A stretch of 45,484 bases of DNA. Origin: Singulisphaera sp. GP187 (GTDB taxonomy: Bacteria > Planctomycetota > Planctomycetia > Gemmatales > Gemmataceae). The notes beneath the pieces are model-generated. The model did no database searches. It was not told the origin of the DNA and saw only the letters and a program-made list of their open reading frames with translations. The translations under genes and the position numbers were made by a program. Each line of letters opens with the position of its first letter. Position 1 is the first letter of the stretch. Positions 1 through 45,484 of the stretch are shown one piece after another. The stretch covers positions 1-45,484 of the forward strand of contig CAMDQN010000048.1 of NCBI GenBank assembly GCA_945905925.1, read 5' to 3'.

Positions 1-233
1 TGCCGGGCCGGTTCGATAAACCCACAGGTGTTGACAATGACCACATCCGCGCCGTCGGCCCCGTTCTGATACGTGTAGCCGTCTTGCGCGAGTTTGCCGA
101 GCATCCGCTCGCTGTCGACGGTGTTCTTCGGGCAGCCCAACGAAATGAAGGCGTAGTTGCCTTTGTTCTCGGGTGAGCGTGGGGCGTCAGCACCCTGATT
201 CGAGATCGTCAGTGGCAGACTCTTGACGGACAT
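1..233 (-). CDS. rimO: Ribosomal protein S12 methylthiotransferase RimO, N-terminal part (cut by window edge)
   Basis: Reading leftward from an ATG whose complement lies at 231-233 gives 77 codons open to the window edge. After a variable leader of about 25 residues comes [18 protein letters not shown], then [14 protein letters not shown]. These are the first two cysteine segments of the UPF0004 domain in MiaB/RimO radical-SAM methylthiotransferases, and '[12 protein letters not shown]' is typical of RimO rather than MiaB. RimO thiomethylates a conserved aspartate of ribosomal protein S12. The radical SAM and TRAM domains would lie beyond the left edge. The gene diverges from the kinase gene that starts near 459. 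The leader sequence [15 protein letters not shown] is low in conservation and lies next to a palindromic repeat at 244-259. Identity is secure; the exact start is less so. Confidence 0.9.
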
Positions 234-243
234 TTGGCGAGCG

Positions 244-259
244 GGGGGCGTTAGCCCCC
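244..259. repeat. G/C palindrome of the GGCGAGCGGGGGGCG family
   Basis: GGGGGC, a 4-nt GTTA loop and GCCCCC form a short perfect hairpin inside the longer string GGCGAGCGGGGGGCGTTAGC (236-255). A close relative lies inside a DUF1501 gene at 26742-26768, and a degenerate one inside the MFS transporter gene at 12235-12269. This copy sits 11 bases upstream of the rimO start, in the 225-bp divergent region between rimO and the kinase. Nothing else was recognised in that region. Confidence 0.7.
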
Positions 260-458
260 TGTTCCGGCGTGGTGTTCGGCGAAGGTCGAACTGTCTTTAT
301 AGTAGCGCGGCGCGGCCAATACAAGCAACGCGATCGGCCTCCACACACGGCACGGCCGTGAGCGATTTCCGATTCGGGCCACACGGTAACATTCGAGTGC
401 AACCGCTTCGGGCAGTTCTCCAAATCACCGTTTGGTATCAGAACCCGAATAAAGCATA

Positions 459-2570
459 ATGTGCGCACTGAATATCCACGTCTCTCTAACCGAGCGTGCG
501 CCCATGCCGGAACCGACGTCCCCCAACGACGAGACTTACGACTCACCTCACGTGTCCAATACTCCCGATGACGGAGCACCCGAACCGACGCCTCCCAACG
601 ACGTGCGTGCGTGCGTGCGTGTGCCGGCTGACACACCGGACACGGTCCACAACAAACTTACCGGCCCGGCCGGATCGCTCAACCCGACCAGGGGCAACCT
701 GCCGGACCGCATCGGCCGGTTCCGCATCAAGAGCCTGTTAGGTGAAGGCGCGTTCGCACGCGTCTACCTGGGCATGGACCCGGAACTGGAGCGTGAGGTC
801 GCGATCAAGGTTCCAAAGGTCGAGGAACTGACCCCCGAATTCCGCGAGTCGTTCCTTCGCGAAAACCGGCTTGCCGCCATCATCCATCATCCCAACATCT
901 GCCCGGTGTACGAAGTCGGCACCGACGGCGGGTTCCCGTACATCGTGATGCGCGTGGTTCCGAGTACGCTCGGCGCACTGCTCAAGCGCCTTCCGGCTCC
1001 GATGCCGCCCAAGAGCGCCGTGGCGGTCGCCCGCAAACTCGCTCTCGGCCTCGTCGCGGCACACGCGCAAAAGGTGGTTCACCGCGACCTGAAACCCGCG
1101 AACGTCCTCTACGACGAAGCCAACCGCGAAGTGCTGATTGCTGACTTCGGACTCGCACGGTTCGCGGACCAGGCCACCGAAGCCAGCAACGGCGTGCCGA
1201 AGGGAACGCCCGCGTACATGTCTCCCGAGCAGGCCCGCGGGCGAGCCGACGAGATCGGCACGCTGTCGGACATCTACAGCCTCGGCGTGATGCTCTACGA
1301 GATGTTGACCGGAAAGGTGCCGTTCAACGGGAGCATCTGGGAGGTCATGCGAGACCACTGCGAAACCACACCGACGCTCCCGTCTCTGGTGCGCCTCGGC
1401 GTCGATCCCGAACTCGACACCATCGTGCTGAAGGCGATGGCCAAGCGCCCCGCGGACCGCTACGCGAACGCGAAGGCGTTCGCGCAGGTCCTGGCCGATT
1501 ACCTGATGCTGCCCGAGCGCGGCAACTCGAATTCGCTGTTCACCCTCCCGCCCGGGGCGGAGGCAAACAATCGCCCGAGCGCGGCGGCGTTCGAGGTGAT
1601 CGCGAAAGAGTCCACGAAGAACCCGGCGAAGGAGGCGCCCGCGGAGCCGAAGCCCGTTCCCAAGCCAGTCGCGGTCGTCACCGTGGACGAAGACAAGGAC
1701 GAGGAAACAACCCAGCACGAAGAGAAGACGTCGCGGAAAGACCGGTCCGAGAAGAAACGGAAACGCGAAGGCACATCCAAATCGAAGAAGAGCACCCCGG
1801 TCGCCCTGTGGATGGGCGTCGGGGCGGGAGCCGTGGTCGTGGTGGCGATCCTGGCGGTAGTGGTGTCCAACGCAATTAAGCCAAAGCCGGCGCCGCAGGT
1901 CGCCGCGCCCGTCAACCCCGCGCCCGTCAACCCCGCGCCCGTCAACCCCGCGCCCGTCGATCGCAATCGCCTCACCCAGGCGGAAGCCGACTTCAAGTTG
2001 GGCGAGGATCACTTCAACGGGGTCAACGGGAAGCCCCAGGACATCACGAAGGCGCGCGCGCATTTCGAACTGGCCGCCGACGCGGGCCACGCCGGTGCCC
2101 AGAACCAACTCGGGACAATGTACGCCAACGGTATCGGGGTCACTCTCAATTACGCGAAGGCCCGGGTGTGGTACGAGAAGGCCGCGGCGCAGGGGCATGC
2201 GGGCGCCCAGAACAACCTCGGCGTCCTGAGCGAGTCGGCTCAGGGCACGAGTCCCGACTACGCGAAGGCGCGCGAGTGGTACGAAAAGTCGGCGGCGCAG
2301 GGCTACGCGGCCGCCCAGAACAACCTCGGCGTCCTCTACTTCTACGGGCGTGGGGTGACCCTGGACTTCGTGAAGGCGCGCGAGTGGTACGAGAAATCGG
2401 CCGAGGCGGGGTACGCCGCCGGACAGCGTCACCTTGGCGGACTGTACGAGTACGGGCGCGGGGTGACCCTGGACATCGCGAAGGCACGCTGGTGGTACAC
2501 GAAGGCCGCCGTTCAGGGCGACGCACTCGCGAGGAACTCGCTCGCACGCATAGACCTGAAGAAGAAATAG
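459..2570 (+). CDS. Ser/Thr protein kinase with transmembrane segment and Sel1-like repeats
   Basis: 703 residues from the first ATG; an ATG at 504 (residue 16) is an equally plausible start, since neither has a strong Shine-Dalgarno sequence. A proline-rich leader precedes a complete Hanks-type kinase domain (about residues 86-350): glycine loop LGEGAFARVYLG, VAIK lysine 117, HRDLKPAN with catalytic Asp210, DFG at 229-231 and GTPAYMSPEQ. A charged linker is followed by one membrane segment (about 450-473) and NPAPV tandem repeats. The C-terminal 200 residues are Sel1-type repeats (A..WYEKAA..G...AQ..LG..Y..G.GV). The expected topology is an inner-membrane kinase with Sel1 repeats on the far side, where they could bind a partner or ligand; that role is inferred. 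The 5' coding region carries a CGTG tetranucleotide run. Confidence 0.9.
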   Translation: MCALNIHVSLTERAPMPEPTSPNDETYDSPHVSNTPDDGAPEPTPPNDVRACVRVPADTPDTVHNKLTGPAGSLNPTRGNLPDRIGRFRIKSLLGEGAFARVYLGMDPELEREVAIKVPKVEELTPEFRESFLRENRLAAIIHHPNICPVYEVGTDGGFPYIVMRVVPSTLGALLKRLPAPMPPKSAVAVARKLALGLVAAHAQKVVHRDLKPANVLYDEANREVLIADFGLARFADQATEASNGVPKGTPAYMSPEQARGRADEIGTLSDIYSLGVMLYEMLTGKVPFNGSIWEVMRDHCETTPTLPSLVRLGVDPELDTIVLKAMAKRPADRYANAKAFAQVLADYLMLPERGNSNSLFTLPPGAEANNRPSAAAFEVIAKESTKNPAKEAPAEPKPVPKPVAVVTVDEDKDEETTQHEEKTSRKDRSEKKRKREGTSKSKKSTPVALWMGVGAGAVVVVAILAVVVSNAIKPKPAPQVAAPVNPAPVNPAPVNPAPVDRNRLTQAEADFKLGEDHFNGVNGKPQDITKARAHFELAADAGHAGAQNQLGTMYANGIGVTLNYAKARVWYEKAAAQGHAGAQNNLGVLSESAQGTSPDYAKAREWYEKSAAQGYAAAQNNLGVLYFYGRGVTLDFVKAREWYEKSAEAGYAAGQRHLGGLYEYGRGVTLDIAKARWWYTKAAVQGDALARNSLARIDLKKK
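602..621. repeat. Tetranucleotide run (CGTG)x5 in a kinase coding region
   Basis: Five perfect tandem CGTG units lie in the 5' part of the Sel1 kinase gene and encode part of the DVRACVRVP stretch, ahead of the kinase domain. Gain or loss of one unit would shift the frame. Confidence 0.9.
1905..1961. repeat. 15-bp tandem repeat encoding NPAPV units
   Basis: Three full copies of a 15-bp unit (GCGCCCGTCAACCCC) and a partial fourth lie in frame in the kinase gene, just after the membrane segment. They encode an NPAPV linker before the Sel1 repeats. The unit length is a multiple of three, so copy-number change would only alter linker length. Confidence 0.9.
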
Positions 2571-3077
2571 AAAAGTTTCACCACAAAGGCACAAAGCAAA
2601 CACACAAAGAACACAAATCAGGAGACCTCTCGCTGGACGCGACAGGTGTGTACACCGGTCACTGTGGTCCGGAAGCCGGGGTTTCCACCGTGTCTCTCGC
2701 CCGCGCCCCGAAACGCTCGCCGGCGGAAGCACCAACCCAAACTCGCTGCACCCGACCCCGGGCACCCACGGGGAACTTCCAGTTCCACCACGACCACTGG
2801 CGATCTCGCGAACGAATGCGGGCCAACGAACCGGTCGCCGTCCGTGCCCCAATGGCCGCTTTCTCGGAACGTTCCTCCCGCGGCACCCATCTGAGCCGGG
2901 CATCTCCGAAGAGGAGATGCAACGGTTGGAAAACGACGCAACCGGCACGTGGTACCCTGCTGAAAAGTCGAAGCGAAATTGCGCGAACTGCGTGCGACGC
3001 GGTGAGCGTTCGCCTTGCCCGCACTTCTTCCGGCGATAGCGTAAGTCACATCTCACACGCTCCCCGGAGTTCCACCC
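2571..3077. other. 507-bp intergenic region, no confident gene
   Basis: The region starts with an A-rich stretch (TTTCACCACAAAGGCACAAA and following) right after the kinase stop. A short repeat at 2628-2648 (TCTCGCTGGACGCGACAGG) recurs with two changes at 41217-41237. One frame ending with a TAG near 3040 reads ISEEEMQRLENDATGTWYP, then CANC and SPCPHFFRR. It may be the decayed end of a Cys-containing protein but lacks a supported start. No promoter or RNA gene was recognised. Confidence 0.5.
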
Positions 3078-4163
3078 ATGCCGCTCCCGCTTCGCACCGA
3101 TGCCTGCGCTCTCGATCTGCTTTCGCTCGGGGCGCTCGTCCACCGGCTCGACCCCGGCGTCGTCCCGTTCCGCAAGGCGCGATCGTTCGACATTCACGTG
3201 TCTGGCGGCGAATACAACGTCGCCGCGAACCTCTCCGATTGCTTCGGACTACGTACCGGCATCGCCAGCGCGATGGTCAACAACCCCATTGGCGACCTCG
3301 TCCAGGCACGCGTCCGCGAAATGGGCGTCACGCCGTTCTACAAACACTTCGAGCACGACGGCGTTCGCGGCCCGAACATCGCCACCGTTTACAGTGACCG
3401 CGGACATGGCGTTCGCGCCCCCGTGGTGTTCTACAACCGCGCCAACGAGGCCGCGTCGCTGCTCAAGGTCGGCGACTTCGACTGGAAGGCGATCATGGCC
3501 GGCGGCGTGCGGTGGTTCCACTCCGGCGGCATCTTCGCGGCGCTCTCCGAAAACAACCCGGACCTCATCATCGAAGGAATGAAGGCCGCGAAGGCGCAGG
3601 GAGCGGTCATCTCGTTCGACCTGAACTATCGCGGCAAACTCTGGAAGCCGGTCGGCGGCGAGAAGCGCGCCGTGGAGACGCTGCGGAAGATCGTCGCGAA
3701 CGTCGATGTCCTCGTCGGGAACGAAGAAGACATGCAGAAAGGCCTCGGCATCAAAGGCCCGGAAGTGACCAAGAAAGACGAGTCGAAGCTGAACCCGGAC
3801 GTGTTCTTCGGGATGATCGAAGCCACCGTGAAGGAGTTCCCGAACATCAAGTTGGTCGCAACGACACTGCGCGAAACGCACTCCGCGAACCGGCACGACT
3901 GGGCCGCGGTGCTGTGGTTCGACGGCAAGCGGTACGTCAGCCCGACGGCGCAACTCGACGTGATCGACCGCATCGGTGGCGGCGACGGGTTCGCGGCCGG
4001 CACCATCTACGGCTTCATCAGCGGGCGCGACACCCAGCAAGCGCTGAACCTCGGCTGGGCGCACGGCGCTCTGCTCACCACGTTCCACGGCGACACCACG
4101 ATGGCCACGCTCGCCGAGGTCGAAGCGTTCGCGAGCGGCGCAGGGGCGCGGGTGCAACGCTAA
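3078..4163 (+). CDS. PfkB-family carbohydrate kinase (2-keto-3-deoxygluconate kinase-like)
   Basis: 361 residues. The N-terminal part has the PfkB substrate signature (SFDIHVSGGEYNVAANLSDC), followed by GPNIATVYSDRG and the ISFDLNYRGKLW strand. The C-terminal signature IDRIGGGDGFAAGTIYGF contains the anion-hole GGGD with catalytic aspartate, a variant of the usual DTxGAGD. The family phosphorylates sugars such as 2-keto-3-deoxygluconate, ribose or fructose with ATP in the cytoplasm. The SGGEYNVA start and NYR segment resemble KDG kinases, but substrate cannot be fixed from sequence alone. The ATG start gives a natural MPLPLRTDACALDLLSLG opening. It stands alone and converges on the FKBP gene across an inverted repeat. 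Confidence 0.85.
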   Translation: MPLPLRTDACALDLLSLGALVHRLDPGVVPFRKARSFDIHVSGGEYNVAANLSDCFGLRTGIASAMVNNPIGDLVQARVREMGVTPFYKHFEHDGVRGPNIATVYSDRGHGVRAPVVFYNRANEAASLLKVGDFDWKAIMAGGVRWFHSGGIFAALSENNPDLIIEGMKAAKAQGAVISFDLNYRGKLWKPVGGEKRAVETLRKIVANVDVLVGNEEDMQKGLGIKGPEVTKKDESKLNPDVFFGMIEATVKEFPNIKLVATTLRETHSANRHDWAAVLWFDGKRYVSPTAQLDVIDRIGGGDGFAAGTIYGFISGRDTQQALNLGWAHGALLTTFHGDTTMATLAEVEAFASGAGARVQR

Positions 4164-4166
4164 ACT

Positions 4167-4241
4167 CTTGTACGGTGGGGAGTGCCCGCCTCTTCGCCAG
4201 CGAGAGGGCCGCGCGAAGAGGCGGACAGCGCCCACTACAAG
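4167..4241. terminator. Imperfect inverted repeat between convergent genes
   Basis: Arms at 4167-4196 and 4214-4241 pair over most of their length, with an 11-bp perfect inner stem (CCGCCTCTTCG against CGAAGAGGCGG) and matching CTTGTA/TACAAG ends. The element fills the gap between the sugar kinase stop and the FKBP stop, so a bidirectional terminator is the simplest reading. No T tract follows. Confidence 0.6.
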
Positions 4242-4254
4242 ACTCGCACTCCCA

Positions 4255-5214
4255 CTACTTGGTCCCCAATAACTCGATTTCAAACACGAGTGTCGAATTC
4301 GCGGGGATACCCCTTTGGGCCTTCTCGCCGTAGGCAAGCGCGGGCGGAATTACCAGCTTGCGAATCCCACCGACCTTCATGCCGGGCACACCCTTTTTCC
4401 ACCCCTCGATCAGTTCACCGAGCGCCATGTCGAGCGGACCGTCGCTGCCGGGCTTCCAACTGGAATCGAAGTACGTACCGCCGGTCGTAAGCCAGCCGGT
4501 GTAGTCCATCACCACGTGCGCGCCTTGCGGACACGCCGCACCGTCGCCGACTTTGATGTCGCGGTACTTCAGCCCGCTGTCACCGAGCGGTACGAGTCCG
4601 GGATCGTCGGCCCCCGGTTCGGTCCCGTCGCTCAGTTTGCTCAAGTCGGTCGGGGCGGGCGAGCGGCGCGCCCGGGGCGGTTCTGGCGCCGGCTTGGACT
4701 CGATCAGTTCGACCTCGAAAATCAGCAGGCTGTTCGCCGGAATCTTGCCGTTCGCCTGCTTGCCGTAGCCCTTCTCCGGTGAGATCACCAGTTTGCGGAT
4801 GCCGCCCGGCTTCATCCCCGGGATGCCCTCCTGCCACCCCGCGATCAGCCCCGCAAGTTTGAACGTTACTGGTTGCGGGTTCACCTTCCCTTCCTTGCTG
4901 CTGTCGAACACGGTGCCGTCGGGGATCCACCCGGTGTAGTGCATCTTCACCTCCGCGCCGCGCGGGCACTCCTCGCCCACCCCAACCTTCAAATCGCGGT
5001 ACTTCACGCCCGTGGTCAGTTCCTTCAAGCCCGAATCATCAACGGAGCCGTTCGAGTTGTCGAACGGCATCTTCTTGGCCCCGGCACCGCCCGAGACGAC
5101 GAACACCAGTGTCACGAGGATCACGACCGCCGCGATCGCGAGAGCCGGCACGAGAATCTGTTTCATCTTCTGCTTGTCCAGGCCTTCCGGCTGGCCCTTG
5201 CCCGGTTCCGCCAT
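4255..5214 (-). CDS. Membrane-anchored tandem FKBP-type peptidyl-prolyl cis-trans isomerase
   Basis: 319 residues. A short cytoplasmic tail is followed by one N-terminal membrane segment (about 20-41, ILVPALAIAAVVILVTLVFV), then two FKBP domains at about 70-172 and 213-318. Each has the full family pattern: YTGW...FDSS, (I/V)PGMK.GGIRKLVI.P..YG and IPANS.L(I/L)FE(I/V)EL. FKBPs catalyse cis-trans isomerisation of Xaa-Pro bonds; this one is expected to act on folding of exported or envelope proteins. The two domains are separated by a proline/arginine-rich linker. Duplicated FKBP domains on an anchor are less common than single ones. The gene diverges from the TPR gene, whose true start lies at 5316. 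Confidence 0.92.
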   Translation of the reverse strand: MAEPGKGQPEGLDKQKMKQILVPALAIAAVVILVTLVFVVSGGAGAKKMPFDNSNGSVDDSGLKELTTGVKYRDLKVGVGEECPRGAEVKMHYTGWIPDGTVFDSSKEGKVNPQPVTFKLAGLIAGWQEGIPGMKPGGIRKLVISPEKGYGKQANGKIPANSLLIFEVELIESKPAPEPPRARRSPAPTDLSKLSDGTEPGADDPGLVPLGDSGLKYRDIKVGDGAACPQGAHVVMDYTGWLTTGGTYFDSSWKPGSDGPLDMALGELIEGWKKGVPGMKVGGIRKLVIPPALAYGEKAQRGIPANSTLVFEIELLGTK

Positions 5215-5315
5215 TGTGTACCTCCGCGCCTGAGAATGAGGAAGATGGAAGCTGTTATAGCACCGCCCGCCGGAATAGGATCATCCCCACCTGTCCCAAA
5301 TTGAAGGAGTTCCTC

Positions 5316-6203
5316 ATGCGCGTGTTCGTTGTCGCCGCGTTCGTCGCGGGCGCTTGCCTTACGGCAAGCCTAACCCCGCTCACAAGCGCGAGCGCCCAAG
5401 AGAAGAAGGACGAGAAGAAGGAGAAGGAGTTGATCAAGTTGCTCGACGAGATCGAAACCGCGATCAAGGCGAAGAAGTTTGAAGACGTGATTCCGCTGGC
5501 GAAGAAAGCCGCCGAACTCGACCCGAAGAACCCCGCGGTTCCCTTTGCCGCAGCCACGGCGCACACCGCATTGCGCCAAAACGCGGAAGCCGTTAAGGAG
5601 TGGACGAAACTCATCTCGTTGGAGCCAAAGGCCGCGCGCGCCTACGACTCCCGCGGCGACGCACAACTGAAACTCGGCAACTTCAAGGAGGCGGTCGCGG
5701 ACTTCGACGAGTACCTCAAGACGGACCCGAAGTTCGCACCGGAACACTGGCGCCGCGGGATCGCGCTGTACTACGCGGGCCGGTTCAAGGACGGCGCCGC
5801 GCAGTTCGATTTACACCGCAAGGTGAACCCGGAGGACGTGGAGAACTCCGCGTGGCACTACCTGTGCAACGCCCGCGCGAACACGCCCAAGAAAGCCCGC
5901 GAAGACCTGATCCCGGTCACGAAGGACGGTCGCGTGCCGATGAACAAGGTGCTCGAACTGTTCGCGGGAAAAATCAAACCGCAGGACGTGCTCGACGCGG
6001 CCGAGAACGCGAAGCTCAAGGACGAACCGCTCAAGGAAGCCCGGTTCTACGCGAACCTGTACGTCGCGCTGTATTACGAGAGCGAAGGCGACGCGAAGAA
6101 GTGCCTCGAACACATGACCACCGCCGCCGAGAAGTACAAGATCGGCCACTACATGTGGGACGTGGCCGACGTACATCTGAAACTGCTGAAGGCGAAGAAG
6201 TAG
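5316..6203 (+). CDS. Secreted TPR-repeat protein
   Basis: The ATG at 5316 has AAGGAG six bases upstream, while the longer open frame from 5109 overlaps the divergent FKBP gene, so 5316 is preferred (295 residues). A signal peptide (MRVFVVAAFVAGACLTASL...TSASAQ) is followed by a Lys/Glu-rich stretch. TPR-like helices then start near residue 45: KFEDVIPLAKKAAELDPKNP, AEAVKEWTKLISLEPKAA and FKEAVADFDEYLKTDPKFA. The C-terminal half is less regular. TPR proteins act as binding scaffolds; no catalytic motif is visible. Its partner is unknown. Confidence 0.85.
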   Translation: MRVFVVAAFVAGACLTASLTPLTSASAQEKKDEKKEKELIKLLDEIETAIKAKKFEDVIPLAKKAAELDPKNPAVPFAAATAHTALRQNAEAVKEWTKLISLEPKAARAYDSRGDAQLKLGNFKEAVADFDEYLKTDPKFAPEHWRRGIALYYAGRFKDGAAQFDLHRKVNPEDVENSAWHYLCNARANTPKKAREDLIPVTKDGRVPMNKVLELFAGKIKPQDVLDAAENAKLKDEPLKEARFYANLYVALYYESEGDAKKCLEHMTTAAEKYKIGHYMWDVADVHLKLLKAKK

Positions 6204-6207
6204 ATTC

Positions 6208-6293
6208 GTTTAGCCGCGACCCGTAGTCCGCGGAGGGGAGCACGCTGCATAAGTTGCGCGATCCCCTCCGCGGACTACGGGTCGCGGCTAAAC
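6208..6293. terminator. Perfect 32-bp inverted repeat between convergent genes
   Basis: Arms at 6208-6239 and 6262-6293 are exact reverse complements of 32 bp (outer end GTTTAGCCGCGACCCGTAGT) around a 22-nt loop. It sits between the TPR gene stop and the MATE gene, whose last codons run into the right arm. The stem is far longer than a standard intrinsic terminator and there is no U tract, so it may be a mobile palindromic repeat used as a bidirectional terminator. The GTTTAGC outer end is shared with the element at 37815-37870. Confidence 0.75.
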
Positions 6294-7760
6294 AGGTGAA
6301 GGTTCAATCACGCGCATCGACTTCCACTTCCCGCTGCGGAACCGAAACCAGAAGCACACGCTCATCCCGATAATGTGCAGCGTGACGAACACCCAACACC
6401 AGTACACGCTCCCGCCCGCGGACACCGTGATCGCAGTGGGAATCACCATCAGCGGCCACGCGAGCGAGAACGTGAGCATCGTCACGTACTTCGTGTCGCC
6501 GGCGCCCCGCAGCGCGAACGCGAATGACAGGTTGATCGAGTCCGCGATGGAGAACACCGCGACACAAATCAACAGCGTCGGCACAATGGCGATGATCGTG
6601 GCGAACTTCTCCTGCTCCTCCGGCTTGTCCGGTCTGAACGGTTCGACCAGGAGCATTGGGATCGCAACGTAGGCGAGCGCGACGAGCGTCATGTAGCCGA
6701 ACGACCACTTCAAGCCGGTGTACGCGCTCTTCTCCGCGAGGTCCGGCCGGTTCTCGCCGAGCCGCTGACCGACGAGAATGCAGATCGCCTGACCCAAACC
6801 CATCATCGGCAGGAACGCGATCATGTTCAGCCGAATCGTGAGCGTGGTCGCACCCAGAGGCGCGTCACCGAGCCGGCCCACGAGTTGCGTGAAGAAGTTG
6901 AACACCAGTACGTCGAGAAACACCTGCATCCCGGCCGGACCGCCGTACTTCATCAGCCGCCGGAACAGTTCGCGCTCGGGCCGCCAGCCGGACGTGTTGA
7001 ACTCGGCGCGATACCGCTTGCGGAGCATGAGCGCCAGCGCGAACAGCGCCGCCGCCCACGACCCCACGACCGTCGCCCAGCCCGCACCTTCGATTCCCAT
7101 TTCGGGAATGCCCCACCGCCCGAAGATCAGCACGAGCGCGAGCGTGATGTTCACCAGTGTGCCGAAACCCTCGATCGCGAGCACGATCCAGGTCTGCCCG
7201 CGACCGGAGAAGAACCCGTTCACCGCGCTCATCACCAGCATCGGCAGGCCCGCGAACGCGAGGCACTTCAAGTAGATCGTTTCGAGCCTCTGGATTTCCG
7301 GTGTGTGCCCGCCGAGCGAGATGAACCACGAACTGAGCGGCACTACTACAAGAAAGAGCAGCCCCGCGACCACCGCGAAGTGGATACCCTGCCACACGGC
7401 CGGACCGACGCGGTGGGCGCGCTGCGCCCCGGTGTACTGCGCGACGAAAGTCGATGTGTACCCCGCGGTGACCTGCAACACGCCGAAGAACAACCAGTAC
7501 CACATCACCGCCGGGAACGACGCGGCCATTTCGAGCGGGTCGTGCCGCGACAGCAGTACCGCGTCCACGAACACCTGCACCGTCATGAAGCTCTGGCTAA
7601 CGACCAGCGGTAGCGCGAGGTTGAGCAACTCGCGGCTACCGCCCGGTTTTCCAAACTGAGGAGTGACGAGTGGGGCGTGAGGAGTTAAATCATGTTCCGG
7701 TGCCGTGTTGGGAGAGGACGAAATCGGATCGACCGCTTCTGGCTTTAACTCCTCACTCAT
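6288..7760 (-). CDS. MATE-family multidrug/organic cation efflux transporter
   Basis: 490 residues with about 12 hydrophobic segments arranged in two halves. Family-type sequences include LLNLALPLVVSQSFMTVQVFVDAVLLSRHD, VMSAVNGFFSGRGQTWIVLAI, GPAGMQVFLDVLVFNFFTQL and MGLGQAICILVGQRLGENRP. MATE proteins export cationic drugs or metabolites using a Na+ or H+ gradient. The first 40 residues (SSSPNTAPEHDLTPHAPLVT) are not part of the fold and are encoded by a repeat whose two arms flank the start region. The ATG at 7760 lies inside one arm. Transcription converges with the TPR gene. Confidence 0.9.
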   Translation of the reverse strand: MSEELKPEAVDPISSSPNTAPEHDLTPHAPLVTPQFGKPGGSRELLNLALPLVVSQSFMTVQVFVDAVLLSRHDPLEMAASFPAVMWYWLFFGVLQVTAGYTSTFVAQYTGAQRAHRVGPAVWQGIHFAVVAGLLFLVVVPLSSWFISLGGHTPEIQRLETIYLKCLAFAGLPMLVMSAVNGFFSGRGQTWIVLAIEGFGTLVNITLALVLIFGRWGIPEMGIEGAGWATVVGSWAAALFALALMLRKRYRAEFNTSGWRPERELFRRLMKYGGPAGMQVFLDVLVFNFFTQLVGRLGDAPLGATTLTIRLNMIAFLPMMGLGQAICILVGQRLGENRPDLAEKSAYTGLKWSFGYMTLVALAYVAIPMLLVEPFRPDKPEEQEKFATIIAIVPTLLICVAVFSIADSINLSFAFALRGAGDTKYVTMLTFSLAWPLMVIPTAITVSAGGSVYWCWVFVTLHIIGMSVCFWFRFRSGKWKSMRVIEPSPV

Positions 7761-7777
7761 TACTCGGCACTCGTTAC
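7656..7777. repeat. Inverted repeat spanning the MATE start region
   Basis: GTGAGGAGTTAAA at 7677-7689 is repeated exactly in reverse at 7744-7756. The outer flanks (7656-7676, and to 7777) are imperfectly complementary and contain GAGTGACGAGTG-like runs. The repeat supplies the MATE start codon and much of its N-terminal tail, as well as the last codons of the upstream DUF1080 gene. Confidence 0.6.
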
Positions 7778-8505
7778 TTGATGGGTAACAGCCAGACGTT
7801 GCGGAACTGAACCGGGTGACCGTGGTCTTGCAGCATGATCGGGCCGGGCTTGCTGATGTCGCCGCCCAACCCCGAGCGCGTGTTGTCCGAGGTCACGGCC
7901 ACGTCGTCGTGAATCTTGATTCCGTTATGAGTCACCGTCATGCGGGCGGGTTCAGTCTTCTTGCCGTTTTCCACCTTCGGCGCAGTGAATTCAATGTCGT
8001 AGGTCTGCCACACGGTCGGCGCCTTGCACGCGTTGACGCTTGGTGCCGCCACTTCGTAGATCGCGCCGCAATCGTTCTTCCCGGACTTCAGCCCGTAGCT
8101 GTCGAGTACCTGCACCTCGTAGCGACCTTGCACATACACGCCGCTGTTGCCCTTGCCCTGACCCGCTGCGCCCGGCTCGTACGGTACGCGGAACTCGACG
8201 TGCAGTTTGAACTTCCCGCCGAACGTGTCCTTCGTGATGATGTCGCCGTGGCCCTTCACGCCTCCCATCACGCCGTCCTTGAGCGTCCACTTCACTTCCG
8301 CCTTGCCGTCTTTCTTCACCCACTTCGAGAAGTCCTTGCCGTCGAACAGCACGACAGCACCTTCCGGCGGCTTGGTACCGGTCGCGTCCTTGAGGTCGTC
8401 CGGCTTCGCGGGCTTGAACTTGTCGTCGAGCTTCCAGGGGTCGGCGTCTGCGGCGAACGCGGCGAATGGCGTGACCAGCAGCGCGAGAGCGAACAGCGAG
8501 CGCAT
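7774..8505 (-). CDS. Secreted DUF1080 (3-keto-disaccharide hydrolase-type) protein
   Basis: 243 residues from the ATG at 8505; the open frame extends further upstream but runs through a repeat. A signal peptide (MRSLFALALLVTPFAAFA) is followed by a single DUF1080 domain: PPEGAVVLFDGKDFSKW, a concanavalin-like core with FKLHVEFRVPY, GNSGVYVQGRYEVQVLDSYG, WQTYDIEFTAP and a C-terminal GPIMLQDHGHPVQFRNVWLLP. These are hallmarks of the family, which is greatly expanded in planctomycetes. Some members hydrolyse 3-keto-glucosides; activity here is inferred from the family only. It diverges from the dehydrogenase/cytochrome gene, with a 37-bp-arm inverted repeat in between. Confidence 0.92.
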   Translation of the reverse strand: MRSLFALALLVTPFAAFAADADPWKLDDKFKPAKPDDLKDATGTKPPEGAVVLFDGKDFSKWVKKDGKAEVKWTLKDGVMGGVKGHGDIITKDTFGGKFKLHVEFRVPYEPGAAGQGKGNSGVYVQGRYEVQVLDSYGLKSGKNDCGAIYEVAAPSVNACKAPTVWQTYDIEFTAPKVENGKKTEPARMTVTHNGIKIHDDVAVTSDNTRSGLGGDISKPGPIMLQDHGHPVQFRNVWLLPIK

Positions 8506-8557
8506 GGGAAAGGCTCCGAGGGTGGGAGGGCACGAAGGGGATTGTATGGGCGACGCA

Positions 8558-8698
8558 GAAGAACCTACCCCCCAACCCCCTCCCTGAAGGGAAGAGGAGC
8601 GACACTCGCGGACCAAACGCGCGCCGATCCCGCGAGCGGAGCGAACAGTGGTCTTGCTCCCCTTCCCTTCAGGGAGGGGGTTGGGGGGTAGGTTCTTC
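8558..8698. repeat. 37-bp inverted repeat (GAAGAACCTACCCCCCAACC family) in a divergent promoter region
   Basis: Arms at 8558-8594 and 8662-8698 are perfect 37-bp reverse complements around about 67 bp. A third copy of the first 29 bases occurs at 26952-26980. The arms carry long C and G runs. The element fills most of the space between the divergent DUF1080 and dehydrogenase genes, so both 5' leaders could contain half of it. Confidence 0.85.
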
Positions 8699-8736
8699 GC
8701 GGCTATACTCTCTCGCACCTCGCCGGAGAAACACAC

Positions 8737-11595
8737 ATGTTCCGCATCTCGCTCGCCGCGCTGCTCGTGCTGCCACTGCTCGCCTCGGCGCAACCCAAGA
8801 CGCATCAGGTGAAGGTGAACGGCCACACGTTCACGCTGCCAGACGGCTTCACCATCGAACTCGCGGTCGGCGCGGACCTCGCCCCGCGACCCATCGCCGC
8901 CGCGTTCGACGAAAAGGGCCGGCTGTACGTCACCGATTCGTCCGGCTCGAACGCGAAGGTCGCGGAGCAAGTCAAGGACAAGCCGCACCGCATTGTGCGG
9001 CTCGAATCCACGAAGGGCGACGGCAAGTTCGACAAGCAAACCGTGTTCGTGAAGAACGTGATGTTCCCCGAAGGCGCGATGTGGCTCAACGGCTCGCTGT
9101 ACGTCGCGGCCCCGCCGCACATCTGGAAGTTCACCGACACGAATGATGACGGTGTTGCGGACAAGGAAGAAATCTGGTTCGACGGCAAGACGCTCACCGG
9201 CTGCGCGAACGACCTGCACGGCCCGTACCGCGGCCCAGACGGCTACATCTACTGGTGCAAAGGCGCGTTCGCCAAGCAGGAACACACGCTCGCGAACGGG
9301 AAGAAATTCACCACACGCGCGTCGCACATCTTCCGCGCGACACCGGACGGCAAGAACATCGAACCAGTGATGACCGGCGGCATGGACAACCCGGTTGACC
9401 TCGTGTTCACGCCCGGCGGCGACATCATCTTCAGCACCACGTTCTTCCAGCACCCAGCCGGCGGCAAACGCGACGGGTTGATTCACGCGGTCTATGGCGG
9501 CGTGTACGGCAAGGATCACGACGTGATTCACGAACACCCGTGGACATCACCAAACCTGATGCCGGTCCTCACGCACATGGGACCGGCAGCGCCGTGCGGC
9601 CTTCACCGCTACGAATCCGATCAGTTCGGCAAGGACTACGCGAACAACATCTTCTGCTGTCAGTTCAACCTGCGGAAAGTGAGCCGGCACGTACTCGTTC
9701 CAAAAGGCTCGACCTACGAGACGATCGACTCGAACTTCGTGGTGTCGGACAACATCGACTTTCACCCGACGGACGTGATCGAGGACGCGGACGGCTCGCT
9801 GCTCATCGTCGATACCGGCGGCTGGTACAAGCTGTGTTGCCCGACCTCGCAACTCGTGAAGCCGGACGTGACCGGCGCGATCTACCGCGTGAAGAAGACC
9901 GGCGCGCACAAGGAGCATCAACAACCGACAGTGCAACCGCTCTCGCGGCTCCATGAAATCTCGCTCAAGCGGGATTCTGCAGGGCTGAACGAGGCCGTCG
10001 CCGCGCTCCGTGATGCGAACCTTCACACGCGCCGCGCGGCCGCCGAATCGCTCGGCCGGATCGGCAGCACGAAAGCGACCCCGGCGCTCTTGGCCGCCCT
10101 CGCGGACGACGCGAACGATCGCACACTCGACCACGCGATCACCTACGCGCTCATCGAGATCAATGACGCGAAGGAAACCGCGAAGGGATTGACGGACAAA
10201 TCCCCGCGTGTGCGCCGCGCGTGTCTCGCGGCGATGGAGAATATCCCCGACAGCGGCCTCGACGCGAAGTCGGTTCTCGCCGAACTCGACGCGAAGGACG
10301 CGGCTTTGCGCGAAACGGCGTGGTGGATCGCGAGCCGGCACCCGCAGTGGGGCGAGCAACTCGCGGGCTACTTCAAGGATAAATTCAAGCTCGTCGAGAA
10401 GATGACGCCACCGGAGCAAGACGAGTTGGTGAACCGCGCGGTGCCGTTCCTGAAGACGGACGCGGTGCGCAAGACCGTGGGCGACGCGCTCGCCGCGACG
10501 CCGATCGCGCCCGCGGACCGGGCCATTCTTCGCGGCCTCGCGCGCAGTGGCTTGAAAGCGTTTCCGGCAGAGTGGAAGGATGGTGTTCAACTCGCGCTCT
10601 GTTCGCGCGACCCGGCGACGGTGAAGGACGCAATCGCGGTGTTACGGTCGGCTCCGCCCACCGCGGCGCAGCACGCGGAGATCGCCGGCGCGGTGACGAA
10701 GTACCGCGAGCGGTTGAAGATCGAGACGCCGCCCGAACTCGGTTACGCGCTGCGCGCCGCCGCCCCACCCGGCGCGGCGATCTCGGACGACGACGCGAAG
10801 TTCGTCATTCGCGACGTCCACAACAACTACCCTGGCCCGGTTCGCGCCGCCGCCGCGGAATTGCTCACGCGATCGAAGCTGGACGCCAAATCACTGGAAC
10901 AACTCGCGAACGCGCTTGGCGGCGTGAATCCGCTCGAACTGTCCAAGTTGCTCGCGGCGTTCGAGAAATCGACCGACGCGAACGTGGGCCTCTCGCTGGC
11001 GCGCGCGCTCCGCTCCGCGAAGGTCCGCCCCTCGATCCGCGTCGAGATGGTGAAGCCAATTCTGGACAAGTACCCGAAGGCCGTGAAGGACGAGGCCGAG
11101 AAGCTCTACGCGGAGTTGGCCGAGGCGCGCAAAGGCGAAACCGCGCGCCTCGACAGGCTGCTCGCGGACCTGAAGCCGGGCGACATCCGGCGTGGCCAGT
11201 TGGTGTTTAACAGCGCGAAGACGCAGTGCATCGCGTGCCATAAGGTCGGCTATGTGGGCGGCACCGCGGGACCGGACCTCACGCGCATCGGCGGCATCCG
11301 CACCGAGCGCGACTTGCTCGAATCCATCATCTTTCCCAGCATGAGTTTCGTCCGCAGTTACGAACCGGTGCGCGTGGTCACCACCGACGACCGCGTACTC
11401 AACGGTGTCCTGAAGAAAGACGCACCGGACGAAATCATCGTGGTGGTCGCGTCGGACAAGGAAGAGCGGATTGCGAGGGCAAACGTGGAGAGCATCAGCC
11501 CGAGCACCGTGTCGCTGATGCCCGCGGGAATGGAGCAGCAACTCACGCCGCAAGAGTTGGCCGATTTGGTCGCGTTCCTGAGAGCGTGTAAGTAG
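8737..11595 (+). CDS. Planctomycete-type membrane-bound dehydrogenase with HEAT repeats and C-terminal cytochrome c domain
   Basis: 952 residues with a signal peptide (MFRISLAALLVLPLLASAQ). Residues about 30-390 form a beta-propeller of the 'putative membrane-bound dehydrogenase' type (FTLPDGFTIELAVGADLAPRPIAAAFDEKGRLYVTD, DLHGPYRGPDGYIYW, THMGPAAPCGLHRYES, VIEDADGSLLIVDTGGWY). A HEAT-like helical region follows (about 405-800: LRDANLHTRRAAAESLGRIG...). The C-terminal module is a heme-binding domain of Pirellula/Verrucomicrobium type: the CIACH motif at residues 831-835 (bases 11227-11241) is a CxxCH heme site, followed by GGTAGPDLTRIGG and ERDLLESIIFPS. The likely role is periplasmic oxidation of a sugar or alcohol, with electrons passed to the heme; the substrate is unknown. 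Confidence 0.92.
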   Translation: MFRISLAALLVLPLLASAQPKTHQVKVNGHTFTLPDGFTIELAVGADLAPRPIAAAFDEKGRLYVTDSSGSNAKVAEQVKDKPHRIVRLESTKGDGKFDKQTVFVKNVMFPEGAMWLNGSLYVAAPPHIWKFTDTNDDGVADKEEIWFDGKTLTGCANDLHGPYRGPDGYIYWCKGAFAKQEHTLANGKKFTTRASHIFRATPDGKNIEPVMTGGMDNPVDLVFTPGGDIIFSTTFFQHPAGGKRDGLIHAVYGGVYGKDHDVIHEHPWTSPNLMPVLTHMGPAAPCGLHRYESDQFGKDYANNIFCCQFNLRKVSRHVLVPKGSTYETIDSNFVVSDNIDFHPTDVIEDADGSLLIVDTGGWYKLCCPTSQLVKPDVTGAIYRVKKTGAHKEHQQPTVQPLSRLHEISLKRDSAGLNEAVAALRDANLHTRRAAAESLGRIGSTKATPALLAALADDANDRTLDHAITYALIEINDAKETAKGLTDKSPRVRRACLAAMENIPDSGLDAKSVLAELDAKDAALRETAWWIASRHPQWGEQLAGYFKDKFKLVEKMTPPEQDELVNRAVPFLKTDAVRKTVGDALAATPIAPADRAILRGLARSGLKAFPAEWKDGVQLALCSRDPATVKDAIAVLRSAPPTAAQHAEIAGAVTKYRERLKIETPPELGYALRAAAPPGAAISDDDAKFVIRDVHNNYPGPVRAAAAELLTRSKLDAKSLEQLANALGGVNPLELSKLLAAFEKSTDANVGLSLARALRSAKVRPSIRVEMVKPILDKYPKAVKDEAEKLYAELAEARKGETARLDRLLADLKPGDIRRGQLVFNSAKTQCIACHKVGYVGGTAGPDLTRIGGIRTERDLLESIIFPSMSFVRSYEPVRVVTTDDRVLNGVLKKDAPDEIIVVVASDKEERIARANVESISPSTVSLMPAGMEQQLTPQELADLVAFLRACK

Positions 11596-11648
11596 TCGCA
11601 AGTCGTAAACCAGGGCGGCGAAAGTCTTCGACTTTACGACTTGCGACT
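11594..11648. terminator. Inverted repeat between convergent genes
   Basis: Perfect 16-bp arms at 11594-11609 (AGTCGCAAGTCGTAAA) and 11633-11648, with a smaller nested hairpin AAAGTCTTCGACTTT at 11621-11635. The element overlaps the stop codons of both the dehydrogenase gene and the MFS gene and probably terminates both transcripts. Confidence 0.7.
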
Positions 11649-12971
11649 CGAAGAAGAGGGCCACAGCAACAGCAGCGCCACCAAGCCCATCAGCGGGGCC
11701 AGCCCGGCGATGTAGAAGCCGATGTCGTAGCTCTTGGTCGCGTTGATGTGCGCGCCCATCCCCTTCTGTACCTCCGCGACCACGAGCCACCCAACCGCCG
11801 CTAGCGACCCCGATAAGATCGCCATGTGCTTCGCCGGCAGTTCCTGCACGAGTGCGTAGTAGAGTGGGTGCAGCCCCAAGATACCCGCGCCGGCGATGAC
11901 GATCAGCGTGACACCGACCCACCCACCGGCGAGCGGGGCCAACGCCGCGGACGCCGTGAAGAGCGCGAACACCGCGTACCCGATCACGCGAGCCGAATGC
12001 ACATCGCGGCCACGCCCGACCAGCCACAGCACCAGCGCGCCGGCCGCGAAGCAGCCGAGTTCCGCCGAGATGTAGTAGAGCGGCACAATCGTGTCGGCCA
12101 CATCCGCGGAGAAGCCTTGCGACTCTTTCAGGAACTTCGGCAGCCACTCGCGAATGAATTGCCAACTTGCCCCGATACCGAGGATGACCGCGAACAGCGT
12201 AAGGTACACGCGCACGAACCGCACCCACTCAAACGGCGAGCGGGGGTGGGAAGCAGGGAAAGCCCCCTGTTTCTTCTCTTCGCTCGTCTCGTGTGCTTCA
12301 CCAACAGGGGTCTCCCCCTGAGACAGATCGCGGCGACGCACCAGCGCGAGCCACAACGGAACCCACAGCAAACCGGCCGCGCCAATGGTCCAGAACGCGA
12401 CCTCCCACCCACCGCCGAGCTTCCGCACCGCCATCACGTACAGCGGAACCAGAATCGCGCCGAGCGACGCCCCGCTTTGCAGCAAGCCGTTCCCGAGCGG
12501 CCGGTCCCGGGCCACGAGAATCTGCCTCGCAGTGAGCAGCGCGCAGGGCCAGTGCCCGGCCTCGAAGAAACCGAGTAGCGAGCGGCAGTACAGCAACCAG
12601 TAATACGCACCGCTCCCCGGTTCGCCGGGCTTCTCGAACTGCGCCACGAACGCCGCATCACGCATCAACGGCGTCGCGAGTCCGGCAGCCGACCACCCGA
12701 TCAGCACGAACGGGTAGAGCAATCGCGGGCCAATGCGGTCGGCGATGAAGCCAAAGAAGATCGACCCGAACGCGAACGCCTGCGCGAAGTTCCCCGCGAC
12801 CTGCCCGTAGCGCGCGTCGTTAAGACCGTAGGTATCCTTCAGCTCGGTCGCGATTTGCGGAAGCACCTGCCGATCCATGTAGTTCAGCAGCGTGGCGAAC
12901 ATCATCGCCCCGCACACCCACCAGCGCCATGGGGAAAGATGAGAGGTGAGTGGTGAGGGATGATTGCTCAC
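11634..12971 (-). CDS. MFS transporter (anion:cation symporter / hexuronate-like)
   Basis: 445 residues from a GTG at 12971, with AAGGA five bases upstream. About 12 membrane segments are present. The N-terminal WRWWVCGAMMFATLLNYMDRQVLPQIATEL followed by YGQVAGNFAQAFAFGSIFFGFIADRIGPRLLYP matches the ACS family of major facilitators (hexuronate and related organic-anion transporters), including the MFS loop signature GFIADRIGPR. The large central loop (GETPVGEAHETSEEKKQGAFPASHPRS in part) coincides with a G/C palindromic repeat. The first 14 residues (MSNHPSPLTSHLSP) are encoded by a GGTGAG-type repeat. It lies upstream of no close partner but follows the creatininase and oxidoreductase genes in direction, so uptake of a sugar acid or organic anion is a reasonable guess. 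Confidence 0.88.
   Translation of the reverse strand: MSNHPSPLTSHLSPWRWWVCGAMMFATLLNYMDRQVLPQIATELKDTYGLNDARYGQVAGNFAQAFAFGSIFFGFIADRIGPRLLYPFVLIGWSAAGLATPLMRDAAFVAQFEKPGEPGSGAYYWLLYCRSLLGFFEAGHWPCALLTARQILVARDRPLGNGLLQSGASLGAILVPLYVMAVRKLGGGWEVAFWTIGAAGLLWVPLWLALVRRRDLSQGETPVGEAHETSEEKKQGAFPASHPRSPFEWVRFVRVYLTLFAVILGIGASWQFIREWLPKFLKESQGFSADVADTIVPLYYISAELGCFAAGALVLWLVGRGRDVHSARVIGYAVFALFTASAALAPLAGGWVGVTLIVIAGAGILGLHPLYYALVQELPAKHMAILSGSLAAVGWLVVAEVQKGMGAHINATKSYDIGFYIAGLAPLMGLVALLLLWPSSSSRKS
12235..12269. repeat. Degenerate G/C palindrome inside the MFS gene
   Basis: GGCGAGCGGGGGTGGGAAGC followed by AGGGAAAGCCCCCTG resembles the GGCGAGCGGGGGGCG hairpin at 244-259 and 26742-26768. It is read in frame and encodes GAFPASHPRSP in the central cytoplasmic loop of the transporter. 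A second small hairpin AGGGGTCTCCCCCT lies at about 12306-12319 in the same loop. Confidence 0.55.
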
Positions 12972-13018
12972 GGTTTTCCTTGCTCGCGGCTCGTGTTCGT
13001 CTTCTCAATCATCAATCA

Positions 13019-13780
13019 TCAATAGTCCCAACTGCCGTCCCACTTCGCAACGCGTTCCAGATACGCGGCCACGCCCACGGCGAAGTGCGCGAACAGCGAT
13101 TCGCCCTTGTCAGCGGTCGCGGACGCGGGGTAACCGATGTGCCCCGGCTCGCTGCGGTCCGGCATCACCCACGCGCGGTGGCCCGGCTCGAACGCCTTGC
13201 CAAATGGCACCTCCGGCACCTGCGCCACGTCGCCGACCACCAACTTCGGGTTCAGGCGCAGCACCATCGACGTTTCCCACTCACACGCGTGGCCCATCCG
13301 CTTCTGAACCAGACCGGGGATCTTCTCCGCGGGGTTACCAGCCGAGTCCCAGTAGGTGAGACCAAGCAGCAGAAGGTCGCGGCGGTCGCGGTGTTCCTGC
13401 TTCAACTCGAACAAGGCTTGCTGATAGGGTGTGATATTCCCACCGTGGCCGTTCACGAAGACGAGCCTAGTGAAACCGTGCGACAGGAAGCACGTCGCGA
13501 GGTCTTTGAGGATGTCGAGGTACGCCCGCGGCGATGCCGAAAGCGTGCCGGGGAAGTCGAGATGGTGGTGAGAGTTGCCCAGCCATTGCAGCGGCGCGAA
13601 CAGACACTTCTCGGCCACCGGCGCGAGCTTCACGCGACGGACCACTTCACCGAGGAGAAGCGAGTCGGTGAACACCGGCATGTGCTTGCCGTGCTGTTCG
13701 AGCGCGGCAATCGGGAAGACAACGGGCGTTGTTCGCGGCAGCGCGGCGACCGCAGGCCACGCGAGATCGGTAAGTTCCAT
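13019..13780 (-). CDS. Creatininase-family (amidohydrolase) protein
   Basis: 253 residues from the ATG at 13780; the open frame runs further upstream only through non-conserved sequence. Metal ligands of the family are visible: Glu28, His30, His33 and Asp39 region in ALEQHGKHMPVFTDS; His70s in WLGNSHHHLDFPGTLS; His112 in VFVNGHGGN; and Glu167 in HACEWETSMVL. The family includes creatinine amidohydrolase and the enzyme that opens a formamide in riboflavin/F420 or mycofactocin peptide pathways, so the substrate here is unknown. All members are cytosolic metal-dependent hydrolases. It is transcribed in the same direction as the upstream Gfo/Idh/MocA gene (gap 233 bp) and the downstream MFS gene (47 bp), a possible small catabolic unit. 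Confidence 0.88.
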   Translation of the reverse strand: MELTDLAWPAVAALPRTTPVVFPIAALEQHGKHMPVFTDSLLLGEVVRRVKLAPVAEKCLFAPLQWLGNSHHHLDFPGTLSASPRAYLDILKDLATCFLSHGFTRLVFVNGHGGNITPYQQALFELKQEHRDRRDLLLLGLTYWDSAGNPAEKIPGLVQKRMGHACEWETSMVLRLNPKLVVGDVAQVPEVPFGKAFEPGHRAWVMPDRSEPGHIGYPASATADKGESLFAHFAVGVAAYLERVAKWDGSWDY

Positions 13781-14013
13781 CGAGTGTATTCCGGCGAGAA
13801 CGAAGGCGGGTTGCGGGCTAGTGTACCGGAACGCGAATGGTTGTGTCGCGTGCCAAGTGCAGTTATCAAAGGGAATCACAGGAAGGCCGAACGCAGGAAG
13901 AAGCATTCGAGATGGCGAGCGACTGCGCGGCCTTGATGAAGACCGCGCGAAAACAGATTGCACGACGAAAGCAAAAACCATCGTCCCGTCGGGGCGAACG
14001 CTAAACGAACAAC

Positions 14014-15342
14014 CTACACCTCCCAGCCCTTGCGGTAGTCGCGCTTCACCAGCGCATTCGCTTCCGGCAGGTCGGCGGTCATCTTCTCCACGTCCCACGT
14101 GATCAGTTTGCCCGCACCGATGCGGCTTGCCATCGTGCCCGTTAGCACGAACTCCGTGAACGGCCCCGCGTAGTCGAAGCTCGAACTCGGTTCGTCGCCG
14201 CCCTTGCACGCCGCGATGAGATCGCCTTTCACGCCCGACTTCGAGCGCGGAATCGTCTTCTCCGGCACCGGGAACTTGTCGTGCTTGTCCTTCGGCAGCA
14301 TTCGCGGGTTGTTGCCGTAGGTGTCGGTGACCATCACGCCCTTCGTGCCGACGTACACCGTGCCGCCATCCTGCCGGTCCTTCAGGTCGTATAGCATCGC
14401 CTTGATTTCCTTCGGCCAGTCCGCGTCGTAAGTGTTGATCGTCACCGCCGGCATCTTGCCGCGCGGACCAAACTGCCAGCGGAGGTGGTTGTACTGCGCG
14501 AACATCTCGCTGCTGCCACCGGTCTGCGACACGCACTCGACGGTGAACTTCTTCGCCTCGGCGAGTTTCAGCGCCCAGAACGTGCCATCGAGAACGTGAC
14601 AGCCCATGTCACCCATCACACCGGTGCCGAACTCGGTCCAGTTCCGCCAACTGAACTGGTGCAGCCCGCCGTGGTAGTCGCGGAGACTCGCCGGCCCGAG
14701 CCACTCGTCCCAGTGAAGGTGTTCGGGCACCTTCTCGCCCTTCGGGCGCCCGCCCTTGCCGCCGAAGTTGCGGCTCAACGTGCTGTGAGTCTCGGTCACG
14801 TCGCCGATCGCGCCGGCCCAGATGTACTCGCACAACCGGCGATAACCCTCGCCCGCGTGCCCCTGATTGCCCATCGATGTGTGAACCTTGTTCTTCTTCG
14901 CTTCCGTCGCGAGCGTGCGGGCCTCGTAGATGCACCACGTTAACGGCTTCTCGCAGAAGACGCTCTTGCCCAGGCGAATGGCACGGATCGCGGCCGGGGC
15001 GTGATGGTGATCCGGGGTCGCGATCAGCACCGCGTCGATGTCCTTCGCGTGCTTGTCGAACATCTTGCGGTAGTCGTGGAACACTGGTGGGTCTTTCACC
15101 TTATCGCCGAGTTTGCTGATCGTGCTCGCGATGATCTTGTCGTCAACGTCGCAGAGCGCGACGAGGCGCTCACTCGCGGCGGTGCCGGGGTTACCACCAC
15201 CCTGCCCGCCGCACCCGATGACCGCGATCCCGAGCTTCTCGTTCGGTGCGCGTGCGGAAAGAATCATCGGCGCACCGAACACCGCGGTTGTGGCAAGGGC
15301 GGTCTGTTTGAGAAACGCGCGACGAGAGGACTTGCGAGCCAT
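14014..15342 (-). CDS. Gfo/Idh/MocA-family oxidoreductase with Tat signal
   Basis: 442 residues. The N-terminus MARKSSRRAFLKQTALATTAVFGAPM is a twin-arginine leader (SRRAFLK). A Rossmann domain follows (LGIAVIGCGGQGGGN, DIDAVLIATPDHHH, KSVFCEKPL with the catalytic-type lysine). The rest is the alpha/beta domain (HWDEWLGPA, GTGVMGDMGCHVLDG). This pattern (GHAGEGYRRLCEYIWAGAIGDV) is characteristic of the secreted planctomycete subfamily acting on sugars or inositols with NAD(P) bound before export; the substrate is not known. It precedes the creatininase gene on the same strand. Confidence 0.92.
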   Translation of the reverse strand: MARKSSRRAFLKQTALATTAVFGAPMILSARAPNEKLGIAVIGCGGQGGGNPGTAASERLVALCDVDDKIIASTISKLGDKVKDPPVFHDYRKMFDKHAKDIDAVLIATPDHHHAPAAIRAIRLGKSVFCEKPLTWCIYEARTLATEAKKNKVHTSMGNQGHAGEGYRRLCEYIWAGAIGDVTETHSTLSRNFGGKGGRPKGEKVPEHLHWDEWLGPASLRDYHGGLHQFSWRNWTEFGTGVMGDMGCHVLDGTFWALKLAEAKKFTVECVSQTGGSSEMFAQYNHLRWQFGPRGKMPAVTINTYDADWPKEIKAMLYDLKDRQDGGTVYVGTKGVMVTDTYGNNPRMLPKDKHDKFPVPEKTIPRSKSGVKGDLIAACKGGDEPSSSFDYAGPFTEFVLTGTMASRIGAGKLITWDVEKMTADLPEANALVKRDYRKGWEV

Positions 15343-15421
15343 ACGGCACCTGAAAAAGCGGAGGGGAGTTCAGTGGTGGATGTGAGAGTAACCCGCGAAG
15401 CGCGCGACCGCAAGCAGGTCG

Positions 15422-15871
15422 TCAAGTTCGAGCCGCTGCCCCACGCCGCGCGAACGACTTCAGGTACTCGACTTGCTCGCCACTGATCGCGCTGGCGGGG
15501 ATCGTGAGAACGGAGCCGTCGAGGTGGAGCACGGTCCAGGTGTCGCCCGACCGGAACACCTGGAAGACGCCGTCGAGCGGGAGTTTCCGCCGCTCGACGC
15601 CGGAAATGACTTCGATGGTCGTCCCGTCCGCAAACACTTCGACCACGCGCCCGTCGCGAACGACGAGATCGAAAACAAACACAACCAATCCGCGATACAC
15701 CAGCGGCGGGATCAGGAGCAGCAACAGGAACCACGGAGACGCGGTCGTCGCAAGAAAGGCCGCCCCGACCACGAACCCGAGCGACGCGGCCACGGCCGGG
15801 AGCCACGGCATGATTTCGGTCGCAAGCCGCTGCCGCCGCGACAAGGTGTAGTTGAGGCGAAATGGAGTCAC
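15422..15871 (-). CDS. Small two-helix membrane protein of unknown function
   Basis: 149 residues from a GTG at 15871. Two adjacent hydrophobic helices occupy about residues 22-62 (MPWLPAVAASLGFVVGAAFLA and SPWFLLLLLIPPLVYRGLVVF). A soluble C-terminal part looks like a small beta domain (RVVEVFADGTTIEVISGVERRKLPLDGVFQVFRSGDTWTVLH), ending in GEQVEYLKSFARR. The arrangement resembles YcxB-like or bacterial PH-like membrane proteins, but this is only a topology match. No close operon partner. Confidence 0.65.
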   Translation of the reverse strand: MTPFRLNYTLSRRQRLATEIMPWLPAVAASLGFVVGAAFLATTASPWFLLLLLIPPLVYRGLVVFVFDLVVRDGRVVEVFADGTTIEVISGVERRKLPLDGVFQVFRSGDTWTVLHLDGSVLTIPASAISGEQVEYLKSFARRGAAART

Positions 15872-15900
15872 CGCGCACGCTCGCCTTCAGCGAACTTGGG

Positions 15901-17853
15901 TTACGCCGTCGGCTCTTCGAGGTAAGTATAACCCTCCAGCCCGTTCTCGTAGAAACGGAGGAACTGACGCGCTTCCGCCGCGGTGATGCGTGCGTGCTTC
16001 ACTGCCTTCTCCACGTCCTTCCGCATCCGGTCCGTTAACTTCTCCGCCGAGTACTGCACGTAGTTCAACACCTCCGTCACGGTGTCGCCCTTCACCACCG
16101 AGTCGATGCTCGGCGTCCCGTCGTCTGCCAGCGACACGTGAACCGCGTTCGTATCGCCCAACAGGTTGTGCAGGTCGCCCAAAATCTCCTGGTACGCGCC
16201 CAGCAAAAACGCGCCCAGGTAGTACGCCTCGTTCACGTTGTACGGGTGGAGTTCCAGCGTGTTGCGCACGTCGCGCAGGTCAATGAACTGATCAATCTTG
16301 CCGTCACTGTCGCACGTGATGTCGCCCAACACGCCGCGACGGGTCGGAGCTTCCGTCAAGCGGTGGATCGGCATGATCGGGAACAACTGCTTGATCGCCC
16401 ACGAGTCGGGCATGCTCTGGAACACCGAGAAGTTGCAGAAGTAGGTATCCGAGAGCAGGTTGTCGAGACCGTTCAGTTCCTCCGGCACGTAGTCAAGGTC
16501 GCGGACGATGCGCTGCAACTTGCGGCCGAACGCCCAGAACAGCCGCTCCGCGAGCGCGCGCAACTCGATCGTGAGGTGCCCCAAGTTGAACAGTGAGAGC
16601 GTCTTCTCCATCTGGTCCACGGCGTCGTGGTAGTACTCGATGAAGTTCTTCTTGTTCAGTTCGCGAAAGTTGGAATACAGGTCGCGGATCGGTTCGGGCG
16701 CGTCTTCAGGTAGAGACTCCGGCGCAGTGCATTTGTCGAAGTCGCTCGTACCGAGCACGTCGAACACGAGCACCGAGTGGTACGCAACCACGGCCCGGCC
16801 GCTCTCGGAGATGATCGCAGGGTGCGGCACGCCGGCTTCGTCGCACACCGACTTGATTCGATAGACGACATCGTTCGCGTATTCTTGCAGCGTGTAGTTG
16901 GTACTCGACTCGAACGCGGTCTGTGAGCCGTCGTAGTCGATGCCCAACCCGCCGCCCACGTCGATGTACTTCAAGCCCGCACCGAGCCGGTACAGTTCGA
17001 CATACACGCGAGCAGCTTCCGAGAGCGAGTCCTTCACCTTGCGAATATCCGACACCTGCGAACCCATATGGAAGTGGGTCATCTGCAGGCAGTCACCCAG
17101 ATCCTTGCTCTTCAGGAACTCGTAGGCTTCCAGAACTTCAGTGAGCGTGAGGCCGAACTTGGAGCGGTAACCGGCACTGCCGCGCCACCGGCCGCTGCCG
17201 CGGCTCGCGAGTTTCACGCGCACGCCGATCGGCTGCCGCACTCCCAGCTCTTCCATGTACTTCACGAGCAGTTCCAACTCGGTGAACTTCTCCACCACCG
17301 GGATAATGTTCTTCCCGATCTTCTTCGACATCACCACCATTCGGATGAACTCGTCGTCCTTGAACCCGTTGCAGATGATGGGCGTGTCCACGCCGTTGGT
17401 GAGCGCCAGCACCGCAAGCAACTCCGGCTTGCTACCCGCCTCCAGCCCGAAGTTGTGTCCCTTGCCGAAGTTCAACACCTCTTCGACGACGTGCCGCTGC
17501 TGGTTCACCTTGATTGGGTACACGCAATGGTAGTCGCCGGTGTACCCGTACTCGGTGCGGGACTTCTCGAACGCGGACGCAATTTCGCCGATGCGGTGTT
17601 GCAGGATGTCCGTGAAGCGGAGCAGAAGGGGCGGCTGGATGCCACGGGTGCGGATCTGATCGACAAGGTCTTTGAGGTCGATGCTGCGTTCGGAATTCTT
17701 GTCCGGGTGGACGGTGACGTGTCCCTGTTTGTTGATGCCGAAGTACCCTTTGCCCCAGTTCTTGACGCCGTAGGTCTCGAAAGCGTCGTGGAGCTTCCAG
17801 GCGGGGTTAATGTCGGACGCGTCGGGGCCGCGGCGGTCGGGGGGCTTGGCCAT
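15901..17853 (-). CDS. speA: Biosynthetic arginine decarboxylase
   Basis: 650 residues from the ATG at 17853; a TTG one codon earlier is the only upstream alternative. It has the full SpeA pattern: WGKGYFGINKQGHV near the N-terminus, the PLP-binding DYHCVYPIKVNQQRHVVEEV with Lys115, LEAGSKPELL, GSGRWRGSAGYRSKFGLT, HFHMGSQVSDIR, YIDVGGGLGIDYDG and GRAVVAYHSVLVFDV. The C-terminal helical domain follows. The enzyme converts arginine to agmatine, the first step of polyamine synthesis. Length matches the family (about 630-660). No agmatinase or agmatine deiminase gene is adjacent. Confidence 0.95.
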   Translation of the reverse strand: MAKPPDRRGPDASDINPAWKLHDAFETYGVKNWGKGYFGINKQGHVTVHPDKNSERSIDLKDLVDQIRTRGIQPPLLLRFTDILQHRIGEIASAFEKSRTEYGYTGDYHCVYPIKVNQQRHVVEEVLNFGKGHNFGLEAGSKPELLAVLALTNGVDTPIICNGFKDDEFIRMVVMSKKIGKNIIPVVEKFTELELLVKYMEELGVRQPIGVRVKLASRGSGRWRGSAGYRSKFGLTLTEVLEAYEFLKSKDLGDCLQMTHFHMGSQVSDIRKVKDSLSEAARVYVELYRLGAGLKYIDVGGGLGIDYDGSQTAFESSTNYTLQEYANDVVYRIKSVCDEAGVPHPAIISESGRAVVAYHSVLVFDVLGTSDFDKCTAPESLPEDAPEPIRDLYSNFRELNKKNFIEYYHDAVDQMEKTLSLFNLGHLTIELRALAERLFWAFGRKLQRIVRDLDYVPEELNGLDNLLSDTYFCNFSVFQSMPDSWAIKQLFPIMPIHRLTEAPTRRGVLGDITCDSDGKIDQFIDLRDVRNTLELHPYNVNEAYYLGAFLLGAYQEILGDLHNLLGDTNAVHVSLADDGTPSIDSVVKGDTVTEVLNYVQYSAEKLTDRMRKDVEKAVKHARITAAEARQFLRFYENGLEGYTYLEEPTA

Positions 17854-17972
17854 CAAAGGAGCCTTTCCCGCATCGGCGGGGAGTGAGGGAACGGGTCGCG
17901 CTCAGTGCGCGATTGTTCCATCTTACGTCGCGTGCGACGCGGTGCAACGGCAGGATGGGGGGAGGTGTTTCA

Positions 17973-18046
17973 ACACTCCGTGCCATGGTTACGAGACCAG
18001 AACTGCGAGGCGTTCTTGAGTTGCGAAGCAACGGCACACGGAGTGT
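17973..18046. repeat. Imperfect inverted repeat ACACTCCGTG / CACGGAGTGT
   Basis: ACACTCCGTGCC (17973-17984) pairs with GGCACACGGAGTGT (18033-18046) with a 2-nt bulge. It lies in the 200-bp gap between the start of speA and the stop of the kinase/HD-GYP gene and could terminate the latter, which reads leftward from further right, or be a dispersed repeat. Confidence 0.45.
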
Positions 18047-18058
18047 GCCTGCTACTAT

Positions 18059-20380
18059 TCACTCGCCGACTTCGCGGAAGACGCGGTCAAACTGCGGAGC
18101 CACGCGAACGAACACGTCCAACAGCGACGGGTCGAAGTGGCCCGGCGAGCCGTCGGTCATGGTGAGCACGGTGGTGTGGTGCGACAGCCCCGGTTTGTAC
18201 ACACGCCGGCTCCGCAACGCGTCGTACACGTCAGCGATCGCAACCAGGCGCGCAACCAGCGGAATACTCTCACCAACGAGCCGATCCGGGTAACCGGTGC
18301 CGTCCCAGCGCTCGTGGTGACTCCTCGCGATGTCGATGGCAACGTGCAAAAACCCGGTCGCGAACGGGTGCTGGCGCGCTACCTCGCGCAACGTGTCCGC
18401 GCCGATAGTGGCGTGCGCCTGCATCAGGAGTCGCTCGCCCGCGTCGAGCGGGCCGGGCTTGTTCAGGATGTGGTCGGGCAGCGCCGCCTTGCCGATGTCG
18501 TGCAACGGAACCCCGTCTTCCAGCACGCGGATGAAGTTCCCGTCAATCGTGGTGGAGTAGGCGGGCAGGGCCGCGGCATCCTCCGCGAGAACACGGCAGT
18601 ACCGCTGCAACCGGAGCAGGTGTTTCCCGGTCTCTGCGGACCGGTGTTCCACCAGTTTCGCGAGCGCCAGCACCAAGCCGTTGCGGGCGCGGATCAGTTC
18701 GCCGTCGCGGGCCTCGATCACCTGTTCCAGTTCCGCGTTCACCGTGAGCAGTTCGCGGTTCAGCACGTCGTAGCGGTCCTGCGCGTCCTTCAACCTCAGT
18801 GCGGCCTTCACACGCGCTCGAAGTTGTACCACACTGAACGGTTTGGTGAGGAAATCGTCGGCCCCCGCGAGCATGATGCGGGACAGTTCGTCCCCACTCG
18901 CGGCCCCGGAAAACATCACGATCTTGAGGTTCCGCGTCGGCGGGCGCTGGCGCAGGCGCTTCAACACTTCTTCACCGCTGAACCCGGGCAAGTCCACGTC
19001 GAGCAATACGAGGTCGTAAGCGTGCTCGCTCGCACGCGCGACGGCGTCCGGCCCGTTACTGACTGCGTCGCACTCCAGCCCTTCGGCCCCGAGCGCGACG
19101 CAGCACAACCGGCGGATGTCCTGCTGATCGTCCACAATGAGAACGCGACCAAGCGCCGTGTGGGTGGTCGGGTGCAAAGCAACTTCCGCTGGCGCCGCGC
19201 GGGGTACGTTCGCGAGCGCTGCCGGTGCGAAGGACGGCACAACGACCGCAGGCAGCCCAACGTTGTGGGGAAGGAACGGGAACAAAGCCCGCATCGCGGC
19301 TTCTGCCGTGGCATACCGCTGTTCAGGGTCGGTGGCCATCATCTTACTAAAAACCGCGTCCAACCCAGCGGGCACGTCCGGGCGCCGCGCGCGGGCTGAC
19401 GGCGGTGGACCGAACGTCGCCATCACATCGCTGAACGGCGCTTGACCAGTGAGCGCGTAGAACAGCGTGCAACCCAGCCCGAACACGTCGGCCCGTGCAT
19501 CCACGGCATGGGCATTGCGTGACTGCTCCGGGGCCGTGTACCCCACGGTGCCGAGTTGCGCGCCGCTGCGCGTGATCTGCTGTTCGCCCGGCAGCCGCGC
19601 CAAACCGAAGTCAAGCAACTTCGCCGTCCCGTCGGGACTCACCAGGATGTTACTCGGTTTGATGTCGCGGTGAATCAGCCCGAGCCGGTGCGCCTCGATG
19701 AGCGCATCAGCAATCTGGTACCCGATCTGGCACACGAACTCGACCGGCAGTTGCCCGAGCGTCGCGACGCGTTCCAGGTCCACGCCCTGGAGGTACTCCA
19801 TCACGAAGTACGGCTGGGCGGGAACGTCCGGGCCGTGCGCCGGTTCCTCGCCCGCGTCGATGGCCACGACGATGTTCGGGTGCTTCAACCGCCCGACGGC
19901 CCGTGCTTCGACGAAGAACCGCGCGAGCAGGCTGGCGTTCACCTCTGGCGACGGCTTGAGCACCTTCACCGCGACGATGGTGCGCAACTGCCGGTGTTCG
20001 GCGCGGTACACGACGCCCATGCCACCGGCGCCGATGCGGTCGAGCAACCGGTAGTTGCCGAGCACCAACCCGTGGAGCTGCCCGGCACGCACGCGCGCGG
20101 CCTGGAACTCGGTCAACAAGTTGGTGCGAACGAGGGTATCGAGAAGGCGGTCGTCGGTCGAAGAGCGATCCACCGAGTCGCGGTCGTGCGGTTCGAGGAC
20201 CTCGTACTCTTCGCTCGAAACGACCCCACTCAGGAGGAGTCGCCACAAGAGTGGCGAAGTCGCCACTTCCGACCGGGACGGGTACGGAGTGACGGCCGAA
20301 AGGGGCGGATACGTGGAAGTACCCACGACTGACGAACTCCAGGTTAGCCGGTAGGCGATCCTTCGGGCGAAGTGATCCAT
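18059..20380 (-). CDS. Ser/Thr kinase - response regulator receiver - HD-GYP fusion
   Basis: 773 residues from the ATG at 20380 (a TTG at 20428 would add 16). After a variable leader comes the planctomycete kinase preamble ([26 protein letters not shown]) and a complete kinase domain (about 109-367): [16 protein letters not shown] Lys139, HRDIKPSN Asp239, DFG 257-259. A receiver domain (about 412-530) has acidic pair Asp417/418, phospho-acceptor Asp461 in LLDVDLPG and Lys513. A short coiled coil leads to an HD-GYP domain (about 570-765): LHDIGK with His627-Asp628 and [16 protein letters not shown] domains degrade cyclic di-GMP. One chain therefore joins Ser/Thr phosphorylation, aspartyl phosphorylation and probable second-messenger turnover. 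All key residues are present. It is monocistronic. Confidence 0.92.
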
Positions 20381-20699
20381 TCTCACGCCTCGCGACCCGA
20401 ACCACCGGCGAAGTGTGCGTGGTCCCAAGTCCGTGCGTCTCGGGTTCAGCTATCCCACATTTTAATCCGACTTTTCCCGAACAATAGACAGACTCGGCAA
20501 AAAAGCCGACAATCCTCTCTCCTACGGACGACAGGTTTCACCAGAAGACACGGAATTCGCGTCTTGCCTCAGAAGAGGACAGAGAACAAAAGACAGAGGA
20601 CAGGAGCGAACAGAAGAGAGTGATACCATTCAACGCGATTCGGTATGACACGCGCCGTTTAACGTTCGACCCAAAGGGGCGAAGTCCTCTGCCCACATC
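20381..20699. other. Intergenic region, 319 bp
   Basis: Between the kinase/HD-GYP start and the DUF4058 stop, both leftward. It contains A/G-rich runs around 20570-20620 (GACAGAGAACAAAAGACAGA) and a GCCGTTTAACGTTCGACCC string at about 20657-20675 that resembles the outer end of the palindromes at 37815 and the GAACGCTAAACG string near 13994. The lower GC content suggests the promoter region of the kinase gene; no -35/-10 pair was assigned. Confidence 0.4.
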
Positions 20700-21389
20700 T
20701 TATCGCAATTTCATCTGCTTCAACAGTTCTTCGGTCCACGTGCGGGAAGCGTTGGTGAAGGGCACATCGGGCGGTGGCGCACCTTTGTAGTCGATCTGGT
20801 TCGCGAAGTTACCGAGATCGTAGGCGCGCACAAACGCGGCTTGAAGGTCGAGGAGCGCGTCGCGGTCGTCGGCCGCGAGCGGGACTTTGAACTTCGGCAA
20901 CTTCTTCTGGAGCGTGGACGTGTAAATCTCGTAGCGGTCGGGTGTGTTGGATCGCGTCACAGTGACTGCGTAGTCGTACTCTGGCAACCCGTCACGCGAA
21001 TACGTGAGCAGCGGCTTCCCCTGCATGATGAGATCGATCTCGACGATCCCGGCCTTCTGCTGAACGGCTTGTTGGCGCGCATCGAGATACGCTTGCCGAC
21101 CGGCGGGCGTGGTCTTGTTCGCGGGGCTGACCACTTCGAGCAGCGTGACCAGATCGCCATCGGTGCGGTTCCGAATCTCGATGTACTCCTCCGCATACTG
21201 TTCGCGGATGATCGACGTGAACAGCGGCGTTTCGGAAACGTAGGTGCGCGTGCCGACACGCGCGCGGTAGCGGTCCACGAGTCCCGGAAAGAGGATCTGG
21301 TAGAGGCACGCGAGCAACTGGTGCTGGAACGCGGGCCAGAGCTTCGGCGTTTCGAGGTACGGATCCATACCGGGAAACGGGCTGGGCAT
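20700..21389 (-). CDS. DUF4058 family protein
   Basis: 229 residues. The N-terminus MPSPFPGMDPYLETPKLWPAFQ is the diagnostic start of DUF4058, followed by IEIRNRTDGDLVTLLEVVSPANKTTPAGRQAYL and GIVEIDLIMQGKPLL. The arrangement E...E.(V/I)SP..K resembles a PD-(D/E)XK-like core, but no activity has been assigned to my knowledge. The family is common in planctomycetes and cyanobacteria. Its start faces the restriction-modification operon, with 237 bp in between. Confidence 0.88.
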   Translation of the reverse strand: MPSPFPGMDPYLETPKLWPAFQHQLLACLYQILFPGLVDRYRARVGTRTYVSETPLFTSIIREQYAEEYIEIRNRTDGDLVTLLEVVSPANKTTPAGRQAYLDARQQAVQQKAGIVEIDLIMQGKPLLTYSRDGLPEYDYAVTVTRSNTPDRYEIYTSTLQKKLPKFKVPLAADDRDALLDLQAAFVRAYDLGNFANQIDYKGAPPPDVPFTNASRTWTEELLKQMKLR

Positions 21390-21592
21390 CGAGGGTTTCT
21401 CCGTGGTGGCACCGGTTCCGTGTCAGGACGAGTTCGTGTCTCGACCGGCTCTACTGTACCCGCGAGGTGTGGCGGTAAGCATTGTAACGGATGGGCCGCC
21501 GCCGCGCGAAGAGTCGAAGTGGTGAGAAAGCGCGTTGCATCGGGAAACGAGATACCGGCGCGAAAGCGGGTTGTGTTAAGCTGTCGCCATGA

Positions 21593-21611
21593 GAGCTCAA
21601 CCGCAGAGCTC
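21593..21611. promoter_or_regulatory. Two GAGCTC palindromes before the methylase RBS (possible autoregulatory sites)
   Basis: GAGCTC occurs at 21593-21598 and 21606-21611, 13 bp apart centre to centre, in a direct repeat AGAGCTC. They immediately precede the GAAGGAG Shine-Dalgarno (21614-21620) of the methylase. They could be recognition sites of the linked methylase/nuclease or an operator. The specificity of the system is not known, so this is inference. Confidence 0.3.
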
Positions 21612-21626
21612 CCGAAGGAGTACCGA

Positions 21627-22541
21627 ATGGCCCGCCGACGGAACGCACCACCGCCAGTCGCGACAGCCCGAAGCGGGCGGAAGCTCATCGCCTTCGGGTG
21701 GTACGGCGGGAAGTATTCACACCTCGATTGGCTGTTGCCGCTCCTTCCGACGTGTCACCACTACTGCGAACCGTTCGCCGGGTCTGGCGCTGTCCTCATC
21801 AACCGACCGCCTTCGCCGGTCGAAACGTACAACGACCTCGATGGCGAAGTCGCCAACTTCTTTCGCGTTCTCCGCGACGAAAAAGAAGCTCTTGTCGAGA
21901 AGATCGGGCTGACGCCGTTTTCGCGCGAAGAATTCGGCCTCGCGTGTGAGGTGGACTCGTCGCTTTCGGCAGTCGAGCGCGCCCGCCGCTTTTACGTTCG
22001 AGCGCGCCAGGTTCGCACCGGTCTCGCACAGACTGCGAGCCTCGGTCGTTGGGCGAACTGCAAGGATACCAGCCGAGCCGGGATGAGCGGAGTTGTGAGC
22101 CGGTGGCTCGGCGGCGTCGAACAGTTACCGGAGATCGCGGACAGACTGCTCCGCGTGCAAATCGAAAACCGTCCCGCGCTCGACGTGATCCGGCTTTACG
22201 ACGCACCGACAACTCTGTTCTACTGCGATCCGCCATACATTCACGAAACCCGCGGCGACGACAAAGCCTACGGCCACGAAATGACTGACCACGCGCACCG
22301 AGAACTCGCAAAGGGTCTCAACGCGGTTAAAGGACTGGTTGCTCTCTCGAACTACGACTGCCCGCTCATGGCCGAGTTGTACCCGAAGCCGCGTTGGAAG
22401 AAACACGTTTCGGAAGCCCGCACCATCCACTCAACAAAAGACACGCGGGTCGAAGTTCTGTGGACGAATTACGACCCGAAGTCGGTCGCTATCCACCGGC
22501 ACAAGCAAGAACCTCAAGGGCTGTTCGATGACGCCGACTGA
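21627..22541 (+). CDS. D12-class DNA adenine-N6 methyltransferase
   Basis: 304 residues from the ATG at 21627, with GAAGGAG six bases upstream; the longer open frame overlaps the divergent DUF4058 gene. FGWYGGKYSHLDWLLPLLP and CEPFAGSGAVLINRP form the SAM-binding motifs (D12 family WxGGK and PFxGSG), and YNDLDGEVANFFRVLR follows. Catalytic motif IV is DPPY at residues 201-204. ALSNYDCPLMAELYP and VLWTNY lie near the end. Such enzymes methylate adenine N6 in a short site. The stop overlaps the next gene by 14 bases, so the two are translationally coupled. The neighbour is a probable nuclease, so this is probably a restriction-modification methylase rather than a housekeeping Dam. Confidence 0.92.
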   Translation: MARRRNAPPPVATARSGRKLIAFGWYGGKYSHLDWLLPLLPTCHHYCEPFAGSGAVLINRPPSPVETYNDLDGEVANFFRVLRDEKEALVEKIGLTPFSREEFGLACEVDSSLSAVERARRFYVRARQVRTGLAQTASLGRWANCKDTSRAGMSGVVSRWLGGVEQLPEIADRLLRVQIENRPALDVIRLYDAPTTLFYCDPPYIHETRGDDKAYGHEMTDHAHRELAKGLNAVKGLVALSNYDCPLMAELYPKPRWKKHVSEARTIHSTKDTRVEVLWTNYDPKSVAIHRHKQEPQGLFDDAD

Positions 22542-23658
22542 ATTGCTTGAGGAGGTACTCGCCACGGCTCAAGCCGATCCCGATGCTTGGGCCGTTATCG
22601 AGCAAGAAAACCAAGACCGGATCGATCGTGTCGCACGCGACACGCGCAACCGGGCCTGTGTCCGCTTGGTTCTGGCGTGCATGTTGGCGAAGATGCATCA
22701 ACCGATGGTCGATCCGCGCCGACCCTACACGGAAATATCGGAACCCGGAACATTCTCCGGACGCTCCTATGATGAAGGCTATTTGTCAGCCCTCATTCAA
22801 GCTCACCGACTACCGGTCAACTCCACGACTGCGTTCCTGACACCGGCGCTTCGCAACATCGACTACACGCTGACGCCCGACAAAGCAGTGATCGGACGTC
22901 CGCGCGAGTTGTACGCCGACGCGCTCCACCTCCTCGAAGAAGTAGCGGATGACCGTGAAACGGCGGAAGCGGTGCTGCTCGATACCTTTCGCGTGCTGCT
23001 GCGTCTGCGTGCCGAAAGAGATGCACAACTCGCCGCGCTACAAGCTTCGTTGCGCCCAACGGGCGCGACGATTCCGCTTTCCTCCGAAGGCATCGTTAAC
23101 CTTCTCCAGCAGCACCTCGCTTGCCCGCACTCCAGTCGGTTGCCCGTGCTGATTGTGAGCGCTGCGTACCAAGCCGTCTGCGCGTTGCTCGGTGAGCAGG
23201 CAAAACCGCTCTCATCTCACAACGCCGCCGACGAACAAACGGGCGCTGGCGGGGACGTTGAAATCTGCCTGACTTCCGACGAAAAGGTTCTCACGGTCTA
23301 CGAGATGAAGCGAAAGGCTGTGACAATCTGGGACATCAACCACGCAATCGAGAAACTGCCACGTCTACCCGCGCTCCACAACTACATCTTTGTGACAACG
23401 GACGCCATCGACCCCACGGTGCGCGAGTATGCTTCGAGTGTCTATCAAACAACCAACGGCATTGAGTTCGCGATCCTCGATTGCTTGGGCTTCGTGCGGC
23501 ACTTCCTCCACTTGTTCCACCGGCACCGCGTCGCGTTTCTCGACGCGTATCAAGCCCTTGTGTTGAGCGCGGCAGACAGCGCGGTAAGCTTCGCTCTCAA
23601 ACAAGCGTTTCTGGCTTTGCGCCAAGCGTCGATGGTCGAGCCAGAAACGGAAGCGTAG
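22528..23658 (+). CDS. Probable type II restriction endonuclease (PD-(D/E)XK type, possibly SacI-like)
   Basis: 376 residues from the ATG at 22528, inside the methylase stop region. The N-terminal half is helical and contains MVDPRRPYTEISEPGTFSGRSYDEGYLSALI. The C-terminal half has a nuclease-like core: Asp243 in GGDVEICL, then Glu259-Met-Lys261 in TVYEMKRKAVTIWDINHAIEKL, which fits D-(x)n-E-x-K, followed by strand NYIFVTTDAI. The pairing with a methylase and the general layout recall the SacI family, from memory and not verified. Codon use looks less GC-biased than in the neighbours (many codons ending in T or A), consistent with recent transfer. The gene ends 7 bp before the stop of cysK on the other strand. 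Confidence 0.7.
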   Translation: MTPTELLEEVLATAQADPDAWAVIEQENQDRIDRVARDTRNRACVRLVLACMLAKMHQPMVDPRRPYTEISEPGTFSGRSYDEGYLSALIQAHRLPVNSTTAFLTPALRNIDYTLTPDKAVIGRPRELYADALHLLEEVADDRETAEAVLLDTFRVLLRLRAERDAQLAALQASLRPTGATIPLSSEGIVNLLQQHLACPHSSRLPVLIVSAAYQAVCALLGEQAKPLSSHNAADEQTGAGGDVEICLTSDEKVLTVYEMKRKAVTIWDINHAIEKLPRLPALHNYIFVTTDAIDPTVREYASSVYQTTNGIEFAILDCLGFVRHFLHLFHRHRVAFLDAYQALVLSAADSAVSFALKQAFLALRQASMVEPETEA

Positions 23659-23665
23659 TTTTCCC

Positions 23666-24658
23666 CTACTCCTGCGGGTAGAGCGCGGTGCTGAGATAGC
23701 GTTCGCCGAGGTCGGGCAGGATCACCACGATCACCTTGCCAGCGTTCTCGGGACGGTGCGCGACCTTCACCGCGGCGGTCGCGGCGGCGCCGCACGAGAT
23801 GCCGCACAACATCCCTTCTTCCTTCGCCAAACGACGACCCATCTCGAACGCTTCGTCGTCGGTCACCTGAACCACTTCGTCGATGATCGCGCAGTTCAGC
23901 ACGTCGGGAATGAACCCGGCCCCGATGCCCTGAATCTTGTGCGGTCCGAGCGGCTTCACCTGATCCTTCGGGATGCCCTGAACGATGTGCTGCGTCAACA
24001 CCGGGCTTTGCGTCGGTTCCACCGCGATGCACTTCACTGACGGCTTACGCGACTTCAACACTTCCCCGCAACCGGTAATCGTGCCGCCGGTGCCCACACC
24101 GCTCACGAGGATGTCAATCGTCCCGCCGGTCGCGCGCCAGATTTCTTCGGCGGTCGTCTTGCGGTGAATGTCCGGGTTCGCGGGGTTCTTGAACTGCTGC
24201 GGGATGAACGCTTTCGGTTCGCCGCCGTACTCCTGGAACAACTCCATCGCACGCGACACCGCGCCCTTCATCCCGAGTTCGCGCGGCGTGAGGATCAGTT
24301 GCGCGCCCAGCGCCTTCAGGAGCCGCTGACGTTCGAGCGACATGCTTTCGGGCATCGTCACCGTGAGCTTGTACCCGCGAGCCGCGCACGTGAACGCCAG
24401 CCCGATCCCGGTGTTGCCGCTGGTCGGCTCGATGATGAGCGTTTCCGGCTTGATCTTCCCGGCTTTCTCCGCCGCGTCGATCATCGCGACCCCGATGCGG
24501 TCCTTCACCGACCACAGCGGGTTGAAGTTCTCCAGTTTCCCGATGACGGTGGCCTTCGCGTCGCCCACGACCTTGCGAAGCCGAATGCACGGGGTGTTGC
24601 CGAACGTCTGCGTGATGTCGTCGTAGACATGCCCGCGGAAGGTGGTATCGGTGGCCAT
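23666..24658 (-). CDS. cysK: Cysteine synthase (O-acetylserine sulfhydrylase)
   Basis: 330 residues from the ATG at 24658, with GGAGGA eight bases upstream; the open frame continues upstream without conservation. PLP-binding lysine 52 lies in [13 protein letters not shown], the substrate loop is [20 protein letters not shown], and the phosphate-binding loop is [31 protein letters not shown] lies near the C-terminus. It makes cysteine from O-acetylserine and sulfide in the cytoplasm. Length matches the family (about 310-330). It follows the Uma2 gene on the same strand after an 88-bp gap, with no functional link. Confidence 0.95.
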
Positions 24659-24746
24659 GAGAGGGTTCCTCCGCGCGAAGCGTAAGTATTCCGAGTCGGG
24701 TTCCGTGCTATCGGGAAGTCTAAGCGAGCGAAGTGAAGCGGACAAG

Positions 24747-25316
24747 TCACGGCAACAGGTCGGCAACGGGAATGCTCGCAACCGTCGTTCCATCGAATAC
24801 GAGCGGCACCGCGTCGCCAACGGCGTAGTTCTGAACGGTGGCGTAAGCCGGCGAATCGCCCGGCCCGGACGGCTGCGTGTGAACTTCGATGCGTCGGTCT
24901 TCGAGGTTGACGATCCAGTAGCACGCGACGTCCGCGCGAGCGTAGATGCGGGCCTTGTCGCGCTGATCGAATGCGAGTGTCGAGTTTGAAACTTCGATCA
25001 CAAGCGCGGTATCAGCGGGCGTGGGATGGTGCGTCATGTAGGTTCGCCGGTCACCGCCACCGCGCACGACGGCGAAATCCGGTTCGGGTACGCTGTCGAG
25101 CAATTCGAGTGACGACAGACACCGGTAGTCCCATCCCTCGGGCAGCACCGCATTCAGCACGTCAGCGACGATCCCGACCGTTCCATCGTGTGGCGGGTCG
25201 CGCGGCTCGCGGGCGACGAGCCGACCTTCGATCAACTCGATCTTGTCGTCCTTCGTCAAGATTCCGACCGCGATCAGTTTCTGGTACTCGGCAACCGTGA
25301 AATGACGACCGGACAT
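24747..25316 (-). CDS. Uma2-family protein (DUF820, PD-(D/E)XK fold)
   Basis: 189 residues. [34 protein letters not shown] is the typical opening. The catalytic-type residues of the family appear in [18 protein letters not shown] and [15 protein letters not shown], followed by [18 protein letters not shown]. The fold is that of restriction-like nucleases, but Uma2 proteins occur in tens to hundreds of copies in planctomycete and cyanobacterial genomes and their role is unknown. ATG start, no unusual features. Confidence 0.9.
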
Positions 25317-25389
25317 GCGAAACCCTCCGAAGGTGGCGCTTTGGTTATCCCCTCGGTAAGCGACCTTCGGCTAGAGCGGTTGGTTGCGG

Positions 25390-25437
25390 CCCGCGAAGCC
25401 GCAAGCGGCGACAATTCGCCGCTTGCGGCTTCGCGGG
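25390..25437. terminator. Perfect 22-bp stem with 4-nt loop
   Basis: Arms at 25390-25411 (CCCGCGAAGCCGCAAGCGGC...) and 25416-25437 are exact complements around CAAT, immediately followed by TTT on the + strand. It lies 6 bp downstream of the DUF1501 stop (that gene reads leftward) and upstream of Uma2. A strong terminator for DUF1501 is the simplest reading; such a long, perfect stem also suggests a repeat element. Confidence 0.75.
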
Positions 25438-25442
25438 TTTCG

Positions 25443-26885
25443 TCAACCCACGGGCATGGGATCGGCGTAGTAGAGGTGGTGCGGGCGGCTCTCGGCGTCC
25501 GTCCACGCGGCCGTCTTCGGGAGGCCGAGCGCGTCGTAGATCGTCGCGGCGAAGTTCTCCGGCGATTGCGGATCCGTCGCGGGGTAGCCGCCGGTCTTGT
25601 CGGACGAACCAACCACGCGACCGCCTTTCACACCGCCACCCGCGAGCCACACGCTTTGCACCGAACCCCAGTGGTCACGACCCGGCCCCTTGTAGTGCTG
25701 CGTCAGCGTGCTGATTCGCGGCGTGCGCCCGAACTCGCCCGCCATCACAATTAACGTGTCGTCGAGCAGCCCGCGCTGTTCCAGATCGTCGAGCAGCGCG
25801 CAGAGCGCCTTGTCCGTCGGCGGGAGCAGTTTGTCCTTCAGGTGCGGGAACGCGTTGCCGTGCGTGTCCCACGACTCGTTGTTACCGAGATTCACCTGCA
25901 CGAGATTCACACCAGCTTCGACCAAGCGCGCGCTCATCAGCAGCGACCAGCCGAACGCGTTGTTGCCGTAGCGCTCGATGTCTTTCGCGGGCGCTTTGTT
26001 CAGGTCGAACGCGGCCCGCACGCGAGCGTCCGTTAGAAGGCTCACCGCGTCCGCGCGCGAGCGGCTGAATGCGCCGGCGTTCGCGTTGTCTTCGAGGGTC
26101 TTCCGCTGAGCGTCGAGGTGTTTGAGGATGTCGAGCCGGCCGCCGAACCGGTCGCCGTCCACGCCCTGCGGCAAACTGAGATCAGGAAGCGTGAACGCGC
26201 GCCGCTTCGCTTCAAATGGGCGCTGTTGGTGGTCGAACTCGTACTCCGGGTACGCACCGTAGGCCTTCGGCTCGAACGCGCTGGCTTCGAGGAACCACGG
26301 GTCGCGGGCGCGGCCCATCACACCGGCGAACTGCCCCGGGATGACACGCCCGGTGTTGTGAACGATTCGGTCCGGCAGCACGATCGCGGGCGGCAGGTTG
26401 TTGCGTGCCTTCGTGACCGCGCCCGCGATGGCCGCGAGGCTGGGATGATCGCTCGGTTTCGGCAGACTCGGGTTGAAGCCGACCGGCGCATCACTGCGCC
26501 CGGTCAACATGATGTGGTGACTCAGTGAATGGTCGTTCGACTTGTGCGTGAGCGAGCGAACCACGCACCACTTATCCGAACACGCCGCGAGCTTCGGCAG
26601 GTGTTCGGTGATGCGCAGACCAACCGTCTTGGTCGCGGTCGTGCCGAACTCACCGCGAATCGCGTCGGGCGCGTCCGGCTTCGGGTCGAAGCTCTCGTGC
26701 TGCGCCAGCCCGCCCGAAAGGAAGACGTAGATCACGCTCTTGGCGAGCGGGGGGCGTAAGCCCCCCGAGTCTTTCCGCTCAGCGCGCAGCGTGTTGAGAT
26801 CGCCGAGACCGAGACCGAGCAGCCCAACGGCCCCGGCTTGAATGGCATCGCGACGGGACAGCGTGGGATGGCTGAAGGTGGGCAT
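25443..26885 (-). CDS. DUF1501 family protein with Tat leader
   Basis: 480 residues from the ATG at 26885; the open frame upstream is not conserved. The twin-arginine-type start (HPTLSRRDAIQAGAVGLLGLGLGDL) leads into SVIYVFLSGGLAQHESFDPKPDAPDAIRGEFGTTATKTVGLRITEHLPKLA and WCVVRSLTHKSNDHSLSHHIMLTG. Further on are VNLGNNESWDTHGNAFPHLKD, LIVMAGEFGRTPRIS and GRDHWGSVQSVWLAGGGVKGGRVVG. These match DUF1501, a sulfatase/alkaline-phosphatase-like exported family very frequent in planctomycetes, usually partnered with DUF1549/DUF1553 cytochrome proteins. No such partner is adjacent here. A G/C palindrome supplies about residues 40-48 (DSGGLRPPL). It diverges from the prenyltransferase-repeat gene. Confidence 0.92.
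   Translation of the reverse strand: MPTFSHPTLSRRDAIQAGAVGLLGLGLGDLNTLRAERKDSGGLRPPLAKSVIYVFLSGGLAQHESFDPKPDAPDAIRGEFGTTATKTVGLRITEHLPKLAACSDKWCVVRSLTHKSNDHSLSHHIMLTGRSDAPVGFNPSLPKPSDHPSLAAIAGAVTKARNNLPPAIVLPDRIVHNTGRVIPGQFAGVMGRARDPWFLEASAFEPKAYGAYPEYEFDHQQRPFEAKRRAFTLPDLSLPQGVDGDRFGGRLDILKHLDAQRKTLEDNANAGAFSRSRADAVSLLTDARVRAAFDLNKAPAKDIERYGNNAFGWSLLMSARLVEAGVNLVQVNLGNNESWDTHGNAFPHLKDKLLPPTDKALCALLDDLEQRGLLDDTLIVMAGEFGRTPRISTLTQHYKGPGRDHWGSVQSVWLAGGGVKGGRVVGSSDKTGGYPATDPQSPENFAATIYDALGLPKTAAWTDAESRPHHLYYADPMPVG
26742..26768. repeat. G/C palindrome inserted in the DUF1501 coding sequence
   Basis: GGCGAGCGGGGGGCGTAAGC followed by CCCCCGAG matches the element at 236-260. It is read in frame as GGLRPPLA, between the Tat leader and the first conserved strand. 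The second DUF1501 protein in this window lacks this block (RPVERTKSVIILW at the same point). Confidence 0.75.
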
Positions 26886-26951
26886 GGCAGCGCTCTCGGC
26901 GGGAGGGACCGCTTGAATATCGCCGATTCGAGCGCGAGACGCAACACTCTT

Positions 26952-27005
26952 GAAGAACCTACCCCCCAACCCCCTCCCTGCAGGGAGGGTGGGGGTGGGG
27001 TCTTC
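26952..27005. repeat. C/G-run repeat with a G-quadruplex motif in a divergent promoter region
   Basis: The first 29 bases (26952-26980) are identical to the arm at 8558-8586. The right half, at 26983-27000, reads GGGAGGGTGGGGGTGGGG, a four-tract G-quadruplex motif with one-base loops. The left half can alternatively pair with it as a hairpin. It lies between the divergent DUF1501 and prenyltransferase-repeat genes. Confidence 0.8.
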
Positions 27006-27137
27006 GCATCAGCGCAGTTACCAACCCGTTACCCACCTCGCTCGTCAGATTGTGTAGACTGCGTGCGCAGGTGCGGGAGCCTGCCGACAGTTCACCCTCT
27101 CCTCCCGTTCTCAACTCCATTCCAGGAGGCGCGACCC

Positions 27138-28694
27138 ATGAAGAAGCTAATCCGTCCACTGGCCCTCTCCGCCGTGCTCGGCGCCGGCGGCATCCTGGGC
27201 ACCAACTTCCTGCTCGCCGACGAAAAGCCACTCAAACCGCCGACCAGCGCACTCCCCATCCTGCCGGACGACCCGCTCAAGCCGCGGCTCCCGGGCCGTG
27301 GCGACAAGGTTCCCGGCAACAACCCGATGACGGAGTCGAAACCCGACAAAGACGTCGCCCCGGTGAAGATCGGCGACACGATCGTGAAGACCGACTTCGC
27401 GGTGAAGCCGAAGGAACTCAGCGCCGCGGTCAAGAAGGGTCTGGAGTTCCTCGTCAAGAGCCAACAGGAAGACGGCGGCTGGAACCAGGGCGGCGGTTGG
27501 CGCACCGGCGGCGGCGCGGGCCGCGTCGAGGGCGCGAAGGTCGAAGACCCGTCGGACATCGGCAACACGTGTTTCGTGCTGCTCGCGCTGCTCCGCGCTG
27601 GCAACACCGCAACCGAAGGCACCTACAAGGACAACGTGAAGAAGGGTCTCGCGTTCGTCATCGCGCGCGTCGAGAAGGCCGACAAGGATTCGCTCTACGT
27701 CACCGACGTGAAGAACACGCAACTTCAGAGCAAAATCGGGCCGTACGTGGACACGTTCCTCGTGAACCTCGTGTTGGCCGAGTTCCGCGGCAAGTCCGGC
27801 GACCAGGAAAAGAAGCTCATCGCGGCGCTCGAAAAGACCATGACCAAGATCGTGCGGCACCAGACCGCCGACGGCGGGTTCGCGAACAACAGCGGCTGGG
27901 CCTCGACGCTGTCGATGGGCATCTGCAACAAGGGCCTCGCTCGTGCGAAGGAGCGCGGCGCAGTGGTCGATGACGTGGTTCTGAAGCGGGCGCTGGCGCA
28001 GTCCACCTCGGCGACGACGGGCGCGGCCCCGGTCACGGTCGCGGCGAAACCTGCCGCTCCCGTCGAGGCGGGAAGGTTCTTCGACGTGTTCGGAAAGCTC
28101 TCCGGCACACCCGCGAAACCTCTGGCGTCTTCACCGGTTCCGACAGCCGGACGCGCCGGCGACGCGGGCATCGGCCTGTACGCCCAGAGCCAAGGCGCCG
28201 GCAACTCGCAGGACATCCTCAACAGCCTCCGACGCGACGCCGAGAAGGCCAAAGAAGTTCTGAAGGACACGAAGGCACCAAAGGAAGAGAAAGAAAAGGC
28301 CGAAAAGACGCTCCAAGAAGTGAAGAAGGCTGACGAAGCAAATGACAAGGTTCAAGAGAATCTCGCGAAGCAGGTGAAGAACGACAACTTCGTGGCCGGG
28401 TTCGGGAACAACGGCGGCGAAGAGTTCCTCAGCTTCATGAACATCAGCGAAGCGCTTCTCCTCAAGGGCGGCAAGGATTGGGAGGAGTGGGACACGAAGA
28501 TGCTCAAGGGGATGGAGAAGGCGCAGGACAAGGACGGAAGCTGGCAGGGTCACCACTGCATCACCGGCAAGACGTTCTGCACCGCCGGCGCGCTGCTCGT
28601 GCTGCTGTCCGACCGCACCACGTTCCCGCTCGAGGTGCTGAAGGCCGCGAAAGAAAAGAAGGACGAAAAGAAACCGGACGCGCCGAAGCCGTAA
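27138..28694 (+). CDS. Secreted prenyltransferase/squalene-oxidase-repeat protein
   Basis: 518 residues from the ATG at 27138, preceded by AGGAGG; upstream frame is not coding. Signal peptide MKKLIRPLALSAVLGAGGILGTNFLLA. Two alpha/alpha-toroid type repeats are clear (LSAAVKKGLEFLVKSQQEDGGWNQGG and LEKTMTKIVRHQTADGGFANNSGWAST), with a third in KMLKGMEKAQDKDGSWQGHHCITGKTFCTAGALLVLL. A Lys/Glu-rich coiled coil (about 365-415) interrupts the toroid. The fold is shared by terpene cyclases, protein prenyltransferases and thioester proteins; no catalytic DxDD motif is visible, so it is more likely a structural or binding protein in planctomycetes. Function unknown. Confidence 0.85.
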   Translation: MKKLIRPLALSAVLGAGGILGTNFLLADEKPLKPPTSALPILPDDPLKPRLPGRGDKVPGNNPMTESKPDKDVAPVKIGDTIVKTDFAVKPKELSAAVKKGLEFLVKSQQEDGGWNQGGGWRTGGGAGRVEGAKVEDPSDIGNTCFVLLALLRAGNTATEGTYKDNVKKGLAFVIARVEKADKDSLYVTDVKNTQLQSKIGPYVDTFLVNLVLAEFRGKSGDQEKKLIAALEKTMTKIVRHQTADGGFANNSGWASTLSMGICNKGLARAKERGAVVDDVVLKRALAQSTSATTGAAPVTVAAKPAAPVEAGRFFDVFGKLSGTPAKPLASSPVPTAGRAGDAGIGLYAQSQGAGNSQDILNSLRRDAEKAKEVLKDTKAPKEEKEKAEKTLQEVKKADEANDKVQENLAKQVKNDNFVAGFGNNGGEEFLSFMNISEALLLKGGKDWEEWDTKMLKGMEKAQDKDGSWQGHHCITGKTFCTAGALLVLLSDRTTFPLEVLKAAKEKKDEKKPDAPKP

Positions 28695-28698
28695 GCTC

Positions 28699-28867
28699 TG
28701 ACAGTTCATGACATCTTTGGAGTTGACATAGCAAGTGCAATGTGGGGAATGGTTTGTGACTCAGGCGACCGAATAGTTTCAGCCATCAACCCGCATCCCA
28801 CCCAAACGAAAACCGCTGAGTTTTCCAAGGTTTCCCGTGTCAAGCCCAAAGATGTCATGAACTGTCA
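28699..28867. mobile_element. MITE-like element with 22-bp perfect terminal inverted repeats
   Basis: Perfect inverted repeats of 22 bp at 28699-28720 (TGACAGTTCATGACATCTTT...) and 28846-28867 bound a 169-bp element that has no open frame of its own and lower GC content than its surroundings. No target-site duplication is evident (flanks AGCTC and GCCAT). Immediately to the right is a transposase C-terminal remnant, so the element may be a non-autonomous derivative of that IS. Confidence 0.7.
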
Positions 28868-29052
28868 GCCATCAGGGAGCGTGTGAACGTTCGCTCCCTG
28901 ACGGTTGGTCGTCGGCGCGGGTTCCGATACCGCTCGGCGGCGATCCGCAACACCTTCATCTTCCCGATCCCGTGTTCCACCACGATCTGAAGTACCCCAC
29001 GAAAGTCACTGAAGAAATGGTGGCGGGTTCCCAACGCGAGGGCCACGCTCAC
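28855..29052 (-). pseudogene. Transposase C-terminal remnant (DDE, IS5/Tnp4-like)
   Basis: The frame reads HHFFSDFRGVLQIVVEHGIGKMKVLRIAAERYRNPRRR, which is the last catalytic segment of DDE transposases of the IS5/DDE_Tnp4 type (the glutamate in VEHGIGKMK followed by the RYRN(P/R)RR helix). Only about 40 residues are recognisable. The upstream part is lost against the end of the HDOD kinase gene, and the downstream tail runs through a CAGGGAGCG hairpin into the right end of the MITE-like element. It is not functional. Confidence 0.7.
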
Positions 29053-29055
29053 GTC

Positions 29056-31116
29056 TTAGGCATGCTCTCTCGTGTGCTTCGACAGCGCGTCAGCGACTTC
29101 CGCGGCGGAGCGGAACCGCTGCGCCGGGTTCTTGTCGAGGAGTCGCATCACGATCGCTTCGAGCCATACGGGAAGATCGAAGCGGACCTGTTTGAACGGG
29201 GCGGGAGTCGCCGAACAGACCGCGTAGAGGACGGCCGCTAACACGTTCCCCGGGAAGGGCGGGTTCCCCGTACAGAGCGAGTAGAACACGCCGCCGAGGC
29301 TGAATAGGTCCGACGCCACACTCGCGGGCTGACACTGAATCAACTCGGGCGCCAAAAAGTATGGCGTACCCACAATCGCTCCGGTCTGCGATAACTTCAC
29401 GTCGCTCCCGTTCTGCGCCAGGCCGAAGTCCGCGATCTTTGCGGTGTCCGATGCTTGTTCCAGAATGATGTTCGCGGGCTTGATGTCGCGGTGAATGATT
29501 CCCTTCTTGTGGGCCGCCGACAAGCCGAGCGCGATCTGCCGCGCGATCCTGGTGATCGTAGCAATGGGCAATGGGCCGCTCTTCTGGATGTACCGGTCCA
29601 GACAGGTACCCTGGACGTACTCCATCGCGAGATACCCGAGACCAGCGACCTCGCGCACCGCGTAAATGGTGACCACGTTCTCGTGTTGGATCGCGGCCCC
29701 GGCGCGCGCCTCGCGCGAGAAGCGATCACGCGCCACCGGGTCGGAAAAGGTCTTGGCCCCGAGCATCTTGATCGCCACGAACCGGGCCAGGCTCGGTTCG
29801 TAACCCTTGAACACGACCCCCATCGCCCCGCGCCCGAGAACCTCGCGCAGTTCGTAGTCCCCCAACCGGCACCCAGATGTGGGGAACTGTTCGAGGAATC
29901 CCGGGCGGAACTCGGGAATGGTGGGAATTGTGGGAATTGTGGTACCGATGCCGTGCGTGATTTGCCCGCCAGTAAAGCGTGCGAGGTCCTCGGAGGGGCT
30001 CACGTCGGCGCGCGGTCGTAGGGCGCTTGGGGCCACCGGTCGTACCGGACGAGGTTCCGCGGGGGGAGGGGTGGTGACGCCGACGCGGCGCAGCCGGGGC
30101 GTTGCCACCGGCCCGCTCATCCGGGCCCGGTTGGTCTCCACCGCGAGATTGACCATCTCCTGTCCACCGGCTGCGAGCGTCTCGGCAAAGTTCGGACAGT
30201 CACGCACGTCCCGGTTCAGCAACTCGCCGAACTCGGTGATCTTGGGGGCGATGCCCTGGATAAACGAGATGAGTTCCGGTTTCGGAAGCCTGTACTGCGT
30301 TCGAGCCACGTCGAGGACGTACTCCAACACGTTCGGGTGGCGAGCAAGAACATCGATGTTCGCGATCAACCCGGCGAAGCAGAGCAACTCGGCCCGGCGG
30401 CTCATGGCCTTCTCGGTCCCGTCGAGCCGCTCCGGGTTGTGGTGATACCGGATTGGTTCGACGATTTCCGCCGGGAGCTTCCAGATCGTGAGCAGTTCGG
30501 CGCTCACCTCCGCGTGGTTGACGCCGAACGTTTCTTCTTCGACCTCGCACGGTTGGGCGAGGAGTCGGTCCCCCCAGCGCGCCGTCATGTCGCGCCAGGC
30601 GTCGGGGTAGGCCTGTTGGAGCAGTACCGCGCCAAGGTCGCGGAGCAATCCCGCGACCATATCGTCGGCGGGGGAGGTGCCCGGCATCCGAGCGGAGATG
30701 TCTCGCGCTATGATCGCCCCCGCGACCGAGGTAATCTGGTAGGCGCGCGTTTCGGGGTCCGACGGTCCGGATTTGATCGCGGGCATCGACAGACCCAGCG
30801 CGAGCGAGCGTACCGGACCGAGGCCCAATACGGTGATGGCACGCTCCAACGACGCGATCGGCTTGCTGAGTCCGTACAGGCAGGAGTTGACTGCCTTCAG
30901 AAGTTTCGCGCACAGACCAGGGTCTTGCGAAATGAGCTTCACGATCTCGTTCGGGTCACAGTCGGGGCGGCTCGCGGCGCTGACCACCTGGAGCGCCACG
31001 GCTGGCGGGGTCGGGAGGCGGCGCGGGTCGAGTACAACCGCGAGTACGTCGTCGCGCCGGAGCGAGTGGACGCTGCTCGTGGCTAGTGTGGGGAGCGTAA
31101 TAGACACCAATGCCAT
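29056..31116 (-). CDS. HDOD domain - Ser/Thr kinase fusion
   Basis: 686 residues from the ATG at 31116; upstream extension starts with a TTG and is not needed. The N-terminal 280 residues form an HDOD domain: LPTPPAVALQVVSAASRPDCDPNEIVKLISQDPGLCAKLLKAVNS and VLGLGPVRSLALGL, with degenerate LLRDLG replacing the HD pair, then FGVNHAEVSAELLTIWKLP. A low-complexity linker contains TIPTIPTIPE. The kinase domain occupies about 418-680 with LGRGAMGVVFKG, Lys450, HRDIKPAN (Asp544), DFG (563-565) and GTPYFLAPE; no membrane segment is visible. HDOD domains bind or scaffold other signalling proteins. The combination is a soluble kinase whose N-terminal half probably senses a partner or nucleotide. Confidence 0.92.
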   Translation of the reverse strand: MALVSITLPTLATSSVHSLRRDDVLAVVLDPRRLPTPPAVALQVVSAASRPDCDPNEIVKLISQDPGLCAKLLKAVNSCLYGLSKPIASLERAITVLGLGPVRSLALGLSMPAIKSGPSDPETRAYQITSVAGAIIARDISARMPGTSPADDMVAGLLRDLGAVLLQQAYPDAWRDMTARWGDRLLAQPCEVEEETFGVNHAEVSAELLTIWKLPAEIVEPIRYHHNPERLDGTEKAMSRRAELLCFAGLIANIDVLARHPNVLEYVLDVARTQYRLPKPELISFIQGIAPKITEFGELLNRDVRDCPNFAETLAAGGQEMVNLAVETNRARMSGPVATPRLRRVGVTTPPPAEPRPVRPVAPSALRPRADVSPSEDLARFTGGQITHGIGTTIPTIPTIPEFRPGFLEQFPTSGCRLGDYELREVLGRGAMGVVFKGYEPSLARFVAIKMLGAKTFSDPVARDRFSREARAGAAIQHENVVTIYAVREVAGLGYLAMEYVQGTCLDRYIQKSGPLPIATITRIARQIALGLSAAHKKGIIHRDIKPANIILEQASDTAKIADFGLAQNGSDVKLSQTGAIVGTPYFLAPELIQCQPASVASDLFSLGGVFYSLCTGNPPFPGNVLAAVLYAVCSATPAPFKQVRFDLPVWLEAIVMRLLDKNPAQRFRSAAEVADALSKHTREHA

Positions 31117-31334
31117 TCTTCGCACCTGCGACTGCGGTGCAAACACAACGTAGATACGCAAATGTTGGTCACGAAGGGGTGGCTGTCAATCGGTTCGGGG
31201 CGCTGGGCGGAACCGGCGCTGGTAAGACGTGGGGGGAATTCAGTTTACGGTCGCAGCTTTCCGTCCCGACCAAGTCATGTGATCAACGTGCCGCGCACTT
31301 TTGGTTTTCGCACGGCCCGCTCCGTTTTCGGCTT

Positions 31335-31439
31335 TTAGTGACCGCAACTGCTGCAACCGCTGGAATTGGCGGTCCGACACCCCGAAGCAGCGGTGAACGT
31401 GATGGCGGCCATGATGATAGCGAGGAGGAGCTTACGCAT
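31335..31439 (-). CDS. Tiny Cys-rich lipoprotein
   Basis: 34 residues: Lys/Arg start and hydrophobic core (MRKLLLAIIMAAITFTAAS) followed by lipobox ASGC, with Cys21 as the lipidation site. The mature peptide would be only CRTANSSGCSSCGH, carrying a CxxC and terminal His. An ATG start with GGAAGGA about seven bases upstream supports translation. It lies upstream of the HDOD kinase gene in the same direction (gap about 218 bp). Function unknown; possible metal binding is inference from the Cys/His pattern. Its small size makes it easy to miss. Confidence 0.7.
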   Translation of the reverse strand: MRKLLLAIIMAAITFTAASGCRTANSSGCSSCGH

Positions 31440-31643
31440 CAGAATGTCCTTCCGTGGAACTCGAAGGTTTCGCCGGTCATCGTGACCGGTTAGACTCCCA
31501 CACGCGGCCGAGGCGTTACGTGCGGGAACGAGTGGAATATCGTCCGCACTTCCGCGACGATGGAGAGAGAACCGCGAGACTTGCCCACGCACACCGGTCC
31601 GGTGGACGAATCGTGGCGGTGGTTTCGTTTGTGAGGGTAGGTG

Positions 31644-31946
31644 ATGCACTATTTGCTGTTCTATGACGTGGTCCCAGATTACGTGGCGCGGCGACTTCCG
31701 TTCCGTGCGGCGCACCTGGCTCACGCGTGGGCGGCGGCCGATCGTGGGGAATTGGTGCTGGGCGGAGCGCTCGCGGAACCCGCCGACGGCGCAGTTCTGC
31801 TGTTCCGATGTGATTCGCCCGCGCCTGTGGAAGCGTTCGCGGCGGGTGACCCTTACGTGACCAACGGCGTAGTCACTTGCTGGCGCGTGCGGGTGTGGAT
31901 GACTGTCGTCGGGGAAGCAGCGAGCAAGCCGATACGCGACTTGTAG
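31644..31946 (+). CDS. YciI-like (YCII-related) protein
   Basis: 100 residues from the ATG at 31644, with GAGGGT a few bases upstream (a GTG one codon earlier is the alternative). MHYLLFYDVVPDYVARRLPFRAAHLAHAWAAADRGELVLGGALAEPADGAVLLFRCDSPAPVEAFAAGDPYVTNGVV fits the ferredoxin-like YCII fold, with the His in RAAHLAHA and the Asp in AGDPY in the usual active-site positions. Members include muconolactone-type isomerases and small dehalogenase-like enzymes; no specific reaction is assigned here. Stands alone; converges on glgP. Confidence 0.85.
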   Translation: MHYLLFYDVVPDYVARRLPFRAAHLAHAWAAADRGELVLGGALAEPADGAVLLFRCDSPAPVEAFAAGDPYVTNGVVTCWRVRVWMTVVGEAASKPIRDL

Positions 31947-32053
31947 TAGGTGCCGCTTGCCGAACAGCACACAAACGCCTGCGGTTAAGTGTCGCGGAGA
32001 TTCTCCAAGCGAAACGAGTTGTGCGGGCGTGCCGCTCGGCAAGCGGCACCTAC
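31946..32053. terminator. Inverted repeat between convergent genes
   Basis: 18-bp perfect arms at 31946-31963 (GTAGGTGCCGCTTGCCGA) and 32036-32053 with a 72-nt interior, filling the gap between the YciI-like gene and glgP. The long loop argues for a palindromic repeat with terminator activity rather than a classical terminator. Confidence 0.6.
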
Positions 32054-32060
32054 CTGGACA

Positions 32061-34619
32061 TTAGCCCCACGTCACGAGACCCGGCTCGAACAGATGTGGC
32101 AAGTTCAGGTGCTTTGGCAGCACGCGGACGCCGAATCCGAACTGACCGCTCGTGCGACACGGTACCTGCCCGCTAAACACCACGCTCGGGCCACTCGCGG
32201 TGCCGTTCGAGTCGAGCGGCATCGTGTTCGGGTCCGAGATGTCCCCGCGCGCGTCGAGTACGCCATGACACAGTTGCACTTCGACCTCGTCAGGCCGGAA
32301 CGGCCCCAAGTGGACGCGGACTTTCACAGGGAACGTCGCGCCCACTCGCAGCGCGTCCCCCGTCGACGCGTCGACGGTTTCGACGCGCACCTGTGCCCAG
32401 TCCGCAGCCACTCGCCGGCGCCACGCCGCGAGTTCCTTCGCGCCTTGAAGGTGGTTCGCACTGAGTTTGGCCGTGCGCCGGTGGCTTGGCACGTAGCACT
32501 TCTCGGTGTATTGCTCCACCATGCGGTTCGTGTTGAATACCGGCACGAGGCTCATGATCGACCGTTTCATGCGCCGAATCCACTCGCGGGGGAGTCCGCC
32601 CGCATCTCGCTTGTAGAACGTCGGCGCGATGTCCTGCTCGATGAGGTCTAACAGCGCGCGGCTCTCAACGTCGTCCTGGTACGCGAGGTCCGTGTACTCC
32701 TCACCGGCGCCGATCGCCCAGCCGTTGTCACCGTCATACCCCTCAACCCACCAGCCGTCGAGGATGCTGAGGTTCAGCCCGCCGTTACCGCAGATTTTCA
32801 TGCCGCTGGTGCCGGACGCTTCGAGCGGGCGCCGCGGGTTGTTCAGCCACACGTCCACGCCTTGCACGAGGTATCGCGCGACGCTCATGTCGTAGTCTTC
32901 GATGAACACGACGCGCTTGCGGAACTCGGCTTTGCGCGACTGCTGGACGACGCGCTGGATTAGTTCTTTGCCGCCGCGGTCCTGCGGGTGCGCCTTGCCC
33001 GCGAAGATGAACTGCACCGGGCGGTCCTTGCTGTTCACCAGCGCCGCGATCCGCTCCGCGTTGCGGAAGATCAGGTCGCCGCGCTTGTAGGTCGCGAACC
33101 GCCTTGCGAAACCGATGGTCAGCGCGTCCGGGTCGAGTACCTCGTCGGCGCCTTCGACCTCCGATGGCGGCGAGCCTCGGCGCTTGAGCTGCGCCCGCAA
33201 CCGCGCGCGGGCCAGCGCGACGAGTCGCTCTCGCCCGCGCTCGTGTGTGCGCCACAGTTCGCCGTCTGGGATTTGCTCGACGCGTTTCCAGATGGCGAAG
33301 TCTGTGGGGCGCCCTTCCCACTGAATGCCGAGGTAGCGGTCATAGAGTTGTGCGAACTCCGGGGCGAGCCAGCTCTGCGTGTGGACGCCGTTGGTGATGC
33401 TCGTGATCGGCACTTCGCCCGCGGGCAGTTCCGGCCACAGTTCTTTCCACATCCGGCGCGATACACTGCCGTGCAACTTGCTCACGCCGTTGGACACGTT
33501 CGCCAACTTTAGCGCCAGCACCGTCATCCCGAACGGTTCCTGTTCGTTGCTCGGGTGCTGCCGGCCCAGGGACACGAGCGCGGCGCGGTCGATGCCCATC
33601 TTCGCCATGTACTCGCCCAGGTACTGCTCGGCCATCTGAACCGGGAACGAGTCGTTGCCCGCGGGCACCGGAGTGTGCGTTGTGAAGCACGTCCCGGCCT
33701 TTACTGCTTCGTAGGCCGTAGCGAAGTCCAACCCGTGTTCTTCGATCAAAAGCCTGATGCGTTCCAGGCCAGTAAAGGCTGCGTGACCCTCGTTCATGTG
33801 GCACACGGTCGGCATGCGGCCCATTGCACGAAGCGCGCGGATTCCGCCGATGCCGAGGATGATCTCCTGCTGGATCCGCGTGTGATGGTCACCGCCGTAC
33901 AGTTGCGAAGTGATCGCGCGGTCTTCGGGCTTGTTCTGCGGAATGTTCGCGTCAAGGAGATATAGGGGGACGCGACCCACCTGAATGTGCCAGACTTTGA
34001 GCGCCACCTCGCGTCCCGGTAGTGGGACGGTGACGAGTAGTGGTTTGCCGCCGGAATCGAGTTCGGGCGTCAGCGGGAGCGTGAAGAAGTCGTTCTCGGG
34101 GTAGCGCTCTTGTTGCCAGCCGTCCATATTGAGGTACTGGCGGAAGTACCCCTCGCGATACATGAGCGTGATGCCCATGAGCGGAAGGCCGAGGTCACTC
34201 GCACTCTTCAGGTGATCGCCGGCGAGCACGCCCAAACCGCCAGAGTACACGGGCACGCTCTCGTGGATGCCGAACTCGGCGGAGAAGTAGCCGATGCGGG
34301 CCTCGTCACCAGCGTGCCGCTCTTGATACCAGGTCGGCGCTTTGAGGTAGTGGTCGAGCGCCGCGGCGACGCGGTCCATGTGCGCGAGGAACCCGTCGTC
34401 GTGTTCGAGTTCTTCGTAGCGGGTCTGGTCGGTGGCGCCCAACAAGCGGATGGGGCTGTGGTCGAGCGCCTCGAACAGGTCCGGGTTTACGCGGCGGAAC
34501 AGCGCGACCGCATCCGCGTTCCAGCACCACCACAGGTTGTACGCGAGCGATTGGAGCGGGCGGAGTCGGTCGGGGAGTCGGGGCAACACGGTAAACGAAC
34601 GGATGGAGCGGCCGGCCAT
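32061..34619 (-). CDS. glgP: Alpha-glucan (glycogen/maltodextrin) phosphorylase
   Basis: 852 residues from the ATG at 34619 with GAGG eight bases upstream. The sequence follows the shorter phosphorylase subfamily: LQSLAYNLWWCWNADAVALFRRVNPDLF at the start, GYFSAEFGIHESVPVYSGGLGVLAGDHLKSASDLGLPL, HMNEGHAAFTGLERIR, THTPVPAGND and SITNGVHTQSWL. The PLP-binding lysine is in EASGTSGMKICGNGGLNLSILDGWW (Lys608). It releases glucose-1-phosphate from glycogen or maltodextrin using phosphate. The gene ends the five-gene leftward run with the sugar-nucleotide enzymes, consistent with feeding glucose-1-phosphate to UDP-sugar synthesis. Confidence 0.95.
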   Translation of the reverse strand: MAGRSIRSFTVLPRLPDRLRPLQSLAYNLWWCWNADAVALFRRVNPDLFEALDHSPIRLLGATDQTRYEELEHDDGFLAHMDRVAAALDHYLKAPTWYQERHAGDEARIGYFSAEFGIHESVPVYSGGLGVLAGDHLKSASDLGLPLMGITLMYREGYFRQYLNMDGWQQERYPENDFFTLPLTPELDSGGKPLLVTVPLPGREVALKVWHIQVGRVPLYLLDANIPQNKPEDRAITSQLYGGDHHTRIQQEIILGIGGIRALRAMGRMPTVCHMNEGHAAFTGLERIRLLIEEHGLDFATAYEAVKAGTCFTTHTPVPAGNDSFPVQMAEQYLGEYMAKMGIDRAALVSLGRQHPSNEQEPFGMTVLALKLANVSNGVSKLHGSVSRRMWKELWPELPAGEVPITSITNGVHTQSWLAPEFAQLYDRYLGIQWEGRPTDFAIWKRVEQIPDGELWRTHERGRERLVALARARLRAQLKRRGSPPSEVEGADEVLDPDALTIGFARRFATYKRGDLIFRNAERIAALVNSKDRPVQFIFAGKAHPQDRGGKELIQRVVQQSRKAEFRKRVVFIEDYDMSVARYLVQGVDVWLNNPRRPLEASGTSGMKICGNGGLNLSILDGWWVEGYDGDNGWAIGAGEEYTDLAYQDDVESRALLDLIEQDIAPTFYKRDAGGLPREWIRRMKRSIMSLVPVFNTNRMVEQYTEKCYVPSHRRTAKLSANHLQGAKELAAWRRRVAADWAQVRVETVDASTGDALRVGATFPVKVRVHLGPFRPDEVEVQLCHGVLDARGDISDPNTMPLDSNGTASGPSVVFSGQVPCRTSGQFGFGVRVLPKHLNLPHLFEPGLVTWG

Positions 34620-34720
34620 CTGGGCATCCTCAGCCAATGAGATAGGTCGCGTGAAGGGCGGCACGAGAGTGCGGCAACCACCCAGAACGGGAGATAATCT
34701 AGGCAAACTATGACGGCTTT

Positions 34721-35269
34721 TCAACCTGAAGCCGGGTCCGGCACGTCGCTGCCGCCGACCGGGCAACCGGCGTCGATGAACCCTTGCAGAATCATCTGCG
34801 CCGCAACCCGATCGACCTTCGCCTTACGCTTCTTCATAGTCAACTTCGCCTCGCGCAGCACGCTTTCGGCGGCGTGCGAGGTGTGGCGCTCGTCCCACAT
34901 TACGACGGGGAGTTTCGCGAGGTCCCCGAGCCACTTCGCGAACGCGCGCGCCTCGCGCGACATCGGGCTTTCCTCACCGCTCGCGTGCAGCGGCAACCCG
35001 ACCACAATCCCCACGAACTTTGATGTAGTGACGAGTCCGGTGAAGAAGGTTTCATTACTCGCGTCGTTTGCCTGTGTGCCGAGCGGGGACGCGATGACGC
35101 GGTCTGGGTCACACACCGCGAGGCCGATGCGCTTGGTGCCGTAGTCGATGCCGAGGAGTGGACCTTTTGAAGAGAAGGGGAGAAGGGGTGAAGGGGTGAA
35201 GGGGAGAGGAGGCGAACCGATTTCGGCACCTTTCGCAACCTCACCGCCGGATTCGTGCTGTTCTGTCAC
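34721..35269 (-). CDS. ruvX: RuvX/YqgF Holliday-junction resolvase-like nuclease
   Basis: 182 residues from a GTG at 35269 with GGGGAG just upstream. The RNase H-like fold starts at residue 39: GIDYGTKRIGLAVCDPDRVIASPLGT with catalytic Asp42, then IVVGLPLHASGEESPMSREARAFAKWL, VVMWDERHTSHAAE and KVDRVAAQMILQGFID. The first 35 residues (SPPLPFTPSPLLPFSSK and before) are not conserved and are encoded by a purine-rich repeat. The family processes 16S rRNA 5' ends and/or branched DNA. Identity is clear; the start is less certain because of the repeat-derived tail. Confidence 0.88.
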   Translation of the reverse strand: MTEQHESGGEVAKGAEIGSPPLPFTPSPLLPFSSKGPLLGIDYGTKRIGLAVCDPDRVIASPLGTQANDASNETFFTGLVTTSKFVGIVVGLPLHASGEESPMSREARAFAKWLGDLAKLPVVMWDERHTSHAAESVLREAKLTMKKRKAKVDRVAAQMILQGFIDAGCPVGGSDVPDPASG

Positions 35270-35315
35270 TCTTTCTCCCCTTCACCTTTTCTCCCCTTAG
35301 CCCCTTCTTTTCAAA
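35165..35315. repeat. Purine-rich GAAGGGG inverted repeat around the RuvX start
   Basis: AAGAGAAGGGGAGAAGGGGT and further GAAGGGGTGAAGGGG units (35165-35210) are mirrored as C/T-rich units at 35270-35315. The left half lies in the RuvX coding region and encodes the SPPLPFTPSPLLPFSSK tail; the right half fills the gap to manC. Confidence 0.7.
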
Positions 35316-36404
35316 CTAAGTGTACTCCCCGCGACCAGACTTCTTCAGCGCGTCCACAATTTCCTTCACCCGGTCCTCGTGCTTGCGGTCGGCCACGAGG
35401 ATCGCGTTGCCGTCTTGAATGATGACCAAGTTGTTCACGCCATGTGTGGCGATGAGCATCTTCGGGTCGCCGACGATAACACACTTGCTCGTGTCGATCC
35501 CGCAGTGGTTCGCTTGGACCGTGTTATGGTTCGCGTCCTGCGGGTTGCGGCGTTCGAGCGCGAGCCAACTACCCACGTCGTCCCACGTGTACGGCGCGTT
35601 CAGCACCAGCACGTTCCCGTCGGCTGCCGCGTCTTGCATGATTGCCTTGTCGATGCTCTTCTTCTCGGCTTGGTGGTACGACGCTCGCAATACGTCCTGC
35701 CAGACTGCGGTGCCCCACGCGGCGGCGATTCGCGTGACGACACTGTGAATCTCGGGCTTGCGCGTTTTCAACTCGTTCAGGATGGTAAGGGGCTTCCACA
35801 CGAAGATGCCGCTGTTCCAGTCGTAATTGCCACTCGCGACGAACTCTTCGGCCTGCGGGAATTCGGGCTTCTCCTTGAACACCTCGACACGCGACGCACT
35901 CACGTTTTGGCGAGTTCCGGCCGACTCGCCGCGCTTGATGTAACCGTATCCGGTGGAGGGGAACGTCGGGCGGATGCCGAACGTGACGAGCTTGTCGGGC
36001 ATGTCTGCGACGAACTGTTCCGCCGCGTGAAGCGCGCGCCGGAACTCCTGTTCTGGCTCGATGACGTGGTCGGCGGGCATCACGACGATGGTCGCGTCCG
36101 GGTCGGCCTTGCCGATGATCGCCGCGCCGAGGCCCACGCAGGGCGCGGTGTCGCGACCCTCCGGTTCGCCGATGATGTGGTCGTGCGCGAGTTCGGGGAG
36201 TTGCACTGCGGTTTCCGCTGCGTATTGCTCACCTGTGATGACCCACGTGCGTTCCGGCGGGATCTGCGCCGACACACGGTCGACCGTGCTTTGCAGCAGT
36301 GTGCGGTCGCCGCTGAACGTGAGGAACTGTTTGGGCCGCTTAACGCGGCTCCGGGGCCAGAACCGTGTTCCGCCGCCGCCGGCCATTATCATTGCGTGTA
36401 ACAT
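35316..36404 (-). CDS. manC: Mannose-1-phosphate guanylyltransferase
   Basis: 362 residues. AMIMAGGGGTRFWPRSRVKRPKQFLTF is the nucleotide-binding signature of ManC/AlgA nucleotidyltransferases. It is followed by EPEGRDTAPCVGLGAAII, VVMPADHVIE, TFGIRPTFPSTGYGYIKRG, EKPEFPQAEEFV, YDWNSGIFVWK and TWDDVGSWLAL. It makes GDP-mannose from GTP and mannose-1-phosphate, for exopolysaccharide or glycan synthesis. There is no C-terminal phosphomannose-isomerase domain, and length fits the single-domain form. The start lies 18 bp after the upstream UDPGP stop, so the two are co-transcribed. Confidence 0.94.
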   Translation of the reverse strand: MLHAMIMAGGGGTRFWPRSRVKRPKQFLTFSGDRTLLQSTVDRVSAQIPPERTWVITGEQYAAETAVQLPELAHDHIIGEPEGRDTAPCVGLGAAIIGKADPDATIVVMPADHVIEPEQEFRRALHAAEQFVADMPDKLVTFGIRPTFPSTGYGYIKRGESAGTRQNVSASRVEVFKEKPEFPQAEEFVASGNYDWNSGIFVWKPLTILNELKTRKPEIHSVVTRIAAAWGTAVWQDVLRASYHQAEKKSIDKAIMQDAAADGNVLVLNAPYTWDDVGSWLALERRNPQDANHNTVQANHCGIDTSKCVIVGDPKMLIATHGVNNLVIIQDGNAILVADRKHEDRVKEIVDALKKSGRGEYT

Positions 36405-36422
36405 GGGAGGTCCGTTCGTGGC

Positions 36423-37802
36423 TCAGTTCAGGATCGTTGGCCCGGTGATCGCGGGGAGAAGCGGTGCCTTTGCCGCGAGTTCGTCCCCGTTGAGTGCGAA
36501 CAGCGGCGATATCTCGACCAGGTTGCCGTTCGTTTCAACGCCGGCGCGTGCAAGCCATTGGGCGTACAGCACAAGTTGCGCGACGGCGGAGGTCTCGGGC
36601 GAGTCCGGCCCTGTCGCGTTCTTGATCGGGGCGAATTCCTCGTCGCGCCGCGTTTCGACCGCTAGCCAACGCTCGGCGTGCGGCAGCGCGTCGAATATGA
36701 ATCGCTCGAACTTCACCGCGTTCGACTCGTGTGCGGGCGGAGCGGGAACCATCGTTCGCGTGTGCGGGTCGTAATGCGCGACCGACTTCAGCGCGGCGCG
36801 ATATGGCAACGCTCCGGCCACGGTGCGCGTGACGCGCTCCAGAAAGCTGACGCTGAACAGGTGGATCGCCGGGCTGCCGGCGCGGAAACGAAGTTCGCCG
36901 CTCGCGTCGCGCTCCGCCGCGAGGTGCTTCGGCAGCAGTGTGTATTCGATAATCGAACAGCGGCCGTTCACCTCTACGAGCACGCCAACCTTCTCTTCGG
37001 GCAGTTCCTTCGCGATAACCTTCGACGACGCTTCCGACCTCGCCGCGAGGTGCCGCCCAATGAAGCCGGGGTCGCACACCTTCACCAGTGGGTTGTCCAC
37101 TTGGAAGTAGAACACGTGTTCTACGCCGCGCGCGACGAATTCGCGCAGCAATCCACTTTCCGCGAGAGCAGTGAGTGTGCCGCCGTGCCCGTTCGGGCTG
37201 AGGAACAACTTGCCGGGCGCTTCCATCAGCAATCGCCCGGTGCGCGGGCACAGCGCGGGCATCGTTCCTTGCTGGAAGAACTTCACCTGATCCGGCACGA
37301 GGTTAAAGTGTTCCTTCTCCGCGAAGAACGCACGCGTCGGAAGGTCGGTCGCCGGGCTGGTCATAACCAGGAAGGGAATTGGCCGTTGGTAGCGGCAACT
37401 GAGGGCGAACACCTTCTCCGCGTGGAGTTGGTACAGCGACATGCCGGACAGCGGCGCGGCCGGGAACAGTCCCTTCGGCTGAAGCATGCCGAGGCGCGAA
37501 CCCTGCCCGCCAGCGACGAGCAGCGCCGCCACCTTGCCGTTGCGGAGCGCGTCGGAGCCACGCGCCTTCTCGTCGTCGGTGAACGCTGCGGGTGTCACCG
37601 AGATCGGGCGGAACCGTTCCGGCAGCGCGCCCGGAGGGCTCACGTGCTTCCGCAGCGCCTCCAGTTGCACGAAGTCAATGGCCGCGAGTTGATACACCAA
37701 CGCCGCGCGCGCGTCGCTGTCGAGCGCGTCCCAATCGAGCAGGACGTGTTCTTGGTCGTGCTCTCGCAGGCACGCCAGGAGATCGTTGGGTAGGGTGGTC
37801 AT
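36423..37802 (-). CDS. UDPGP-type UDP-sugar pyrophosphorylase
   Basis: 459 residues. The nucleotide-binding loop AALLVAGGQGSRLGMLQPKGLFP (about 92-114) followed by SLYQLHAEKVFALS, PFLVMTSPATD, LSPNGHGGTLTALAESGLL, HVFYFQVDNPLVKVCDP and EYTLLPKHLA matches the eukaryote-like UDPGP/UAP1 family. It forms UDP-GlcNAc or UDP-glucose from UTP and the sugar-1-phosphate; which is not certain, but the QVDNPL and SPNGHGG segments resemble UAP1. It is co-transcribed with manC downstream. Confidence 0.9.
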   Translation of the reverse strand: MTTLPNDLLACLREHDQEHVLLDWDALDSDARAALVYQLAAIDFVQLEALRKHVSPPGALPERFRPISVTPAAFTDDEKARGSDALRNGKVAALLVAGGQGSRLGMLQPKGLFPAAPLSGMSLYQLHAEKVFALSCRYQRPIPFLVMTSPATDLPTRAFFAEKEHFNLVPDQVKFFQQGTMPALCPRTGRLLMEAPGKLFLSPNGHGGTLTALAESGLLREFVARGVEHVFYFQVDNPLVKVCDPGFIGRHLAARSEASSKVIAKELPEEKVGVLVEVNGRCSIIEYTLLPKHLAAERDASGELRFRAGSPAIHLFSVSFLERVTRTVAGALPYRAALKSVAHYDPHTRTMVPAPPAHESNAVKFERFIFDALPHAERWLAVETRRDEEFAPIKNATGPDSPETSAVAQLVLYAQWLARAGVETNGNLVEISPLFALNGDELAAKAPLLPAITGPTILN

Positions 37803-37814
37803 GGTTGTTCACTC

Positions 37815-37870
37815 GTTTAGCGTTGACCCCGAAGGGGTCGCGCTCGTCGTCGGTGGCGACCACGCTAAAC
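37815..37870. repeat. Palindromic element with GTTTAGCG / CGCTAAAC ends
   Basis: GTTTAGCG (37815-37822) pairs with CGCTAAAC (37863-37870), with an internal GACCCCGAAGGGGTC hairpin (37825-37839). It lies between the MBL hydrolase stop and the UDPGP start, both leftward, so it could attenuate or terminate between the genes. GTTTAGC ends are shared with 6208-6293. Confidence 0.6.
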
Positions 37871-37880
37871 ATCGCGAAAG

Positions 37881-38684
37881 TCAGAACGTAAACTTCAGCC
37901 CGTCGTAGGCGGGTTCGACACCCTTCGGCAAGGTGCGCATCAGTTCGTCGTACTCCAGCGAGTGCGCCATGTGCGTGAGGTACGCCTGTCGCGGCTTGAC
38001 GCGGTCGATGGCTTCGAGTGCCTGCTCGACGCAGAAGTGCGACGGGTGCGGTTTGGCCGGCCGAAGCGCGTCGATCACAAACACGTCCAGTCCTTCGAGT
38101 AGCGGCCAACTCCGGTCCGGGATACTGCTCACGTCGGTGCAGTACGCGACGTTCCCGATGCGGAACCCGAACACGTTGAACCGCCCATGTTGGAGCGGGA
38201 TCGGCGTGAACCGTTCGCCGAGCACGTGGAACGGGCGTTCGTCGATGCGCGCCAGCGCGAGTCGCGGGAGCATGCCGATCGGGATGTCCTCACTGCCAGG
38301 CGCGAAGACGTACGCGAAGGCTTGTCTAATCACCTCTTCCACTTCGTCTGTGCAGTACATCGGCAGTGGCCCGTTCAAATGAACGGGGAATATCCGCAGG
38401 TCATCGAGGCCGAACAGGTGATCGACGTGGTAGTGCGTGTACACGACCGCGTTGATGAGCTTCACGTTCTCGCGGAGCAGTTGGAGCCGCAGTTCGGGCG
38501 TGGTGTCGATCAGGATGTTCCCGCCCGGCGTGCCGATCAGCACGGAGCAGCGGTAGCGGTGATTCTTTGGGTTGGTGGACGTGCAGACGTGGCAATCGCA
38601 ACCGAGCATCGGCACTCCCATCGAGGTGCCGGTGCCAAGGAACGTGAAGGTGCGTGTGCCGGGTTGCGTGTTGGTGAGCGTCAC
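37881..38684 (-). CDS. MBL-fold metallo-hydrolase (PhnP/ElaC-like)
   Basis: 267 residues from a GTG at 38684. TFTFLGTGTSMGVPMLGCDCHVCTSTNPKNHRYRCSVLIG is the start typical of the PhnP-like subfamily with its Cys cluster (Cys29, 31, 34, 46). The metal site YTHYHVDHLFGLDD gives His84, His86, Asp88 and His89; VAYCTDVSSIPDRSW, FVIDALRPAKPHPSHFCVEQAL and AYLTHMAHSLEYDELM supply the rest. The family cleaves phosphodiesters such as cyclic nucleotides or ribosyl cyclic phosphates; no phn genes are near, so the substrate is open. First gene of the leftward run. Confidence 0.88.
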   Translation of the reverse strand: MTLTNTQPGTRTFTFLGTGTSMGVPMLGCDCHVCTSTNPKNHRYRCSVLIGTPGGNILIDTTPELRLQLLRENVKLINAVVYTHYHVDHLFGLDDLRIFPVHLNGPLPMYCTDEVEEVIRQAFAYVFAPGSEDIPIGMLPRLALARIDERPFHVLGERFTPIPLQHGRFNVFGFRIGNVAYCTDVSSIPDRSWPLLEGLDVFVIDALRPAKPHPSHFCVEQALEAIDRVKPRQAYLTHMAHSLEYDELMRTLPKGVEPAYDGLKFTF

Positions 38685-38745
38685 GCCGCTATTTCACCGG
38701 CGGAGGGCCAAAGAGACAAGGGGAACTGCGATCAGGTGCTGTCGA

Positions 38746-38768
38746 GAGGTCAGTTCGCGGTTTGCGCG
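38746..38768. repeat. 23-bp repeat, solitary copy
   Basis: GAGGTCAGTTCGCGGTTTGC... is identical over 23 bases to the left end at 38888-38910, in the same orientation and 142 bp away. Confidence 0.85.
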
Positions 38769-38887
38769 ACTCTTCGCGGCACGTTCTCTTCGGGATAGGA
38801 AGTGCTCACGCAACCATCGACGCAACTCAAGGCAGAATTCGCCATGGCCGCTCCGCGTTTTACGCCCGAGGAACTTCAGGAACTCCA

Positions 38888-39087
38888 GAGGTCAGTTCGC
38901 GGTTTGCGCGCTGTGTTCTTGAATGCTGCTCAAAACGCTGGAAATGGCTTGGATTGCTGGGGAAATGTTGTTCGCCCATCGCACAAGAGGCAGAAACACG
39001 TGTCTCGCTAAGTACCATTGGGGCAATGGATTACACCAACCGTATTGAGTGAAGAGTGTCGTGGCGCGCAAACCGCGAACTGACCTC
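38888..39087. mobile_element. Possible MITE-like element with 23-bp inverted termini
   Basis: The 23-bp terminus at 38888-38910 is matched exactly in reverse at 39065-39087, bounding a 200-bp segment. The segment has no convincing gene and interrupts the frame that starts with MAAPRFTPEELQELQ. No target-site duplication is visible. A solitary copy of the terminus lies upstream. Confidence 0.5.
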
Positions 39088-39093
39088 CTATCT

Positions 39094-39115
39094 CACACAT
39101 TTCCGACAACGTGAT
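39094..39115. repeat. 22-bp repeat, copy 1 (left of RR cassette)
   Basis: CATTTCCGACAACGTGAT core (39098-39115), preceded by CACA, is identical over 22 bp to 41383-41404. An inverted 18-bp copy of the core lies at 41193-41210. Confidence 0.85.
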
Positions 39116-39210
39116 GTGGGGGCTGGTACATTCGTGTAAACTATTCTATGTGGCGTCTGCTGGGACACCAACAACGGTCACCACCGGAGGAGAATCATCT
39201 GGAACACGCC

Positions 39211-39663
39211 ATGAAGGTTCTGATCGTGGACGACGACCCGGTCTCCCGGCGGCTGCTGCAGAGCTACTTGCAGAAGTGGGGGTACGAGGTCGTCGTGGCC
39301 CTGGACGGCGCAGACGCCTGGCGGCGGTTCGAGCAGGAGGAGTTCGCGATCGTCGTCAGCGACTGGATGATGCCCGAGGTGGTCGGGACGGAACTGATCC
39401 GTCGCATCCGCGCGAGCGGGCGACCGAACTACGTCTACACCATCCTGCTGACGGGGCGATCGCAGAAGGAGGACCTGGTCGAGGGAATGGAGGCCGGGGC
39501 CGACGACTTCGTCGGCAAGCCGTTCCTCGCGGAGGAGCTTCAAGTCCGGTTGCGGGCGGGCGAGCGGATCGTCAAGTTGGAGCGAGCAATGGCGGACCAG
39601 AACCGCGAACTACGGGAGGCCCAGGACGCCCTGCAGAAGGCCGCTGCCCGCCCGAGCGGTTGA
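39211..39663 (+). CDS. Single-domain response regulator (REC) with C-terminal coiled coil
   Basis: 150 residues from the ATG at 39211 (MKVLIVDDDP). Acidic residues 7-9, phospho-acceptor Asp51 in VVSDWMMP, Thr81 and Lys103 (VGKPF) are all present. Helix 5 is followed by a charged coiled coil (about 112-145) with no output domain. A GGAGGAG motif at 39186-39192 lies 18 bases upstream, too far for optimal use, so a CTG at 39199 or the ATG at 39148 is possible. It is followed after 18 bp by a large conserved protein, so the regulator probably acts on that partner. No histidine kinase is in the window. Codons look richer in CTG/GTC than those of neighbouring genes. Confidence 0.9.
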   Translation: MKVLIVDDDPVSRRLLQSYLQKWGYEVVVALDGADAWRRFEQEEFAIVVSDWMMPEVVGTELIRRIRASGRPNYVYTILLTGRSQKEDLVEGMEAGADDFVGKPFLAEELQVRLRAGERIVKLERAMADQNRELREAQDALQKAAARPSG

Positions 39664-39681
39664 TGAACCCCGGAGGACGCC

Positions 39682-41112
39682 ATGACACCCACATCCGATA
39701 CGCGGGCCGGCAAACCGGACACTCGCGAGAAGGCGCTGCGGATCAACCTCCACCTGCACCGGTACGGCACGTTCGCCGAAATCGGCGCGGGGCAGGAGGT
39801 CGTCCGCTGGTTCTTCCGCGTAGGCGGGGCGGCGGGCGCGATCGCAAAGAGCGTCTCCGCCTACGACGTGGCAGTCAGCGACGCCATTTACGGCCCCTGC
39901 GAGCGGTACGTCTCGCGGCAGCGGCTGCAGAGCATGCTCGACCGCGAGTTCGATGGCACCGTCCGCCAGTTCGACGAGCACCGTGGCGGCACGACGGCGT
40001 TCTTTGCGTTCGCCGATACGGTGTCGGCCCGCAACTACAAGGGCACGAACGAGTGCCACGGGTGGATGGGCGTCAAGTTTCAGACTCACCCGCGCGACCA
40101 GGGCGGCCAGGTCATCCTCCACGTCCGGATGCTCGACACCGAGAACTCCCAGCAACAGGAGGCACTGGGTGTCGTTGGGGTGAACCTACTCTACGGGGCG
40201 TTCTTTCACCACCTCGAACCGGAGCACCTCCTCGACTCGTTGTTGGACAATCTCAGCGTCCAGCGGATCGAAATCGACATGATCGAACTCTCGGGGATCG
40301 CGTTCCAGCACGTGGACAACCGGGTCATGAGCTTGAAGCTGGTGCAACTCGGGCTGACCAACGCGGCCATGTTCGCGGCCGACGGGACGGTGCTCCAGCC
40401 GTCAGAGGTCCTCTACAAGAAGCCGATCCTGGTCGAGCGTGGCAGCTTCCGCCCGGTCACCCACGTGCATCTCGACATGCTCCGCTGCGCTCGCGAGAAG
40501 TTCCTCCAGGAACCGGCTGTCCAGGGAGAAACCGTCGTCCCGCTCATGGAGATCACCATGAGCAGCCTGTTGGCTACCGGGGAACAGGACTACCGGGACT
40601 TCCTCGCCCGAGCCGACCTGCTGGCGGCCGAGGGGATGACGGTGCTCATCTCCAACTACTTCGAATACTACCGACTGGCTGCGTACCTCGCCCGGTACAC
40701 CAAGAAGCAGATTGGGATCGCGATGGGAGTCGGAAGCCTCCGCGAACTGTTCAACGAGAAGTACTACACCCAACTCGAAGGGGGTATCCTGGAGTCGTTC
40801 GGGCGGCTCTTCAAAAACGATCTGAAGCTCTACATCTATCCGCTGCTCGACCCCGCCAACGGGGACCTCACGGCGGTCCAGAACCTGGAGGTCGCCCCGA
40901 GGCTCCGCAAGCTCTACGGCTACTTAGTCGATCGGGGGTGCATCGAGCAACTGAGCAACTTCAACGAGCAATACCTGCCGATCTTCACCCGTGATGTCCT
41001 CAAGAAGATCAACAGCGGCGATCCTTCATGGGAGGAGATGGTCCCGTCCAGGGTCGCCGAGGTCATCAATCGCTGTGGCTACTTCGGCTGCCGGCAGAGC
41101 CCGAGGGCGTGA
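39682..41112 (+). CDS. Conserved protein of unknown function, co-transcribed with the response regulator
   Basis: 476 residues, soluble, no signal peptide or membrane segment. The sequence is strongly patterned: RYGTFAEIGAGQEVVRWFFRVGGAAGAIAKSVSAYD, GPCERYVSRQRLQSMLDREF, FFAFADTVSARN, GWMGVKFQT, QQEALGVVGVNLLYGAFF, SLLDNLSVQRIEIDMIELSG, TNAAMFAADGTVLQPSEVLYKK and RGSFRPVTHVHLDML. It closely resembles, from memory, a family found in cyanobacteria and other bacteria that databases often label 'TonB-dependent receptor' or 'nicotinate-nucleotide adenylyltransferase'; neither label fits, as no TonB box, barrel or HxGH nucleotidyl motif is seen. Start by ATG with CGGAGGAC upstream. The response regulator next to it suggests a signal-controlled enzyme, but the reaction is unknown. 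Confidence 0.8.
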   Translation: MTPTSDTRAGKPDTREKALRINLHLHRYGTFAEIGAGQEVVRWFFRVGGAAGAIAKSVSAYDVAVSDAIYGPCERYVSRQRLQSMLDREFDGTVRQFDEHRGGTTAFFAFADTVSARNYKGTNECHGWMGVKFQTHPRDQGGQVILHVRMLDTENSQQQEALGVVGVNLLYGAFFHHLEPEHLLDSLLDNLSVQRIEIDMIELSGIAFQHVDNRVMSLKLVQLGLTNAAMFAADGTVLQPSEVLYKKPILVERGSFRPVTHVHLDMLRCAREKFLQEPAVQGETVVPLMEITMSSLLATGEQDYRDFLARADLLAAEGMTVLISNYFEYYRLAAYLARYTKKQIGIAMGVGSLRELFNEKYYTQLEGGILESFGRLFKNDLKLYIYPLLDPANGDLTAVQNLEVAPRLRKLYGYLVDRGCIEQLSNFNEQYLPIFTRDVLKKINSGDPSWEEMVPSRVAEVINRCGYFGCRQSPRA

Positions 41113-41192
41113 TTTCCCGGGCGACGGGTCCGGGAACACGCCGAGGTGCCCGATGACGCCCAAGACGCCGGTGATCCGCGCCAGCCCGCCGA

Positions 41193-41210
41193 ATCACGTT
41201 GTCGGAAATG
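41193..41210. repeat. 18-bp repeat core, inverted copy 2
   Basis: ATCACGTTGTCGGAAATG is the exact reverse complement of the core at 39098-39115 and 41387-41404, 81 bp downstream of the cassette's second gene. Confidence 0.85.
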
Positions 41211-41382
41211 GACACTTCTCGTTAGACGCGACAGGTGCTAACGCTGTGCGGTGAAGCACACATTGGATCGAACGCGGAACACGTCAATCGCAGCGGCGAC
41301 GGCCGGGTAAACACGCACCAAGCAACACGTCTGCTGATCGAACGTGATCGGTAGGCTCGAACCGTTTCCACGAGGGCTTTCC

Positions 41383-41404
41383 CACACATTTCCGACAACG
41401 TGAT
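41383..41404. repeat. 22-bp repeat, copy 3 (right of RR cassette)
   Basis: Identical over 22 bp and in the same orientation as 39094-39115, so the two copies are direct repeats bounding 2.3 kb. Followed by TCGCCGGG, which is also nearly shared with the inverted copy. Confidence 0.85.
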
Positions 41405-41540
41405 TCGCCGGGCCGTTACGTTTCTACGCAATGGTTAGTTGCCCAGATCTGCGATGAAAAGTGTTGTGCCTCACGGGTTACGAGCGTATCGTAAAACCTC
41501 TGCCCGCGATCCTTCCCACCTACAAACCCGAGGAGTGGCG

Positions 41541-42923
41541 GTGCCGATTGCCAACAACACCCTCATCAACAGTCCCGAGTACCTTCGCTCCCCAAACCGG
41601 CGCGGGTTCCTGCGCGCCGGCGTGCTCGGAACGATGGGGCTGTCACTACCGCAACTCCTGCGCTCGCAAGCACACGCCGCGCAGAACGGCAGGCCGGTCG
41701 AGCGCACGAAATCGGTCATCATCTTGTGGATGCGTGGCGGCCCAAGTCAGCATGACATGTGGGATCCGAAGCCGGACGCGCCTGTCGAGATTCGCGGCGA
41801 GTTCGGCTCGATCGCCACGAACGTGAACGGCATCCGGATCACCGAACTGCTTCCGCAGACTGCACGCCTGATGGACAAGTGGTCGATCGTCCGCAGCCTC
41901 ACGCACCGGGCGCAGGACGGCAACGTCGGCCACGGCGACGGCGACCAGATTTGCTTCACCGGCTATCCGGCCGGGCGTGACGGGCAAGTGAACGTCATGC
42001 CCAGTTGCGGTTCCTACGTGTTGAAGCAGAAGCAGCACCTGAACCCAACGATGCCGGCCTACGTGATGATCCCGAAGATGATCCCCGGCACGGAACCGGC
42101 CTGGCTCGGGTCGTCCTGCAAACCGTTCGAGACGATCGTCGATCCCGCCGACACCGCGCCGTTCGTGATCCCCAGTTTAGGTCTGAACCCCGACGTTACG
42201 ACCGAACAACTCAGCGACCGGCGTAAACTCCTGAAGGGATTCGACGACGGCCAGCGATACGACACCGGAGCGGTACTGGATAAATTCCAGACCCAGGCGC
42301 TGGACATACTCACGAGCAAGTCCACGCAGGAAGCGTTCGACCTGGACAAGGAATCGAAGGCGACGCGCGAACGCTATGGCATGATGGCCGCATTCGACCC
42401 GCAAGACCCGATGCGCTGCGGTGCCCCGAACTGGGCGCAGCGAATGCTCCTGGCGCGGCGGCTGGTCGAGTCCGGCGTGCGCCTGGTCACGGTCAACCTG
42501 GGCTGGTGGGACTTCCACAAGCTCGGGTTCGACTCCCAGCGCCGTGGGTTTCTGCCGCGCTGGGACAAAGCGTACTCGGCTCTCCTGGAAGACCTCGGTC
42601 AGCGTGGTCTTCTGGATTCAACGCTCGTGGTCGCGTGGGGCGAAATCGGCCGGACACCGGTTGTGAACAAGGAAGCCGGGCGCGACCACTGGCCGTACTT
42701 GATGTGCGCCGCGTTCGCCGGTGGCGGTGTGAAGGGCGGGCGGATCGTCGGCACTTCGGATGCGAAGGGGGCGCGGCCCAAGGATCTGCCCAAGTACCCG
42801 CATGACGTGTTGGCGACCATCTACCGGCACCTCGACATGGATTTGACACAGCAGGCGCTCGACTATGGCGGTCGCCCGCACGCGATCCTGCCCCAAGGGA
42901 ATCCGATAGACGAACTGTTTTGA
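41541..42923 (+). CDS. DUF1501 family protein with Tat leader
   Basis: 460 residues from the GTG at 41541, with AGGAG six bases upstream; the longer frame from 41439 is unsupported. RSPNRRGFLRAGVLGTMGLSLPQLLRSQAHA is a Tat leader. SVIILWMRGGPSQHDMWDPKPDAPVEIRGEFGSIATNVNGIRITELLPQTA, RSLTHRAQDGNVGHGDGDQICFTGYPAG, VRLVTVNLGWWDFH, LVVAWGEIGRTPVVN and GRDHWPYLMCAAFAGGGVKGGRIVG are the family's conserved strands. It is exported and probably hydrolytic; the substrate is unknown. It heads a three-gene rightward operon. Confidence 0.93.
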   Translation: MPIANNTLINSPEYLRSPNRRGFLRAGVLGTMGLSLPQLLRSQAHAAQNGRPVERTKSVIILWMRGGPSQHDMWDPKPDAPVEIRGEFGSIATNVNGIRITELLPQTARLMDKWSIVRSLTHRAQDGNVGHGDGDQICFTGYPAGRDGQVNVMPSCGSYVLKQKQHLNPTMPAYVMIPKMIPGTEPAWLGSSCKPFETIVDPADTAPFVIPSLGLNPDVTTEQLSDRRKLLKGFDDGQRYDTGAVLDKFQTQALDILTSKSTQEAFDLDKESKATRERYGMMAAFDPQDPMRCGAPNWAQRMLLARRLVESGVRLVTVNLGWWDFHKLGFDSQRRGFLPRWDKAYSALLEDLGQRGLLDSTLVVAWGEIGRTPVVNKEAGRDHWPYLMCAAFAGGGVKGGRIVGTSDAKGARPKDLPKYPHDVLATIYRHLDMDLTQQALDYGGRPHAILPQGNPIDELF

Positions 42924-42965
42924 GTGATGAGTCGCAAGCGGCTTCCGCACCCACAAGGCACTCGC

Positions 42966-44093
42966 ATGAACCCGCTGTCTGGTCCCACTCGCCGCGGTCT
43001 TCTCCTCACCGGCGGCGCCGTCGCGCTCGGTAGCGGTGCTGCATCCGCCGCGCCCGAAACGCCTGCGAAGGTGTATCGCGTCGGCGTCGTCTCGGCGGCC
43101 ATTCTCGGTAAACCGCAGCCGCGCAACGGGCACAACTGGCACTTTGCCCAGTACCTGCACCCGAACTGCGACTTCGACGCGCTGAAGAAGCATTACCCGA
43201 CCGGCGAACCGAGCTTCCGCACGATGTTCCGCAACCCGAAGTTCAGCTTCGATCAGTTGCCATTTCCAGATACCAAGATCACTCACTACTACGACGCTGA
43301 CCCGAAGGTCGCGGTGGCGTTCACTGAAGCGTACCCGGGCGTGAAGGTCGCTGCGAGCCTCGAAAAGATGGTTGAGGAAGTGGACGCCGTGTGGATGGGC
43401 GACGCCTCCGGTCTGGGCGAGGATCACTTCGACCTGGTTGCTCCAGGGTTGGCGAAGGGTCTCCCCACGTTCTGCGACAAGCCGATCGGCGGGACCGTCG
43501 CAGGGACGAAGAAGATTCTGGAGTTCGCGAAGAAGCACAAGGCTCCGCTGATGTCCGGGAGCATCTTCTGCCACGAATGGGGCATGGAGTCGGCGCTGCG
43601 AATGCGCGACGCGGGCGAGTTCGGAGCCATCGAACACGTGTCGGCCCGACTCCACAGCCGGTATAGTCTCCCCGGTTGGATGATCTACGGTCAGCACCCG
43701 GTCTGGACCGTGATGCGACTCATGGGCGCCGGCGTCGGCGCGGTTAGCCTGTACGACTACAAGGACACGTGCCACGCGCTCATCACGTACCCCGACCGCT
43801 ACCCATGCCACGTCTGGTTCGGGCAGCCCTACGAGAAGTTCGAGTACGACCGCACGGACGTGTACTTCAAGAAGAAACTGTACTCCTACACGCCGTCGAT
43901 CGATGGCGACTACAGGTTCGGCTACCACTACGAAATGTTCCGCATGGCCGCGACGTTCCGTCAGATGGTGAAGACGGGCAAGGAACCGGCCCCGCACCAG
44001 GAGATTCTCGAAGTCACCGCGATCGTCCACGCGGGCGCGAAGTCCCTCAAGGACAAGAGCCGACTCGTGGAACTGGCCGAGGTTCTAAACTGA
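42966..44093 (+). CDS. Gfo/Idh/MocA-family oxidoreductase with Tat-type leader
   Basis: 375 residues from the ATG at 42966 (MNPLSGPTRRGLLLTGGAVALGSGAASAA, a twin-arginine leader); the frame begins earlier at 42924 with a GTG that is not needed. The Rossmann part is altered: VYRVGVVSAAILG lacks the classic GxGxxG, and the predicted active-site motif is CDKPIGGT in place of EKP. The remainder includes SGSIFCHEWGMESALRMRDAGEFGAIEHVSARLHSRYSLPGW and FRMAATFRQMVKTGKEPAPHQEILEVTAIVHAG. An exported dehydrogenase-like enzyme or a binding protein derived from one is the likely identity. It lies 42 bp after the DUF1501 stop. Confidence 0.85.
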   Translation: MNPLSGPTRRGLLLTGGAVALGSGAASAAPETPAKVYRVGVVSAAILGKPQPRNGHNWHFAQYLHPNCDFDALKKHYPTGEPSFRTMFRNPKFSFDQLPFPDTKITHYYDADPKVAVAFTEAYPGVKVAASLEKMVEEVDAVWMGDASGLGEDHFDLVAPGLAKGLPTFCDKPIGGTVAGTKKILEFAKKHKAPLMSGSIFCHEWGMESALRMRDAGEFGAIEHVSARLHSRYSLPGWMIYGQHPVWTVMRLMGAGVGAVSLYDYKDTCHALITYPDRYPCHVWFGQPYEKFEYDRTDVYFKKKLYSYTPSIDGDYRFGYHYEMFRMAATFRQMVKTGKEPAPHQEILEVTAIVHAGAKSLKDKSRLVELAEVLN

Positions 44094-44131
44094 TTCACCG
44101 CCCCCATACTGACCCGACTGGGATCCCTCCC

Positions 44132-44959
44132 ATGCGTATCCGATCCGTCGTGTCGCTCGTCGTGCTTCTCGCGCTTCTTTCTGGAATCGCCCGCGCCGAG
44201 GACAAGAAACAGGCTAAGGTTCGTGTTCTCCTCCTCGGCGATAGCACGGTCATCGGCAGCGTGTGCCGCGAGATGCACCCGAAGGCCGATCACCTCGAAG
44301 ACATCGTTCGCAAGTTGCTCGTGGCCGAAGCGGACATACCACCGGTCGAAGTGCTGAACCGCGGCGTGAACGGCGACATGGTCAGTTTGCTGTTAGGCCG
44401 CCCGCAGCGATACGAAAAGGATGTCGTCAAACAGGAACCTTTCGACTTCATCTTTCTGCGATTCGGCTTGAACGATGTGCGCCACCTGAAGAACTTCAAG
44501 ACGGAGTTCCCGGCGGACTACAAGAAGCTGATCGCCAAGTTGCGCACAGATCACCCCAAAGCCGAAATCGTGATGGAGACCGCGATCCCGTACTTGGGCG
44601 AGGAGCAAGACAAGCGGGTGAACGAACTGGTGCGCGCGATAGCCAAAGAAGAGAAAGTGCCGCTACTCGATCAGTACGTGCCGTATGCCGCGGCGCTGAA
44701 GCACGGGCCGAACATGCTGAGCTATCGCCGGATGGCGTTGACGGCGATCCCCGAGAAGTACCGTGCCTTGCTCCCGGTCGACGCGATCAAGGGCGAGACC
44801 GTTTACGTCATGGACAACCTGCTAGATGTCCACATGGCGACGGTGCCGGACTGGTTCAAGGACCGGCACCCGAACCTGGCCGGTTACCAGGTAATCGGCA
44901 CGCAGTTAGCGGGTTACCTCGCTCCCCGCCTTCGGGAAAGAGCCAAGCCCTCGCCTTGA
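44132..44959 (+). CDS. Secreted SGNH/GDSL hydrolase
   Basis: 275 residues from the ATG at 44132. Signal peptide MRIRSVVSLVVLLALLSGIARA. Block I is VRVLLLGDSTVIG with nucleophile Ser38, block II is LNRGVNGDMV, block III is FLRFGLNDVRHL, and block V KDRHPNLAGYQVIG carries the Asp-His pair. The fold hydrolyses esters, for example acetyl groups on polysaccharides. As the last gene of the DUF1501/oxidoreductase operon (38-bp gap), it fits a periplasmic carbohydrate-processing unit, which is inference. Confidence 0.9.
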   Translation: MRIRSVVSLVVLLALLSGIARAEDKKQAKVRVLLLGDSTVIGSVCREMHPKADHLEDIVRKLLVAEADIPPVEVLNRGVNGDMVSLLLGRPQRYEKDVVKQEPFDFIFLRFGLNDVRHLKNFKTEFPADYKKLIAKLRTDHPKAEIVMETAIPYLGEEQDKRVNELVRAIAKEEKVPLLDQYVPYAAALKHGPNMLSYRRMALTAIPEKYRALLPVDAIKGETVYVMDNLLDVHMATVPDWFKDRHPNLAGYQVIGTQLAGYLAPRLRERAKPSP

Positions 44960-45386
44960 GCCGCCGGCTCAAGACCTACATCGCGAGGAAACGGGCCGCT
45001 TGCTCGGAATAGTCACGGATTTGTCGTCTCGCCGCACCAGTCCGGGCGTGATCGTGATGACGCGAGCCCCTAACCGGTTTTCAGACGGAAGCGATGGAAG
45101 GAACTTCCCACCGTCGAACCGAACCAGCGAGGTAGTGTGGCGAAGGCGTCGGCCAAACGCTACCGAAAGTAACCCTTCAGCCTTCTGAATCGGGCTTCCA
45201 TTTTTCCGATGGTTGTCGAGAATCACGAGCGTGCTGCCCGTGGCCCCGATACTCGATTCCGCGTTCGTCGCGGCGGTCCGCTCCAGCACCCTGACCCCTG
45301 AAGTTTCCAACTGGATCGGGAGCCTGCGGTCGTCGTCTTGGCGGCACGCTTCAACACATTACGACTGCACTTTCGGAAGCGTGCCG
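44960..45386. other. Intergenic region, 427 bp
   Basis: Between the SGNH hydrolase stop and the leftward gene entering at the right edge. A leftward frame of 113 codons (44969-45310) is open but matches nothing recognisable and its codon choice is unlike that of neighbours. No RNA gene or repeat was recognised. Confidence 0.4.
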
Positions 45387-45484
45387 TCAGCGGTTCACTT
45401 CACGCGGCGCTGGCGCGACGGGAACCGCTGGCGGCAGTTTCGCGAGCAACGGCGCCCACCGCTTATCGAGCCGCGCCGCTTCGG
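45387..45484 (-). CDS. C-terminal end of a leftward gene (cut by window edge)
   Basis: The frame ending in TGA (complement at 45387-45389) is open to the right edge and encodes EAARLDKRWAPLLAKLPPAV followed by a proline/alanine tail (PVAPAPREVNR). Codons end mostly in G or C, as in neighbouring genes, supporting that it is coding. Too short to identify. Confidence 0.45.
   Translation of the reverse strand, partial: EAARLDKRWAPLLAKLPPAVPVAPAPREVNR

Follow-up and report, generated by a model that had tools for sequence, protein, structure and literature searches.

Ser/Thr phosphorylation, two-component phosphotransfer and cyclic-di-GMP (c-di-GMP) are usually investigated as networks of their own, whose crosstalk is indirect. 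The described proteins that come closest to the one analyzed here are REC-HD-GYP regulators such as RpfG, PA4781 and the NosR type, in which a receiver domain (REC) is followed by an HD-GYP domain, and PmGH, which carries a different N-terminal part ahead of its HD-GYP domain. To our knowledge, the inputs of planctomycete Ser/Thr kinases are largely unknown. Planctomycetes encode 98 to 140 of these kinases per proteome, with 307 architectures in the kinase survey; the terms 'receiver' and 'HD domain' are absent from its main text, and the architecture described below may stand uncommented in its supplementary architecture tables (PMC11032199).

In PmGH, the metals are held by E185, H189, H221, D222, H250, H276, H277 and D305, with D222 bridging the G and M sites and Y285 close to the G-site; R314 and K317 touch a guanine, and the protein was crystallised with c-di-GMP having the G-site iron as its sole remaining metal (accessible portion of PMC4159591). 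Which of H250, H276 and H277 serve as G-site ligands is something we infer. Variants of D183 (to Ala) and of K225 are inactive; the two residues are needed for activity and, in the same portion of the report, are not stated as defining the E/D-T-G trinuclear subgroup (PMC4159591). HD-GYP domains can also act as pure, non-hydrolysing c-di-GMP receptors, as in DvhD, a PAS-HD-GYP membrane receptor in which SQ replaces HD and MN replaces HH and which binds c-di-GMP metal-free (available text of PMC13090378). c-di-GMP likewise sets the kinase activity of CckA, ShkA and RavS, which, unlike the family described here, are histidine kinases, and no Hanks-type kinase is named as c-di-GMP-regulated in the available part of that source (PMC12189002). 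The accessible portions of the open-access literature searched yielded no described Ser/Thr kinase directly controlled by c-di-GMP.

Here we analyzed a window of 45,484 nucleotides from Singulisphaera sp. GP187 (contig CAMDQN010000048.1), in which one gene adds an intact N-terminal Hanks-type kinase to the REC-HD-GYP order. We name the family to which its protein, P0001, belongs KRH, for kinase-receiver-HD-GYP; L-numbers denote loci and G-numbers genomes, G000 being the source genome.

Reading frame, domains and active sites of P0001

The gene occupies 18059..20380 on the minus strand as a single open frame running from an ATG at 20380 through 773 amino acids and a stop; the coordinates of the initial annotation were correct, and the strand, which it had not given, is minus. 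P0001 and its three same-genus orthologues share a GTG, residue 19 of the frame (nt 20326), and in two of the orthologues an in-frame stop lies two codons 5' of it, so that GTG 20326 is likelier to be the start than ATG 20380, giving a protein of ~755 aa. The highest Kyte-Doolittle 19-residue window reaches 1.63 and lies inside a Pro/Ala-rich linker predicted to be disordered, and the earlier description of the protein as soluble is plausible from this hydropathy profile.

Pfam places Pkinase at residues 110–361 (4.7e-41), Response_reg at 413–525 (2.3e-25) and HD_5 at 626–753 (8.6e-23). Ahead of the kinase lies an N-terminal helical region (residues 41–104; 20069..20260, minus strand) of five predicted helices (pLDDT ~90) belonging to no Pfam family; a search of the source genome at E 0.001 recovered it in P0001 and the paralogue at C20 only, leaving the idea that it is a general module of this genome's kinases unsupported at that threshold. 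The Hanks-type Ser/Thr kinase domain (residues 110–361; 19298..20053, minus strand) has the kinase fold with the VAxK lysine K139, E158, HRD 237–239, N244, DFG 257–259 and APE 283–285, and its model aligns with Mycobacterium tuberculosis PknB (5u94) at Z 31.9 and rmsd 1.7 over 253 residues. P0001 thus resembles PknB-type kinases in fold and catalytic set, with a match to the NCBIfam PknB_PASTA_kin model below the cut-off; unlike them, it has no Pfam PASTA match, carries a C-terminal REC-HD-GYP half and shows no clear transmembrane segment by hydropathy. PADLOC PD-T4-6, an anti-phage kinase, gave many matches to the kinase domain of P0001, and PDLC04055 spans residues 71–533, covering kinase and REC.

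The receiver domain (residues 413–525; 18806..19144, minus strand) contains the acidic pocket D417/D418, the phospho-acceptor D461, S491 and K513. It is followed by a predicted helical linker (residues 527–575; 18656..18802, minus strand) with helices at 517–555 and 561–580 and a pLDDT of 45–76 for residues 531–580, and by the HD-GYP domain (residues 576–770; 18071..18655, minus strand) with E583, H587, H627, D628, K631, H656, H688, H689, GYP 696–698, D717, R726 and K729. In a letter-by-letter check, each residue cited in the initial annotation (K139, D239, DFG 257–259, D461, H627-D628 and GYP 696–698) was found.

As the fold search with the whole protein listed kinases only, the HD-GYP domain was modeled and searched separately. 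Its model (pLDDT 89, pTM 0.87) matched PA4781 (4r8z; Z 31.2, rmsd 1.9, 213 aligned) and PmGH (4mcw; Z 27.8, rmsd 2.2, 198 aligned) best, with DvhD (9rbz; Z 23.0, rmsd 2.4, 194 aligned) third, and PA4781 4r8z was also the best PDB match by sequence (E 4.3e-50). When aligned with PmGH, P0001 has all eight metal ligands (E583, H587, H627, D628, H656, H688, H689 and D717), GYP 696–698, the ETG 583–585 of the E/D-T-G subgroup, K631 as the equivalent of K225, and equivalents of R314 and K317. It differs from PmGH in having Ser581 at the position of D183, where Asp is present in 10/37 members of the main lineage of the family, and in having kinase and REC ahead of HD-GYP. The claim that all catalytic residues are visible therefore goes a little too far: the eight ligands and K631 are present, and Ser581 is the exception. 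Because of this replacement, hydrolysis of c-di-GMP by P0001 is likely, not assured.

An AlphaFold model of the full-length protein, built on a 16-sequence alignment (mean pLDDT 75.5, pTM 0.45), lays out the five-helix N-terminus, the kinase, a linker at 372–408 (pLDDT <50), REC, the helical linker and the HD-GYP helices; with a pTM of 0.45, the placement and coupling of the domains cannot be read from it.

Distribution and history of the KRH family

Matches running from kinase through HD-GYP were present in 41 of the 61 sampled Gemmataceae genomes (source genome included), and five of the carriers are single-contig assemblies (G001, G008, G032, G043 and G051). Together the 61 genomes contain 72 matching places, 5 of them kinase-less; of the other 67, we analyzed 59 (the 8 left out include G054:C136, which is partial with a stop) alongside the five kinase-less ones. 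A few rows are irregular: the kinase of L024 is interrupted by one TAG, L035 has a stop near the end, L033 begins at a contig end, and in L010 and L011 the stop lies only upstream of the likely start. The source genome alone has 111 places that match P0001 at E up to 0.001, mostly, judging by query range, in the kinase domain.

Outside Gemmataceae, the three-part architecture was not found where the rest of the phylum and two other phyla were sampled. The screen covered frames of at least ~600 aa (plus L218 with 597, L219 with 513 and L220 with 593) among E-value-limited matches, in which a kinase was sought by blastp with the P0001 kinase alone, a single query that distant kinases could escape. 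Among the matches listed, a kinase was found in 0/14 long REC-HD-GYP frames from the phylum (246 genomes, source genome included), 0/5 from the phylum of G453 (Myxococcales; 140 genomes) and 0/4 from the phylum of G452 (Acidobacteria; 119 genomes). For 13 further genomes reached through named loci, the single frame inspected among the matches listed (L219) had no kinase, and one of these genomes, G462 (Gemmata), gave three long-frame KRH-like matches, as expected. A full-length query of 392 phylum genomes (source genome included; E up to 1e-90, 2 candidates scored per genome) returned the source genome only. Scanning genome contigs with generic kinase and receiver patterns, which we do not count as evidence of absence, returned one KRH member (L038) among the matches listed, the rest being partial kinase, receiver or HD matches.

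The initial annotation knew of no described example of this order. With none outside the family in the samples searched and no description of a three-part KRH protein found in the open-access full-text literature, which is not proof of absence, the architecture does not qualify as common and characterized; what had looked like a one-off is a conserved family. The placement of the kinase N-terminal to the receiver was confirmed and is not unique, as the source genome also encodes a kinase-REC-REC protein (L210; 863-2344, minus strand, G000:C168). Its frame lies near a contig end and is devoid of the kinase N-lobe (Pfam match from profile position 110), and its kinase falls outside the KRH kinase clade.

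In a tree of the REC-HD-GYP half, the 64 rows (59 members and 5 kinase-less relatives) form one clade (100*) against the 12 best phylum matches as outgroup. In a tree of the kinase, a branch (99*) separates all 59 from 22 further kinase rows of the source genome, two pairs of which are the same gene in overlapping loci; a long-branch warning applies to this tree. Both are quick trees of rows selected by similarity to P0001. An 11-member clade with degenerate HD-GYP domains appears in both trees (100* and 99*), as does the ten-member core of another clade, B1 (99* and 100*), which an eleventh row, L197, joins in the REC-HD-GYP tree only (91). The kinase-less L132–L136 are nested within the KRH clade, which implies three changes, at least two of them forced by starred branches; these REC-HD-GYP proteins have up to 75% REC identity and are apparent secondary kinase losses. 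Since the trees of both halves fit it, the simplest history would be a single ancient fusion near the base of Gemmataceae, with duplication and a small number of kinase losses thereafter.

Unequal conservation and the HD-degenerate clade

To compare the three parts, we scored sets of 8 kinase, 4 REC and 9 (strict) HD-GYP residues in the 59 members, P0001 included. Intact sets were counted in 58 members for the kinase, 49 for REC and 30 for HD-GYP (strict), and 22 members, among them P0001, have all three. The main lineage (37 members) has 36 intact kinase, 37 REC and 19 strict HD-GYP sets, the last count rising to 25/37 under a looser rule that considers the eight ligands only and allows Asp for E583. 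Outside it, REC is intact in 12/22 members: B1 (11 members) has 11 intact kinase, 4 REC and 11 HD-GYP sets, and the HD-degenerate clade 11, 8 and 0, respectively. The sequence order kinase, REC, HD-GYP is fixed in all 59 members, as are D628, H656, H688 and H689. Given 58 intact kinase sets versus 49 for REC and 30 for HD-GYP, the kinase is, on the residue patterns, the part retained by selection. The sole member with a broken kinase set, L037 (glycine loop, K139 and HRD altered), has intact REC and HD-GYP sets and represents a pseudokinase version.

In 8/9 within-subclade pairs, the dN/dS values of kinase, REC and HD-GYP are ≤0.21 (one value was not estimable); the ninth pair, L164/L167, gave 0.30–0.55. 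Between P0001 and its paralogue in the source genome, L002, dN/dS is 0.40–0.57.

L002 belongs to the HD-degenerate clade. In PmGH numbering, this sister clade has lost D183, E185, D305 and K225 in 11/11 members, H189 in 9/11 and H221 in 8/11, and has kept D222, H250, H276, H277, GYP and I294 in 11/11 and R314 in 10/11, with Arg for K317 in 11/11; in P0001 numbering, E583 and K631 are absent from all 11. Of 59 otherwise conserved HD-GYP columns, 38 are kept in ≥10/11 members and 8 in ≤3, the latter being H587, H627 and D717 together with R580, Q592, D636, F677 and K729 (Arg instead). As five of these eight are non-ligands, the losses are not limited to the metal site. The HD-GYP domain of this clade is under constraint, as indicated by dN/dS values of 0.15, 0.09 and 0.11 in three pairs (0.39 in L164/L167).

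Because PmGH bound c-di-GMP with the G-site iron alone, the residue pattern of the HD-degenerate clade fits a binding-only receptor. DvhD offers a precedent, its likeness consisting in lost catalytic residues, bound c-di-GMP and mobile helical stalks (9rbz; available text of PMC13090378); unlike DvhD, the KRH sister clade retains D628, H656, H688, H689 and GYP. Breakdown of c-di-GMP, which the initial annotation had called probable for the window protein, where it is plausible despite the Ser at the D183 position, seems unlikely in this clade. We tentatively suggest that the KRH family includes c-di-GMP-gated Hanks-type Ser/Thr kinases, with the sister clade binding the messenger and the enzyme-like P0001 pairing with the receptor-like L002, a proposal that could well prove wrong: it sits uneasily with the 38/59 conserved columns that are kept anyway and with the five non-ligand columns among those lost.

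Genomic surroundings and the direction of signalling

Directly upstream of the KRH gene lies a DUF4058 gene (20703..21389, minus strand; Pfam PF13267, 2e-56), which is also directly 5' of the KRH gene in the six nearest relatives examined (L143–L148). An arginine decarboxylase gene lies downstream of the window gene and within ~4 kb in L143, L144 and L148. Other genes of the window include an HDOD domain (6.8e-50) N-terminal to a Ser/Thr kinase (8e-49) at 29059-31161 (minus strand), and, at 20841-23658 (plus strand), a possible restriction-modification pair made up of a D12-class adenine methyltransferase (PF02086; PADLOC type II MTase, 1.5e-54) and an adjacent 439-aa frame that matched nothing in Pfam or PADLOC.

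With single-protein queries, from which distant relatives may escape, no histidine kinase or GGDEF match was found in the window (two histidine-kinase queries) or beside KRH in the three same-genus orthologues. We examined 33 contexts, some of which end at contig ends. In raw counts from single-protein queries with no random-window baseline, a same-strand histidine-kinase gene adjoins KRH in 3/16 contexts of the main lineage and in 0/17 contexts of two other subclades, where L226 has one weak match (25%) ~3 kb away. The three cases are a PAS-HisKA-HATPase gene upstream in L153, an HDOD-HisKA-HATPase-REC gene upstream with abutting frames in L224, and a HisKA-HATPase-REC gene downstream in L157. 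Two of these clusters also contain a GGDEF gene, a divergent HDOD-GGDEF gene in L224 and a REC-PAS-GGDEF-EAL gene in L157, both loci being from genome G021. HDOD, found ahead of a kinase in the window, thus also heads the hybrid histidine kinase and the GGDEF protein beside KRH in L224.

The source genome has 2 GGDEF places with GGEEF, 4 HD_5 and 2 PilZ places. One of the GGDEF places (L141; 1415-2410, minus strand, G000:C57) encodes a protein whose N-terminal part we take, by eye, to be FHA-like. As a contrast between carriers and non-carriers, the presence of GGDEF is uninformative, with a match in 60/61 family genomes.

The mechanism we favor, to which we give an even chance, is that a REC-HD-GYP module fed by a histidine kinase hydrolyses or senses c-di-GMP and gates the Hanks-type kinase. 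A histidine kinase would phosphorylate the receiver at Asp461, which would alter the helical linker and the HD-GYP domain; the latter would hydrolyse c-di-GMP in P0001 and merely bind it in the sister clade. The state of the REC-HD-GYP half, together with c-di-GMP, would then gate the N-terminal kinase, the constant output, which would phosphorylate Ser/Thr targets. The direction of signalling, the activities, the gating by the linker and the substrates are what we infer from sequence. We favor the kinase as the constant output on the ground that 58/59 members, including all 11 with ruined phosphodiesterase sites, have it intact. A two-component input to the receiver is supported by the histidine-kinase genes beside KRH in some relatives and by the 37/37 intact REC sets of the main lineage, and the link to c-di-GMP by the GGDEF genes in two of those clusters and by the GGDEF, HD_5 and PilZ places of the source genome. 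Several observations weigh against this mechanism, namely that the REC-HD-GYP half can stand alone, as in the five kinase-less relatives, that the window and the three same-genus orthologue contexts gave no histidine-kinase or GGDEF match with single-protein queries, that Ser581 replaces D183 and the strict HD-GYP set is absent in 18/37 main-lineage members, and that dN/dS between the paralogues is raised to the values given above.

Signalling in the reverse direction, with the kinase as input, autophosphorylating and modifying the receiver or linker in cis, and HD-GYP as the output that lowers c-di-GMP, is an unlikely though serious contender. The C-terminal half resembles an effector module that is complete in itself, as the NCBIfam NosR-family REC-HD-GYP model (NF053512) matches residues 413–764, with 128.9 bits, below its cut-off of 400, and the kinase-less relatives keep exactly this half. 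P0001 itself has the eight PmGH ligands and the K225 equivalent, and in B1, where the strict HD-GYP set is intact in 11/11 and the REC set broken in 7/11, the kinase alone could drive the enzyme. However, the eleven members of the HD-degenerate clade, none of which has the strict HD-GYP set, retain an intact kinase, which must therefore act beyond driving a phosphodiesterase, and the kinase is the most retained part of all. The wiring may differ between subclades.

It is considerably less probable that the chain merely keeps three independent activities together, co-localised and not allosterically coupled. Such an arrangement would be in keeping with the predicted low-confidence linker at 372–408 and with the tolerance of kinase loss among relatives; the order fixed in 59 members, and the retention of the kinase in entire clades whose REC or HD-GYP has decayed, suggest coupling. 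That P0001 is an assembly or sequencing fusion, as the initial annotation had considered, or a decaying gene is hardly conceivable, as independent genomes (41/61, five of them in single contigs) carry the architecture and dN/dS between P0001 and its same-genus orthologue L009 is 0.09–0.21 across the three domains.

The domains themselves are known, and the fixed three-part architecture and the split into enzyme-like and receptor-like members appear to be new. If the reading of the two paralogues is true, an enzyme-like and a receptor-like protein would set and read the same messenger, feeding Ser/Thr phosphorylation. Should members of the receptor-like clade bind c-di-GMP and their kinases respond, a Ser/Thr kinase would be directly under c-di-GMP control. 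As a conserved family that fuses all three signalling currencies, KRH would make their crosstalk testable in a single purified protein.
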